Shown piece by piece: positions 1 through 64,000 of a DNA stretch of 64,000 nucleotides (position 1 is the stretch's first letter; each line of letters opens with the position of its first letter). The notes under the pieces were generated by a model that ran no database searches, was not told the DNA's origin, and was given only the letters and a program-made list of their open reading frames with translations. Source of the stretch: Mycoplasma sp. (lineage in GTDB: Bacteria; Bacillota_I; Bacilli_A; Mycoplasmatales; Metamycoplasmataceae); NCBI GenBank assembly GCA_024721275.1, contig JAMPIX010000001.1:1-64000 (forward strand), given 5' to 3'. The position numbers and the translations under genes were made by a program.

Positions 1-210
1 CTGTAGATTATCGTTATGTGACTGTAGAATATTTAAAAGTGGATAATCGTTATGTGACTGTGGAATATTTAACAATAGATTATCGTTATGTGGTTGTAGA
101 ATATTTAACAATAGATTATCATTTGTGACTAGAATATTTAACGATGGATTATCATTTTGCGACGAGACTACATGTATATAACAATAGATTATCGTCATGT
201 AATTGTAAAA
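1..210. repeat. 36-bp minisatellite (host DNA)
   Basis: About five to six degenerate copies of a unit of roughly 36 bp, each beginning attatcgttatgtg and ending aatatttaacaatag, run head to tail from the window start and decay toward position 210. There are no unique spacers between units, so this is a tandem minisatellite and not a CRISPR array. It lies in the eukaryote-like part of the contig, downstream of the two exons on the minus strand, and is probably intronic or intergenic. Confidence 0.8.
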
Positions 211-624
211 ACCTACTTACCGATTCTCCATTTTCTTTTGGACTCTTCTGATGACAAAATATGCCAGTGTCGTTATTGTAACGGCTCCTCCAACAGTACT
301 TGTAGCTATGATTGCTGTCATTTCTATAAAATAAACAAGACGGTAAGTATGCATGGGTTCTGAGACTTGTCTCAATGCTGTAGCAGTTCCAGATCTAGCA
401 AAAGTTTATGTAGTTTGAAGATTGAACGAGTGATGTAGAGACCGAAAACCGAAGTATAACGACATTTATTATACAAATCTATGACATATTGACCACATAG
501 GACAATAAATCAAATAGACGACATATTTCTCACAAATCTAAGTAAAATATACCATGTGTCTCTCACAAATCTGGGCCAAATTGGCTTCAAGAACATTTCT
601 AAGTGTAGCTTACAGATATCTTAC
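211..624. other. Non-coding host DNA
   Basis: No convincing gene is visible. The stretch follows the donor site of the Thr-rich exon on the minus strand, so it is presumably intron or the 3' flank of the partial animal gene. It contains short direct repeats of a 'ctcacaaatct' type near 530-570. Confidence 0.4.
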
Positions 625-1017
625 CTTCGGATGTTAGTTCTGATCCTGAGGATGACGATCCAGCAACCGCAGCCGCCTGTGAAGCTGTAGTTGTGGTCGG
701 TGTGGTGGTGGTTCCGGTGGTGGTGGTGGTTGGAGTTGTAGTGGTTGTTGTTGGAGTGGTAGTAGTTGTTGTTGGAGTGGTAGTAGTTGTAGTTGGAGTG
801 GTAGTGGTTGTTGTTGTTGGAGTGGTGGTTGTTGTTGTAGTTGGAGTGGTGGTGGTGGTGGTTGTTGTTGGAGTGGTGGTTGTTGTTGGAGTGGTGGTGG
901 TGGTGGTGGTGGTGGTAGTAGTGGTAGTGGTGGTAGCACCTCCTCCCCCTTTACCGACAAACACTGTTGTTGTGGTCTGGGCACAGTCGTTTGGCACAGA
1001 AGCAGACGCGGAGTTAT
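625..1017 (-). CDS. Host exon: Thr/Pro-rich mucin-like segment
   Basis: An internal exon of a eukaryotic secreted protein, 131 codons. On the minus strand it is bounded by an acceptor after a T-rich tract (AG at 1019-1018) and a donor AAG|GTAAGA (GT at 624-623). Both junctions fall after the first codon base, so the exon is phase 1-1 and can be inserted or duplicated without breaking frame. The product starts D-N-S-A-S-A-S-V-P-N-D-C, runs through a Gly-rich stretch and then about 75 residues of T5-8 blocks separated by single prolines, ending in a Ser/Ala/Gly-rich tail. Such Thr/Pro runs are typical of O-glycosylated mucin linkers. It follows the VWA exon in the same transcript direction after a 551-bp intron. 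Start and end of the whole gene lie outside the window. Confidence 0.6.
693..938. repeat. GTT/GGT-type trinucleotide low-complexity tract
   Basis: A dense run of tgg/tgt/ggt triplets with periodic 'ggagtggt' units every 18-24 bp. It encodes the T(n)P repeats of the mucin-like exon on the minus strand and can give spurious Val-rich and Pro-rich frames on either strand. Confidence 0.75.
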
Positions 1018-1568
1018 CTAATAATAAATAAAAACTACAATGCTGCTGACGTGCGATTGTGCAATGGTCCAGTCAAACAAAGTTTATAGTAAGATTCACG
1101 CTACATGGAGGAAAAAGAAACAAAAGAAACAGGCAATAATGCTGAAAACAACAGAAATATGAAGTATTGTTGACTTTTCTTATGGTAAAATATGTCAAAA
1201 TATTTATAAACAGAGAGCAGGACAGCCCCTACATGCTTAATAAGAACCTGATCGACTAAAACTTCAAAATAATTTTCAGTGTACCCCTAGTAGGGTTCAG
1301 TCTCTTTTGTAATTACTTCATAATAAATGAAATTCATTGTAAGTGATAGCAGGTAAATGATATATAAATCGAAAAGAACTAATATATCCTGATGAGCAAC
1401 TATTTTCTATTACACCGACTTACATCTTACATAAACAGTATTATCCCATCAGAACAGATCACAATAAGGAATGGAAAGCAGAAACGAAACAGACTAGATC
1501 CCTTCTTTATCAGGAACGAATCTAACTAGATCCTTTCTAAATCTTACTAAACAAAGGTGTATACTTAC
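1018..1568 (-). other. Putative intron between two host exons
   Basis: Runs on the minus strand from the donor ATAG|GTAAGT (GT at 1568-1567) of the VWA exon to the acceptor TTATTAG (1019-1018) of the Thr-rich exon. It has no supported coding content, is AT-rich and contains short T-rich tracts. Both flanking exons are phase 1. Confidence 0.5.
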
Positions 1569-2129
1569 CTATTTTGGTTACGAGTGTCGGCACCAGGTTA
1601 CAGATGTATGTGTATGTCGTAACATACATCACGTTTTGATCATCCGGGTCACTGGCGATGTTGAGCAGTTCCTGTTTGGTGGAGCTGAGGTCGGAGCCTA
1701 CACCAATGGCGTATATGATACTTCCGGATATGGAGCTCCTGATTAGGTCAGCAGCTGCCGTAGTTTGCGCCGCGTTCTGGGACAGTCCGTCCGTTATCAC
1801 GACCACTACCGAATTAGCCGAGCCTCGCGCTCCCTTCCCCGCCGTAAATGAGGTATTCTGTACATAGTTCAGAGCCGTTGCAGTAAACGTGCCGCCATTC
1901 GTGGTTATGGAGGTCTTAAGCCCTTCTAGTGCTGTTAGAACGTCGTTCTGAGTGGTGTGGTCATTCAGAGCAAACTCCTCATTGGAAGTGTCTGAAAAAC
2001 TGACCACTGACACTTGGACATCGCTAGTACCTATGGTCAGTGCGGTGACCACGTCCTTGAGAAAGTTTATCGCTATACTGAAATCCGACTGTGCTATACT
2101 TCCTGATTTGTCTAAAACGATGACCAAAT
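1569..2129 (-). CDS. Host exon: von Willebrand factor A (VWA) domain
   Basis: A single exon encoding a complete VWA domain of about 187 codons. The acceptor is a pyrimidine-rich TTTTTCTATTTCAG ending at 2130 and the donor is ATAG|GTAAGT after 1569. Both boundaries are phase 1, the classic pattern of shuffled extracellular modules. Visible motifs are the MIDAS DxSxS as LVIVLDKSGSI, the downstream MIDAS Thr region (TNGGTFTATAL) and the VVVVITDG strand with its conserved Asp. VWA domains bind ligands through a divalent cation in extracellular matrix, shell-matrix and adhesion proteins. Tryptophan coding is uninformative here, but GC content, introns and codon choice set it apart from the bacterial part. 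An apparent Met further upstream lies in the intron and is not used. Confidence 0.75.
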
Positions 2130-2600
2130 CTGAAATAGAAAAAACGAATAAATGAACGAGACATGTAATACGCATTCCTAATTATCGTAAATTTTATCTT
2201 TTGTTTATCAAGATTGATGATTAATAGAATCTGCTAAGTAGACAGGGATATCAAAAATCGAGTGTTTTGTCAACTCGAGGATTGCCGAGGTTTGACGCCC
2301 AAAATCTATCACAAGGCTTCAGATATCCCTTGTTTATAATTCCAATACAAAATGGTAAACTTCAATTATACAGAAACATTTTCAAAGCGTCGTCATCACG
2401 GGGACGTTAGAGTGCGTAAGAATTAATGACGTTGCCGACTATGATCGCCACATGTATTGATGACGTCACGTCATTATCTAGCGCGTCTGTCTAGCATTTA
2501 CTGTCCCGGTAAAAGACAAAAGACTTATCTTTTCCATAGCAACCATGGGATAAGCCTTTTAGTTATAGGAGAATGATGTGTATGACACTAGTCACAATAT
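2130..2600. other. Non-coding host DNA upstream of the VWA exon
   Basis: Intron sequence upstream of the VWA acceptor on the minus strand, with no coding signal. It holds palindromic scraps around 'atgacgtcacgtcat' near 2460 and mixed-GC sequence unlike the AT-rich bacterial DNA further right. Confidence 0.4.
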
Positions 2601-2772
2601 ACAGTTGTTTCATGCCTTTTCAGTCAACAGTCAAAACTTTTCCCGAGGTGTTGGGACCAACCTGATGAACTGTTTCCGGAGGCCGGAGGTAGAAGGAAAC
2701 AGTTTACAGGGTTGGTCCCAACACCGAGAGAAAGAGTTTTGACTGTTGACTGGAAAGGCATGAAACAACTGT
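2601..2772. repeat. Large imperfect palindrome (foldback/MITE-like element)
   Basis: The left arm begins acagttgtttcatgcc at 2601 and the right arm ends with its reverse complement at 2772. The arms are about 78 bp and match closely with a few mismatches and indels, around a short centre containing ccggaggccgg. They include 'agtcaacagtcaaaac' on the left and 'gttttgactgttgact' on the right. A transcript or single strand would fold into a long hairpin, as foldback or MITE elements of animal genomes do. No target-site duplication was established. Confidence 0.75.
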
Positions 2773-2931
2773 TTTGTTACCTGAACCGCAATCAAAAACT
2801 TATCACTGAACTTCTGGTGAGAAAGGCAAAAAGAATACCGGTATTAGGGTCGATCCAGCGTTGGTGTTTATGACGTCAACATTAAACGTATGCAAACGTT
2901 CCGCCCCGGTCAACAGTCAAACTGTTGATCG
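2773..2931. other. Host flank and chimeric junction
   Basis: Mixed-GC host-like DNA runs to about 2930 and ends with 'gtcaacagtcaaactgttga', which repeats the core of the nearby palindrome arms. Immediately to the right the sequence becomes AT-rich and is in frame with dnaX. The abrupt composition change marks the junction, placed within about 15 bp of 2930. Confidence 0.7.
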
Positions 2932-4086
2932 GCCAATAAGCGAAATTACTTCATTTTTATTTATGCTAATATCTTCATTCTCAAAATTAGTTTCTTCTTC
3001 ATAATTTTCAGATTTTGGATTTGCTACCTTAACTAAAGATAAAATTAATACATTTATATTTGTATTAGATTTTTTAAATTTAAGCATCAAGCTAACTAAC
3101 TCATCCATAATTTTGTATGAGTAATCCAAATCAATTTTTATTTCGTTTATGTCTTGCATTGTTAAAAATGATATTAATGATTGATCATGTGTTTTTTCAT
3201 AAATAACAAATTCTTTAATTATTTCTAAAGTGTTATTTATAAATCAATTAATATTTGCACCGTTGTCCATTAAATCATTTAATAAATGTAAAACTTTATC
3301 AACTTTACCTGCATAAAGATAGTTAAGAATTGTAATTAAATTATGTTTTGACACTAAGCCAAAAACTTGTGAAACAGAATCAAAAGTTAATATTCCGTTT
3401 GAATAAGAAATTACTTGTTCTGCAATTGATAAAGCATCTCTCATTCCACCATGAGCTAATCTACTTATTAACTTTAATGACTCTTGATCATATTTAACAT
3501 TTTCTAATTCAAATATTTTTGTTAATTGTTTTTCAATAATATTGTTTTGAATTCTTTTGAAATTGAATCTTTGAACTCTAGATAAAATTGTTGTTGGTAT
3601 TCTATCAGGTTCAGTTGTTGCCATTATGAAAATAACATTTGTAGGAGGTTCTTCAAGTGTTTTAAGTAATGCATTAAATGCTCCCTTTGAAAGCATATGA
3701 ACTTCATCTATTATGTAAACTTTATTTTTTGAATATGAAGGAGCAAATTTTACTTTTTCTCTTATATCTCTTATTTCACTTACACCATTATTTGAAGCAG
3801 CATCAATTTCGATTATGTCTAATGAAGATAATCTTAAAGATTCTGTACAAGGTTTACATTTTAAACATGGAGAATGATCATCATTTATATTTTCACAATT
3901 TAAAACCATAGCAAATATTTTTGCTAATGATGTTTTTCCAGTTCCTCTTGGTCCTGAAAATAAATATGCATGTCCTACTTTGTTTCTTTCAATAATATTT
4001 TTAAAGGTTGAAACAATATTGTCTTGACCTATTACTTCATTGAAATTTCTTGGTCTATATTTTCTATATAACGTCTTATAACTCAT
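2932..4086 (-). CDS. dnaX: DNA polymerase III subunit gamma/tau, 3' end cut at junction
   Basis: Clamp-loader ATPase that loads the DnaN sliding clamp. The N-terminus carries the DnaX box YRKYRP, Walker A GPRGTGKT at residues 45-52, a four-cysteine zinc site (Cys64, 74, 77, 80), the Walker B region DEVHML and the sensor segment ATTEPDRIP. The ORF needs TGA read as Trp at about 3243 to continue into the C-terminal region. Coding continues to about 2932, where the frame runs into host-like DNA, so the last residues before the stop near 2917 are not genuine. About 385 residues are present, whereas Mollicute DnaX proteins are usually longer. The true end is missing because of the chimeric join. 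It lies downstream of pmbA on the same strand with a 71-bp gap. Confidence 0.93.
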
Positions 4087-4157
4087 TCTAATTTAATGAT
4101 AGCAAAAAGATATTCCTTTTTAACAAGTTATAAGTTAAAACAATCATTTATTTTAAA

Positions 4158-5471
4158 TTAAGCAATATCTAAATCTATTATTCTTGCATATGGAGTAATA
4201 GCTTCATCAAAGTTTAACTCAGATGATAAATTTTTTATATTTTTTATTATTTCAAAGTAATTTCCTGTTGCTATTGCGCCAGTTACAAAATCAGATTGTT
4301 TTCCATCTTTAATTTTAAATCCTTCAATTTCTAAAGAGAAATCACCAGATATACTATTTAATCCAGAATGCAATCCTTTAAATGATGTAATCATGAATCC
4401 ATTATCAACTTTGCTAAATAATTGTTCTTTAGTTTTTTCCCCTGGAAGAATGTACGTAAAGAAACCAGATGGATTATCTCCAGCTGAATTACCTGTTGTT
4501 TTTACATTCATTATTTTTGCACTTTTTATATTATGAAGAAAAGTTTTTAACACACCATTCTTAACAATTTCTTTTCTCTGTGTTGGCATTCCATCAGCAT
4601 CGAAAGTTGAAAATACTTTACCTTTAATATTTACACCTTCATCAACAATTGTAATTTTCTCTGACATTATTTTTTTGCCTAAATCATCTTTGTAAATTGA
4701 TCTTTCATCAATTACACTTCTTGCATTAAAATGTGAAAAATATTGACTTACTAATGTACTGAATGCTCTATTGCTCAATATTGTTTTATATTTACCAGAT
4801 TCAATTTTTGATTTTTTAACTCTTTCTTTTATTTTCTTATCTATTTTATTAATGAATTTATCAATATCTCAATCTTTGTCATTTATTATTTTTTCTCCAT
4901 GAATGATTGTAATTTTATTTCCATCAACATCTAAAAATAACACACCAACTATATTCATAACTTTTGATTGTTTTTCTAATTCTAGTCCATTTGTATTTTC
5001 CATTTTAAAATCACTAAAACTATATGAAAGAGCAGCAATTGTAGTTTCACTTTTTATGTTTTTGTGAAGTTTATTCATTCTATCATTTAACTCTTTTAAA
5101 AGTTCTATTTGAGAATTAGTATCTCTTTTTTCAATATTAAATATTTTAGGATCAACTTTTGGATATATCAATCCTTTTGGTGATATTAATTCTTCCTCTG
5201 TTTCTTTGGTTGTATATTTTGATATATACAATAAATCATCTATTTTTTCTTTTAATTTATTTAAATCATTGCTTTCGATTCCAGTAAATACTTTTCTGTT
5301 TTTCATAATTCCAATCAATGATGTGTTTATTGAAATATTAGCTTCACTTTTTTTAAGAGTTCCACCTTCGAATTCCATTTCTTCAGATAATGAATATGAT
5401 GAATGCATTTGCAATCCATTTATTCCTTTAGATTTTGCATATTCATTTATTAATTTAAAATTGGTTTTCAT
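4158..5471 (-). CDS. pmbA: TldD/PmbA-family protein, TldE-like partner
   Basis: The non-catalytic partner of the TldD/TldE heterodimeric metalloprotease, 437 residues. TldD/E trims unfolded peptides, cleaves leader peptides of some ribosomally made peptides and degrades the CcdA antitoxin in enterobacteria. The protein begins MKTNFKLINEYAKSKG and contains the glycine-rich GNSAGDNPSG and SISGDFS segments typical of the C-terminal domain, but no HExxxH motif, as expected for TldE. A TGA-Trp sits near 4866. The start is fixed by a TAATG overlap with the upstream tldD (stop and start share one base), implying translational coupling. An upstream in-frame Met lies inside tldD and is rejected. Confidence 0.85.
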
Positions 5472-6850
5472 TATTTTCCACCCACTAACATTTTTGAAAC
5501 TCTTATTGTTGGTTGTCCAACAGTTACAGGAATATATCCAGAAGCTGCTCCACATGTTCCTGGTTCATTTTTTAAATCGTTTGCAACCATATCAATGTTA
5601 TAAAGTACTTCATGACCTTTTCCAACTAAAGTTGCACCTTTTACACGCTCTTTGATTTCACCATTTTCTATAATATAACCCTCAGTTACACCAAAATTAA
5701 ATTCGCCAGAAAATGGATCAACTTGACCACCGCCAATTCTTTTTGCATAGAATCCTTTTTTAGTTGATTTTATTATTTCTTCGACAGTTGATTTTCCATT
5801 TCCTATATATGTATTAGACATTCTAGAAGTAGGAGCATATTCATAATCTTGTCTTCTTCCTGTTCCATTTGCTTTTATTTTTAATTTTTTAGAATTAAGT
5901 CTATCAACTAAAAATGTTTTAAGTATTCCTTTTTCTATTAATACAGTTTTTTGTCTTTCGATACCTTCATCATCATATTTTGAAGAACCTCATTTTTGAT
6001 CTAATGTTCCATCATCATAAACAGTAACAATTTCAGGAGCTACTTTTTTGCCAATCTTATCTGCAAATGGTGATAGTCCTAAAACAACACTACTTGCTTC
6101 AAGCGGATGTCCACAAGCTTCATGGAAAAGAGTTCCACCATTTCCGTTTCCTATTATTGTTGTCATTTCACCAGTCTTTATATTTTTTATGTAAAGAAGT
6201 TCAATTGCATCTTTTACTGCAATATCAACATGTTTTTTTCAATCTAGTTCTTTTAAGAACTCTACTGGTCCTTTTCTACTTCTCATTATTTCAACAGATG
6301 TATCATTTAATTTTTCATCTTTAGATTGAACACTAATAACAAAGCCGTTGTATAAGTTTATTTCACTTATAATTGAACCATCAGAATTTGCAAGTGTAAT
6401 TGACTTAGTTGTCATATTAAATGATGAACTTACAACTGAAACACGCTTATCAGTTTTTAATGCTCTTTCATTTGAATCATTAAGTAATTTGTAAATATCT
6501 TCATCTAATTTATCTGATTGATTCTCATACTCAGTTGAATCATCTATATTATTTATATTTGTAAAATCGAAGTCTTTGTTTTTCTTATTTTCTATAGGAA
6601 ATAAATTTTTAGCTAATTCTATGACACTATCAAAATTTAAATCATTAGTTGTTTTAAAAAATTGTTTTTCTCCAATGATCGCTCTAATAGATAAACCAAA
6701 ATTTTCACTAACTGATGCTTTTGATCTTTTCTTATTAATTAATGACATAGATTTATTTCTTGTGTCTTCAAAAAAAACCTCAGCATAATCTGCTCCATTA
6801 TCAATCATTAATTTTATTATTTTTTTATATTGTTCTTTATTAAAATTCAT
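5471..6850 (-). CDS. tldD: TldD-type metalloprotease
   Basis: Catalytic subunit of the TldD/TldE protease, 459 residues. The zinc-binding HExxxH helix is intact as LFHEACGHPLEA in the middle of the protein (about 6100-6130), and the C-terminus has the conserved region with GTCGAASG and GQPTIRVSKMLVGGK. In-frame TGA codons (for example near 6238 and 5990) are tryptophans. The start ATG at 6850 follows a strong Shine-Dalgarno (GCAGGGGGAATT). Its partner pmbA follows with a 1-bp overlap and the SRP RNA gene lies just upstream on the same strand. In a reduced wall-less genome the substrate is unknown; no RiPP precursor is recognisable next door. Confidence 0.88.
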
Positions 6851-6875
6851 AATTCCCCCTGCTAAATTTAAGTTA

Positions 6876-6961
6876 AAAAAAGACCATCACACATAACACT
6901 ACTCGATATGGCTGCTTTATTCCTAACCTGACCAAGTTACAAGGTTGTTATTGCAATGGCA
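6876..6961 (-). ncRNA. ffs: Signal recognition particle RNA (4.5S-like)
   Basis: On the minus strand the sequence holds the signature SRP helix-8 loop: TTGGTCAGG, then TTAGGAATAAAGCAGCC, the Ffh-binding tetraloop and asymmetric loop. The flanks pair: the 5' GCCAT and AATAACA segments match 3' TGTTAT and ATGGT, giving a single hairpin of about 80 nt, the short bacterial form. It ends in a run of seven T, an intrinsic terminator. A TATAAT lies about 6 bp upstream of the inferred 5' end. The product guides membrane and secreted proteins, including the lipoproteins of this region, to the membrane with Ffh and FtsY. Ends are accurate to a few bases. Confidence 0.9.
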
Positions 6962-6966
6962 TAATT

Positions 6967-6973
6967 ATTATAT
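6967..6973 (-). promoter_or_regulatory. -10 box of the SRP RNA gene
   Basis: On the minus strand a TATAAT hexamer stands about 6 nt upstream of the inferred SRP RNA 5' end (GCCATT). No clear -35 hexamer is visible in the AT-rich upstream DNA. Confidence 0.45.
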
Positions 6974-7007
6974 AACATTATATTATTTATAATATAGAAT
7001 ATTTGTT

Positions 7008-7443
7008 ATGAAAGATATCTTAGTAAAGAAAATACCTTTTTCACAACAACTAATTAATTTTAGAAATGAACATTTATATACAGGTCAAAAAAAATCCATC
7101 ATTTGGAAATCCTAAAGTAGATCAAGAATCAACTCACTATGGAGCATTTGAAAATAATATCTTAATTGGAGTTGCGACATTATATAAAGTTCCTGATGAA
7201 GACTCCTTTATTATATATAAAGTAGCAGTTGATAAAGAAATAAGAGGAAAAGGTATTGGTACTTTTTTTATGAAAGAAATATTAAAAGATGTTTTTGATT
7301 GTGAAGAAAATAAAAATTGTGGAATTAAATTATTTGCAAGACCTGGAAGAGAATCTTTTTATCAAAGACTTGGCTTTAATTTAGAAGATGGAATACTAGA
7401 AAGAAATGGTTTTTCACTAAGAGAAATGTCATATAAAAAGTAA
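7008..7443 (+). CDS. GNAT-family N-acetyltransferase, probable frameshift in poly-A
   Basis: Acetyl-CoA-dependent N-acetyltransferase fold; substrate unknown. The main frame (7066-7443) has the acetyl-CoA-binding motif VAVDKEIRGKGIGTFF (Q/RxxGxG/A type) and a C-terminal FYQRLGF block. The natural N-terminus appears to lie in another frame starting at ATG 7008: it encodes LINFRNEHLYTGQ, which matches the usual LRNEVLxPGQ start of this subfamily and joins smoothly to KNPSFGNPKVDQESTHYGAFEN after a +1 shift in the eight-A run at 7087-7094. Either the run carries an extra A (sequence error or slippage mutation), or translation starts at 7066 and gives a shortened protein. Confidence 0.75.
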
Positions 7444-7497
7444 TTAAAATAAATATAAGAGAATGACTATATAAGCTGTGATAAGATAATAAGTATT

Positions 7498-8238
7498 ATG
7501 AAAAATGAAAATTACTTAGTTAAATTAGAAAATATTAATAAACATTATGGCGAAAAACATGTTTTAAAAGATATAAATATGTTAATTAAAAAGGGAGATA
7601 GATTAGCCTTTATCGGTGGAAACGGATCTGGTAAATCTACTACTGTGGAAATAATTGCTGGAATTAGAAAAGCAAGTAGTGGAAAAATATTTTTATCTGA
7701 TGATTTAATTATAGGAATGCAATTTCAAGAATCAAATTACCCAATAGGCGTTACAGTATCCGCATTAATTAATTTTTATATTGAAAATAGTAATATTGAT
7801 ATTTCAAAAGAAGAATTAAATAAATTATTAACTTTATTTAGATTAGATGATTTATTAAAAAAACAAATAATAACAATGTCTGGCGGACAACAACAAAGAT
7901 TAAATATTCTTCTTGCTCTAGTGCATGAACCAAACTTATTAATACTTGATGAATTATCAACTGGTTTAGATATAAAAATAAGAAGAGATCTTAGATCATA
8001 TATAAAAGAATATTTAGAGAAAAAACCGGAATGTGCATTAATTTTAATTACTCATTCAATGGATGAAGTTGAAGATTTATCAGACAAAGTTATTGTCCTT
8101 GATTTCGGAGTAATAACTCATGAAATGAAAACTACTGACATAATGAAAAAATATGGAAGCGTATCTAAATTTGCAAATTCATTATTTGAAGATATGTATG
8201 ATCATGCTGATAACAAGAAGAAAGAAGGCAAAAAATAA
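7498..8238 (+). CDS. ABC-2 type transporter ATP-binding protein
   Basis: Cytoplasmic ATPase of an exporter of drug/lipid/bacteriocin type, 246 residues. The order of motifs is canonical: Walker A GGNGSGKST, a Q-loop at MQFQESNYP, signature MSGGQQQR, Walker B LLILDEL with STGLD, and the switch His in ILITHSMDE. It overlaps the permease gene by one base (TAATG), so the two form one operon. Cargo cannot be deduced. A chitinase-like lipoprotein gene follows 140 bp after the permease but has its own promoter. Confidence 0.92.
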   Translation: MKNENYLVKLENINKHYGEKHVLKDINMLIKKGDRLAFIGGNGSGKSTTVEIIAGIRKASSGKIFLSDDLIIGMQFQESNYPIGVTVSALINFYIENSNIDISKEELNKLLTLFRLDDLLKKQIITMSGGQQQRLNILLALVHEPNLLILDELSTGLDIKIRRDLRSYIKEYLEKKPECALILITHSMDEVEDLSDKVIVLDFGVITHEMKTTDIMKKYGSVSKFANSLFEDMYDHADNKKKEGKK

Positions 8239-9023
8239 TGAAACCACTATTAAGACTTTTACACTCTTATTATATGAAAGGATTCTTCGGACCATTTTTT
8301 GTTATTGTTTTCCCAATTATTCTTTTATTTATTTTAGGAAATGCTTTTGAAGGACAAGCTATATTGTCTCCAGATCCAGATGGATTTATGAGAAATACTG
8401 TTTCAGGAATATTAATTACTGCAGTTATATCAAATGGATTATTTAATGTTCCAGTAATGATTGTTGAATTCAAAAAAACTACAATGATAAAAAGAATTGG
8501 TGCAGCACAAATTTCAAAGAGAAAATTTTTAACAGCAGTATTTACTTATCAAATATTTTGATCTATATTTTCAGTTATTTGAATATTATTTTGAGCTGGA
8601 ATAATAATTTGTACAAAATCCGCTTTTTCATGAAATATAATATTTTCAGAAAATACATTATTAGCTTTACCATACTTAGTTCTTTCATTAATAACAGCAA
8701 TAACAATGGGCCTTTTAATTGTTTCATTAGTTAAAACTCAACAAGGAGTTATTGGAATAAGTAATGTTTTATACTTGCCTATTTCATTTTTATCTGGTTC
8801 ATTCTTTCCAAAAGAACAAATAGATAGTTCTACTACATTAAGTGCAATAACATGAGTTCTTCCAACCAAATATACAGTTGATCCATTTGCCGCAACTTTT
8901 ACAAATGGATGAGACGGAATTAAAGATTTAGGTTGAGAAGCATATGGTTTTCCATTAATTTCTGTTGGAATATCAATTCTTTTCTTAGCTTTTACTATTA
9001 AGAAATTTAAATGAGGTGAATAA
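8238..9023 (+). CDS. ABC-2 type transporter permease
   Basis: Membrane partner of the preceding ATPase, 261 residues with about six hydrophobic segments and the ABC-2 loop VEFKKTTMIKRIGAAQISKRKFL, which couples to the ATPase. Several in-frame TGA codons (from 8559 on) are tryptophans; without code 4 the gene would look broken after 107 residues. It ends KKFKWGE then TAA at 9021. The stop of the ATPase and the start of this gene share a base. Confidence 0.9.
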
Positions 9024-9117
9024 ACTAAATTTTCCTTATTGTTGATTTCAAAATAAATATAAAACTTTTATAAACACTTCTATTTAATAGCATATAAAAA
9101 ATTTATTTTATTGAGAT

Positions 9118-9125
9118 GGTATAAT
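9118..9125 (+). promoter_or_regulatory. Extended -10 promoter of the chitinase-like lipoprotein gene
   Basis: TGGTATAAT is an extended -10 (TGnTATAAT) located 39 bp before the ATG at 9164, followed by a Shine-Dalgarno-like aaaggtg at 9151. No good -35 hexamer is seen, as is common for extended -10 promoters. Confidence 0.5.
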
Positions 9126-9163
9126 TTAGGTAAACTATAAATTATTATATAAAGGTGTTTATT

Positions 9164-12079
9164 ATGAAAAAGAAAAAAGCAATATTAAATTTTGGATTGG
9201 CTACAATGACAGCCGGTTCAGCAGCTGTGGTTGGTGTTGTCGCAGCTTGTGGTACCTCATCAGGTTCTGATCAATCTGATCAAGTAAAAATAGATGGTTC
9301 TAGTCAAAAAGACATTTTAAGTGCATTAAAATTAGTACCAAGTAAAGATTCAAAAATCCCAACTCGACCAAGTGATAAAATCACTACAGTTAATGGATTG
9401 GAAAATGTTATTATTAAAATTACAAAATGAAAAGTTGATGATTCTTTAGGAATATTAACATTTACTGCAAATATCTCTAAGGAAGGTTTAACTGCTAAAG
9501 ATATAGATATTACAACATTATGAAAAAAAGCTGATTCTTCTACACCAGAAGCAAATCAAAATCAAGATGCTTCACAATCTAATGAAAATAATCCTGTAGT
9601 TCCTTCTACAGTAAAACAAGTAACAAATAACAACGCTCCTGTAGCTAATACAAATGTTGCTCCGGTATCTCAAACAACAAATAACAATGCTCCTGTAGCT
9701 AATACAAATGTTGCTCCGGTATCTCAAGCAGCAAATAACAATGCTCCTGTAGCTAATACAAATGTAGTTCCAGTGTCACAAACAATTGGCACAATTCAAA
9801 TATCAAATGATTCAACAAATTCATTAAGACCTTTATGACATGTTAATGGTTTAACAACAATTGCAACACAGGATGAATTAAATAAACAACTTAACCAATT
9901 GCAAACATTAGCACACTTTTCATTACCTGCAGGCGGATACGGAGTGAAACCTCCTAGAATGTTAAGAATAACTGGTGCTGAAGGACATGCTACAATAACA
10001 CCTATTAGTGATGTTTCAGGATTATTTACAATCTCAATGTCTAAAATTTCTATAGATTCAAATGGTAATCAAAGAATAGTGGATTTACCTAATATAGCTA
10101 ACGCAGCAGTTAACAATGGTGATCATGTGCTTTTAAGAGTTAGAGCAAAAGATGGATCAAATGTTAATGGTGCTAAAGTAGGAATTTTTAATTATACCGT
10201 TGGAGGATTATCACTTGGTTCACAAGGACAAGCTCAACAAGTGAGTGGAGAAAATAATCCATCAATAATAAATGATGGTGAAAATGGATTATTATGAGGA
10301 AGATTAAGATCAGGACAAGCTACATTAGATGATTATAAAAAAATAATTTCTTTATTCAAACAAGGTGGAATAGTTCAAAGTAAAATTGGTGAATCCTTAA
10401 AAAATGAAATTAGATCATTCAAAATTCCAACAAGCTTAGGAGATAGGGTTCATAAAGCGCATAATCCAATGCCAAATCACGTTGAAGCTCCTTTCATAGA
10501 TATTACAACAGCAAATTCAAGTGTTACAAACTACGATGTAACAAAATATCCATATGCAACACTAGCGTTCTCTCAAATTGCAAGTAAATCTGGATGAGAT
10601 GAATCAAATTGAGGTGGATCAACACCAATGTTTGATAATGGAGCAGCTGGAGAAACTGCTAATACAGATTACATAGGTCTTATAAACAAAATTAGAGACG
10701 CAGGCGGAGATGTTGCATTAAGTTTTGGTGGTTCGGGAGGAAAAGCTTTCTGAGAAAAAGCAGATCCTATTGTAGCAGCAGCGCAACTATATAATATGGT
10801 TAAAGAATATAAAATTACTAGAATTGATTATGATATTGAAACACCAGGTACTCAAGATCAAGATGCTTTAAATGTTTTATCTATGGCTACAGCATTAGTA
10901 CAACAAAAAATTGCTGCAGATGCAGTTAAAGATCCTCAACAATGAACATCTGAATTGCAAGTTCAAATAACAGCCGCAACAGATACTGATGGTATGACAC
11001 CATATGCTGGATTAAGATCTATTAATACTATGCTTGATAACGGAGTTAAAATTCATTCAATTAATGCTATGGCAATGATGATGAAAAAAACTGATGCTGC
11101 TGGTCAACCACTTCCAACACTATGAGATAAAGTTCGTTCTGGAGTAATGACATTAGAGCAACAAGTTGCTTCTATATATCAAAAACATGGATTAAATTTA
11201 ACTGAAGAGCAAATATGAAGCAGTTTAGGATTTACATTTAATATTTCATCTGATACATGAAAAGGTGAAATAATGTCTCAAGCTGATCTAGATAGTATGA
11301 AAACATTTGCACGTGAAAAAAAATTAGCATTTGTTGGTTACTGATCAATTAATGATGATAATGCAGATGGAGTTCTTGGTCACGGAACACCTGCAGGAGC
11401 AAATAATTTATACGGTTCAGGAGTTGTTCAAAATACTCTTCATGATACATTCGATAATATTCAAGATCAACCTATACAAGAAGTTCAACTTTCAAATTCA
11501 AATAATTTACTTGCTCAAAAACTAAATAATTATTATGGTAATACATCAAATACAAAGAAAACATTAGTTGATGCTATGAATAATGCAAAAACACCTGCAG
11601 AAAATAGAAAAAGTAACGCTGGTGTATTCTTAGCTCATCCAGACAACATAATTATTGATATAAGTTCTGTAGATGGTACTAAACATATGTATAGAGCAAA
11701 ATGAGAAGCATCAAAACCACCTTCTCAAGTGACTGCAGATAATGCTGTCTGAGAAGATTTAGGTTCTGTACCAAGTGATGCATCTATAAATGTTGCTTTA
11801 GGAATAGATAACCTTAAAGCAAAAGCGCTTGCAGATGCACATACATCACCATTTATTTATACATATAACGAAGATGGAACAAAAATCAATTCTGGTGTTT
11901 CTAATGGTTTTGAATCATACTTATGAGGACACTCATCAATCGAACTTTTCATGAAAGACAAAGCATATATAAAAGATGATATAGTTAATTTTGATGGAGC
12001 ATTATGAAAAGCAAAATACTGGGTAAATAAATCTCCAAGTGTTGATCCAGCACCATGAATGAAAATAGCTGATTTATAA
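9164..12079 (+). CDS. Secreted lipoprotein with GH18 chitinase-like domain and chitin-binding module
   Basis: A 971-residue surface lipoprotein. A signal peptide ends in a lipobox with Cys29 (GVVAAC). Next comes a lipoprotein-17-type repeat domain (VNGLENVIIKITKW...LTFTANISKEGL), a spacer with three copies of a 16-residue NNNAPVANTNVAPVSQ unit, and a GH18-type barrel. The barrel shows the SxGG strand (S520-FGG) and the catalytic DxDxE as D555-Y-D557-I-E559, with the more distal first Asp of DxxDxDxE replaced by Thr. The C-terminus has two aromatic-rich CBM5/12-like segments (MYRAKWEASKPP... and ALWKAKYWVNKSP...). Chitin hydrolysis or binding at the cell surface is inferred. The N-terminal ATG at 9164 is chosen over GTG 9155 because of the Shine-Dalgarno and signal peptide. 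The frame is open throughout using TGA as Trp. Confidence 0.85.
9621..9782 (+). repeat. Three 48-bp coding repeats in the chitinase linker
   Basis: Three nearly identical 48-bp units encode NNNAPVANTNVAPVSQ-type 16-residue repeats between the lipoprotein domain and the catalytic domain. Such in-frame repeats can change copy number by slippage and lengthen or shorten the stalk that presents the enzyme. Confidence 0.8.
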
Positions 12080-12101
12080 AATATTTATGTTTTAAAAATA
12101 G

Positions 12102-12140
12102 AAAAATACAATGCAAATTAGGTGTTGTATTTTTTTTGTA
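12102..12140 (+). terminator. Intrinsic terminator after the first chitinase gene
   Basis: An AATACAA / TTGTATT stem with a 13-nt loop is followed by a run of eight T. It lies 25 bp past the stop at 12079. Confidence 0.7.
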
Positions 12141-12234
12141 ATAAATTTCATTATTTTTAATATTTTTGTGAAAAATAACAACACTAAGTGATAAGATTAA
12201 ATTGGAGCATTGCTCAAATATAAAGGGAGAAAAA

Positions 12235-15200
12235 ATGAAATTTAAAATCTTATATTAAATCTTGGATTAGCAACAATGACAGCTAGTACAACAGCTGTTG
12301 TTGGTGTTGTTGCATCTTGTGATGTAACTACAAATTCAGATCAAAGCAAATTAGATGGAGCTAGTCAAGCAAATGTATTGCAAGCACTTGGATTGCAACC
12401 AAGTCAAGACTCAGCAATTCCAGCACAACCTGCTGATAAAATTGCAACAGTAAACGGATTAGAAAATGTTGTTATTAAAATTACAAAATGAACACCAAAT
12501 ACAAATACAGGTGTATTATCATTTACAGCAACACTTTCTAAAGAAGGGTTAGTTTCAAAAGATATTAAAATTACAACATCATGAAAAAGTGGTGATACAC
12601 CACCAGCAACTGAAAATGGAAAAGTTGCATTAGCTGATAATCATACAATAGCAGGTAAATTAATTACTTCTGTAGCAACAGATCAATTTACTGTTGTTAT
12701 TCCAACAGGAACAACTTTAGGAACAACAGATGATATGATATTATCACTTATTAAATCAAAATTTGTTGGAGTTGGAGAACTAAGAGTTAATGCAAAGAAT
12801 CCATCAAATCAAGCTCCGACAGGAGACATATCTACTCCTGGTGGACCATATGAATATGTAATTCAAGATCCAGGTAAAGGTGGTAAAACAGATACTGCAA
12901 CATTAGCTATTACAGTTAAAAGTGATGTACCAAATACAGATGGAAATGTTCAGTTAAATTCAGGAGCAGCTATTACCGGAACAGGAAAACAATTTAGCGT
13001 TGAACTTCCAGTAGGAGCTAGTGTTGGAACAGATCCAACTATGATTAACGGATTAATTGCTTCACAATTCAATGGTGTTGGTCCGCCATCTGCAGCAGTT
13101 AAAGCTGGAAGTCAAGCATTACCTACATGAGCAATTTCAGCACCTGGAACATTCCATTATATTATTACCGACCCAGGTCAAGGTGATGGAGCAACAGCAG
13201 ATAATGCTGAATTAACAATTGTAGTTAAAGGACAAGATCCAATTCCTACACTAGGTGGTAGAATTGATGTAGTAAATGATTCAACAGATCGTTTAAGACC
13301 ATTATGACATGTTGATGGAATGACAACAATTATTACACCAGATGAGTTAAACAAACAACTTAATGCTTTACAAACATTAGCACACTTTTCATTACCAGCA
13401 GGTGGATATGGAGTACAAGTACCTAGAATGTTAGAAGTAACTGGTACAGAGGGTCATGCAAACATAGCACCTATTAGTGATCCTTCAGGATTATTTACAC
13501 TTTCAATGCAAAAAATAGTTACTAATGAAAAAGATGGAACTACTAAAATAGTAGATTTACCTAATATTGCTGATACAGATGTTAAAAATGGTGATCAAGT
13601 ACTTCTAAAAATTCATGCAAATGATGGATCAACTGTTAATGGTGCATCAGTAGGAATTTACAAATTCCAAGTTGGTGGATTAGGATTTGACTTAAAAGGA
13701 CAAACTCAACAAGTTAGATCTGGAAATAGTGCAGATCCAGGACCAGAGTCAATTGATGATGGTGAAAGTGGAGCACTATGAAATAGATTAAGAGAAGGAC
13801 AAGCTACATTAGATAATTATGATAAAACAATTTCGTTATTCAAACAAGGTGGAATAGTTCAAAGTAAACTTGGTCAATCATTAAATGATAATGTTACTTC
13901 ATTCCAAATTCCAACAAGCTTAGGTGATAGAGTTCATGCAGCTAAAACACCAATGCCAAATCACGTTGAAGCTCCTTTCTTAGATATAACAACAGCACAT
14001 TCAACAGTTGCAAATTATAATGTAACAAAATATCCATATGCAACACTAGCATTTTCACAACTTCAGAAAATGAAAGGTTGAAATAAATCAACATGAGGTG
14101 GATCAACACCAATGTTTGATAATAATGTAACAAAAGAAACTGCTAATAGTGATTACATAGGTCTTATAAATAAAATTAGAGACGCAGGTGGAGATGTCGC
14201 ACTAAGTTTTGGTGGAGTAGCAGGGAAAGCTTTCTGAGAAAAAGCAGATCCGGTTGTAGCAGCAGCACAACTATATGATATTGTTAAAGAATACAAAATT
14301 ACAAGAGTTGATTACGATATTGAAACAACAGACACTCAAGACAAACACGCATTAGATGTTTTAGGAATGGCAACAGCTTTAGTACAACAAAAAATTGCAG
14401 CTGATGCAGTTAAAAATCCAGGACAATGAACATCTGAATTACAAATCCAAATAACTGCTGCAACAGATACTGATGGTATGACAGCATATGGTGGATTACA
14501 AATTATTAGCACTTTATTAGAAAATGGAGTTAATCGATGCCATGACAATGATGATGAAAGATGCTGATGCTAGTCCAACATTATGAGATAAAGTTCATTC
14601 TGGATTAATAACAGTAGAACAACAAATGGCTAAAATATATCAAGAAAACGGTATAAGTATGACTGAAGAGCAAATATGAAGTGCTTTAGGATTCACATTT
14701 AATATGTCTTCTGATACATGACCTCATGAAATAATGAACCAAGCAGATCTAGATAGTATGAAGGCATTTGCCCGTGAGAAAAAATTAGCATTTGTTGGTT
14801 ACTGATCAATTGGTGACGATAATACAGATGGAGTTGCCGGTCATGGAGCACCTGAAGGAGCCAATAAGTTTTATGGTACAGGGGCTGTTCAAGCTACTCT
14901 TGGTGATACATTTAATGGTATGCAAGATGAACTAGTACAGGAAATTCAAATTTCAAATCCAACTGATGTTGTTATTAAAACTTAAATGAATATTACGCTG
15001 GAGATACAAATCCAATGGGTGCATTAGTTAATCAAATTAATGATGCAAAAACTCCAGAAGAAAATAGACAAGCAAATAAAGGAGTATTCCGTGCAATTGG
15101 TGGTTCTATAATTCTTGATGTAAGTAAATTAGATGGTACAACACACATGTATAGAGCAAAATGAGAAGCATCATCACCTCCTTCACAAACAATAGCAACA

Positions 15201-15545
15201 GATGATGTTTGAGAAGATTTAGGTACATTACCAAGTAATGAATCTATGAATGTAGCATTAGGTGTAGTTAATCTTCAAGCAAAAGAACGTGCTGATGCGA
15301 ATACATCACCATTGATTTATACATACAATGAAGATGGAACACCAATCGATAGTGGAAATACTGAATCTAAAAGTTGAAACGAATATTCATGAGGTAATAT
15401 ATTGATAGCAGCATATGTGCCTATGAAAATTTATTGAGGTGGAGACATAGTTCAATTTGAAAGCGGATTATGACAAGCAAAACAATGAACAAATAAATCT
15501 CCAGTTGAAGCTAATACATTATGAATAAGAATTGGTTCAATATAA
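12235..15545 (+). pseudogene. Second GH18 chitinase-like lipoprotein, frame broken at three places
   Basis: A close paralogue of the preceding gene, about 1,100 codons if repaired. It has a lipobox signal peptide (GVVASC), the lipoprotein-17-like domain, two tandem domains of about 85 residues (12618-12930 and 12942-13230; each ends with a Y-E-Y/F-H-Y...DPGxG motif) in place of the NNNAPV repeats, and the GH18 domain with SFGG and VDYDIE, then CBM-like C-terminal segments. The frame is interrupted by a missing A in the signal peptide (near 12245), an 11-bp deletion at 14532 that removes the K-I-H-S equivalent, and a missing A in a four-A run at 14977-14980. Each is deduced by aligning to the intact copy. 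It may be a decaying gene, a phase-variable gene or uncorrected assembly error between paralogues. Confidence 0.75.
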
Positions 15546-15575
15546 AGTAATTCTTCTTTAAAAAATAATTAAATC

Positions 15576-15612
15576 AAAAAAATATAACATGATCGCGTGT
15601 TATATTTTTTTG
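15576..15612 (+). terminator. Strong intrinsic terminator
   Basis: Stem AAAAAATATAACA pairs with TGTTATATTTTTT around an 8-nt loop (tgatcgcg), with a terminal T run. It ends the second chitinase gene, and the A-rich left arm could serve the other strand too. Confidence 0.85.
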
Positions 15613-15785
15613 ATATTTATCAGTTATAGAAACATTTAAACATAATTTTGATAGTCAAAACTACACATTATGTAATTTTTTACAATATCTATTATTTTTT
15701 GGTAAAAAGAAACAAAATTGATTATAATTACTTATAAAGAGCAAGTCTCTCAAAAATTAATAATTAGATTTCGAAAGGAAACAAT

Positions 15786-16915
15786 ATGAAAATTATAAAA
15801 AAATTAGGTTTGGGGTTTGCTACATTAGCAAGTGTCGGTACAATAGCAGCAGTTGTTTCATGTAATGAAATTACAGATGATAGTGGACAAATAGCTAATC
15901 AATCAAAACTAGATAACATTACACAAGATCAAGTGCTTCAAGCATTAAGATTAAAAGAAAATTCAGATCAACAAGCAACAGCTCCAACTCAACCAGAAGA
16001 TAAAGTTGTTACAATAAATGGGTTAGAACAAGTAAGTGTAAAAATTGAAAATTGAAATATTGATGAAGTTACTAAAACAGTATCATTTCAAGCAATTCTT
16101 TCTAAAGAAGGGCTTAATTCAAAAACATTAAGAATTAATTATACTTTTGAAGAAAATCCTATTGTCCAAATGTAGAAGATGGAAATGTTCAATTATCAAA
16201 AAATCCAAGAATTGCTGGACAATTAATTACTTCAAACGGTCCTAACAGTTTTGTTCTAAATATTCCAAGAGCTACTGGAATAAGTTTAGGTGCAACAAAT
16301 GATGATGTTTTAAATAATCTTAAAGAAGGATTTGTAGGTGTTGGTGAACTTACAATTGCTGCAGCAGATCCTAATAATCAAATTAAAATTGGAGAAATTG
16401 GAGATACAGGAGGTCCTTATGAATATAAAATCACTGATCATGGTAAAGGTGGGATACCAAATGTAGCTAAACTTACAGTTTTTATAGCCGAAAGTAGAAG
16501 CTTTTTAGTTAATCAAACATTTGCTTCTAATGTAGGTTCAGGAGCTTTACAAACTGTATATAATTTTGGTTCAACATTTGTTAATAACTCACCAATATAT
16601 ATAGAGGTTTCTATTAAATGAGCAGATAATAATACACCAGGTCCAAATAATAGTGGATTCCAAATTTTCCATTATGATGCTGGATTCAATAATTCAAAAA
16701 ATTCAGATGAAAACTCATATAAGCCTTTGATTCCTACTATACCAAGTAATGTAGAAATAAGAACAAGAATAGATGTTTCATGAGATGATGAAGGATTCAA
16801 AATGACACCAATTGTAGATGTAATTGGTTCAGATGGTAATGTTACAAGCGAAGTTCATACCGATGTTAGTTTTATTAAATCTATGACAATTAGAATTGGA
16901 TATGATAATCAATAA
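15786..16915 (+). pseudogene. Third family lipoprotein without a catalytic domain; one frameshift
   Basis: Shares the architecture of the two neighbours but stops before any GH18 domain; about 376 residues if repaired. It begins MKIIKKLGLGFATLAS with lipobox AAVVSC, then the lipoprotein-17-like domain (INGLEQVSVKIENW...ILSKEGL) and a single domain of the type found twice in the second chitinase (FVGVGELTIAAADPNN...GGPYEYKITDHGKGG). The C-terminal beta-rich region of about 145 residues is unrecognised and could bind a ligand. The reading frame shifts near 16165, where 'attgtccaaatgtag' should read as V-P-N-V-E-D if one T is restored. A Shine-Dalgarno gaaagga precedes the ATG. Confidence 0.65.
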
Positions 16916-16944
16916 AATAATTAGGATTTAATCAAATAAAAAGT

Positions 16945-16980
16945 AAAAAATACAACACCAAATGATGTTGTATTTTTTAA
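16945..16980. terminator. Bidirectional terminator between convergent genes
   Basis: AAAAAATACAACA and TGTTGTATTTTTT form a 12-13 bp stem with an 8-nt loop. A and T runs on either side let it stop transcription from the lipoprotein gene (plus) and from the acid phosphatase gene (minus), which converge here. Confidence 0.85.
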
Positions 16981-16996
16981 TAATTAAGTATAAAAA

Positions 16997-18181
16997 TTAG
17001 TTTTTGGGATTTCTTGGATTAACTCATGTTTTTGAACCATCTCAAGAATCATCTGTTAATACTTTAATGTATTGTTCATATTGTGATTTTCCAGCTGCTT
17101 TAGCATCTGTTCTGATTGAATCATCTCATCCACCATACATTGTATTTCCACCTATTAAAACATAACCTTCATTTCATGCTTCGTCAGTTCAAGTACCTGG
17201 AGCACCATTTGAACCTGGTGTATAAATTTGACCTTTACTTTCTGTTGAACCAAATAATGATTTTAAATGATCATTGAAAACTTTAGTTCTATTTGCATTT
17301 GATGTATGTCTTGTTGCAAGATCATTAAAGTCATCAATGTTATCACCCATTCTCATTACTGTTTTAAGTACTACTGCATTTCCGCTAGCGATTGCTGTTC
17401 CATCTGGTTTTTTTGCACCTGATAAATCATAACCAGTTGTTTTCTTATTCATTGTATCCATACGTGTTTCTTTGTTAGTATGCACAATTTCTCCATTTAC
17501 AACATTTGGTGTCATTCATGGTTTATCTGCAGTTGGATTAATTCCTTGCATTCAAAATGTTCAGTCTTGTAAATATTGAGGTTTAACTCCAAGAAGTTCT
17601 AAGTTCTTCTTAGTACCTTCTCTTGCTGCTCCTGTAGGATTATCTACTGTTGCAGAAGGATCGAACATTTCTCTATCAGAGTTATACATTACAACTCCTC
17701 CGTGTTCTCATACATAATTGATAAAATCAATAGCACCTTGTATTTTTTCAGCTTGTCCTGCTGAAGATCAATTTCTAAATAATTCTGGTGAATATCCGTT
17801 TCCAGAAATAGTTCCATAATTTTCTTGTGCTATATTAGATAAAATTGTTTCATCTAGATCCACAAATACAACTGGTATTGATTTTCCTTGATCAGGATTT
17901 GAAACAACACCTGTTGTTGCATCAACTTTTGTATCATCAAACATTGTTTGTGATTTTAATTGATTAAACATTAATCTAGCCGCTGTAAATTCTGTTTGTC
18001 CCATTGCTTTGAATTCTGCACTATCTGTTACTCATGCTTGTCCTGCAACATGAGGATCTTGTTTTGTAGTTGTTGATGGAGTATCTGAAGTATCACTACC
18101 ACATGAAGCAACAACAAACATCGGTGTAACACTAAGCATTAACCCACCTGTTGAAAGTATTATTTTTTTATTTTTCGTCAT
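16997..18181 (-). CDS. Acid phosphatase lipoprotein, e(P4)/class C family
   Basis: A 394-residue surface lipoprotein with signal peptide and lipobox (FVVASC), related to the HAD-superfamily class C acid phosphatases such as Haemophilus e(P4). These dephosphorylate nucleoside monophosphates and other phosphomonoesters outside the cell so that nucleosides can be imported. The HAD motif I appears as VFVDLDETIL; further blocks include YNSDRE (motif II region) and MRMGDNIDDF (acidic motif IV). Several tryptophans are TGA. The Shine-Dalgarno region gagaaaa precedes the ATG at 18181. It fits the salvage lifestyle suggested by the deoxynucleoside kinases and purA/purB in the window. Confidence 0.85.
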
Positions 18182-18266
18182 ATTTTCTCTTTTCTCAATT
18201 TATTTTTTTTCATAATTATTATAAGATATGAAAATATTGATACTTTAAAAGTGCTTTTATAATTAA

Positions 18267-18297
18267 AAAAATACCCCTGTATAAGAGTATTTTTTAT
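18267..18297 (-). terminator. Terminator of the rpmH-rnpA-yidC operon
   Basis: On the minus strand AATACTC pairs with GGGTATT (one G-T pair) and is followed by TTTTTTT. It sits immediately past the yidC stop. Confidence 0.6.
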
Positions 18298-18298
18298 T

Positions 18299-19963
18299 TT
18301 AAAGTATATTAGGCGTTTGTATAAAGCTTTTCTTTTTGTTTTTCGACATATGCTTGATTATGTAATGGTTTAATATATTTTGACCCATGGTATACATGGC
18401 CGAGAATATTAAGTATATTTGTAATCCAGCATTAGTTATTACCGCAAATAATGCAACAACAATTAACATAATGTTTTGTGTTTTATTTTGTTTTTTCATT
18501 GCCGCTTTTTGATGAACATTCATACGTTTACTTCTAATCCATGAGAAGTATCGAGGTACGAGGGCGGATGACATTTGGAATAACAGTGATAAGAATAATA
18601 ATAATAAATATTGGAAATGACCTGCAAATAATTCACGCCAAGAAGTGGCTCCAAATTGAATACCATTTATTACCGATGATTTTATATGTGGAACAGAACT
18701 AACAACACGCCACATCGAAATTAATATAGGCATCGAAATAAAGGAGGCGGCTATTGTACCAAACGGAGATATATTTTCCTTTTTATATAATTCGGACGTT
18801 TCAGTACGTTTTCTTTGTTGCATTTGTTTATTATCTTTATAAGGTTCATATTTTGCATTAATTTGTGCAACTTTACCTTGTAATTCTTGTTGTTTTACCA
18901 TCTGGAGAGTTGATTTAAATGAAATTAAATAAGCGATTGTTTTAACGATTATAACTATAATAAATATTACTAAAACAGTTTCTCAACCGCCCAATCCCGT
19001 TCCTATTCCAGCTAACATTATATTTGCTAATTTAGCTAGTGGTCAAACGAATAAAGCATAAAAAGGACCAATTCTTCATGAATCTCCTCATGTTGTTATA
19101 GCTCTTGATACATATCCAGAATTATAAATTGATAATGTTCCATTATCTCTATTAACAGAAATGGTAACTAAGTTAGATGATACTTGTAAATCTAATTTCA
19201 TTCCAGTTAATAAAACAGCATTATCAATAGAATTATTTACTTGTGTCTCAGTTAAGTTTGTATCTTGGCTTATTCTTACTAATAAGTATTTAAATATAGA
19301 TGCTCTAAAATATTCATCCATTTGATCGAGTGTTGGATTGTTTGTTGGTCTAACAGCATCAACGAAACTAATATTTTTCTTTGCATATTTCAATGTTGAA
19401 GGAATTAATATTGTTCCAAAATCTTGAATTTGAGTTTGAGTATCTGAAAAGACAAAGTATTGTCCATTTGTAGATTTAGCTATAGGATTTGCATTATCTC
19501 CTTCAATTCTTAAAGATTGAGTTCTGCCTTTTCATGCTCTTGATTTATCTGAAGTATAATAACCACCTCATGTTCCACCATTTGCTTCTACTTGTTTATG
19601 GATTGCATCTAATGTTGCTACATCATTAGAATGTTCAGGACCTCAGCCCTTTGCATTATCAGTACTATTTGATAATCAGTAATTTTCTTCTGCATCATAG
19701 GTAAATCCATCTGGTTCAAATTTTGTAGAAACAACATGTGGAGCTACATCATTTTTTCCATCATAAAATTCAATTCCTGCACCAGATTTTTTATCTGCTC
19801 TAATCACAAATGATTGAGCACAACCTGTAAGAGCTAAAACAAATAAAGAAATAAATAGAAAAATTCTAGTTATTTTAAAACTTATTTTAAAATAATTAGC
19901 TTTTTTTTCTTTTTTATTATTGTTTGGATTATTTTGCTGAAATCACTTATATCTATTTTCCAT
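18299..19963 (-). CDS. yidC: Membrane protein insertase YidC/OxaI
   Basis: Inserts and folds membrane proteins with or without SecYEG; 554 residues. An N-terminal membrane anchor with lipobox-like LALTGC, a Mollicute-type extracellular domain of about 270 residues, then the OxaI core starting near GIGTGLGGWETVLVIFIIV, with the cytoplasmic hairpin KVAQINAKYEPYKDNKQMQQRK and later transmembrane helices, ending in a basic tail. It starts directly after the rnpA stop (TAA then ATG), as in the usual rpmH-rnpA-yidC operon. Unusually, the 3' 600 bp (18299-18905) use TGG for all three tryptophans and mostly CGN for arginine, whereas the 5' part uses TGA and AGA, hinting at recombination with a foreign yidC. 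Confidence 0.92.
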
Positions 19964-20299
19964 TTATTTCTTTCTTTCTACTTGCTCTAATAGAATTTTT
20001 AATTTATCATGCAATTTATCAAATGCATTATTTTCAATGACTTTCTTTCTAGCTATTATCACTATATCAAAAGGAACATTAAATATATTTATCTTATCTA
20101 AAATATGTCTAATTTTTCTTCTAACTTTATTTCTTCCGACAGCATTAATAAATTTTTTTGAAACAGAAAGTCCATATCTTGTATTTTCTAAATTGTTATT
20201 TTTATAATAAACAACATAATATGAATTAATAAATTGTTTACCTGTTCCAATTACTTTTTGAAAATCAGTATTTTTTCTAAGTCTATTTCTTATGTGCAT
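19964..20299 (-). CDS. rnpA: Ribonuclease P protein component
   Basis: The basic protein subunit of RNase P that helps the RNA subunit remove 5' leaders of tRNAs; 111 residues. It begins [16 protein letters not shown] and carries the conserved RNxxRR-type helix [13 protein letters not shown], preceded by [16 protein letters not shown]. The gene overlaps the end of rpmH by 17 bp in another frame and abuts yidC, the conserved operon arrangement. The RNA subunit gene rnpB is not in this window. Confidence 0.93.
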
Positions 20300-20438
20300 T
20301 ATCAGACACTGTTAAATTGTGTCTACCTTTAGCTCTTCTAGCAGCCAATACTTTTTTTCCACCTTTTGTAGACATTCTTGCTCTGAAACCATGTGTCTTT
20401 GCGTGTTTTCTTTTTGATGGTTGATATGTTCTTTTCAT
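20283..20438 (-). CDS. rpmH: 50S ribosomal protein L34
   Basis: A 51-residue basic ribosomal protein too short for most ORF finders. It reads [17 protein letters not shown] and continues with [11 protein letters not shown] and [10 protein letters not shown], the near-invariant L34 signature. It is slightly longer than the usual 44-48 residues because of the tail SDNAHKK. Its 3' end overlaps the start of rnpA. A Shine-Dalgarno-like AAGGAG lies upstream of the ATG. In most bacteria rpmH is next to dnaA, but here it is about 20 kb from dnaA. Confidence 0.95.
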
Positions 20439-20546
20439 AATTCTCCTTATTAATTTTCATAATTTTAATATGAACTAAATATAATAAAAAGTATAACAAA
20501 AAAAGAAGTATATATGTTAAATTATGTATTTTATATTTTTTGAAAA

Positions 20547-21812
20547 TTACTTAATAATATCTATATTCATATACTTTTGTAATACTTTTGGAACAGTTAT
20601 TGTGCCATCGTCGTTTTGGTAATTCTCCAATATTGATGCAACAACTCTATCAATTGCAAGTCCAGATCCATTTATTGTATATGCATATTCTGTTTTACCA
20701 TCTTCGTTTCTATATCTTATTGAAGCTCTTCTAGATTGAAAGGTTCCAAACATTGAAATAGAAGATGTTTCTCTATATTTTTGTTCACTCGGTAATCACA
20801 GTTCTAGATCAATTGTATATTGAGAACTAAAACCTAAATCACCAGTACATAATTCTAATTCTCTAAATGGAAGTTCTAATAATTCAAGAATATTTTTTGC
20901 ATCACTTACAGTTTTTTTATATTCATTTTCATAATCATTTTTGTTAACAATTTTTACTAATTCAACTTTATTAAATTGATGTGTTCTTATAAGACCTTTT
21001 GTATCTTTTCCACCAGATCCTGCTTCAGATCTAAAACATTTACTAAATGCTGTTAAGTATAAAGGTTTAGATAAATCAATAATTTCATTTGAATAAAAAT
21101 TAGTTAACGGAACTTCAGCAGTTGGGATTAATCATCTATCATGTTTTTCAATATAAAAAGATTCATCTTTAAATTTAGGTAATTGGCCAGTTCCTGTCAT
21201 TGTTTCTGACGTAACTAATAATGGTGTTATAAATTCTGTATATCCATTTTCAATGTGTGTGTCAAGCATAAATGTTTCTAGTGCTCTAACTAATTTTGCA
21301 CCTAATCCTTTATATGCAACAAATCTTGTTCCAGATATCTTTACTGCTCTTTGAATGTCAATTAAATCTAATTTTTCAGCTATTTCATAATGAGGTAATT
21401 TTGATGGAGCTAAACCTCTACCTAACTTATCGTAAACTGCAATAACTTTATTATCTTCTTCATCATTTCCCAAAGGAACACTATCTAAAGGTATGTTTGG
21501 CATAATATAAAGTAATGAATTAAGTTTTGTTTGAAGATCATTATTTTTTGCTTCTAAATTTTTTGTTTGTATTTTTATTTCTTCAAGTTCTGCTAATATG
21601 TTTTCAACAGACTCATTTTTTCTTTTTAAAATTCCTATTTCTTTAGATAATGCATTTCTTCTATGTTGCATTTCTTCCATTTCGGAAATTAATTTTGTTC
21701 TATTTTTTCCAAGCTCGATTACTTCATCAAATTTTTGAATAGAAAAACCACGTGATTCTAATTTTACTTTATACTCTTTACTATTCTTTAATATTTCTTT
21801 TATATTTAACAT
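20547..21812 (-). CDS. serS: Serine--tRNA ligase
   Basis: Class II aminoacyl-tRNA synthetase charging tRNA-Ser, 421 residues. The N-terminal coiled-coil arm that grips the tRNA variable loop is visible ([18 protein letters not shown]...[15 protein letters not shown]), followed by motif 2/3 regions in the catalytic core ([17 protein letters not shown]-terminal [19 protein letters not shown] with the motif 3 Arg). It begins [15 protein letters not shown], typical for SerRS. A TGA-Trp lies near 21130 where an ordinary code would stop. It is monocistronic. Confidence 0.95.
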
Positions 21813-21861
21813 AATTTAAATTTTAGCAAATACAAAAGACTTTTTTAAATATCATTGAATC

Positions 21862-22881
21862 TTATTTTTTAAAAAACAAGAATCCTTTTTTTTGTTTTTT
21901 AAAATTTTTAGCATCGAAAAAATACTTTGGATTTTTTAATACTGCTTCTGGTCTAGATAATATTATGTTTTTATTAGTGAATCTTTTTTTATGTTTTGCA
22001 TTATCATGTGTAGCAATAATTACAAAATCTGCATTGTTAATATCTTTTTCTGATAATTTATTGTCAACTGTACTTCCATGAGTTTCAACTTTTATTTTAT
22101 ATCCTAATTCTTTTGCTGTTGATTCTAATTTTTCAGCTGCTAAATAGGTTAAAGCTATTCCGGTTGAACAAGAAGTTATTGCAACTATTTTTTTTGCAAA
22201 TGTTAATCCATCTTCTCCTGCTTCAACTTTTTCTATTCTTTTTTTAATATGTTTATTAATTTCATTTTTCTTTTTCTGATTTTTACTTTCATCTTTTGAT
22301 TTAAAATTAGATAAACTATATGAATTACCTTTAAGAGATAGCAACATTAAATCATCAACATCAATTCCTCATTCATTTAAAATGTATTCATATGTTAATT
22401 GTTGATATCAATGAATATCCATTTTTGATCCAGTTTTAATATCTAATAAATATAATTTATTTTTTTCTTTATCTCAAAATAATCTATCAATTGTTCCGCA
22501 TATATTTAATGATTTTGAATATAGACTAAATTCACTAGCTAATATTTCCATATTTGAATTATCATTTATGAATTGAATATAATTTTTACAATAACTACTA
22601 TATTTTCCAATAGGTTTTAATTTATTATTTTTATCAAACTCTTCTGTTCACTTATGAACTTCTGTTCCTCTTATTCTAGCTGGTGTTATTATTTTTCTAA
22701 ATCACTCTAGTTTCATTTTCTCATCAAAGTCACTGAAAAATGGTTTTATAAAATGAGTTACAGAAATAGTTATATTTCCATCAACTCTATATGTATGATC
22801 TTCTTGTTTTAACTTTAAATGTTCTTTATTTCATTTATCTATAATTTTAATTTTTTCTTTTATTGTTTTTTTATCAATCAT
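21862..22881 (-). CDS. Fusion: PD-(D/E)XK (RecB/Cas4-like) nuclease domain + PTS fructose EIIB-like domain
   Basis: A single open frame of 339 residues with two domains not normally joined. Residues 1-185 match the RecB-type nuclease fold: R-G-T-E-V-H76, a SEF strand (E117), GTID132, LLD147-I-K149 (the D-x-K catalytic pair) and W-Y-Q-Q161-L-T-Y, all intact. Residues about 230-320 form a fructose-type EIIB: VAITSC238STGIALTYLAAEKLE and VETHGSTVDNKLSEKDI. Compared with FruA next door (ACPTGIAHT), the phospho-acceptor Cys is kept but Pro and His are changed to Ser and Leu. I checked the frame codon by codon between the domains; it is open with TGA as Trp. It is separated from the upstream fru operon by a terminator. 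A PTS-regulated nuclease, or a fusion in which EIIB is only a scaffold, are both possible. Confidence 0.75.
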
Positions 22882-22950
22882 TCTTATATTTTCTCATAAT
22901 AATTATTAATATCAAATTAAACTATAAAATGAATTGTATTAATTAAGATA

Positions 22951-22987
22951 ATAAAAAAGTGAATAACAATAATTATTCACTTTTTAA
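22951..22987 (-). terminator. Terminator of the fru operon
   Basis: AAAAAGTGAATAA and TTATTCACTTTTT form a 13-bp stem around a short AT-rich loop, with T runs. It lies after the fruA stop on the minus strand and before the nuclease-EIIB gene. Confidence 0.85.
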
Positions 22988-23009
22988 ATTAATAATATTT
23001 ATTAGTTGT

Positions 23010-25082
23010 TTAAGCTTTAACTGTTTCTAATTCCAATTTACCTTTTTTAATATCTCTCATTCTTCATAAACCAAGAACAGTTCCTGTTGTCGCCATTCCT
23101 GCTATTAATGAAGTTAGCATAAATAGAATTCCCATTCCTATTTCTGCTCCATTTGAATTGAATAAATATGATTTAAATAATGAAATTACTATTATTCCAC
23201 CATGTGGTGCTGAAACACCAACATGTAATAATCCTGATAACAATCCAGCAACAGCTGATCCAATCATTAATGAAGGAATTGTACGTTTAGGATCTTTTGC
23301 AGCAAATGGAATTGCTCCCTCAGTTATAAAGAAAAGTCCTAATAATCAGTTTGCTCTTGATGATTCAATTTCTACTTGACTTCATGCTTTTTTTCCAAAT
23401 ATTAAGTTTGAAAAAGCTATTCCTAATGGTGGTGTCATACCAGCAATCATTGTTGCACCCATTATTTCATAATCTGTATTATCTGGATTTGATCCACTTA
23501 TTAATCCAACAGCTAAAACATAAGCAACTTTATTTACTGGACCACCCATATCAAATGCCATCATTAATCCTATTATTGTTGTTAATAAAATAATTAATCC
23601 AGCATCTTCCATATCAGTTAATCCAAGTTTTAATCCGTATGCAAAATATGCTAATGGAATTTGGAATGCGAACATTGCAATTCCAGTTAATAATGCTGTT
23701 GTGATTGGCATTGCAACAATATCAACAATTCCTCTAAATGTTTTGTTAACTTTAAAGAAAACATATTTTCTCATTATTACAACAGATGCAGCAGCTAAAT
23801 AACCACCAACCATTGCTCCAATGAAACCTGACCCTGCAGATAGAACACCTTGATCTATACCAGGTGTTGCTCAACCTCATAAGTTTGCTCATCCACTAGT
23901 TGATGAACCGTCATAAAGTAGACCGTTTATTGAACTAGCCGATGCAATAAAGCCGGCAAAAAATCCTGGCATTAACCCTTCTGATCCAACTATTGAATAT
24001 GCTACATATCCACCTAAAACAGGAACAAACATTGTTAATCCAATTTTTCCAAGTCCACTAAATCATCTTGCAAGTCCTCTTGTTACTCCAAGAGTTCCAC
24101 CTGAATTACCAGTATCAATTAAAAATCCTATTCCTAATAAAATACCTCCAGCTATTATAAATGGAAGCATTCTTGAAACTCCACCCATTAAAGCTCTATA
24201 TACATTTTTAAATTCAGATCATGAATATTCACCACTTGCAGTTGCAGAATTAGATCCGTTAGATGTAGTTGCAGAACTTGCTTTAATTATTTTTGTTTTT
24301 CCTTCAGTTATTAATTTAACTGGATTTTTTATAGCAGCTGATGTACCAACTTGGATAACTTCTTTACCATTAAATCTACCCATATTATCAATACCTTTAT
24401 CTATTGCTAAAACAATAATATCAGCTTCATCAATTTCATTTTGAGTTAGAGCATTATCAGTTGTTCTACCTTGTGTTTCAACTTTTATTTGATAACCAAG
24501 TTTTTTTGCTCCTTCTTCTAATTTTTCAGCAGCCATATATGTATGCGCAATTCCAGTAGGACAAGCTGTAACTGCAACAACTTTTTTACTATTTGCTGAT
24601 TTAACTATTGCTGGTTTCGAAATTTCATTTTTTTCTTCAACATTAATTAAAGTATTTAATAATTGATCCTTTGTTTTTGCTTTTGCCAGGTTTTTATTTA
24701 TTTCTGGATTCATAAATGTTTTAGCTAAGGTTTTTAAAACTTCAACTTGTTTTTCTTTTTCTTTATTATTAAGCGCAATTGTAAAAATATATTTTACCGG
24801 CTTATTATCTAAAGAATTTCACTCAACACCATCTTTATATCTTGCAATCAAAATAACATTTTCTAAAACTGTATCACTTTGTGCATGAGGTATTGCAATT
24901 TCATTTCCTATACCAGTTGAAAAATCTAATTCTCTTTTTAATAAAGCTTCTTTAAATTTAGATGCAGATTCTATAAAAGAATTTTTTTCTAAATGTTCAG
25001 ATATCTCATTAAAAATCTCAGTTTTATCATTCGATTTAAGATTTAAAATTATTGCCTTTTTTGATAATAATTTTTCTATCAT
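23010..25082 (-). CDS. fruA: PTS fructose-specific EIIABC
   Basis: Membrane permease that imports fructose (or mannitol-like polyols) and phosphorylates it to fructose-1-phosphate; 690 residues in EIIA-EIIB-EIIC order. EIIA contains the phospho-His in EIAIPH66A; EIIB has the phospho-Cys in VVAVTAC174PTGIAHTYMAAE with the partner VETQG; EIIC has about eight or more membrane segments, including the substrate motif AFDMGGPVNKVAY and GAIPFAAKDP. The frame is complete with TGA-Trp. It is followed by a terminator and preceded by fruK 61 bp upstream on the same strand, so fruK-fruA is one operon that turns fructose into fructose-1,6-bisphosphate for glycolysis. Confidence 0.95.
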
Positions 25083-25143
25083 TTAATTTCTCCCTATTTT
25101 TTTCTTACAATTTAATTATAAGTTATTTGTGTCAAATGTCTTT

Positions 25144-26064
25144 TTATTTGATTTCTTCACATTTTGTATTTAAATATAATTCATCAACTATGTCTTTTGT
25201 TCCTATCGAAATAGAAGATGCTGTTGCTGCACCACAAGCATTAGAATATTTGAAAGATTCTTTTATATTACTTTTTGAACTAATGTATTTATAAACAAAA
25301 CCTGATAGCATTGAATCTCCTGCACCAGAACTATTTATTAATTTTATTTTTAATGGTTCAGTAAATAATTTAATTTCATTAGAAAAGAAATAAGCTCCTT
25401 TATCAGAATCAGATACTATTAAATTTTTAGCACCCATTTCTAAAATCTTATTTGCATATTTTTTTATATCATCAACATTTTTTATTTTTGTATTAAAAAA
25501 AGTTTCTAATTCTTCTCTATTAGGTTTTATTAAAAAGGGCTTATATTTTAATAATTCAAGCATATTCTTTGATAAGTCATAAACAATTTCTGCATTCTTT
25601 TTTAACAATAAGGAAGATATATTATTAATTATATTTTCATCTAATCCTTTCATTGTTGATCCCATAATCATAACAGTGTCATTTTCTTTTACATTTTCTT
25701 TTAAAAAATCTAAAAGTTCATTTTCTAAGTTTCTATTTAGATTTTCTGTATTTGTTAAAAATTCATATGTTTGATCAAACGTTAGTTTTACATTTATTCT
25801 AACTTCATTGTTTGTATTGAAATTTACATAGTCAATATTTTCTTTTTTTAATTTATCTTCAAGTGTTTTTCCAGTACTTTTACCAGAAAGTATTATTGCT
25901 TTATTTTTAATTCCAAGTCTTGTTAATAAAACTGAAGCATTAATTCCTTTTCCTCCATAAAATAAGTGTGCATCATCTGTTCTATTTGTATTTAGTATTT
26001 TCTTTTTATCTAAAAAATTCATAAAATAATCTAGAGTTGGATTCAATGTAATTGTGTAAATCAT
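25144..26064 (-). CDS. fruK: 1-phosphofructokinase
   Basis: PfkB-family sugar kinase, 306 residues, converting fructose-1-phosphate to fructose-1,6-bisphosphate. It starts MIYTITLNPTLDYFM, the conserved N-terminal strand of FruK, has the GGKGINASVLLTRLG sugar-binding segment, and the PfkB signature NSSGAGDSMLSGF with the catalytic Asp. It is first in the fruK-fruA operon. A 14-bp inverted repeat ATATTC-CT-GAATAT at 26080-26093 lies in the leader and may be an operator. Confidence 0.93.
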   Translation of the reverse strand: MIYTITLNPTLDYFMNFLDKKKILNTNRTDDAHLFYGGKGINASVLLTRLGIKNKAIILSGKSTGKTLEDKLKKENIDYVNFNTNNEVRINVKLTFDQTYEFLTNTENLNRNLENELLDFLKENVKENDTVMIMGSTMKGLDENIINNISSLLLKKNAEIVYDLSKNMLELLKYKPFLIKPNREELETFFNTKIKNVDDIKKYANKILEMGAKNLIVSDSDKGAYFFSNEIKLFTEPLKIKLINSSGAGDSMLSGFVYKYISSKSNIKESFKYSNACGAATASSISIGTKDIVDELYLNTKCEEIK

Positions 26065-26079
26065 TTATATATTCCTTTC

Positions 26080-26093
26080 ATATTCCTGAATAT
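26080..26093. promoter_or_regulatory. Possible operator upstream of fruK
   Basis: Perfect 6+6 inverted repeat ATATTC-CT-GAATAT located 16-29 bp upstream of the fruK start, partly repeated as ATATTCCT at 26069-26076. It could bind a repressor, but the short AT-rich palindrome may also be chance. No regulator gene of the fru type is seen nearby. Confidence 0.3.
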
Positions 26094-26147
26094 AAATAAT
26101 AAAGTCATTATTAAAATAAACTTTTATAAAATATCTATAATATTATA

Positions 26148-26561
26148 ATGAATAAAAAGAAGAAGAATAATGAATTGACTGCAAAAGAACAAGCAGATAA
26201 ATCTAGAGAACTTGCAAAAATTGATTTAAAAAAATATATAACATATGCAACTCCTTTTCTTTCAATTGGATTTTTGATAATTATTTTATTTTGATCTTTA
26301 GATATTAAATACAAAGAATATGTTGGAATCATTGTTCTATCTGCACACGGAATAGTTTTAATTACATATTTAATTTTTGATAGTTTACCGGCAAGAAAAA
26401 TAAGAAAATCTAATTTTCAAATTTCTGGACACAACATTTCAAAACAACAAGCAATAGTCTTTTATAATGCTATGAAAATAAAAACAATTGTTAGAGGTAT
26501 TTTTAATTTAATTTGATTTTTAATTCTATTATTACCATCAATCCTATTTATAATTTTATAA
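26148..26561 (+). CDS. Uncharacterised membrane protein
   Basis: A 137-residue protein with a Lys-rich cytoplasmic N-terminus and about four transmembrane segments (around ITYATPFLSIGFLIIILFW, EYVGIIVLSAHGIVLITYLI and a C-terminal pair). It starts after a TATTATA AT-rich leader and uses TGA for Trp twice. It is transcribed divergently from fruK. No family is recognised; it is too short for the ORF lists because of its TGA codons. Confidence 0.65.
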
Positions 26562-26631
26562 TTATAATTTTTACTTATTTGCTAATGATTTATGTATATA
26601 ATTTTAATTAGACATACATTGGTGAAGTTGA

Positions 26632-27267
26632 GTGAAAATAGCAAAGAATATAATTATTATAGGTGGACCAATAGCAGCAGGAAAATCAACTGTTGCTGGA
26701 TTACTGAAATATAAAAATATTCAAGAATTAAATGATAATGATGAATTGCAAAAATTATTACTTGAATCATCAATTTCTGGAAACAAAATGGGAAGAATTC
26801 TTTTCCAACTTGATTTGATGATTGAAAAGCATAAAGTTTATGAAAAACACGCAAGAGATAATAAAGAAATAATTGTTTTTGATAGATCAATTATTGAAGA
26901 CTCATTATTTGCAAAAATGACACTTGAAGAGTATCCTAATTTTTATAAATATTATGTTCAAATTTTTAATGAAAATATAAGACAAATGAAAGAAGAAATT
27001 GGATTTCCTTTTATTTATTTCTTATTAGATATTACTTGAGATACTTTTAAAAATAGAATTTTCAAAAGAAATCGTGAGGAAGAAATTAAAAATTGAGAGT
27101 TAAATGAAAACTATTATAAAAATCTTTTAGAAATTTATGTTCCTACAATAGAAAAATTATTATTAAAGCACAATATAAGATATGTAAAAATTGATGCTAA
27201 TGAAAAAAATGCATTGGAAATTAAAGAGGAAGTGGAAGGAGTTTTAGAAAGTTATGGAATTAAATAA
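26632..27267 (+). CDS. Deoxynucleoside kinase, paralogue 1
   Basis: Cytosolic kinase of the deoxyguanosine/deoxyadenosine kinase family (211 residues) that phosphorylates salvaged deoxynucleosides with ATP. The P-loop is GGPIAAGKST; the catalytic and specificity motif is FDRSIIEDSLFA; then the lid region IFKRNREEEIKN. It starts with GTG, preceded by a GAAGTTGAG Shine-Dalgarno-like stretch. The first of three tandem paralogues, it overlaps the next gene by 14 bp. Confidence 0.85.
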
Positions 27268-27871
27268 TTTAATAATTATCGGTGGTCAAATTTCTGCTGG
27301 TAAAAGTACATTAATAGAAAAATTAGAATTACCTTTTGTTCCAGAACTAGACGAAAATAATCCTATTCAAAAATTAATACTTAAAGCAACATATACTAAA
27401 TATAATCTTGCTCCCATCATTGTCGAAATGTATTTTTTGAAAATTAGAGAAAAGTATTATAAAAAACATGCAGCTAATAAAACAACTACTTTATTAGATA
27501 GATCAATTTTTGAAAGCTTATGATTCGCTAAGAAAAATCTACCTGAATCTGACAAGAAGTTTTTTAGAAATTACTGACAAGAAAATGTTGAAAGTTTGGT
27601 AAAAGAATTTGGTAAACCAAAATTATATTTATTACTTGTTTGTGATTGAGATACTTTCAAGAAGAGAATACATAAAAGAAGTAGAAAAATTGAAATTGAA
27701 AACTTCAATAAAAATGCAACATTTTTTCAGGAACACATTTTAAATTATCAAAAGGATATCAAAAAGATATTAGACAAATTTGAAATTAATTATAAAGTTA
27801 TAGATACTTCAAATATGAACGAAGAAGAAGTTTATGAAGTCTCTAAAAAATATATAGATGAGGTTAAATAA
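27254..27871 (+). CDS. Deoxynucleoside kinase, paralogue 2
   Basis: 205 residues, P-loop GGQISAGKST, DR-motif LLDRSIFESLWFA and lid RIHKRSRKIEIEN. It diverges from its neighbours in the substrate-facing LWFA and in the P-loop Gln, which may mean a different base preference. Its start overlaps paralogue 1, and its stop shares a base with the ATG of paralogue 3 (TAATG). It uses TGA for all its tryptophans. Confidence 0.85.
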
Positions 27872-28521
27872 TGAGTGAAATAAAATATAGTAATTCAATT
27901 ATTATTGGTGGACCAATTGCTGTAGGAAAATCAACATTAACAAGCTCATTGTCAAAGAAATTCGGATGAACAGAAGTTCCAGAATTAGATGAAAAATCTG
28001 AATTAACAAATTTAGTTTTAAACAGTTTATACACAGGACAAAGACTTAATCCTGCAACAATTCAATCTTTCTTTTTAGGTAATAGATATAACAGATATAA
28101 AAAATATGCAAACGGAATGATTACTACTATTTTTGATAGAGGTATTTTAGAGGATGAAATTTTTGCAAAACATGTAATGGTTTCAGAACCTAAATATTAT
28201 GAGTATTATAAAACTTTATTAAAAAGTATTACTGAACGTATGTTTGAAAATTTAGGAAGACCTAAACTTTATGTTTTTCTTGAAATTAATTGGGAAACTT
28301 TTAAAGAAAGAATATTTAAAAGAGATAGGTTACAAGAGATAACAAACTTTTCAAAAAATGAACAATATTTTAAAGATCTTTTAAATGACTATAATAATAA
28401 ATTTGAAAAAATATTAGATAGATGGAAAATAAAATATGTAAGGATTAATACAAATGACAAATCAGAAGAAGAAGTTTTTAAAGAACTAGAAATAATTTTA
28501 GAAGAGAAAGGAATTAGTTAA
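27871..28521 (+). CDS. Deoxynucleoside kinase, paralogue 3
   Basis: 216 residues. P-loop GGPIAVGKST, DR-motif FDRGILEDEIFA, lid RIFKRDRLQEITN. Two of its three tryptophans are encoded by TGG, unlike the two paralogues. The start ATG shares a base with the previous stop. purA follows 2 bp after the stop, so the kinases and the purA-purB genes probably form one nucleotide-supply operon. Confidence 0.85.
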
Positions 28522-28523
28522 AT

Positions 28524-29807
28524 ATGAAAACAAATGTAATAGTAGGAGCTCAATGAGGAGATGAAGGAAAAGGTAAAGTTTCTGATTTTATGGCTCAACA
28601 AGCCGATGTTGTAGTTAGATATCAAGGAGGAAATAATGCTGGACATTCAATTGAATTTGGCGGGAACAGATATGCATTAAATCATATTCCAGCTGGAATA
28701 TTTAATCCAAATACAATAAATATATTAGCTCAAGGTATGGTTATAAATCCAAAAGCATTATTAGAGGAAATTGAAAACTTAAAAAAACAAGGAATAAAAG
28801 ATTTTAAATTATTTATTTCAGATAGAGCACATGTAATACTTCCATATCACTTAGAAATAGATGCTAAGTTAGAGGAAATTAAAAATAAAAATGGAACAAT
28901 GATTGGAACAACAAAAAAAGGTATTGGTCCGACATACGAAGATAAATATGCAAGAATAGGAATTAGATTCGGAGATTTCATAATCGATAAAGAATTTAAG
29001 AGAGTATTAAAAGATACTTTATTAATTAAAAATTTATTTCTTAAAGGTTTAGGAATAGAAGAATATTCTGTAGATCAAATATTTAATGAATATTCTGAAT
29101 ATGCAAAGAAACTAAAACCATTTGTAAGAGAAACAGGTTTTATGTTAAATGAATTAATTAAAGACAGAAAGGAAGTTGTTTTTGAAGGAGCACAAGGTGT
29201 TTTACTTTGTATAGAAAATGGTACTTATCCATACGTAACATCATCATCACCTTCTGCATCAAGTGTTGCATTAGGAACTGGAATTAGTCATCAATTAATT
29301 GATAAATCAATTGGTATTGTTAAAGCATATACAACACGTGTGGCTGCAGGAGCATTTCCTACTGAAATTCAAGATAAAGAATTAAACAATTACATAAGAG
29401 AAACAGGTAGAGAATATGGAACAGTTTCTGGAAGACCGAGAAGAGTTGGTTGACTAGATACTGTTATATTAAATCATTCAATTAGAACATCAGGTTTAAC
29501 TGAAGTAGCAATTACATTGTTGGATGTACTAGATCAATTAGAAACAATTAAAATTGGTTATAGTTATATTTTAGATGGTAAAGAAATAAATTATGTTCCT
29601 GGTTCAAATGATGCACACAGTAAAGTTGAAGTTAAATATATTGAAATGCATGGTTGAAAAACTGATACAACAAATGTTAAGTCATTTGATGAACTTCCAG
29701 AAAATGCAAAAAAATATTTAATGAAAGTTCAAGAATTACTTGGAACAAAAATTTCAATGTTTTCTGTAGGTCCTGATAGAAATCAAACAATAAGAATGCA
29801 AGGTTAA
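28524..29807 (+). CDS. purA: Adenylosuccinate synthetase
   Basis: Converts IMP, Asp and GTP to adenylosuccinate; 427 residues. Conserved signatures: GAQWGDEGKGK(V)SDF at the N-terminus (GTP/IMP binding), RYQGGNNAGHS, the GTTKKGIGPTYEDK loop, FEGAQGVLL and the C-terminal SVGPDRNQT block. The tryptophan of GAQWGDEGKGK is TGA. It is followed by purB after one base, the pair that makes AMP from IMP. Confidence 0.95.
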
Positions 29808-29808
29808 A

Positions 29809-31098
29809 ATGATTGATAGATATACAAGAAAAGAAATGAAGGAAATATGAAGTGAAAAATCTAAATATGATTCTTGACTTTTAGTAGAACTTTATTCTCT
29901 TGAAGCTTATTCGAAAATAAATAAAAAAATAACTCAAGAACAAATTAAATCAATATGATCTAAAGTTAAGATAGACTTAGATTTAATAAAAGAAATTGAG
30001 TCAACAACAAAACATGATGTTATTGCATTTACAAGATCTTTATCAACATTTCTTGGAGAAGAAAAAAAATGAATTCATTATGGAATGACTTCAACAGATG
30101 TTGTTGATACTGCATTAGGTTACAGAATTAAAAAAGCAAATGAAATAATTGAAGCATCTATTATTAAAGTAATTGCTAAGTTAAAAGAGATGGCAAAAAA
30201 ATATGAGAACACATATCAAATTGGTCGTACTCATGGTATCCATGCAGAAGTAACTACATTTGGATATAAACTAGCATTATGATTCGATGAGATGAATAGA
30301 AATTTAGAAAGATTTAAATCAGCAAGAAAAATAATTGAAGTTGGAAAAATTTCTGGTGCTGTTGGAAATTATTCAAATACACCATTATCTATACAAGATT
30401 ATGTTTGTGAAAAACTTGGAATTAATTCATCTCTTATTTCAACACAAACACTACAGAGAGATAGACATGCTGAATACATCTCTACAATTGCAATAATAGC
30501 TTCTTCATTAGATAAATTTTCAATTGAATTAAGACACTTACAAAGAACAGAAGTTGGAGAAGTGCAAGAAGAATTTTCAAACGGACAAAAAGGTTCATCA
30601 GCAATGCCTCATAAAAAGAATCCGATTTCTGCTGAAAATATTTCTGGTCTATCAAGAGTAATTAGAGGAATGACTATTTCAGCTTTCGAAAATATTCCAT
30701 TATGACATGAAAGAGATATTTCGCATTCTTCAACTGAAAGAATAATTATTCCAGAAACAACAACATTAATTCACTACATGTTAAATAGATTTTTAAATGT
30801 ATTAAATAGATTAGTAGTAAATGAAGATAAGATGAAAGAGAATATTAATTTAACTAATGGTGTAGTATTTTCACAAAGAGTTATGCTTTACTTAATAAAT
30901 GAAAAAGAATATTCAAGAGAAAATGCGTATGATTTAATTCAACCACTTGCAATGGAAGCTATAAAAAGTAAAAAACATTTTTCTAATATTTTGCTTGAAA
31001 ATAAAATACTAGATGAAAAAGAAATAGATTCATTATTTAATTTAAAATACTATACTAAAAACATTTCCAAAGTATTTGAAAGACTTAAAATAAAATAA
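29809..31098 (+). CDS. purB: Adenylosuccinate lyase
   Basis: Splits adenylosuccinate to AMP and fumarate (and the SAICAR step if present); 429 residues. Visible are the N-terminal RYTRKEM, the H-loop [16 protein letters not shown], the signature [16 protein letters not shown] with the catalytic Ser, and a C-terminal helical tail. It ends at a clear terminator. With purA and three kinases it completes an adenine-nucleotide supply line fed by hypoxanthine/IMP and deoxynucleosides. Confidence 0.95.
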
Positions 31099-31128
31099 CC
31101 TTAGATTTTCTAAGGTTATTTTTTTAAA
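31093..31128 (+). terminator. Terminator after purB
   Basis: AATAACCTTAGA pairs with TCTAAGGTTATT around a TTT loop and is followed by T6. The stem overlaps the purB stop codon. Confidence 0.9.
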
Positions 31129-31141
31129 GTTTTTAATTAGT

Positions 31142-31570
31142 TTAATTTTGTAATAATGAACTAAATAATCATTTGTATTTATCTGCCATTAAAAATATTT
31201 CATCTAACAATGGTTGCACTGTTGGATATTCTTCGCCGCCAGGTACTTCTTTTGTTGTTCTAATTATTTCTTCTAAATCGGAAACAATTATTTTTACAGC
31301 TTCTTCACCAGTGAATTTTTTTCCTGGGATGTCTGATATATTTGAAATTGTTAAATGTTCATTAAATGATGCTTTAACAACCTTTTCAAACATAGCTATT
31401 TTTTCACCTAATTCATCATATAGATCTGTAGTTTTATCATATAGTTCTTCAGTCATTTTATGAATATCTCAGAACATATTTCCTTGTGTATTGAAATGTA
31501 TGTTATACAATTTCTGATTAAATACTCATACTGATGATGTTAGTATTTCTAATTTTTCTATTATTTTCAT
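31142..31570 (-). CDS. Dps-like ferritin-family protein
   Basis: A 142-residue four-helix protein resembling Dps, which oxidises and stores iron and protects DNA. The ferroxidase residues keep Dps spacing: His25, His37, Glu41 (the Asp position), Asp52 and Glu56, in IHFNTQGNMFWDIHKMTEELYD and DELGEK. The tryptophans are TGA; without code 4 only the C-terminal 95 residues would be called. It is monocistronic, upstream of gyrA on the minus strand. DNA-binding lysine tails are not evident, so it may be an iron-storage type. Confidence 0.8.
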
Positions 31571-31617
31571 GTTTACTCCTTATAGTAAAAATTATAATAC
31601 AATTCATTTTCTTTGAC

Positions 31618-34332
31618 TTATTCTTTTTGATCTTCTTCTTCAGGGTGGGCAATAAAATCTAAATTGATTTCTTGTGTACTTCTAATAACTTCTTCAATTC
31701 GTTCATGAATTTGTTCAATAGGAATAATTTCCACTGATGATATTTTCGATTTATTATCATTAATTTTAATTATTCTAACTCCCTTAGTATTTCTAGAAGT
31801 TGTATTAACTTGAGTTAATGAAAGTCTAATTGATACTCCACTTGATGTCATTAAAATAACATCTTCATTTCCATCAACAACATGTAAAGAAATTAAATTA
31901 CCTGCTTTTTTACTTTCTAAGGCTTTAACACCTTTTGCTCCACGTTTAGTTTTTCTATATTCTTCAACATATGACATTTTTCCAAATCCTAAAGAACCTA
32001 CTGTAAGAATTTTTGATCCTTCTTTTGTAATAGCAGCTCCAACAATTTCTGTTTTAGGTTCTCCAATGAAATTCATCCCTATAACACCTGTTGAAGTTCT
32101 ACCCATTGATCTAACTTCTTTTACATCAAATCTAATTGCTTTACCATTTGAAGCACCAAGAACAATTTCATCATCTTTATGAACTAATAATGCTGAAAAT
32201 AGTAAGTCATTCTCTTTAAGTTTAAGTGCTATTTTTCCATTAACGTTAATTCTTTTGTAATCAATGATAGATGTTCTTTTTAAAATACCTTTTTTAGTAA
32301 TTGTTAATAAACAATTTGATTCTTTGTAATCATCTATAGATAATAAAGAAACAACTTTTTCACCTTTTTGAATTGGAATTAAGTTTTGGAATGGTGTACC
32401 TTTTGCTTGTTTAGATGAATATGGAATTTCATAAGCTCTCATTCTATAAACTTTACCTAAGTTTGTAAATATAAGAAGATCTGTATGAGTTTTTGTCATT
32501 GTTATACTATGAACATCATCATCTTCATATGTAGAAGTTAATTTAGCTCCAACTCCACCTCTATTTTGTTTTTTACAATCTAGTATTGATAATCTTTTTA
32601 CATAACCTTTTCTAGATAATGTAATCAGTATTTCTTCAACAGGAATTAAATCTTCATTTGAAATTTCACCAAAATGTCCAGGAATTATTTCACTTCTTCT
32701 TTCATCACCAAATTTTCTTTTTATTTCATTAAATACATCAATAACTGTTTCAATTTGTAATTTATAGTCAGCTAAAATTGCTTTATATTCTTCTATTTCT
32801 TTTTCTAATTCATTTAATTCAAGTTGCATTTTTTCAATTGCAAGTCCGGTTAAACGACCTAATCTCATATCAGTGATTGCTTTTGCTTGTATTTCAGATA
32901 AATTAAATGAATTCATTAATGATTCTTGTGCTGTTTGATCATTTTTAGAAGCTCTAATTATTTTTATTACTTCATCTATATTTTCGATAGCAATTTTTAA
33001 TCCTTTTAAAATGTGAATTCTTGCTTCTGCTTTTTCTAAATCAAACTTAATTCTTCTTTTAAGAACTTCTATTTGGAAATCTAAGAATATTTTTAACGCT
33101 TCTTTTAAATTTAGTAATTTAGGTTGATTATTAACCAATGAAATCATATTAACTGAAAAGTTATTTTGAAGTTGTGTAAGTTTAAATAATTGATTTAACA
33201 ATACTTCTGGAGCAGTATCTCTTTTTACAACTATTACTATTCTTATTCCTTCTCTAGAACTTTCATCTCTAATTTCAGAAATGCCATGTATTACTTTATC
33301 TTTAGATAAAAGAGCTATCTTTTCAATTAATTTTGCTTTATTAACCATGTAAGGTATTTCAGTTACAATAATTCTTTTTTTACCATTCTTTAAAATTTCA
33401 ATATTTGTTTTTGATCTAGTTGTAACTTTACCATTTCCTGTTAAATAAGCTTGTTTAATTCCTGTATCTCCAGTAATTATTCCATATGTAGGAAAATCAG
33501 GACCTTTAATATAAGTCATTAATTCTTCGATTTCAATTTCAGGATTGTGTGCTAATGCAATAACACCATCTAAAACTTCATTTAAATTATGTGGAGGAAT
33601 ATTTGTTGCCATACCAACAGCAATACCTGTTGCACCAGATAATAATAAATTAGGAATTTTAGAAGGTAATACTAACGGTTCTCTTTCACTACCATCATAG
33701 TTATCAGTAAAATCTACAACATTCTTTTTAATGTCATCAACCATCAATGATGCAATTTTAGCCATACGTACCTCTGTATAACGCATTGCTGCAGCACCAT
33801 CTCCATCTATAGATCCGAAGTTACCATGTCCATCTACAAGTGGATATCTCATTGAAAAATCTTGAGACATTCTAACCATAGCTTCATAAATTGATGAATC
33901 ACCATGTGGGTGATATTTTCCCATTACATCTCCAACAATACGAGCTGATTTTTTATAACTACTTCCAGGAGTAATTCCTAATTCAGACATTCCATATATT
34001 ATTCTTCTATGTACAGGTTTTAATCCATCTCTTGCATCTGGTAAAGCACGAGATACAATAACTGACATAGCATATTCTAGAAATGATGTTCTCATTTCTG
34101 ATGAAACATTCATTGGTTCTAAGTTATCAGTTTTATCCATTATTATTTGAGATTGAACTTGATATGTTTCAGAATTTTGAGGAGCATCGTCACTTTCCTC
34201 TTCTTCTATACCTATTTCATTTATTTCATCAAATAATGTTTCTATTTTTTCTTCAGGAACATCATATATATCATCTTCATTTGTTGATTCTTCTTCAATT
34301 AAATCTTTTTCGTCTTTTTCATCTATTAACAT
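31618..34332 (-). CDS. gyrA: DNA gyrase subunit A
   Basis: Type II topoisomerase breakage-reunion subunit, 904 residues. The catalytic Tyr is in [14 protein letters not shown]; the quinolone-resistance loop reads [17 protein letters not shown]; GyrA C-terminal beta-pinwheel repeats follow, and the tail ends in an acidic, Glu-rich stretch. It carries an acidic N-terminal extension of about 70 residues ([16 protein letters not shown]...) before the usual [32 protein letters not shown] start, longer than in typical bacteria. It lies 9 bp after gyrB. Confidence 0.95.
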
Positions 34333-34341
34333 TTACTACTC

Positions 34342-36261
<1,920 letters not shown>

Positions 36262-36264
36262 TTA

Positions 36265-37302
36265 TTATAGATTTATGGTATTAAATCCTTTAATTTGTTT
36301 TAAATAATCTTTTTTTGTTGTTGTTATTATAGTTTGCAATCCCTTTGGTATTAACTTAATCAACCTAGTTTTTTTAAGTTCATCTAATTCACTAAGTGCA
36401 TCATCTAAAATTAAAACTGGTTTAAATCCTTTTTCTACAAGTGTGAATAAAAACAGAAATAACAAGTAAATGTAATGAGATCTTTTTTGACCTTGCGAAG
36501 AAAATTTATATATATTCTTCTCGTTTTTTCTAATTATAAAATCATCTTTATTTATTGTTCTTGTTGTATAACCTAAAGCAGAATCCATTTTTATATCTTT
36601 ATTGTAAAGAGCTTTTAAATTATCAAATTCATTTGTAAATGATTTATATTCAATTTCAAAAGAAAATTCATTAAAACTTTCTATTTTCATTTTATTAATA
36701 AATTTTGTCATTTTATCAATAAAGGATTTTCGATGATTTGATATTTCAATTTGTATTTCAATAAGTTTTTTTGTTACAACTTGTAAATGTAATCTATCAA
36801 AATTTGTTTTCAACAATTTATTTCTTTGTTTTAAAATCTTTTTAAAATCATTCAACAAAAAATTATAAATTGGTGTTGTAATTGCAATAAACTTATTAAA
36901 TAATTCTCTTCTAGTTTTTGATTCAAAAATAAATTTATTAAATTTCTCTGGTGTAAACATAACTATAGCAAAAGGTGATTCATAATGATTGTTAATTTGC
37001 TTTTTGTTTATTTCAAAAACTGTTTTTTCTTTATCTATGAAACAATCAAAAAACAAATTTAATCCATTGTCTTCATTAAGTAGCTTAATGTGTCCACTAT
37101 CTTTTCCTCAAGAAATTATCTCAGAGTACTTTAAATTCGATTCTAAGACATTGAAAGAGGTTTTAGCAATAGAATTAACAATTGTTGTTTTACCAACTCC
37201 ATTGTTGCCCACAATTAAATTAATTCCATCTTTTAAAAATAATTTTAAATTTTCGTGAACTCCAATATTGAATAATTCTATTGTTTTAATTTTCAATTTC
37301 AA
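36265..37302 (-). CDS. recF: DNA replication/repair protein RecF
   Basis: SMC-like ATPase that loads RecA at gaps with RecO and RecR; 345 residues. Walker A GNNGVGKTT, the signature SSQGQKRS and Walker B VLILDDALSELD are present. An internal TGA-Trp falls at about 37107. The start overlaps the upstream S4-domain gene by 17 bp. Many small Mollicutes have lost recF; its retention here, in the old dnaA-dnaN-yaaA-recF-gyrB-gyrA order, is notable. Confidence 0.88.
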
Positions 37303-37504
37303 AACTTTCTTCGTTTATTTGAATAAGATCTCCAACTTTGATTCTAGTTCCTCTTGTATCAGTTGGATTACCATTTACAAAAATGTTATTTTCTTGTAAA
37401 AAAATTCTTGCTTCTCCACCTGATTGAATAAGACCTAAAACCTTTAGAAATTGCCCTAATTTTATAGACTCGTTCGTTATCTTTATTCCCTTGTTTTTTC
37501 GCAT
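37286..37504 (-). CDS. yaaA: S4-domain RNA-binding protein, YaaA/RlbA type
   Basis: A 72-residue protein carrying one S4 RNA-binding domain: IKLGQFLKVLGLIQSGGEAR followed by the second strand FVNGNPTDTRGTRIKVGD. It lies between dnaN and recF, exactly where Firmicutes encode YaaA, which assists ribosome maturation. It overlaps recF by 17 bp and is preceded by a 57-bp gap after dnaN. Confidence 0.9.
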   Translation of the reverse strand: MRKNKGIKITNESIKLGQFLKVLGLIQSGGEARIFLQENNIFVNGNPTDTRGTRIKVGDLIQINEESFEIEN

Positions 37505-37561
37505 CGTATAGTTTACATATAAATTATACTCTTTTATTATTTTTTTCAGCTTTTTTTATTA

Positions 37562-38662
37562 TTAATAAGTTCTAAATGGAAGTACCAATTGAATAACGCT
37601 TCTATTACTTTCAGAAGTAATTATTATTGGTTGAAGTTGACCCACAAACTTAATTTGAACATCACCAGAAAACGGCTTACTTATTGCATCTCTAACATAT
37701 TTAGAATCAAATGATATTTCCATTGCTTTTCCACTTCATTTCATCTCTTTAAAAATTATCTTAGAATTACCTATTTCATCTCTTTTAGATTCTATCATTG
37801 CTCCATTTTCATTAGCTTCGAATCTAATTGGTGCAGATACCCCTGTAGACATAACTGTAACTGTATCTAAAGCATTGATCATTTTTTTTGAATCTACTTC
37901 CATTAGTGAATCAAAACCTTCCGGTATTAATTTTGTTGTATCTGGATATATTCCATCTATTAATCTAGATTGAATAATTGTGTTTTCATTTTTAACACTT
38001 ATTTTAGAATCATCTATAAATAAATCAATTTCTTTATTTAAATCCTCCGGAATGAATTGTTTTAGATTCTTAGGCAATATTGTAACATTAGCTATTAAAT
38101 CAGTTTCTACTTCAATTGTTTTTTTAGCTAATCTATATGAGTTTGTTGCAGTAACAATCATTTTTTTATTATTTATATTAATATTCAATCCATTCAAAAT
38201 TATTCTTTTATCATTTTGACCAACAGCAAAAGCCACTTCTTTTTCAATGTCATTTAATATTTTTCCAGATATTTTTATTTTTCTTTCTGAATTAGTTAAA
38301 TCTATATTAGGGAAGTCATTTATATCAAGTGTGTTCATTTTGTATGTAACTTCTTCTGTTGATACAACAAGAGTATCATCTGATACATCTAACTTAATTG
38401 TTCCATTTAACTTTTTAAGCATGTTTATAAGCAATCTTCCTGGTATTAATGCTTTACCTGGTCTAACTACTTGAACATTCGCTTCAACAGGCATAAAATG
38501 TCTAACTGTAAGAATACTATCTGATGCAGTAAATTGAATACCTTCTTCTGTTACTTTAAATAAAATACCTTTCAATGCATGTAATGGAGCATTAGGATCT
38601 AATGCTTTACTTACTTTCTCTAAATTTTTAATTATTTTTGTTTGTTTAATAATAACTTTCAT
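37562..38662 (-). CDS. dnaN: DNA polymerase III subunit beta (sliding clamp)
   Basis: The 366-residue ring protein that tethers polymerase to DNA. It begins MKVIIKQTKIIKNLEKVSKAL, shows the three pseudo-repeat DnaN domains, and ends with the conserved LVLPFRTY-like tail (usually LVxPxR/M). A TGA-Trp lies near 37737, in the third domain. It is downstream of dnaA with a 172-bp AT-rich gap. Confidence 0.94.
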
Positions 38663-38834
38663 ATATTTTTTATTATATAGTAAATAATATTTTTTGATTA
38701 AAGATTAAATTGTAATTTGATATTTTTTTCATATATTAATATATATTAAGTTAGTTTTGATTAAGTATTATAATAAGGGTTGTGTTTTTGGTGGAAAAGT
38801 CAAAAACATTAGTAAACAAAGGGTCTAATTGCTG
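38663..38834. other. AT-rich gap between dnaA and dnaN
   Basis: 172 bp holding a repeated atatattaatatat tract, T-rich runs and, on the minus strand, a TATAAT close to the dnaN start. In some bacteria part of the bipartite origin lies here, but I see no clear DnaA box in it. Confidence 0.4.
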
Positions 38835-40205
38835 TTATTCTATGTGCATAACTTTGCTCTCTAAAATCTTTAAAACGGTTGCTAATGAAGATTTGATACG
38901 AGAATGAGCATTTATTTTCTCAATTGCGTTTAAAACAGTTGAATGATCTCTGTTTGAAAATTGCTTTCCAATGTTCTTATAAGAAAGTTTTGTTATTTGT
39001 CTAATCAATCACATAGAAATATGTCTAGCTTGTGTAATCTCTTCTTTTCTACTTTTTCCAGTTATATTACTTTTAGTTAAATTGTAATAATCAGCAACCA
39101 CTTGAATAATTCGATCCGGTGTAATTGTTTTGGCATCTGCTTTAACACCAGTAAAATAACCTTTAACAACATCATATGTAAATCTTACGTTAACGGGTTC
39201 ATCCGAAGCTAAATATTTAATTCTAGTTAATGAAGATTCTAAAGCTCTAACACTAGTCAAACTTGTTCTTGCAACATATGCTAATGCATCATCATCTCAT
39301 TTATCTAATTGTAAATCCATTTCCTGAATCTTCTTTTGAATTATTTTAATATAACCTTCAACAGTAGGTTCATTTAGACTAAGTGTTAAACCAGAACCGA
39401 ATCTTGTAATAAATCTATCTTGAAAACCTAATAATTCATCAGGAGTTCTATCTGCAACAAGAATTATTTGTTTGTTTGAACTAATTAATTCATTAAAAAT
39501 ATCAAAAAGAACCTGAATTGTAGTATCTCTATTACCTAAAAGCTGAATATCATCAATTAAAAGAATTTTTGTATCTATGAAATTACTTTTAAGTTTTTCT
39601 ATTTCAATATGTCCTGCAGCAACTGCTGATGTTACCATATTTGTAAATTTATTAGGACTTATATATTTAACTTCATAGCCATTATCTAGTGCATAATTAC
39701 CACCAGCTTGAAGTAAATGGGTTTTTCCCATCCCAGATTTACTATATATAAATAAAGGATTAAACATCCCTATAGAATCTATTGATTTTTTAACTGCATT
39801 AGCAGCTTGTCTATTAAACTCGGTTAAAACATAGTTATCAAAAGTATATTTATCTGAAACACTTGATCTATCTACAGCAAAATTAACTTCTTTTTCTTTT
39901 CTTTTTGATGTATTTATTACATTTTGTTTTTTATATGATTCGATATAATCTTTTTTTAAAAATAATTTTACATTTATATCTTTTTGAGTTATTTCTTTAA
40001 TTGCTATATTAAAATCCACTAAATATTGTTTATTTATTAAATTTAAGCCATATTCAACACTAATACCTATATCAGCATATTTATTACCTATTTTAAAAAT
40101 AACTAAATCAGATATAAAGGAATTAAAAATTAAACTGTCTGAAATTGATGTTTCTAAATATTTTTTTAATTGTTCTTGTGCTACGTCTAATTCTAAATTT
40201 TCCAT
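38835..40205 (-). CDS. dnaA: Chromosomal replication initiator DnaA
   Basis: AAA+ initiator that binds DnaA boxes and opens oriC; 456 residues. N-terminal domain I, then the ATPase with YNPLFIYSKSGMGKTHLLQA-like Walker A (SGMGKTHLL), Walker B LLIDDIQLL, sensor regions, and the domain IV signature YKNIGKQFSNRDHSTVLNAI that recognises the boxes. TGA-Trp occurs at 39295 and 39006. The gene is the leftmost-strand neighbour of the putative oriC at 40206-40411, which fixes the polarity of the chromosome. Confidence 0.96.
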
Positions 40206-40411
40206 GTGTATATATTATTTTATTAAAGTTTTCCACATTTTTGAATATTTAACCAATATTTTAAAAAATAAAAAAATAATTAACATATGTTTTCCATATA
40301 TAAAACCCCCATTAAATAAGGATTATGATAGGTTTTCCACATGAATAATGTTGGTGTTTTGTAATTATTAACTATATTGTGAATAAATAATGTAAAAAAG
40401 TTACTAAAATC
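40206..40411. other. oriC: Putative replication origin (oriC)
   Basis: Intergenic DNA upstream of dnaA with several DnaA-box-like 9-mers against TTATCCACA: TTTTCCACA at 40229-40237 and 40333-40341, TTTTCCATA at 40290-40298, and TTATTCACA on the minus strand at 40378-40386. The stretch is very AT-rich. Coding polarity changes here: most genes to the left run leftward and most to the right run rightward, as at a bidirectional origin. Confidence 0.7.
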
Positions 40412-40774
40412 TTATGAAGTTTTCCCGGTTGCGGTGTAAATAATTCATATAACACCTATTATTATAAAGGTTGCAAATATCATGAAAGGTGCATTCCGCT
40501 TAGCTCTTTCTCACATCGGAAGATACAATCCTGTTTTATCATAATCAGTTTCTTTTATTTTTCTTTTCTTGTTATATTCTTCAAGTTGTCTTTTTTTATA
40601 TAAATCTGTATTATGTCTAGCTTTCTTTTGAAAAAAAACTAATACAAATATTCCTATTAATATTAATACGCCAGCAAATATATAATCTATTCCACCTAAT
40701 GAAATAAAATAATTTTTTTCAGTTGGATCAACAGCATTCAGTTTTAAAGCATTGTGTATAAAGTTTTTATTCAT
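40412..40774 (-). CDS. Uncharacterised two-helix membrane protein next to oriC
   Basis: 120 residues with two hydrophobic segments (GIDYIFAGVLILIGIFVLVFF and MIFATFIIIGVIWIIYTAT) separated by a highly charged Lys/Arg-rich loop of about 40 residues. Tryptophans are TGA, so a standard-code reading truncates it at 87 residues. No family is recognised. It sits between oriC and the PTS gene, so it may simply be the first gene of the left replichore. Confidence 0.65.
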
Positions 40775-40856
40775 ATTCTAAATAAATTATACATTTTGAA
40801 TATTAAATCAATTATTTTTACATAGATGAAAATAAAAAATTAAAATATGTAAAAAA

Positions 40857-40885
40857 TTACAATCCTATTCTTTATGTACTATAAT
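40857..40885 (+). promoter_or_regulatory. Candidate sigma-A promoter of the PTS gene
   Basis: TTACAA (40857-40862) and TATAAT (40880-40885) with a 17-bp spacer, about 97 bp upstream of the start codon. A second TATAAT at 40900 may be an alternative. The leader then has aaaggag before the ATG. Confidence 0.45.
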
Positions 40886-40981
40886 GTAATTAAATGAGCT
40901 ATAATAATTACACAGAACTTTAAATTATTTTGGTTTTTAATAATGACAGTTCATTAAAGAAATATAAAGGAGAAATAATCT

Positions 40982-43318
40982 ATGACTTTAGGTAAAACAA
41001 TACATTCGATATTTTCAAACAAATACAGACCTAAAAAAGATGCGGTAGATAATTCTAATAAAAAAGGGGGAAAGGAATTTCTCTCTAAAATAAGTGGAGC
41101 ATTTATGCTACCTATATCTGTTATGGCCATTGGAGGTCTATTTTTAGGAGTAGGTGCTGCAATAACAGCTAATTTTTCAGGTGCAGCAGATACATTTGGT
41201 CAATTTATACAAAACTTAGGACAACCGATTTTTGATGCATTAGCTCTTTTATTCTTAATAGCTATTGTTATTTCGTTTACGGATAACATAGGAACAGCTG
41301 TTTTTTCAGGAGTTGTTGCTTATTTAGTTTTTAATTCTATTCAAACACCATTTATATCTGTTACTCCTGATCAAGATAAAAATGGAAATATTTTAAATAC
41401 TGGTACTGCAAAAATTTTATTCGGTTTATCAGATGGACTAGAACGGAAGGTATTTAAGCTTGTTGGAAATAACTTGGGTATACAATCGCTACAAACATCT
41501 GTGTTTGGTGGAATACTTGTTGGATTTATATCTGCATGATCATATAATAAATTTAATGAAGTTGAACTTCCTATGGTTATTTCATTCTTTGGTGGAAAAA
41601 GATTTGTTGCTTTTGTAAATATTATATTAATGATACCAGTAGCCTTCTTATTACTATTGTTATGACCATGAATAGGAATTGGATTAGCTTATTTTGGAGA
41701 ATATTCAGCAAAAGTAAGTGGATTGGATTCATTTGTATTTGGATATCTTGAACGTGCATTAGTTCCTTTTGGTTTACATCATGTGTTTTATGCACCATTA
41801 TGATGAACAGCTGCTGGAGGAGATCCTAGTCAGGCATTGCAAGATTGAGTAAATGCAGGACATACTTTAACACAAGAAGCTGGTGATCCAATAAATGGAC
41901 TTATTACTCAATTAAATGGTGTATATGGTGATCAAAGTACTTGAATTGCTGCTGATGCTTTTGGATCTAATGATATTACTTGAAGAGATTCTGCAGGAAA
42001 TCACTCATTACCAGTATTTAAATTTTTCCAGGAAGAACTTGGAATGCGTTTAGGAAGATTTTTACAAGGAAAATATGCTTTCATGCAAACCGCATTACCA
42101 GCTGCTGGAGCAGCAATGATAATGGCAGCACCTAAAAAACATAGAAAAGCTGCAATGGGATCAGTAATACCGAGTGCATTAACATCATTCTTAGTAGGTG
42201 TAACTGAACCAATTGAATTTACATTCTTATTCTTAGCTCCTGCATTATTCTGAGGGTTCCATGCAATAATGGCTGGTGTAGCATTTAGTTTAATGAACAT
42301 ACTTGGGGCACATATGGGAATGACATTCTCAGGTGGATTCATAGATACAATAATTTATGGTATTCTACCAGTTCAAAAGGGAACAGAATTCTGATGAGCG
42401 TATGTAATAGGTATCCCATTCGGGGTGATATACTACATTGTCTTCTATTGGTCAATAAAACACTTTAATTTAGCAACACCTGGACGTGGTGGAAATGTAA
42501 AACTATTTACTAAAAAAGATTATAAAAAATCAAAAGAATCTAATAGTGATGAAGAATTTGAACAACAAACAATTGATTTAATTACCGCTTTTGGTGGAAA
42601 AGATAATATAACTCATACAGCAAATTGTGCAACAAGATTAAGATATGATGTTAAAGATGCTTCAAAAGTAAATGAGCAAGGATTGAAAGATGCTGGTGCA
42701 TTTGGTGTTGTTAGAGTTAGTGATACACATATTCAAGCGATAGTCGGTACTAGTGCAAATGTTATAAGTAGAAAAATTCAAAAAGCATTAAATTCAAATA
42801 AACCACTTGTAGCTACTATAGTTAATGATGAATCTAAAAAAGAAGAAAAAGTAGTTAATAAAATAAACGCTACTGTTAAGTCAGTTGCAGTTGGTAAAGC
42901 AAAAGAGTTAAAATCATTAGATGATGGAATTTTTTCTAAAGGAATGTTAGGAGATGGTTTAGTTATTGAAATACCTAAAAATATTGACAAAGCAGAAGTA
43001 TATGCTCCTATATCAGGTAAATTAGTTGCTACATATCCTACAAAACATGCTTATGGAATTTTAAACAAAGATGGATACGAAGTATTAGTTCATATTGGAA
43101 TTGATACAGTTAAATTAGATGGATCAAGTTTTGAACCTTTAGTGAAAAAAGATGATGAAATAAAAGCTGGTGATGTATTAGCAAAAGTTGATTTTAAAAC
43201 TCTTAGAGAAAATGCTCCTTCAGCAGATGTAATTGTAGTTATCACTTCTGGTCAAAAAGTAAGTAACAAAGCTACTGGAAATGTTAAAAAAGATAGTGAA
43301 CTATTTAAAATAAATTAA
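40982..43318 (+). CDS. ptsG: PTS glucose-family EIICBA
   Basis: A 778-residue sugar permease and phosphotransferase with EIIC first, then EIIB and EIIA. EIIC has about ten membrane segments and the family motifs [12 protein letters not shown] and [17 protein letters not shown] has the phospho-Cys in TANC549[12 protein letters not shown] has His704 in [13 protein letters not shown] plus the partner PTKHAYG. The motif set matches Mollicute glucose-type PtsG more than GlcNAc types, but the sugar is not proven; with chitinases in the same genome GlcNAc or glucosamine uptake is a fair alternative. It is preceded by a promoter-like element and followed by a terminator. Confidence 0.88.
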
Positions 43319-43337
43319 TCAGAAAATAATTTTAAAA

Positions 43338-43372
43338 TAAAAGATTCAATTAACGAATCTTTTATTTTTTAA
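43338..43372. terminator. Bidirectional terminator between ptsG and msrA
   Basis: AAAAGATTC pairs with GAATCTTTT around a 7-nt loop (aattaac), followed by ATTTTTT. It serves the convergent genes on both strands and overlaps the msrA stop region. Confidence 0.85.
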
Positions 43373-43853
43373 ATTTTTTAGGGATATTAGAAAGATTTAT
43401 ATGACAATAACCATTTTTATTTTTAATTAAATATTTTTGATGATATTCTTCAGCTTTTGTGTAATTTCTAATAAGATCAATTTCAATTTGACTTTTACCA
43501 TTTTCATTTTCTCAATCTGATAGTATATTTTTAAAAATTTGCATATCAATATCATTTTCTAGATAAATGCAGGTTCTATAATTTGTTCCAATATCATTAC
43601 CTTGTTTGTTTAATGAATAAGGATCGATTATATTTATATACAAACCAAAAATGTCATCAAAACTAATTTTACTATTATCAAATGTTAGTTTAACTACTTC
43701 AGCATGATTTGATCCGTTAATTACTTTTTCATATGTAGTTGTTTCAGTATCGCCATTAGCATAACCAGACTCTACTTCTTTTATATCTCTTATTTTTAAA
43801 AAGTAGGCTTCTGTTCCTCAAAAGCATCCAGCGCCCAAATATATTGTTTTCAT
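43362..43853 (-). CDS. msrA: Peptide methionine sulfoxide reductase MsrA
   Basis: Repairs oxidised methionine (S-epimer); 163 residues. The catalytic cysteine is in the N-terminal GAGCFWGTEAYFLKI motif; YANGDTETTTYEKV and NHAEVVKLTFD, then TNYRTCIY and YHQKYLIKN follow in family order. The tryptophan of GCFWG is TGA, so the gene is lost under the standard code. It converges with ptsG. Confidence 0.93.
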
Positions 43854-43924
43854 AAAAACATTTTATATAAAAAACAAAAAATAATAAAATTATAAAAGAA
43901 ACATTTTTGTTCCTTTTTTTAGTA

Positions 43925-43930
43925 TATAAT
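43925..43930 (+). promoter_or_regulatory. -10 box of the ABC transporter operon
   Basis: TATAAT 57 bp before the ATG at 43987; no good -35 is seen in the T-rich DNA upstream. Confidence 0.35.
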
Positions 43931-43986
43931 TACTTTATAAAAAAATAAAGGGTATCTTATTGTTATATAATGAGTAAATAGAAATT

Positions 43987-45345
43987 ATGAATAAAAAATG
44001 AAATAAAATAAAATTAGATAAAAGTATACCTTCAATTGAAGTTAAAGATTACACTAAGAAATTTAAAAAATTCTTAGCCGCATCTAATATGAACTTCAAA
44101 GTTGGTAGTGGTGTAATACACGGATTTATTGGACCCAATGGTTCTGGTAAAACAACTGCAATAAAAGCAATGATTGGCGCTTATATACCAACAAGCGGAA
44201 GTGTTGTTATAAATGGACATAAAGCTGGTTCAAAAGAAGCCAATAGTCTTATTGGTTATATTCCAGAAAGAGCCTCATTTCCTGCTCACTTAAATACAAT
44301 AAATTACTTAATCACAATGGGAGAATTATCTGGTTTAAGTTTTAAAGAATCTAAAGAAAGAGCAACTAAAACATTAAAAGATCTTGGATTAGAAGAACAT
44401 GCTAAAAGAAAACCTATTGGTTTCTCATCGGGTATGCAAAAGAAAATACTATTAGCTCAATCGTTATTAACAAATCCTTACATTTTAATTTTAGATGAAC
44501 CTGCTGCTAATTTAGATCCAACGGCTAGAAAAGATTTATTTGATCAATTAATTAGATTACGTAATGAAGGAAAAACAATTTTAATATCTTCCCATATTCT
44601 TGCTGAATTAGAGAGACTAATTAATGAAGTAACTTTTGTATATTATGGAGAGGTAGTGTATTCTGGACCAACAAAAGACTTATATGATGAATTATCTGAT
44701 GTTTTTGTTAAGACTACAAACAATCTTTCAATAGTTGAAAATTATAAAGATAGATATCAAATAGAAGGTGATGTAAAAACCGAAATAATCTTTAAATCTT
44801 TATCTCAAGAACAAACAAGAAAATTATTTAATGAATTATCTGTTGATAAATCATTCAATATTAGAACTTTTAGAGCAAACGATTTACAATCTGCATATGA
44901 TAAATTAATCTTTAACTCACAATCAAATTCTCTTGGAAAACAAAAAATTGGAAACAGAAAAGTTATTGCAATGAAGCAAACTTTATTTGGTAATAATCAA
45001 AAAATTGATTCAAAACAAGAATCAAATGATTCATTAACTTCATCAAAGGAAATTAAAAGTGCTTTTAAAATTGATTCTGAAGCAAAAAAATTAGATCCAG
45101 TATTTGATAAAAATAAAAAAACAAATTCAATAAAAAAACCTTTTACTGAAAATACAATTAATGTAAAGCCAACAACAGGTAGCAAAATGATGAAAAAAAC
45201 AACAACAGTAAAAAAACCCGTTGCTAGAAAAACACTTGCTAAAAAACCAACAAGAAGAACAACTACAGTTAGAAAAAAACCAACAGGAAAGACATCAACA
45301 ATAATAAAACAAATTAGAAAAAATGATGAAAAGGATAAAAAATAA
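43987..45345 (+). CDS. ABC transporter ATP-binding protein with basic tail
   Basis: A 452-residue ATPase: Walker A GPNGSGKTT, signature FSSGMQKK, Walker B LILDEPAANLDP and switch His ISSHILAE are all present. The C-terminal 120 residues are unusual: Ser/Thr- and Lys-rich with TTTVKKPVARKTLAKKP repeats. It overlaps the permease by one base (TAATG). ABC-2 exporter of unknown cargo. Confidence 0.9.
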
Positions 45346-46982
45346 TGCCAGTATTTAAATCAACAGTTAAGAAATTTATGAAACAACCCTCAACATGAGT
45401 AATAACTATTTTAGCAGCGCTAATATTATATTTTGTTGTTGGACCATTAGCTTTGTCAAAAATAGATTATAAAACCGTTACAGAAAATTCATATACAACA
45501 TATACAACAGTTGTATATACAGGAACAACACTTTTCTTTGCGCTGTTTGGTGCTATGTTTAGTGGATTTAAAGCAGCTAGAACATTTAAAGATGAGGTTG
45601 AAGATGGAACATTTTTAATTACATTATCAAAACCAATTTCAAGAGGAAGAATTATTTTTGAAAAGTGATTAGCATTGACATTGTTAAATCTATCATTTAT
45701 ACTTGTATTAATATTATCTTTATCATTAGCAATTTTGTTGAATGAACACACAGTATCAATAACAGAAAATCCAGAATTTAATCCTGATTTATCACTTAAA
45801 CATAATTTATGAAAAATAGCTCTTGTATTATTTGCGATAGGTGCAGTAATAATATTAATATTATCTTCAATTGGTCTTATGCTTTCAACAAAATTATCTG
45901 TTGGTGGAACAGTTGGCATCACATTAGCTATTGGATTAATAATTCCAGTATCAGGAATAGTTGGACAATTTACAAATAAAATAGGATATACAGTTGATTT
46001 TGTTGAAAGAGATGCACTTTCAAGCAATAGAGTAAATAGAAGACTTGAAAGCTCGAATATTACAGATGATACTGTTAAAGCAGCAAACATTCTATATCCT
46101 GATTTATCACCTATTATAAATAGTCCTGCTTTTAATCAGCTTCCAGAAAGTACTCAAAATGCAGTAAGACAATTTAATGAAGCGAATAAAGGTAAAAAAA
46201 TAGAAACTCTTGAAGATCTTTCAGCATATAGAGCAACATTAACTGGATTTATATATGCTAATCAAGATATTATTAGATTAGGTGTTTTAAATGGTGAAGA
46301 TGTTACATATAATAATATTTCATTTATTGATCTACAATATCAAGTTTCTCAATTAGGAAAAATTGCTAGAGATGCAAGTGGTACATCACCAAGCGATACT
46401 TCAGCTTTTTCATCTTCATTTGAAGCGCTAAGTGCTAGAGCGCCAGGAAGCACATTAAAATTAGTTAGAGATAGAGCTGTTGATAATACTTATGCAGATC
46501 AAATAGCAAATGATTTAGGAGGACCTACATTAGCTATTGAAGGTATATTTGATACAATGGGACAAGAGCTTAATAAAGTTGTTCCAGGAGCAAGTAATAC
46601 ATTTAATTTTGATTTAAATACTATATTCAATTATGATCAATTATTTAATGATATAAAAACACAAATTTCTAATCCAACTGATCCAAAATATCAATCAATA
46701 AATAAAGATTATGAAGATGGAGCTCAAGAGTTAACTGCAGCAAATGCAGCATTAGTAACAGCTACTGGTCCTGCAAGAATAACTGCATTAGCTGCAAGAA
46801 ATGCTGCTGAAATGAAAAAAGCAAAGGCAACATTAGAATTAGGAGCTGCATCAGGATTATTAGATACTCTTAAAACAAAAGAGTTTGTTGATCCTTACAT
46901 AATTTTATATGTATATTTAGCATTAGCATTATCATTTATACCAATATCATATTGAATTGTTAAAAAACAAGATTTTAGATAA
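45345..46982 (+). CDS. ABC transporter permease with large extracytoplasmic domain
   Basis: The membrane partner of the preceding ATPase, 545 residues. Six or so transmembrane segments flank an extracytoplasmic domain of about 300 residues (about 200-500) that is predicted helical, with the last TM at the C-terminus (FVDPYIILYVYLALALSFIPISYW). The stretch GAMFSGFKAARTFKDEVEDGTF is the cytoplasmic coupling loop of ABC-2/NatB-type permeases. mnmE starts 9 bp later. Confidence 0.8.
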
Positions 46983-46991
46983 AATTATATT

Positions 46992-48293
46992 ATGTTTAAT
47001 ATAAATGACACAATTGTAGCAATCTCATCAGGAAATATAAATCAAGCAATTTCTATAATTAGACTTTCTGGTTCAGATGCAATAAAAATAATAAAAAAAA
47101 TATTTACTGGAAAAGTTGATGAAAGCTACAAAGCTTCATATGGTTTAATAAAAGATGGAAACACAATACTAGACGAAGTTATAGTATTGTGTTTTTTAGG
47201 TAAGAAGTCTTTTGTAGGAGAAGACACTATAGAAATTAACGCACATGGCGGTACAGTAGTTACCAATAAGATATTAAGATTAATATTATCTCATGGTGCA
47301 AGACTTGCTTTACCTGGAGAATTTTCAAAAAGATCATTTTTAAATGGAAAGATGGATTTGGTAAAAGCTCAAGCAATCGACTTATTAATTAATGCCAAAA
47401 CTGATCTTCAAGCAGAAATTGCAGCTAATACATTAAATGGTGAAACTTCAAAATTAATTAATGATTTAAAGAATGAAGTATTACATATAATCGCAATAAT
47501 TGAAACCAATATTGATTATCCAGAATATGATGATGTAGAAATATTAACTACAAAAAAACTTTTACCATTATTAAAAAAACTGATGATAAAAATTGAAAAC
47601 ATAATTCAAGAATCTAAAGATTCTCAATTAATTAATGAAGGAATAAAGGTTGCGATAATTGGAAAACCGAATGCTGGTAAATCATCTTTACTTAATTCAA
47701 TATTAGAAAAAGAAAGAGCAATTGTTACTGATATAGAAGGTACAACTAGAGATGTTGTTGATGGTCAAAAAATAATAAATGGACTTTTGTTTACTTTTTT
47801 AGACACAGCTGGAATTAGAGAAAATTCAAAAGATGAAATTGAAAAAATTGGAATGAAGAAATCTTTATCAACTGCAAAAGAAGCAGATATTATTATTCAT
47901 TTACTAAATGATAAAAAAGATGAAATGGAATTAAATTATGACAAACCCATTATTAAAGTCTTTAATAAATCAGATATTAAATATATAGAAAATGAAATAA
48001 ATATATCTGCAAAAAATAATGACATAAAAATGTTAATTGATGAATTAAAAAATAGATTTTCAAAAATAAAAATTAATAATAATGCAATTTATAATTCAAG
48101 ACAACTTTCATTAATTGATGTTTCAAAACAAAATATTTCTTTTGCAATAAGCGCATTGGAAAATGGATTTACACCTGACGTAGCTATTGTTGATATTCAG
48201 CAAGCATGATACAATTTAACAAATATATTAGGAAGGGCAGATAACAAAGATTTATTGGATGAAATATTTTCAAATTTTTGTTTAGGTAAATAA
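46992..48293 (+). CDS. mnmE: tRNA modification GTPase MnmE
   Basis: With MnmG installs the 5-carboxymethylaminomethyl group at U34 of tRNAs; 433 residues. The N-terminal THF-binding domain has [15 protein letters not shown] and [17 protein letters not shown]; the GTPase domain has [12 protein letters not shown] (G1), DIEGTTRD (G2), DTAGIREN (G3) and NKSD (G4). The C-terminus ends FCLGK, with the conserved Cys of the family. A TGA-Trp lies at 48208. tatD starts on the shared TAATG. Confidence 0.95.
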
Positions 48294-49066
48294 TGTTTGT
48301 AGATACACATACTCATATTTTTAAAGGTTATTCTGGAGATGCCGATTTAGATACTGAAATAAAAAAAATAATAGAAGAGAAAGTTTCAAAAATAATAAAC
48401 GTAGGAATTGATGTTGAAACTTCTAAAAGTGCTATTGAATTATCTAATAAATATGATGAAGTTTTTGCTATCCTGGGAATTCATCCAAATAATAAATGAA
48501 CAGATGATGACTTTAAAGAAATAGATAAATTATTAATGATCGGAAATACAAAAGTTGTTGCTATTGGTGAGACTGGCTTAGATTTTTTTAGAACAAAAGA
48601 ACCTGAAGAAATTAAAAAGCAATACACATCTTTAGAAAAGCATTTGGAATTAGCTATTAAATATAATTTACCTGTAGTTTTTCATGTAAGAGATGCTATG
48701 GATGAATTCATAAAATTTATTGATGTTGAAAAATACAAAAACATAAAAGGTGTAATGCATACATATGCTGGAAATTTAGAGCAAGCTAATAAATTAATTG
48801 AATTAGGTTTTTATATTTCTTTTTCTGGTGTAGTCACATTTAAAAGTGCAAAAATGACTAAAGAGGTTGCAAGTCAAATACCACTAAACAAAATATTATC
48901 TGAAACAGATTCTCCATTTCTAACACCGTCTCCATACAGAGGAAAAACAAATCATTCTTATTATGTAAAATATGTTGTTCAAGAAATAGCTAGACTTAGA
49001 AATACAACTGTTCAAAAAATAGCTAGTGCAATTTTAAAAAATACAAAGGAGTTATTTAGAATATAA
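48293..49066 (+). CDS. tatD: TatD-family metal-dependent DNase
   Basis: 257 residues, TIM-barrel hydrolase. The metal site DTHTHI (HxH), the E of GETGLDFFR, H in VVFHVRDAMDEF and VMHTYAG, and the Asp of LSETDSPFLTP are conserved. The gene overlaps mnmE and the next gene by one base each. In Firmicutes tatD begins the tatD-rnmV-ksgA run, which this region resembles. Confidence 0.92.
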
Positions 49067-49392
49067 TGAGTTTTAAAACAGGAACATATTATTTAAGAAC
49101 ATATGATTCAAAAACATTTAAAGAGTTTTGAATAATAGAATATAAAAATAATTTTTATGCAAGAGCATTTAAGGATTCTAATTGATTTAATGAATTAGAT
49201 ATAAATAATTTATTGTTTATTAAAGATGAAAATAATCATATAAAAATGGTAAAAACAAAAAAGATAATATTAAGTGAAAAAGAAAATAATGAAATAAATA
49301 AAATATATATTAATAATTTCACATCTCTTTTCTTAGATAATGCATTAACAAAAGAATCTATAGAAAGAACTATTCTTATAGAGTTAATTTAA
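49066..49392 (+). CDS. Uncharacterised small protein between tatD and rsmA
   Basis: 108 residues, charged and not membrane-bound, starting MSFKTGTYYLRTYDSKTFKEFW and ending ERTILIELI. It occupies the position where Firmicutes encode ribonuclease M5 (rnmV), but has no TOPRIM motif, so I do not assign that function. Coupled to tatD by a 1-bp overlap and followed by rsmA after 34 bp. Confidence 0.6.
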
Positions 49393-49426
49393 TTATTGAA
49401 TAACATATTCTATATAATTAACAAAT

Positions 49427-50236
49427 ATGATAAATTCAAAAAGTGATTTAATTAAAGTATTAAAAGAAAATAATATATTTCCAAAGAAAAGATATGGTCA
49501 AAACTTTTTAATAGACAACAATATAATTTCAAAAATAATTAATAATATTAATCCAGAAAATAAAAAAATTATTGAAATAGGACCAGGGCTAGGAGCTTTA
49601 ACTTTTCCTCTAGCACAACAAGCTGAAAAAATAGTTGCATATGATATTGATACTGATATGATAGATATTTTGAATAAATTAAATACATATGAAAATTTAG
49701 AAATTATTAATAAAGATTTTCTTGAAATTGATTTAGATAAACTTACTGAAAAATATACTATTGTTTCAAACCTTCCGTATTACATAACTACAAATATTGT
49801 TTTTAAATTAATTAATAGTAATTCAAACTTTAATGAAATTATAATCATGGTACAGAAAGAATATGGAGATAGAATAGTCGCTAAACCTAATACATCAAAA
49901 TATTCAAAACTTAGTGCAACAATAAATTTATTTTATGAAGTTGAAAACGTAAGTAATGCTTCAAGAAAATTATTTTATCCAGAACCAAATGTTGATTCTG
50001 TTGTTTTAAAATTAGTACCAAAAAAAGATGCTAAAGAATATTATAAAAACGTTATGTCTCTTATAAAATCATCATTTAAAATGAGAAGAAAAACATTGCA
50101 TAATAATTTGAAAAATGAATATGATTCTGAGAAAATTTTTCAAACATTACAAGAATTAAAACTTAAAGATAATTGTAGAGCACAAGAACTTGACTATAAA
50201 ACTTTTATTGAATTATATAAACACCTTAATAAATAA
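49427..50236 (+). CDS. rsmA: 16S rRNA dimethyladenosine transferase (KsgA)
   Basis: Dimethylates two adjacent adenosines of the 16S rRNA 3' end; 269 residues. Motif X KRYGQNFLID, motif I IIEIGPGLGALT, motif IV NLPYYITTNIV and the FYPEPNVDSVVL block are all present. Start ATG at 49427 is preceded by a weak AT-rich leader. Loss of this enzyme gives kasugamycin resistance in bacteria. Confidence 0.94.
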   Translation: MINSKSDLIKVLKENNIFPKKRYGQNFLIDNNIISKIINNINPENKKIIEIGPGLGALTFPLAQQAEKIVAYDIDTDMIDILNKLNTYENLEIINKDFLEIDLDKLTEKYTIVSNLPYYITTNIVFKLINSNSNFNEIIIMVQKEYGDRIVAKPNTSKYSKLSATINLFYEVENVSNASRKLFYPEPNVDSVVLKLVPKKDAKEYYKNVMSLIKSSFKMRRKTLHNNLKNEYDSEKIFQTLQELKLKDNCRAQELDYKTFIELYKHLNK

Positions 50237-50275
50237 TTTTTTTATTGTATTAAATATTGTAAAATTTATTTATAT

Positions 50276-50866
50276 ATGAAAGCACCAGATTTTATTAATT
50301 CATTTGATAATGTAACAATTGTAGATAAAAATAACACCTACATTGAGAAGGGCGCACAAATTCAACAAGGAACAATTATTTATCCTGGTGTTTATATTAA
50401 TAAAAATTCAAAAATTGGAGCAAATTGCACATTAATGATGGGTTGCTCTATTTTTAATTCTACAATTGAAAATGATACATTTATTGGAAATTATTCTATT
50501 ATAAGAAATGATTCAAAAATATGAAACAATGTAATAATTGGTCCATATTGTGAAATAAAAAATTCAACCATCAAAAATAATTCAGCTATTTATCATAAAT
50601 CTTATGTCGGAGATTCAATAATTGGATCAGAAGTCGAAGCAGGAGCAGGACTTGTAACTGCAAATACAAATTTTAAAAAAGGTGTTTATTACAAAACATT
50701 AATAAAAAATAATGTAAAAATTGGAGCCAATGTTACTTTGGTTGCACCAATTCAAATTGAAGAAAATACATTTATAGCAGCAGGATCAACTGTAACAAAA
50801 AGTAATAATGGAAATGAAATAATAATCGCTAGAGCGGAACAAATAACAAAGGAAAAGAGGAAATAA
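50276..50866 (+). CDS. GlmU-like left-handed beta-helix protein lacking the pyrophosphorylase domain
   Basis: 196 residues made almost entirely of hexapeptide repeats (e.g. IEKGAQIQQGTIIYPGVYI, IGANCTLMMGC, NSTIENDTFIGNYS) that fold as a left-handed beta-helix, followed by the catalytic-loop-like IYHKSYVGDSIIGSEVEAGAG. This is the C-terminal acetyltransferase half of GlmU; the N-terminal uridylyltransferase with its GXG...R motif is absent. It sits directly before prs, where Firmicutes carry full-length glmU (gcaD). In a wall-less cell UDP-GlcNAc for peptidoglycan is not needed, so a remnant, or a protein with a different acyl acceptor, are both possible. It overlaps prs by one base. Confidence 0.8.
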
Positions 50867-51831
50867 TGATTGAAGAAAAAGGAATGAAATTATTTGCAAT
50901 TGCAGGTTCAGAAAAACTAGGTAAAAAGATTTCGAAAGAATTAGGGATAGAAATGTCAACCTATAAAAAAACAATTTTTGCAGATGGGGAAATATTAACA
51001 AAATCAAATGTTTCTATGAGAAGACAAAATATTTTTGTTGTAGCATCAACATCAACACCTGTTAATGAAAAAATAATGGAGCTACTAATATTTATAGATA
51101 TGTGTAAAAGAGCATCAGCAAAATCAATAAGTGTTATTATTCCATATTATGGCTATGCAAGACAAGATAGAAAATCTTCTGGTAGAGAACCAATAACTGC
51201 AAAATTAATTGCTGATTTATTAACAACAGCTGGCGCAACAAGAATAATTTCTATCGATTTACATAATCCTTCTATTCAAGGATTCTTTAACTTACCAGTT
51301 GATGATTTAAGAGGTCAATATTTATTAGCCCCTACAATAAATAAAACAGGTAAATTCACAGTTGTTTCTCCGGATCATGGTGGAGCAACAAGAGCAAGAG
51401 TTTTAGCTGAACTTATTTCAGATACAATAAAAATTGCAATTGTTGATAAACGTAGAACAGCAGCAAATAAATCAGATGTTTTTGGAATATTAGGTAATGT
51501 CAAAAATAAAAATGTTGTTTTAATAGATGACATGATTGATACGGGCGGAACAATAGTAAATGCCGCTAAGTTTATTAAAAATGAATGTGGTGCTAGAAAA
51601 GTTATTATTGCTGCTTCTCACGGATTATTTTCAAGAGGGTTTAAGTTATTTGATGAAACAAAAGAAATTGAAAAAGTATATATACTAGACACAATCGAAA
51701 CTGTTCATGAAATTAAGTCAGACAAAGTAGAAGTAATAACAGTTGCACCTGCAATTGCAGATGTAATAAATTCTATTTTAAATAAAGGTGCTATTACAAA
51801 TATTTACAATAAAATAAGAAAGGGAATGTAA
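50866..51831 (+). CDS. prs: Ribose-phosphate pyrophosphokinase
   Basis: Makes PRPP for purine, pyrimidine and NAD salvage; 321 residues (302-320 usual). Conserved: FADGEIL and the regulatory flexible loop RQDRKSSGREPITAKL, the IISIDLHNPSIQGFF metal/PRPP region, SPDHGGATRAR, and the PRPP loop LIDDMIDTGGTIVNAA. The first Met is coupled to the previous stop; MKLFAIAGS at 50884 may be the true start. Follows the glmU-like gene, as in Bacillus. Confidence 0.93.
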   Translation: MIEEKGMKLFAIAGSEKLGKKISKELGIEMSTYKKTIFADGEILTKSNVSMRRQNIFVVASTSTPVNEKIMELLIFIDMCKRASAKSISVIIPYYGYARQDRKSSGREPITAKLIADLLTTAGATRIISIDLHNPSIQGFFNLPVDDLRGQYLLAPTINKTGKFTVVSPDHGGATRARVLAELISDTIKIAIVDKRRTAANKSDVFGILGNVKNKNVVLIDDMIDTGGTIVNAAKFIKNECGARKVIIAASHGLFSRGFKLFDETKEIEKVYILDTIETVHEIKSDKVEVITVAPAIADVINSILNKGAITNIYNKIRKGM

Positions 51832-51833
51832 TT

Positions 51834-53180
51834 ATGAAAATATCTATAAAAGAAATTTTAGATAACAATTCAAAAAAATATGATGATATTCAAATTAGCG
51901 GATGAATAATTTCTGTTAGAGGAAATAAAAATATTGCCTTTATTACTTTAAATGATGGAAGTACATTAGAAAATATACAAATAGTTGTAAAAAAAGATGA
52001 ATTCAATTTAGAAGAAATACTTTCATATAGAATTGGAGCTTCATTAATTATCAATGGAAAAATAGAATGAACTCCTGAGAGGGAACAGCCATGTGAAATG
52101 AAAGCATCGAAAATTGAATTAATAAAAAATTCAACAATAAATTACCCATTTCAAAAAAATGAATTTTCAAAGGAAGTTTTAAGAGAAATGCCTCATCAGA
52201 GACATAGAACAAAAATCTTTAGAGCTGTTATGAGAGTTAGATCAACATTATTTCAAGAAGTTCACAATTACTTTGCAAAGCAAGGTTATTTATTATGTAA
52301 TACTCCAATAATAACTGGAAACGATGGAGAAGGTGCAGGAGAAGCTTTTAGTGTAATATCTAAAGCTAATAAAAATTTCTTTGGAAAAGAAGCATCTTTA
52401 ACTGTTACAGGTCAGCTTCATGCTGAAGCATATGTAAACGGATTTAAAAAAGTCTATACATTTGGACCGACTTTTAGAGCTGAAAATTCTCATACTCAAA
52501 GACATGCAGCAGAATTTTGAATGCTAGAACCTGAAGTAGCATTTACAGATTTGGAAAATATTATTGAAATAACAGATGACATGTTAAAAGAAGTTATAAA
52601 AAATACTATTGATAAATTAACTCCTGAATTCAAATATTTAAATGAAATATCTGATAACACATTATTAAACAAGTTAGATAAAGTTATAAACAATAAAGTA
52701 AAAATTTTAGATTATAGAGATGCAATTGTTGAATTACAAAAAGTTTCAAGCAGATTTGAAAATTCAGAAATTTCTTTTGGAATCGATTTAGCAACAGAAC
52801 ATGAAAAATATTTATCAGAAGAATTTATTAAAGGACCAGTAGCAATTACTAATTTTCCAAAAGAAATAAAAGCTTTTTATATGTATTTAAATGATGACAA
52901 TGAAACTGTTGCTGCATATGATATTTTAGTTCCAGGAATTGGTGAATTAGTTGGTGGTTCACAGAGAGAAAACAAAGTGGATGTATTAATTTCTAGAATG
53001 AAAGAGCTAAACATTGATATAAAAGATCTAGAATGATATTTAAATATTAGAGAAGAAGGTTATCCAGGATCTGCTGGATTTGGTTTAGGTTTTGAAAGAC
53101 TTGTTATGTATGTAACAGGAATAGATAATATTAGAGATTCAATCCCTTTCCCAAGAACACCAAATAATTTATTAATGTAA
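51834..53180 (+). CDS. asnS: Asparagine--tRNA ligase
   Basis: Class II synthetase, 448 residues: N-terminal OB-fold anticodon-binding domain ([16 protein letters not shown]), motif 2 region [25 protein letters not shown], and motif 3 [24 protein letters not shown] encodes several tryptophans. The start lies 2 bp after the prs stop. Confidence 0.94.
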
Positions 53181-53238
53181 TATTATATAAAATACCAAGA
53201 AAAATGACATTTTGGCAAATATATAATATAATTTTAAT

Positions 53239-54228
53239 ATGACTACGATTAAATCAAAGAATAAAATAAGTTTTATAGTTTTATCATATAAACAACATAA
53301 TGAATTATCTGCTCTATTAAATACATTAATAACTCAAACAAATAAGAATTTCGAAGTGTTATTAATTATTGATGTTCCGACACAGAATGATTTTTCTATA
53401 ATTGAAAAATACAAAGAGGAATTAGGTAGCAAATTTAAATTAATATTAAATTCCAAAAGACAATATAGATCTTCATCTATTTGAAGATCTATAAAAATAG
53501 TCGATGGTAATTATGTTACTATTTTATCTCCAACAGATTTAATAGATAAATCATTTGTTAATACAATATTGAAAAAAATTGAAAAAGCACCTGCTGATGT
53601 TTATGAATATGGTGTTCATTATAGAAAAGCATTAAAACACAAAGTTTTACCAAGAATGAAAACTAATGTTGTTCACGATTTGCAAAAGAATCCAGATTTA
53701 TATTCTCAAATTATTCCTTCTATTTTTTCTAAAGTTTTTTCAAAGAAAACATTATTGGAAAATAAATATACTTCTAAAATTGAACCAAATTCAAGATATT
53801 CAATTGTTGAATTATTTGTAATTTTATCTAAAATAAAAACATTTTTAGCTATTAATAAAGTCTTAATTGATATTACAGTACCACACAGATTAACAATTAG
53901 TTCTTTACAAATTACTAGATCATGATTAGAAGTAATGAACTATCTTCAAAGTCATGTAAATGTAGAAATTTATTTACCTGTTCTATATACAGCTCATAGG
54001 CATATAAGAATAGATCTCATGTTGTATGTTATGGCAACAAAAAATAAAATACAATTTGCAAAGCAATTAGAATTAATTAAAAAAATTGAAACATCTGATG
54101 AATATAAAATGAATTTGATGGAAAACAAATATATTAAATCAAATAAAAATATTAAAGAAAATAAATTCCTTTTAGAAATGCCTAAGAGTCAAACATCATA
54201 CGAGAGTAAGTTAAAATCAATTTATTAA
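53239..54228 (+). CDS. Glycosyltransferase family 2-like protein
   Basis: 329 residues. The N-terminal half has a GT-A fold start (ISFIVLSYKQHNELSALLNTLITQT) and the segment VTILSPTDLID where GT2 enzymes have DxD, here with a single Asp. The C-terminal half (positively charged, no clear TM) is unrecognised. Mollicute GT2 enzymes often make glycolipids or capsule. Function is unproven; the missing DxD argues for caution. RDD protein gene follows after 19 bp. Confidence 0.6.
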
Positions 54229-54247
54229 AAATAAAGAAGGAAATTTA

Positions 54248-54922
54248 ATGGAAAAACAAAAAGTATTCTATACAATTGGCTTTTGAAGAAGAGCATTAGC
54301 TAGACTAATAGACTTATTATTAGTCTTTGTTTTTTCATATCTAATTCTATTCATTTGTGTTGTTAAAATAAATAGTGTTTGAGAATTTAGAGAATCATAT
54401 TTATTTTATATTTGAGCTTTATCAACTGTAGCACTATTACTAATTGAAATGGTTTTAATTCCGATTTTAACAAAAGGATACACTTTCGGTTTTTGATCTG
54501 TAAAAATAAAAGTGGAATCAACTAACAATAATTATATTAATACAATAATAAAGAGGGAAATTTTTTATGGATTCGGTTGAGCTTTTATAATGTTGATGGT
54601 AACAGCTGTTATTAATCACACATTAATTTTTACAATTACTAGAATAAAATCATCCATTAATGGAGATTCAAATTTATTGAAACAATTATCTATATGAGAT
54701 AAAACAAGAATATCAATCGTTGGATCTTTTTCATCAATATTAACATTCATTCAAATCTTTGTTGCTATAACAATAATTCCTAATAATGAAAATAGAGGGT
54801 TTCACGATAGAAGTGCTAATGCATTTATTATTCAACCTAAAAAAACAAAAGAAGTTGCAAAACAATATACTGAAAAATTACAACCTGTAAAAATTAATGA
54901 CACACAAGTAAGGTGGTTATAA
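54248..54922 (+). CDS. RDD-family membrane protein
   Basis: 224 residues, about four transmembrane helices. The RDD motif region is visible at the start (GFWRRALARLIDLLLVFV, i.e. R...R-D) and near the C-terminus (ENRGFHDRSANAFII). RDD proteins are proposed ion transporters, and in many bacteria act as Na+/H+ antiporters. It overlaps the pcrA start by one base (TAATG), an unusual pairing. Confidence 0.75.
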
Positions 54923-57033
54923 TGAAACAAATATTCGATAACTTAAACAAAAACCAAGAAGCATGTGTTCTTCACACTGAAGGACAACTAAGAATTATTG
55001 CTGGAGCAGGAGCGGGAAAAACAAGAGTTTTAACTAGAAAAGTTGCGTATCTTATAAGAGATATGGGACTTGCACCACAAAACATTTTAGCTGTTACTTT
55101 TACAAATAAGGCTGCAAATGAAATGAAATTAAGAATAATAAATATTATTGGTGATATTGCTAATGAATCTAATATTTCTACTTTCCACTCACTTGCTGTA
55201 AAAATATTAAGACAAGATATTCAACATTTAGATCTTCCTAATGATTTTAAAATAATAGATACTATTGATCAAAAACAAATATTATCTTTTGTATATAAAA
55301 AATTAGGGTTAAATGCAAGAGATGTTCCTCATAATCAATCATTAGAATATATATCAACAATGAAAATTAATAAAATTGACATTGAAGATGCAAAGAAGAA
55401 TTATAAAAATGATAGTGAAAAATTATTTTCACAAGTTTATGGATTATATGAAAATAGAGTTAGAGAAATAAAAGCGCTTGATTTTGATGATTTATTAATA
55501 TACACAGAAAAATTGTTGGAATCATCTAAAAAAGTTAGAGAAAAATGAGCTAATAAATTTGAATATATTTTAGTTGATGAGTTTCAAGATACATCATTGA
55601 TTCAATATAATATTATTAAATATTTATCAAGCTTTCATAAAAATATTACTATTGTTGGTGATCCGGATCAAACTATTTATTCTTGACGTGGAGCTGATGT
55701 TTCAATAATACTTAAATTTCACGAAGATTTTAAGAAAGCTAAAACAGTTGTTCTTGAAGAGAATTATAGATCTACGAAAAAAATATTAAAACTTTCAAAT
55801 AAACTTATAAAAAAGAATAAGAATAGATATAAAAAAGAATTATTTACACAAAATGAAGATGGAGAAGATGTTAGTTATTATCATGGTACAACTCCCGTTA
55901 CTGAATCAAAGTGAATAGTTAACGAAATCCAAAAATTGAGAAGAAATAAAGTTCAATTAAAAAATATTGCCATATTATATAGAGCAAATTATTTATCAAA
56001 ATATATTGAACAAGAATTAATGCAGAAAGAAGTTGAATATAGGGTTTTTGGTTCATTAAAATTTTATCAACGTTCTGAAATAAAAGATGCAATAGCTTTC
56101 TTAACTGTTATTCATAATTCTGATGAAACTGCTTTATTAAGAATAATAAATAAACCATCTAGAAGTATTGGTGATGCTACAGTAGCAAAATTAAGAAAAT
56201 CTGCAAGTGATGTAGATCTTCCATTGTTTAAACATATAATAAAAAACTTTAATTCATTGCCTATAGGAAATAAACAAAAAGAAGAACTAAGAAAACTATT
56301 TAGCTATTTTAAAACTTGTAGATCTGGAATGAAAAAATTTCCAATGTCAAAAGTCTTACAAGAATTTCTTAAATACACTGGATACATACAACAATTAATT
56401 GATACAAATCAAATGGATAAAATACAAAATCTAAATTCTTTATTCAAAGGAATGAAAGATTTCGGAGAAAAAAACAAAGAAAATACTATTGATAAATATT
56501 TAAAAAATATTGCTTTATGATCATTAGAAGACAAAATTTATAAAGTGAAAGATTTTGTTTCTTTAATGACAATTCATGCTGCAAAAGGACTTGAATTTGA
56601 CAATATATTTATTCTTGGAATGTCAGAAGGAGTTTTCCCTTCATCAAGAGCACTTGATGATAAAGAAAAATTAGAAGAAGAAAGAAGATTGGCATATGTT
56701 GCTTTAACACGTGCTAAAAAGAAATTGTTTTTAACTGATTCAAAAGGGTATTCTCAAGATTTTGAAACTATGAAGAAACCTTCAAGGTTTTTTAAAGAAA
56801 TGGGAATAGATGTTAAAAAATTATCTGGTATTTATGTTCAAACCGGTGATTACAAAGACAATTATTCAGATGAAAAATACACAATTAGTGTTGGAGATAA
56901 AATTAGACACATTAATTTTGGCGTAGGTGAAGTAATTGTTGTTAATCATCGAACAATAGATGTAAAATTTAAAGGTACCACCAGTATAAAAACATTGATG
57001 AAAAATCATAAGGCAATAGAAGTGGTAAGGTAA
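54922..57033 (+). CDS. pcrA: UvrD/PcrA-type ATP-dependent DNA helicase
   Basis: Superfamily 1A 3'-5' helicase acting in excision repair and replication restart; 703 residues. Motif [15 protein letters not shown], motif Ia [10 protein letters not shown], motif [10 protein letters not shown], motif [16 protein letters not shown], motif [14 protein letters not shown], and motif [13 protein letters not shown], then [23 protein letters not shown]-Trp in SW-RGA and others. The start is coupled to the RDD gene; MVI at 54913 is less likely. A Tudor-like C-terminal fold ([18 protein letters not shown]) matches PcrA. Confidence 0.93.
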
Positions 57034-57035
57034 CA

Positions 57036-58592
57036 ATGGAAGCATTAAATGTTGTTTTTATAATAATATTTTTAATTTTAGTAGGAATTTATTTCTTCTA
57101 TTTATTTCTTATAAAAAGAAAAAAACATTTTACCCCAACCAATTCATTGATAGCATATGAAATTAATTTAGAAAATCAAAAAGTTTATTTAATGAAAAAT
57201 ACTATTATAGCTAATAAGATTTTTACATTCGGTGCTATTTTAACTTCAGATGGAAGAAGATTAAATAGTTTTTTAGCATCGATGCCAAATAATATTTCAA
57301 AATGAATAAGATCATTGATTCATAAATTTGAAGTTGAAACATCTGAATCATTAGATGGAAAGATTTATAAATATCAAACTACTCATACAACTACAAAATC
57401 TAAATATTTATTAAACTTAATAGCCACAAGAAATTTGAGAAACAAAATTCAAATTTCTATTTATTATAAAAAAATGAGTACTAGATCAAAAGTAACACAA
57501 ATAGAATTAAAAGAAAAGAAATTTATATCCGAAAATGATCAATCTAGAACACTTTCAATTGCTATGCAATGAAATGGAAAAATAAATATTATTTTATTTA
57601 GAAAAGCTATAAAGTTAATTTTAAAAACGCTGAAAGTAAAAAATTATGCATATGAATATGAAAATAGCATTTTATATATTACGGTTGAATTATTAAAAAG
57701 TGATAAATCATATACTAAGGCAGTTAAAAACTTGTATAAAGCTTTTCAGAATGATCATTTAAATATAGATATTTATAATCTTACTTCTGGACAATCAATT
57801 TTATTATCTTCTGCAATAAAAAATGAATTAATGTTGAAAAGAGCGAAAGAAGCTCATTCATTTTTACTTTATCAATCAATAATTAGTAAAAAAACAATTT
57901 TAGCTGATCATGCTGAACTTTGAGAAAAACAAAAATTTATTGATTTTAAAATTGCTCAATCTAAATTTAGAGAAGAAATTAAATCTGATCAAATTGCATC
58001 AATAAGAGTTACTGTTAGAACAAATAAAAGTTTTAGTAGCATTGGACATTACTTATTTCCAACTCTTAAAAATATAAATAATGATGTCGTTGATAAATTA
58101 ATTTTATTAAATTACAATAAAAAAATTCTTAGCAATTTACATGCAAACTTAGTATCAAAATATGTACAACAAGAAAAGTCTATTTTTCTAATAAATGTTT
58201 CTCTTGAATGAATTATAGAAAACAAAAATAAAATATTAAATAAATCAGTTATTTATGTTTTACCAACAACTAGAGAATCTGATTTTGAAAGATTGAATGA
58301 AATAGCATTAGAAATGGAAAAAGAAGGAATTTATGTTGCATTTAAAGTTAATAATAGCACAACATCTAGATTACTTTTATTAACTGATTGAAATTTCAAA
58401 TTTGTAATAATTGAAAATGATTTAATTGGTGAAATTCAAAATTCAAAATATGTTGATGACATAATTTCAATATCAAAAATTGCACAAATGAATGTCTGTA
58501 ATATAATTTATCAAATAGAGTCAAAAAAAATAGATTCTCATTTAAAAGAAATTATTAATTTTGAATATTATTATGAACCAATAAAAAGATAA
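57036..58592 (+). CDS. Membrane-anchored protein, Mollicute family of unknown function with faint EAL-like C-terminus
   Basis: 518 residues: an N-terminal transmembrane helix (ALNVVFIIIFLILVGIYFFYLFL), then a cytoplasmic part. The C-terminal 220 residues faintly recall an EAL phosphodiesterase barrel (FLINVSLEWII, LPTTRESDFERLNEIALEMEKEGIYVAFKVNN, FKFVIIENDLI, MNVCNIIYQIESK) but the catalytic EAL and Asp residues are absent. Mollicutes are not known to use c-di-GMP. It begins 2 bp after pcrA. The EAL resemblance is pattern recognition only and should be tested by profile search. Confidence 0.55.
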
Positions 58593-58617
58593 TAATTAAG
58601 TTATAATATTATAAATT

Positions 58618-60051
58618 ATGAAATCATTAAAACAAATAACTAAACTAGAAGACGATTTTTCCAAGTGATATACAGATGTTGTAATTAATGGAAAAATGGC
58701 TGATTATGGACCCGTAAAAGGAACTATGATAATGAGGACAAATGGATACGAGTTGTGATCCAATATTCAAAAAAAATTAGATTTTTTAATAAAAGGACAA
58801 GGAGCAAAAAATGTTTATTTACCATTGCTTATTCCTGAATCTTATATAACAAAAGAAAAAGACCATATAGAAGGTTTTGCTCCTGAATTAGCCACAATAA
58901 CAAGAGTTGGTGAAGTTAAATTAGATGAACCTATAGTTCTTAGACCTACTTCTGAAGTTTTATTTGCAAATTTATTTGCTAAAGATATAAATTCATATAA
59001 TGATTTACCATTAATTTATAATCAATGAGCTAATATAATAAGATGAGAAAAAAATACTAGACCTTTTTTAAGAACAACAGAATTTTTATGACAAGAGGGA
59101 CATTCTTGTCACGAAAGTGAATCCGAGGCTATTGAATATTCCGAAAATATAATAAAAATGTATTCAAAATTTCTTGAAGAATACTTAGCAATACCAACAA
59201 TAATAGGTTATAAAACTGATAAAGAAAAATTTGCTGGAGCAGAAACAACTTTCACTATAGAGGCAATGATGAAAGATGGTAAGGCATTACAATCAGGAAC
59301 ATCTCATTATTTAGGTCAAAATTTTGCTAATTCATTCAACATTAATTTTACTAATAAAGAAAATAAAGTTAGTAAACCTTTCCAAACATCATGAGGTTTA
59401 TCAACTAGACTTATTGGTGCAATAATAATGACTCATGGAGATAATAAAGGAATAATCATGCCTCCAAAAATAGCTCCATATCAAATTGATATTATCAAAA
59501 TATTAGCTAACAAAAATGAAAATGTTTCTGTAGTTGCAAATAATTTATTCTCATCATTATCATCTCAATATAGAGTAAGAATTGATAGATCTAAAAAAAG
59601 TTTTGGATTTAAGGCTAGTGAATCAGAAATTCAAGGTGTTCCAATAAGAATAGAAGTTGGACCAAGAGACATAGAAAATAATCAAATTGTATTAGTTAGA
59701 AGAGATACTGGTGAAAAAACAACAGTTGACATTAAAGATGTAAAAAATAGTGTTGATGATATCTTAAAAGATATACATTCAAATTTATTAAAAAATGCGA
59801 AAAATAAATTAAAAAATAATTTTATTAATGTCGATAATTATTCAAACTTAAAAGAAGGAATAAAAGAACAAAAATTTGTATTAGTTCCATTTGATGGGAG
59901 TGCTGAAGATGAAGAGAAAATTAAAATAGAAACAAATGGCGGAACAACCAGATGTATCCCGATAAATTGGGATGTTCCAAATGTGGAAAAACCTTGTTTT
60001 TACACAGGAAAACCAACAAAAAGATATGTTATTTTTGCTAAAACTTATTAA
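58618..60051 (+). CDS. proS: Proline--tRNA ligase
   Basis: Class II synthetase of the archaeal/eukaryotic-like ProRS type, 477 residues. Motif 1 region LPLLIPESYITKEKDHIEGFAPE, motif 2 RPTSEVLFANLFAKDI with [21 protein letters not shown], and motif 3-like SGTSHYLGQNFANSF. C-terminal KPCFYTGKPTKRYVIFAKTY is typical of this short form. Almost all Trp are TGA, one TGG (NWDVPN). Confidence 0.93.
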
Positions 60052-60117
60052 GCAAATTATCTATAAAAATGATCAATTATTATATAATAATATTCAGTAT
60101 TAAAAAGGAAGTGAAAA

Positions 60118-60435
60118 ATGAAAGATTCAAATTACGAAAACTATTTAAACGAAATTTCAAGTGATTCAAAAAAATTAACAATTGTTGATGTTTATGCTAC
60201 ATGATGTGGTCCATGTAAAATGCTTGGCCCTGTTATGAATGAAATAGATTCAGAAGGACATGCAGATGTTATAAAAATTAATCTTGATGAAGGAAATAAT
60301 TCAAAACTTTTAGAAGAAGTTAAATCTGGTGGAGTTCCTACATTATTATTCTTTAAAGGTAAAACATTAAAGTCAGTTCATACTGGTTACTTACCAAAAG
60401 ATGAAATAATGAAAACATTAACTACAATTAAATAA
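60118..60435 (+). CDS. trxA: Thioredoxin
   Basis: 105 residues with active site ATWCGPCKML and cis-Pro loop GGVPTLLFF; reduces protein disulfides including MsrA. Trp of WCGPC is TGA. A Shine-Dalgarno aaggaagtg precedes the ATG, and a terminator follows 12 bp past the stop. Confidence 0.95.
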
Positions 60436-60446
60436 AACACTTTAAA

Positions 60447-60478
60447 AAAACAATTACTAATGGTAATTGTTTTTTTTA
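60447..60478. terminator. Terminator after trxA
   Basis: CAATTAC pairs with GTAATTG around a 4-nt loop, with flanking A and T runs. It overlaps the end of the convergent minus-strand nucleotidyltransferase gene. Confidence 0.85.
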
Positions 60479-61162
60479 TTTATTTTTTGAATATTTTTTG
60501 AATTCTTTTATATTGTCTAAATCAAAAATCGTTCCTGGTTTAACTTCATACATGCCAAATGGTATATTGTATTTATTAGAAATATTAATTATAAAAAACT
60601 CTTGATATTCATCAATGTTTACATTATTCATTTCTTTAGAAATGTTATTTGAAATATCTTCTGTAATAAAAATAATTTCTCTTTGATAAAAGCCTTCCTT
60701 ATCAATTCCATTTTTATCAAAATTTATTACTTGTCCATTCTTAGTTTCAATTATTCATTCATCTATATTTTTTTCTTTAGTGCAATAAGTTAAAGAATGT
60801 TTATATTCATTGATAAAAATGTTTTCTTTTAGAATGATGTCTCCATTTATTATTAATGAATTTTTAAGATGATCCTTAGCTGCTAAAATTGAAGTAATAT
60901 TATTTCCTTTATTTCAATTTTCGTTATGAATTATTTTAACTCCATATTTCAATTTTAAATAATCAAATTTTTCAGCTAAATATCCTACAACAACAATTAC
61001 ATTTTTTATTTTCTTTTCAATTAATTTTTCAATAATATCTTCTATAAAAATTTTACCTCTAGGCGCTAAGAGTGGCTTTGGAGTATTATCTGTTAATTCC
61101 TTTAATCTACTACCTCTACCTGCAGCAAGAATTATTGCATTATCAACTTTATATTTCTTCAC
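60476..61162 (-). CDS. LicC-like nucleotidyltransferase
   Basis: 228 residues. N-terminal AIILAAGRGSRLKELTDNTPKPLL is the nucleotide-binding signature of CTP/UTP sugar or choline-phosphate nucleotidyltransferases; IINGDI supplies the metal-binding Asp. It starts with GTG at 61162, overlapping the stop (TAG) of the aminotransferase. By analogy with LicC and PntC it may make a CDP-activated head group. The substrate is unknown. Confidence 0.7.
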
Positions 61163-62253
61163 TATTTATTAAAAAATTCTTTCATTCCTTCTATAACTAA
61201 AAGATTTTCTTTCCTTGTTCCTATTGTAATTCTAAGAGCAAAATCTCTAACATTTCTTATAAGTACACCTTTATTTTTTAAAAGATACATTCTCAAATCA
61301 CTATTATTAAAGTTATCAGCCTTTATGAAAATAAAATTACCTTCTGATTTATAGTAGTTTAAACCTAATTTATCATATTCTTTGTACATAAACTCTTTTT
61401 CATCATTTGTTGCCTTTAAAACTCCATTTAAGTAATAATTATCAATATTATCTAGCGAAGCAGCTGCAGCTTGTACAGAATATTTACTTGCACTATACAC
61501 TTGCGCTCCTTTTGAAAATAGATCAACAATGTAAGGTCTAGAAATCAAATATCCAATTCTAAATGAAGCCAAACCATAAAATTTTGAAAATGTATGTGTA
61601 ATAATGACATTATCAAATTTATTTATTATTTCATTATTTGTAGAAAATACTTTTTTTGGTGAAATAGAATATTCTCTATATGCTTCATCTATCAAAACTA
61701 AAATATTTTTTGGAACTTTTTCAAGAAAATCATTTATTTCCTGTTGAGTATTAGCAATACCTGTTGGCATATTTGGATTTACAATATAAATAATTGAAGT
61801 GTTTTTGTCAATAGCATTTAACATATCATCTAAATTTATTTTTCCATTAACTAAATCAACTTCTTTTACTGTAATGTCATTTACAACGCAAGTTTGAGCT
61901 ATACGACTATATGTTAATGATGGGACAATTACATTTTGGTTAAGAGTTTTTGAAGCAAAAAGCGTAGGAATAAAATCTAGAATTGCATCAGAACCATTCA
62001 TTATGAAAAAATTGTTCTCATTTAATGAATATAGATCTGATAATTTGTCTACTAAATCAACTGACTTATATCTAGGATATATGAACGGAGAAAATAAATT
62101 TAAATTATTTTTTAGTTCTGGAAATGGACCGAATTTATTTTCATTATAATTAAGTTTATATAATAAATCAAATCCATATTTTTTTGCTAATTCTTTTTCA
62201 TCAAAGAGATTTGGCTCTCTTAATTTTTTAAATCTCTTTTTAATTTCAATCAT
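61162..62253 (-). CDS. HisC-like PLP-dependent aminotransferase/decarboxylase
   Basis: 363 residues, fold type I. The PLP-Lys is in THTFSKFYGLASFRIGY; Asp and Tyr of the cofactor pocket in LVLIDEAYREYS; N-P-N-M-P-T-G motif. It resembles histidinol-phosphate aminotransferase and CobD-like decarboxylases. No other his genes are present, so histidine biosynthesis is unlikely. It is coupled to the LicC-like gene downstream; together they may generate an amino-alcohol phosphate and activate it with CTP. Confidence 0.75.
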   Translation of the reverse strand: MIEIKKRFKKLREPNLFDEKELAKKYGFDLLYKLNYNENKFGPFPELKNNLNLFSPFIYPRYKSVDLVDKLSDLYSLNENNFFIMNGSDAILDFIPTLFASKTLNQNVIVPSLTYSRIAQTCVVNDITVKEVDLVNGKINLDDMLNAIDKNTSIIYIVNPNMPTGIANTQQEINDFLEKVPKNILVLIDEAYREYSISPKKVFSTNNEIINKFDNVIITHTFSKFYGLASFRIGYLISRPYIVDLFSKGAQVYSASKYSVQAAAASLDNIDNYYLNGVLKATNDEKEFMYKEYDKLGLNYYKSEGNFIFIKADNFNNSDLRMYLLKNKGVLIRNVRDFALRITIGTRKENLLVIEGMKEFFNK

Positions 62254-62282
62254 ATTGTGTTAAATTATACTATAATAATTAA

Positions 62283-63086
62283 ATGATTAAAAAGGGTTTC
62301 TTTAGTTGACAAGGTAATAATTTGCCGTGAGATAAACAAGGCCCTTCATACATAATTGCCTTAATTATTCCTATTTTAACAGTTATATTAATAATGTTTT
62401 TTAAAAATAAAATTTACAGAAGGTATAAAGATAACACCTGATTACTTCCAACAATAGGTTGAATTACAATGGCCTTTACATTATTGAATAGAATTTTATT
62501 AATCACTTCGGGTTATCCATTGAAATGAGAGTATTTTCCATATCATTTATGTAGATTAAGTGTATTCTTATATGCAATTCTATTAGTTGTTAAAAAACAC
62601 AATTGAATTAAATATATTTGTTTTTGATCAATTGCAGGATCTGTTTTTGGTTTGACATTAGTAGATTTTGGAAATTTAGATACTGGTGATCAAATTTACT
62701 ATCGTAATGTAGGAGTTGATAATTACTATTGATGAGACTATTTCCTTGCACATGGATTTGGATTAATAATGCCGATTCTTATCTGAACAATAAAAGGATG
62801 AAAAATGTCATATAAGGATTTATGAATTTCATCAGCAACTCTATGAACTTTATCTTTTGTTGCTTTTTCATTAGATTGAATATTTGAAGATTATGATGTT
62901 AATTATTTCTTCTTAGGTGTATATAGTGAATTTAAATTACCTTTACCAGATGCAATAAAATCATGAGCAGAATGACCTTGAAAAATGATTACATACTCAA
63001 TTCTAGGAATAGGTTTATGTCATGCGTTTTGAGGTGTTTGAAAAATTCAAAATAAAACATTAGCTAAATTTAAGATTTTTGCTTAA
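62283..63086 (+). CDS. YwaF-like (TIGR02206-type) integral membrane protein
   Basis: 267 residues, six or more membrane segments and many aromatic residues. Motif YPLKWEYFPYHLCRL (a hydrophobic helix with HLC) is typical of the YwaF family, function unknown. It uses TGA for Trp at almost every position and so is missed by standard-code ORF finding. Its 3' end overlaps the 3' end of the HAD gene on the minus strand by 17 bp. Start ATG at 62283 is divergent from the aminotransferase. Confidence 0.65.
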
Positions 63087-63879
63087 GATTATTTTCTTCA
63101 TATTTATTATCGTTTAAAATTTTTGAAATTCCACTTTTTTTGTAACTAGGACCAATATGTGTTGCTTTACTCAATAATGTTTTACTTGATTTTTTCATTG
63201 CTATTGAATATCCAAGTTTTTCTGCAGCATCAAAATCATTATTTGAATCTCCAATATGAACAGCAAATTCTGGTTTAATTTTAAGTTTTTTTAGTACTTT
63301 TAAAGCTGCATTACCCTTTGTTGCATTAATATGTGTAATTTCCATACCAAATCGATTATTAACTATAATACATTTCAATTTTTTAGGATATTTTTTCATT
63401 AAATAATCTTTTATATTTTTTGTCTTTTTTCTACTAAATGAAAATACAACTATTTTTGTTATTGACTTATATTTTCCCATCTGACTATATTTTGCTGAAT
63501 TAAAATCAGTAAATTTTGATATTCAAATTTTTGATAATCAGTTTTTTGTATATACATCTAATTCATCATTAATTTTAATTCCCATATTATTCATTAATAA
63601 AAATTCAATAATTTCATTTCCTATTTTATTGTTTATTTCATTTTTTTCTATAATTTTATTTTTTTCTCAAATGATTGCTCCGTTTTGAGCAATTAAAAAT
63701 TGAAATGGATATTTATTATTAAATAATTTATCTACAAATATTTTTGGTCTACCTGTAGATATAACTACTGGAGATGTTTTATTTTTCTCTATAATGGATT
63801 TCATATTATCGTCACTAATTTTCTTTTTCCCATCATATAAAGTTCCATCTAAATCTATAAAATATGCTTTAAATTTCAT
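63070..63879 (-). CDS. Cof-type HAD-superfamily hydrolase 1
   Basis: 269 residues. Motif I AYFIDLDGTLYDG, motif II VVISTGRP, the Cof cap, motif III K...GNAALK, motif IV HIGDSNNDFDAA. Cytosolic phosphatases of this family act on sugar phosphates, FMN or pyridoxal phosphate. It is translationally coupled (TAATG) to a second HAD gene upstream. Confidence 0.85.
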
Positions 63880-64000
63880 TATTCAATTACTCCTAACTTA
63901 TATAAAATTTTAGATCATCCGTCCTTATCAACATTTTCAGTAATGTATTTAGCTTCATTCTTAACAATACTCTGTGCATTTCCCATTGCAACAGAATGAG
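63879..64000 (-). CDS. Cof-type HAD-superfamily hydrolase 2 (partial, N-terminus beyond window)
   Basis: Only the last 40 or so codons are in the window. They read HSVAMGNAQSIVKNEAKYIT then ENVDKDGWSKILYKLGVIE, the usual C-terminal end of Cof-type HADs (AMGNA...VT..n..dGv). The stop TAA overlaps the ATG of the next HAD gene by one base, so these are tandem paralogues. Confidence 0.75.

Follow-up and report, generated by a model that had tools for sequence, protein, structure and literature searches.

A predicted MGME1/RecE-like exonuclease and a diverged fructose-type PTS EIIB domain in a single reading frame of a Mycoplasma genome

Why should a PTS EIIB domain stand at the end of a DNA exonuclease? 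The question arises from a 64,000-nucleotide stretch of Mycoplasma sp. DNA (the window), in which a sequence-only reading had described two such domains in one frame. The observation is confirmed: window positions 21862-22881 hold, on the minus strand, a single open reading frame of 339 amino acids in genetic code 4 (TGA=Trp), and each half has its own profile matches. Six TGA codons fall between W17 and W171, and a table 11 translation breaks the gene up; code 4 is nevertheless correct, because the flanking serS and fruA genes are likewise whole only when TGA is read as Trp. The gene and its parts are as follows:

21862..22881, minus strand: fusion gene, 339 amino acids plus stop, code 4; open frame with coding codon use and no start in codons 181-334
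22222..22881, minus strand: predicted MGME1/RecE-like PD-(D/E)XK exonuclease domain, residues 1 to about 220 (PHROG 298, MGME1 profile match, catalytic residues)
22195..22221, minus strand: short linker, residues 221-229, joining the helix at 198-220 to the EIIB, whose first strand is at 231; contains no start codon
21913..22194, minus strand: predicted fructose-type PTS EIIB domain, residues 230-323 (TIGR00829, PDB relatives, AlphaFold2 model)
22168..22170, minus strand: codon of the phospho-acceptor Cys238, placed by the EIIB alignment
22150..22152, minus strand: codon of Leu244, which is His in 30/30 comparison EIIBs (EIIB alignment)

The frame runs through the junction. With a codon model built from 18 neighbouring genes, frame 0 scored above zero in every segment except residues 76-105 (-0.04), the join included, and over residues 181-255 it was clearly positive while the other two, riddled with stops along the gene, were negative. 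A missed frameshift or stop near residues 185-230 had been considered in the sequence-only reading, but both the codon scores and the frames show frame 0 to be coding across the join. Inspection of codons 181-334 found no ATG, GTG, TTG or CTG, which leaves the EIIB half without a start codon of its own.

Residues 1 to about 220 are, as judged from their sequence, a complete MGME1/RecE-like PD-(D/E)XK exonuclease with all of its catalytic residues. The PHROG 298 profile (exonuclease) matches residues 13-219 at E 2e-22, and a profile made from the nuclease half and four homologues has human MGME1 as a PDB match at 1.5e-8. Foldseek with the predicted model returns MGME1 (E 2e-5) and RecE (7e-4), for a nuclease half whose pLDDT is only about 32-72; this low confidence extends up to residue 180 of an AlphaFold2 model built from an alignment of 13 rows, six columns of which were misaligned, and prediction from the single sequence gave a pLDDT of 38. 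The residues of the His, Asp, D-x-K and Gln set are kept, as had been proposed: H76, D132, D147, K149 and Q160 are all present and are invariant or nearly so across homologues (31 other alignment rows, one of which is the fusion gene itself). These homologues stop at the equivalent of residues ~215-225, right after the last strand and helix, which indicates that the nuclease is complete and that the EIIB domain is a C-terminal addition. The original label of "RecB/Cas4-like" survives in part. The RecB-type core stands, but the Pfam PDDEXK_1 and Cas4 profiles both score under their cut-offs and a Cas4 identity is excluded, since the four-Cys iron-sulphur set is absent and the only cysteines of the nuclease half are C98 and C128; an MGME1/RecE-like exonuclease is the better fit. 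PADLOC matches are to Cas4 profiles only, no defence partner was seen for the fusion gene, and no evidence was found for the role in defence or DNA uptake that had been suggested for it.

Of 320 genomes in the order, 35 match the nuclease profile, and outside the present genome the match is always to a short frame standing by itself. One of these matches, in a genome of the same family (G093, E 2e-4), lies inside an apparent rsmH and is probably due to chance; with it set aside, the present genome (G000) is the only member of its family carrying the nuclease. In a sample of 395 genomes from the class, the strong matches are to stand-alone genes with products of about 195-244 amino acids, and most of the weaker, long matches (700-1350 amino acids) resemble helicase-nucleases that we take, from their length and from family knowledge, to be of the AddA/AddB type. 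Neither the order nor the class set contains the fusion outside this genome, so the related Mollicutes in which it was to be sought have not supplied a second case. Phage and plasmid searches gave no match spanning both halves, with no plasmid match covering 80% of the query, and viral-contig scans with the fusion protein and two Mollicute homologues gave no matches; a cyanophage homologue used as the viral-contig query returned 80 close copies, which served as alignment rows only. A contig scan of genomes matched only a FruA of Mycoplasmoides alvi, and no nuclease-EIIB fusion was found in the literature, within the incomplete coverage of that search. The combination is thus new among the genomes and literature searched, and each half comes from a known family.

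Elsewhere in the order, the nuclease is repeated many times in genomes of one family (f5: G026, G051, G318, G319), with a RecT gene directly after one of the G051 copies; both features suggest a prophage gene. Copy numbers of the exonuclease family reach nine or more per genome in f5 and in a further family, f6 (G177, G182). A separate 241-residue relative in G031 (L033 1471-2196) lies between ribF and truB homologues, a non-phage setting. Conserved synteny was rejected as a guide to origin, nuclease homologues being found in many contexts across relatives, and the fruA neighbourhoods of relatives have no gene order in common with the fusion locus.

The C-terminal half is readily assigned to the fructose-type EIIB family. 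NCBIfam TIGR00829 matches it with 84 bits (curated cut-off 76.85; E 7e-24) and Pfam PTS_IIB at E 5e-16, its closest PDB relatives are Lmo0427 and FruA IIB, its AlphaFold2 pLDDT is mostly 75-90, and the IIB region of the neighbouring fruA is 42% identical to it. We compared it with 30 other EIIBs, 29 of them from fruA-type frames of relatives and the neighbouring fruA and one from a second fruA of the same genome. Six positions that are invariant in this alignment are kept in the fusion (C238, G241, A243, T245, I281 and F301), as are seven further positions conserved at >=85%, so that the fused EIIB retains 13 of 14 conserved positions; a Gly column (26/30) is outside this count because both the fusion and the neighbouring FruA have a gap there. 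The phospho-accepting Cys is therefore present, as the sequence-only reading had it, and that reading was equally right about the lost His: the P-loop His, invariant in all 30 comparison EIIBs, is Leu in the fusion (L244, the sole exception among the 14 positions), and none of the 30 has Leu. The neighbouring Pro that had also been listed as lost is no loss at all, since its position varies among Pro, Ser, Ala, Thr, Val and Met. Neither a IIC nor a PRD domain was found in the fusion with Pfam or NCBIfam. By its sequence features the fused half is a diverged EIIB-fold domain, for which we make no claim of a working transporter EIIB.

Has selection maintained this domain? The fused EIIB is unplaced in the EIIB tree; its branch measures 1.01 changes per column, where the median for end branches is 0.46. 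An unconstrained domain would keep 13 of 14 positions with a probability of about 2e-5 on a branch of 1.01, or about 0.009 if the branch were 0.5. These values are suggestive only, because sites are treated as independent and the branch may cover a period, earlier than the fusion, in which the domain was constrained. In simulations with 20% of sites resampled, the EIIB half was still stop-free in only 7% of copies. Retention of the conserved sites is thus suggestive of selection on the EIIB half.

The surroundings of the gene bear on how it may be expressed and on what its product could contact. The minus-strand order is fruK, fruA, fusion gene, serS, rnpA and yidC (names from sequence), with these features upstream of the fusion gene:

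22953..22985, minus strand: AU-rich hairpin followed by a U-run, terminator-like, separating fruA from the fusion gene (stem of 14 bp, -13.9 kcal/mol, z -4.2)
23010..25082, minus strand: fruA (IIA-IIB-IIC), next to the fusion gene, used for the IIB comparison
25144..26064, minus strand: fruK-like 1-phosphofructokinase, named from sequence

The hairpin is not G+C-rich and so went unreported by a consensus terminator scan. Because this hairpin and its U-run separate the fusion gene from fruA, co-expression with fruA is not implied and the fusion gene probably has its own promoter. The genome, which is about 84% complete, encodes EI and HPr, and the neighbouring FruA includes a IIA domain; no RecT gene (PF03837) was found in it. 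Besides the neighbouring copy, two more fruA genes are present in the genome: a second at C2:355 kb, and a third at C2:239 kb (L038 2615-4496) that is broken in its EIIB just past the active-site motif.

Other parts of the window deserve mention in their own right. At positions 1 to ~2900, G+C is 40% over the first 2.8 kb, compared with 27% elsewhere, and eukaryotic-looking VWA- and repeat-type frames lead into a truncated dnaX (2800-4086); this is likely to be host DNA attached at the end of the contig. A large lipoprotein whose sequence includes a chitinase-like region (GH18-type, by eye) is intact at 9155-12079 and has a second copy, in three broken frames, at 12276-15545. Three tandem deoxynucleoside-kinase-like genes (by eye) occupy 26632-28521.

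Although each step is conjectural, we tentatively favor a model in which an exonuclease has gained a FruA-derived EIIB as a PTS docking or control module. A phage-type recombination exonuclease would have been captured and would now work without RecT, and the EIIB would have come from a fruA duplicate, the two being joined by a deletion that took out the IIA part together with the stop codon of the nuclease. The duplicate may have been the neighbouring gene: a one-residue gap common to the fused EIIB and the EIIB of the FruA next door, also seen in three other rows, is a hint in this direction, and it can be only a hint because the fused EIIB is unplaced in the tree. Once attached, the EIIB might bind the FruA IIA domain, perhaps also accepting phosphate on C238, such that PTS state or PTS location would affect the site or the strength of nuclease action. 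Efficient phosphotransfer by the fused domain is doubtful given the loss of the conserved P-loop His. Binding of the FruA IIA domain would not obviously need that residue, and with L244 in its place docking is the more probable of the two.

With the fusion known from one genome only, however, it is almost as likely that the join has no regulatory role. In this case a genome-reducing lineage would simply have lost the nuclease stop or an intervening segment, leaving the EIIB as a tail that still folds but has no function. Its absence from the other order and class genomes, the exchange of the P-loop His for Leu and a branch about twice the usual length would all be expected of such a tail, and the broken fruA at C2:239 kb indicates that fruA copies do decay in this genome. 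Harder to reconcile with idleness are the intact codon use of the EIIB half, the conserved positions that it retains despite the long branch, and its freedom from stops, which modest random change would usually have destroyed. Far less probable than either is an error of sequencing or assembly that joined two genes through a missed indel or stop. An eight-A run at codons 229-231, where the EIIB starts, and a seven-A run at codon 213 are places where one might occur, and the different kind of DNA at the contig start means that the assembly contains at least one doubtful join. Even so, the other frames offer neither a cleaner end for the nuclease nor an EIIB start past the last stop upstream of the eight-A run, so that assuming a simple missed indel does not produce two credible genes; coding codon use in frame 0 continues over the join, and the housekeeping genes of the window that served as the codon reference are all open.

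We consider it unlikely that the fusion is a PTS-gated exonuclease in the full sense, in which the EIIB would read sugar or PTS state, through FruA docking or Cys phosphorylation, and so control DNA degradation or recombination, bringing a nuclease directly under the PTS. Less likely again is a phosphorylation switch in which phosphate on C238 would turn nuclease activity on or off, as it might in defence or DNA scavenging: the P-loop residues C238, G241, A243 and T245 are kept and EI, HPr and a FruA IIA domain are encoded, but the invariant P-loop His has been replaced, and a defence setting lacks a partner and has only PADLOC's Cas4 profiles, which the cysteine content excludes. The sugar-state control proposed in the sequence-only reading is neither shown nor excluded. 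It is favored by the presence of genes for EI, HPr and a FruA with IIA and by EIIB conservation that suggests selection, and disfavored by the Leu at the P-loop His position and the want of a second genome with the fusion.

If the EIIB does control the nuclease, PTS control would extend from transporters and transcription regulators to a DNA-degrading enzyme, and would do so in an organism with few regulators. If it does not, the locus is still a clean gene fusion in a shrinking genome with both folds kept. Because both halves belong to well-studied families, simple biochemistry can test the idea of PTS control.

Among solved structures the best match to the nuclease half, in the profile search and, at low model confidence, in the fold search, is MGME1 (mitochondrial genome maintenance exonuclease 1), an exonuclease of the same PD-(D/E)XK type whose His, Asp and D-x-K residues are H180, D238, D251 and K253 (PMC6237815); H180, D238 and D251, which we take as equivalents of the catalytic residues of the fusion protein, are required for full cleavage (PMC6237815). 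Overall identity is low, at 12-16% in structural alignments, and MGME1 has no EIIB. Cas4 has the RecB-type nuclease core in common with the fusion, with weak profile matches, but the fusion is without the Cas4 four-Cys set. Phage RecE-type exonucleases (PHROG 298) belong to the same family, that of the Faecalibacterium phage FP_Brigit being 29% identical over the aligned part, and prophage-like copies occur in the relatives G026, G051 and G318. In FP_Brigit and G051 they are encoded near RecT, which the fusion genome lacks, and they end after the nuclease (about 200-220 amino acids), whereas the fusion adds an EIIB. That domain has the fold, family and P-loop Cys of the Mollicute FruA EIIBs, Lmo0427 (2m1z) and FruA IIB (5dle, 2r4q), but the comparison EIIBs, which come from FruA-type transporters, all have His in the C-x-x-G-x-A-H-T motif where the fusion has Leu. 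As the sequence-only reading noted, PTS domains fused to regulators are known: MtlR (PMC6148471) and Mga (PMC11537053) carry an EIIB-like domain on a non-transport protein, as the fusion does, and there the domain senses PTS state, which makes them the precedent for placing proteins other than transporters under PTS control. MtlR and Mga are transcription regulators with PRD, whereas the partner in the fusion is a nuclease and no PRD accompanies it.
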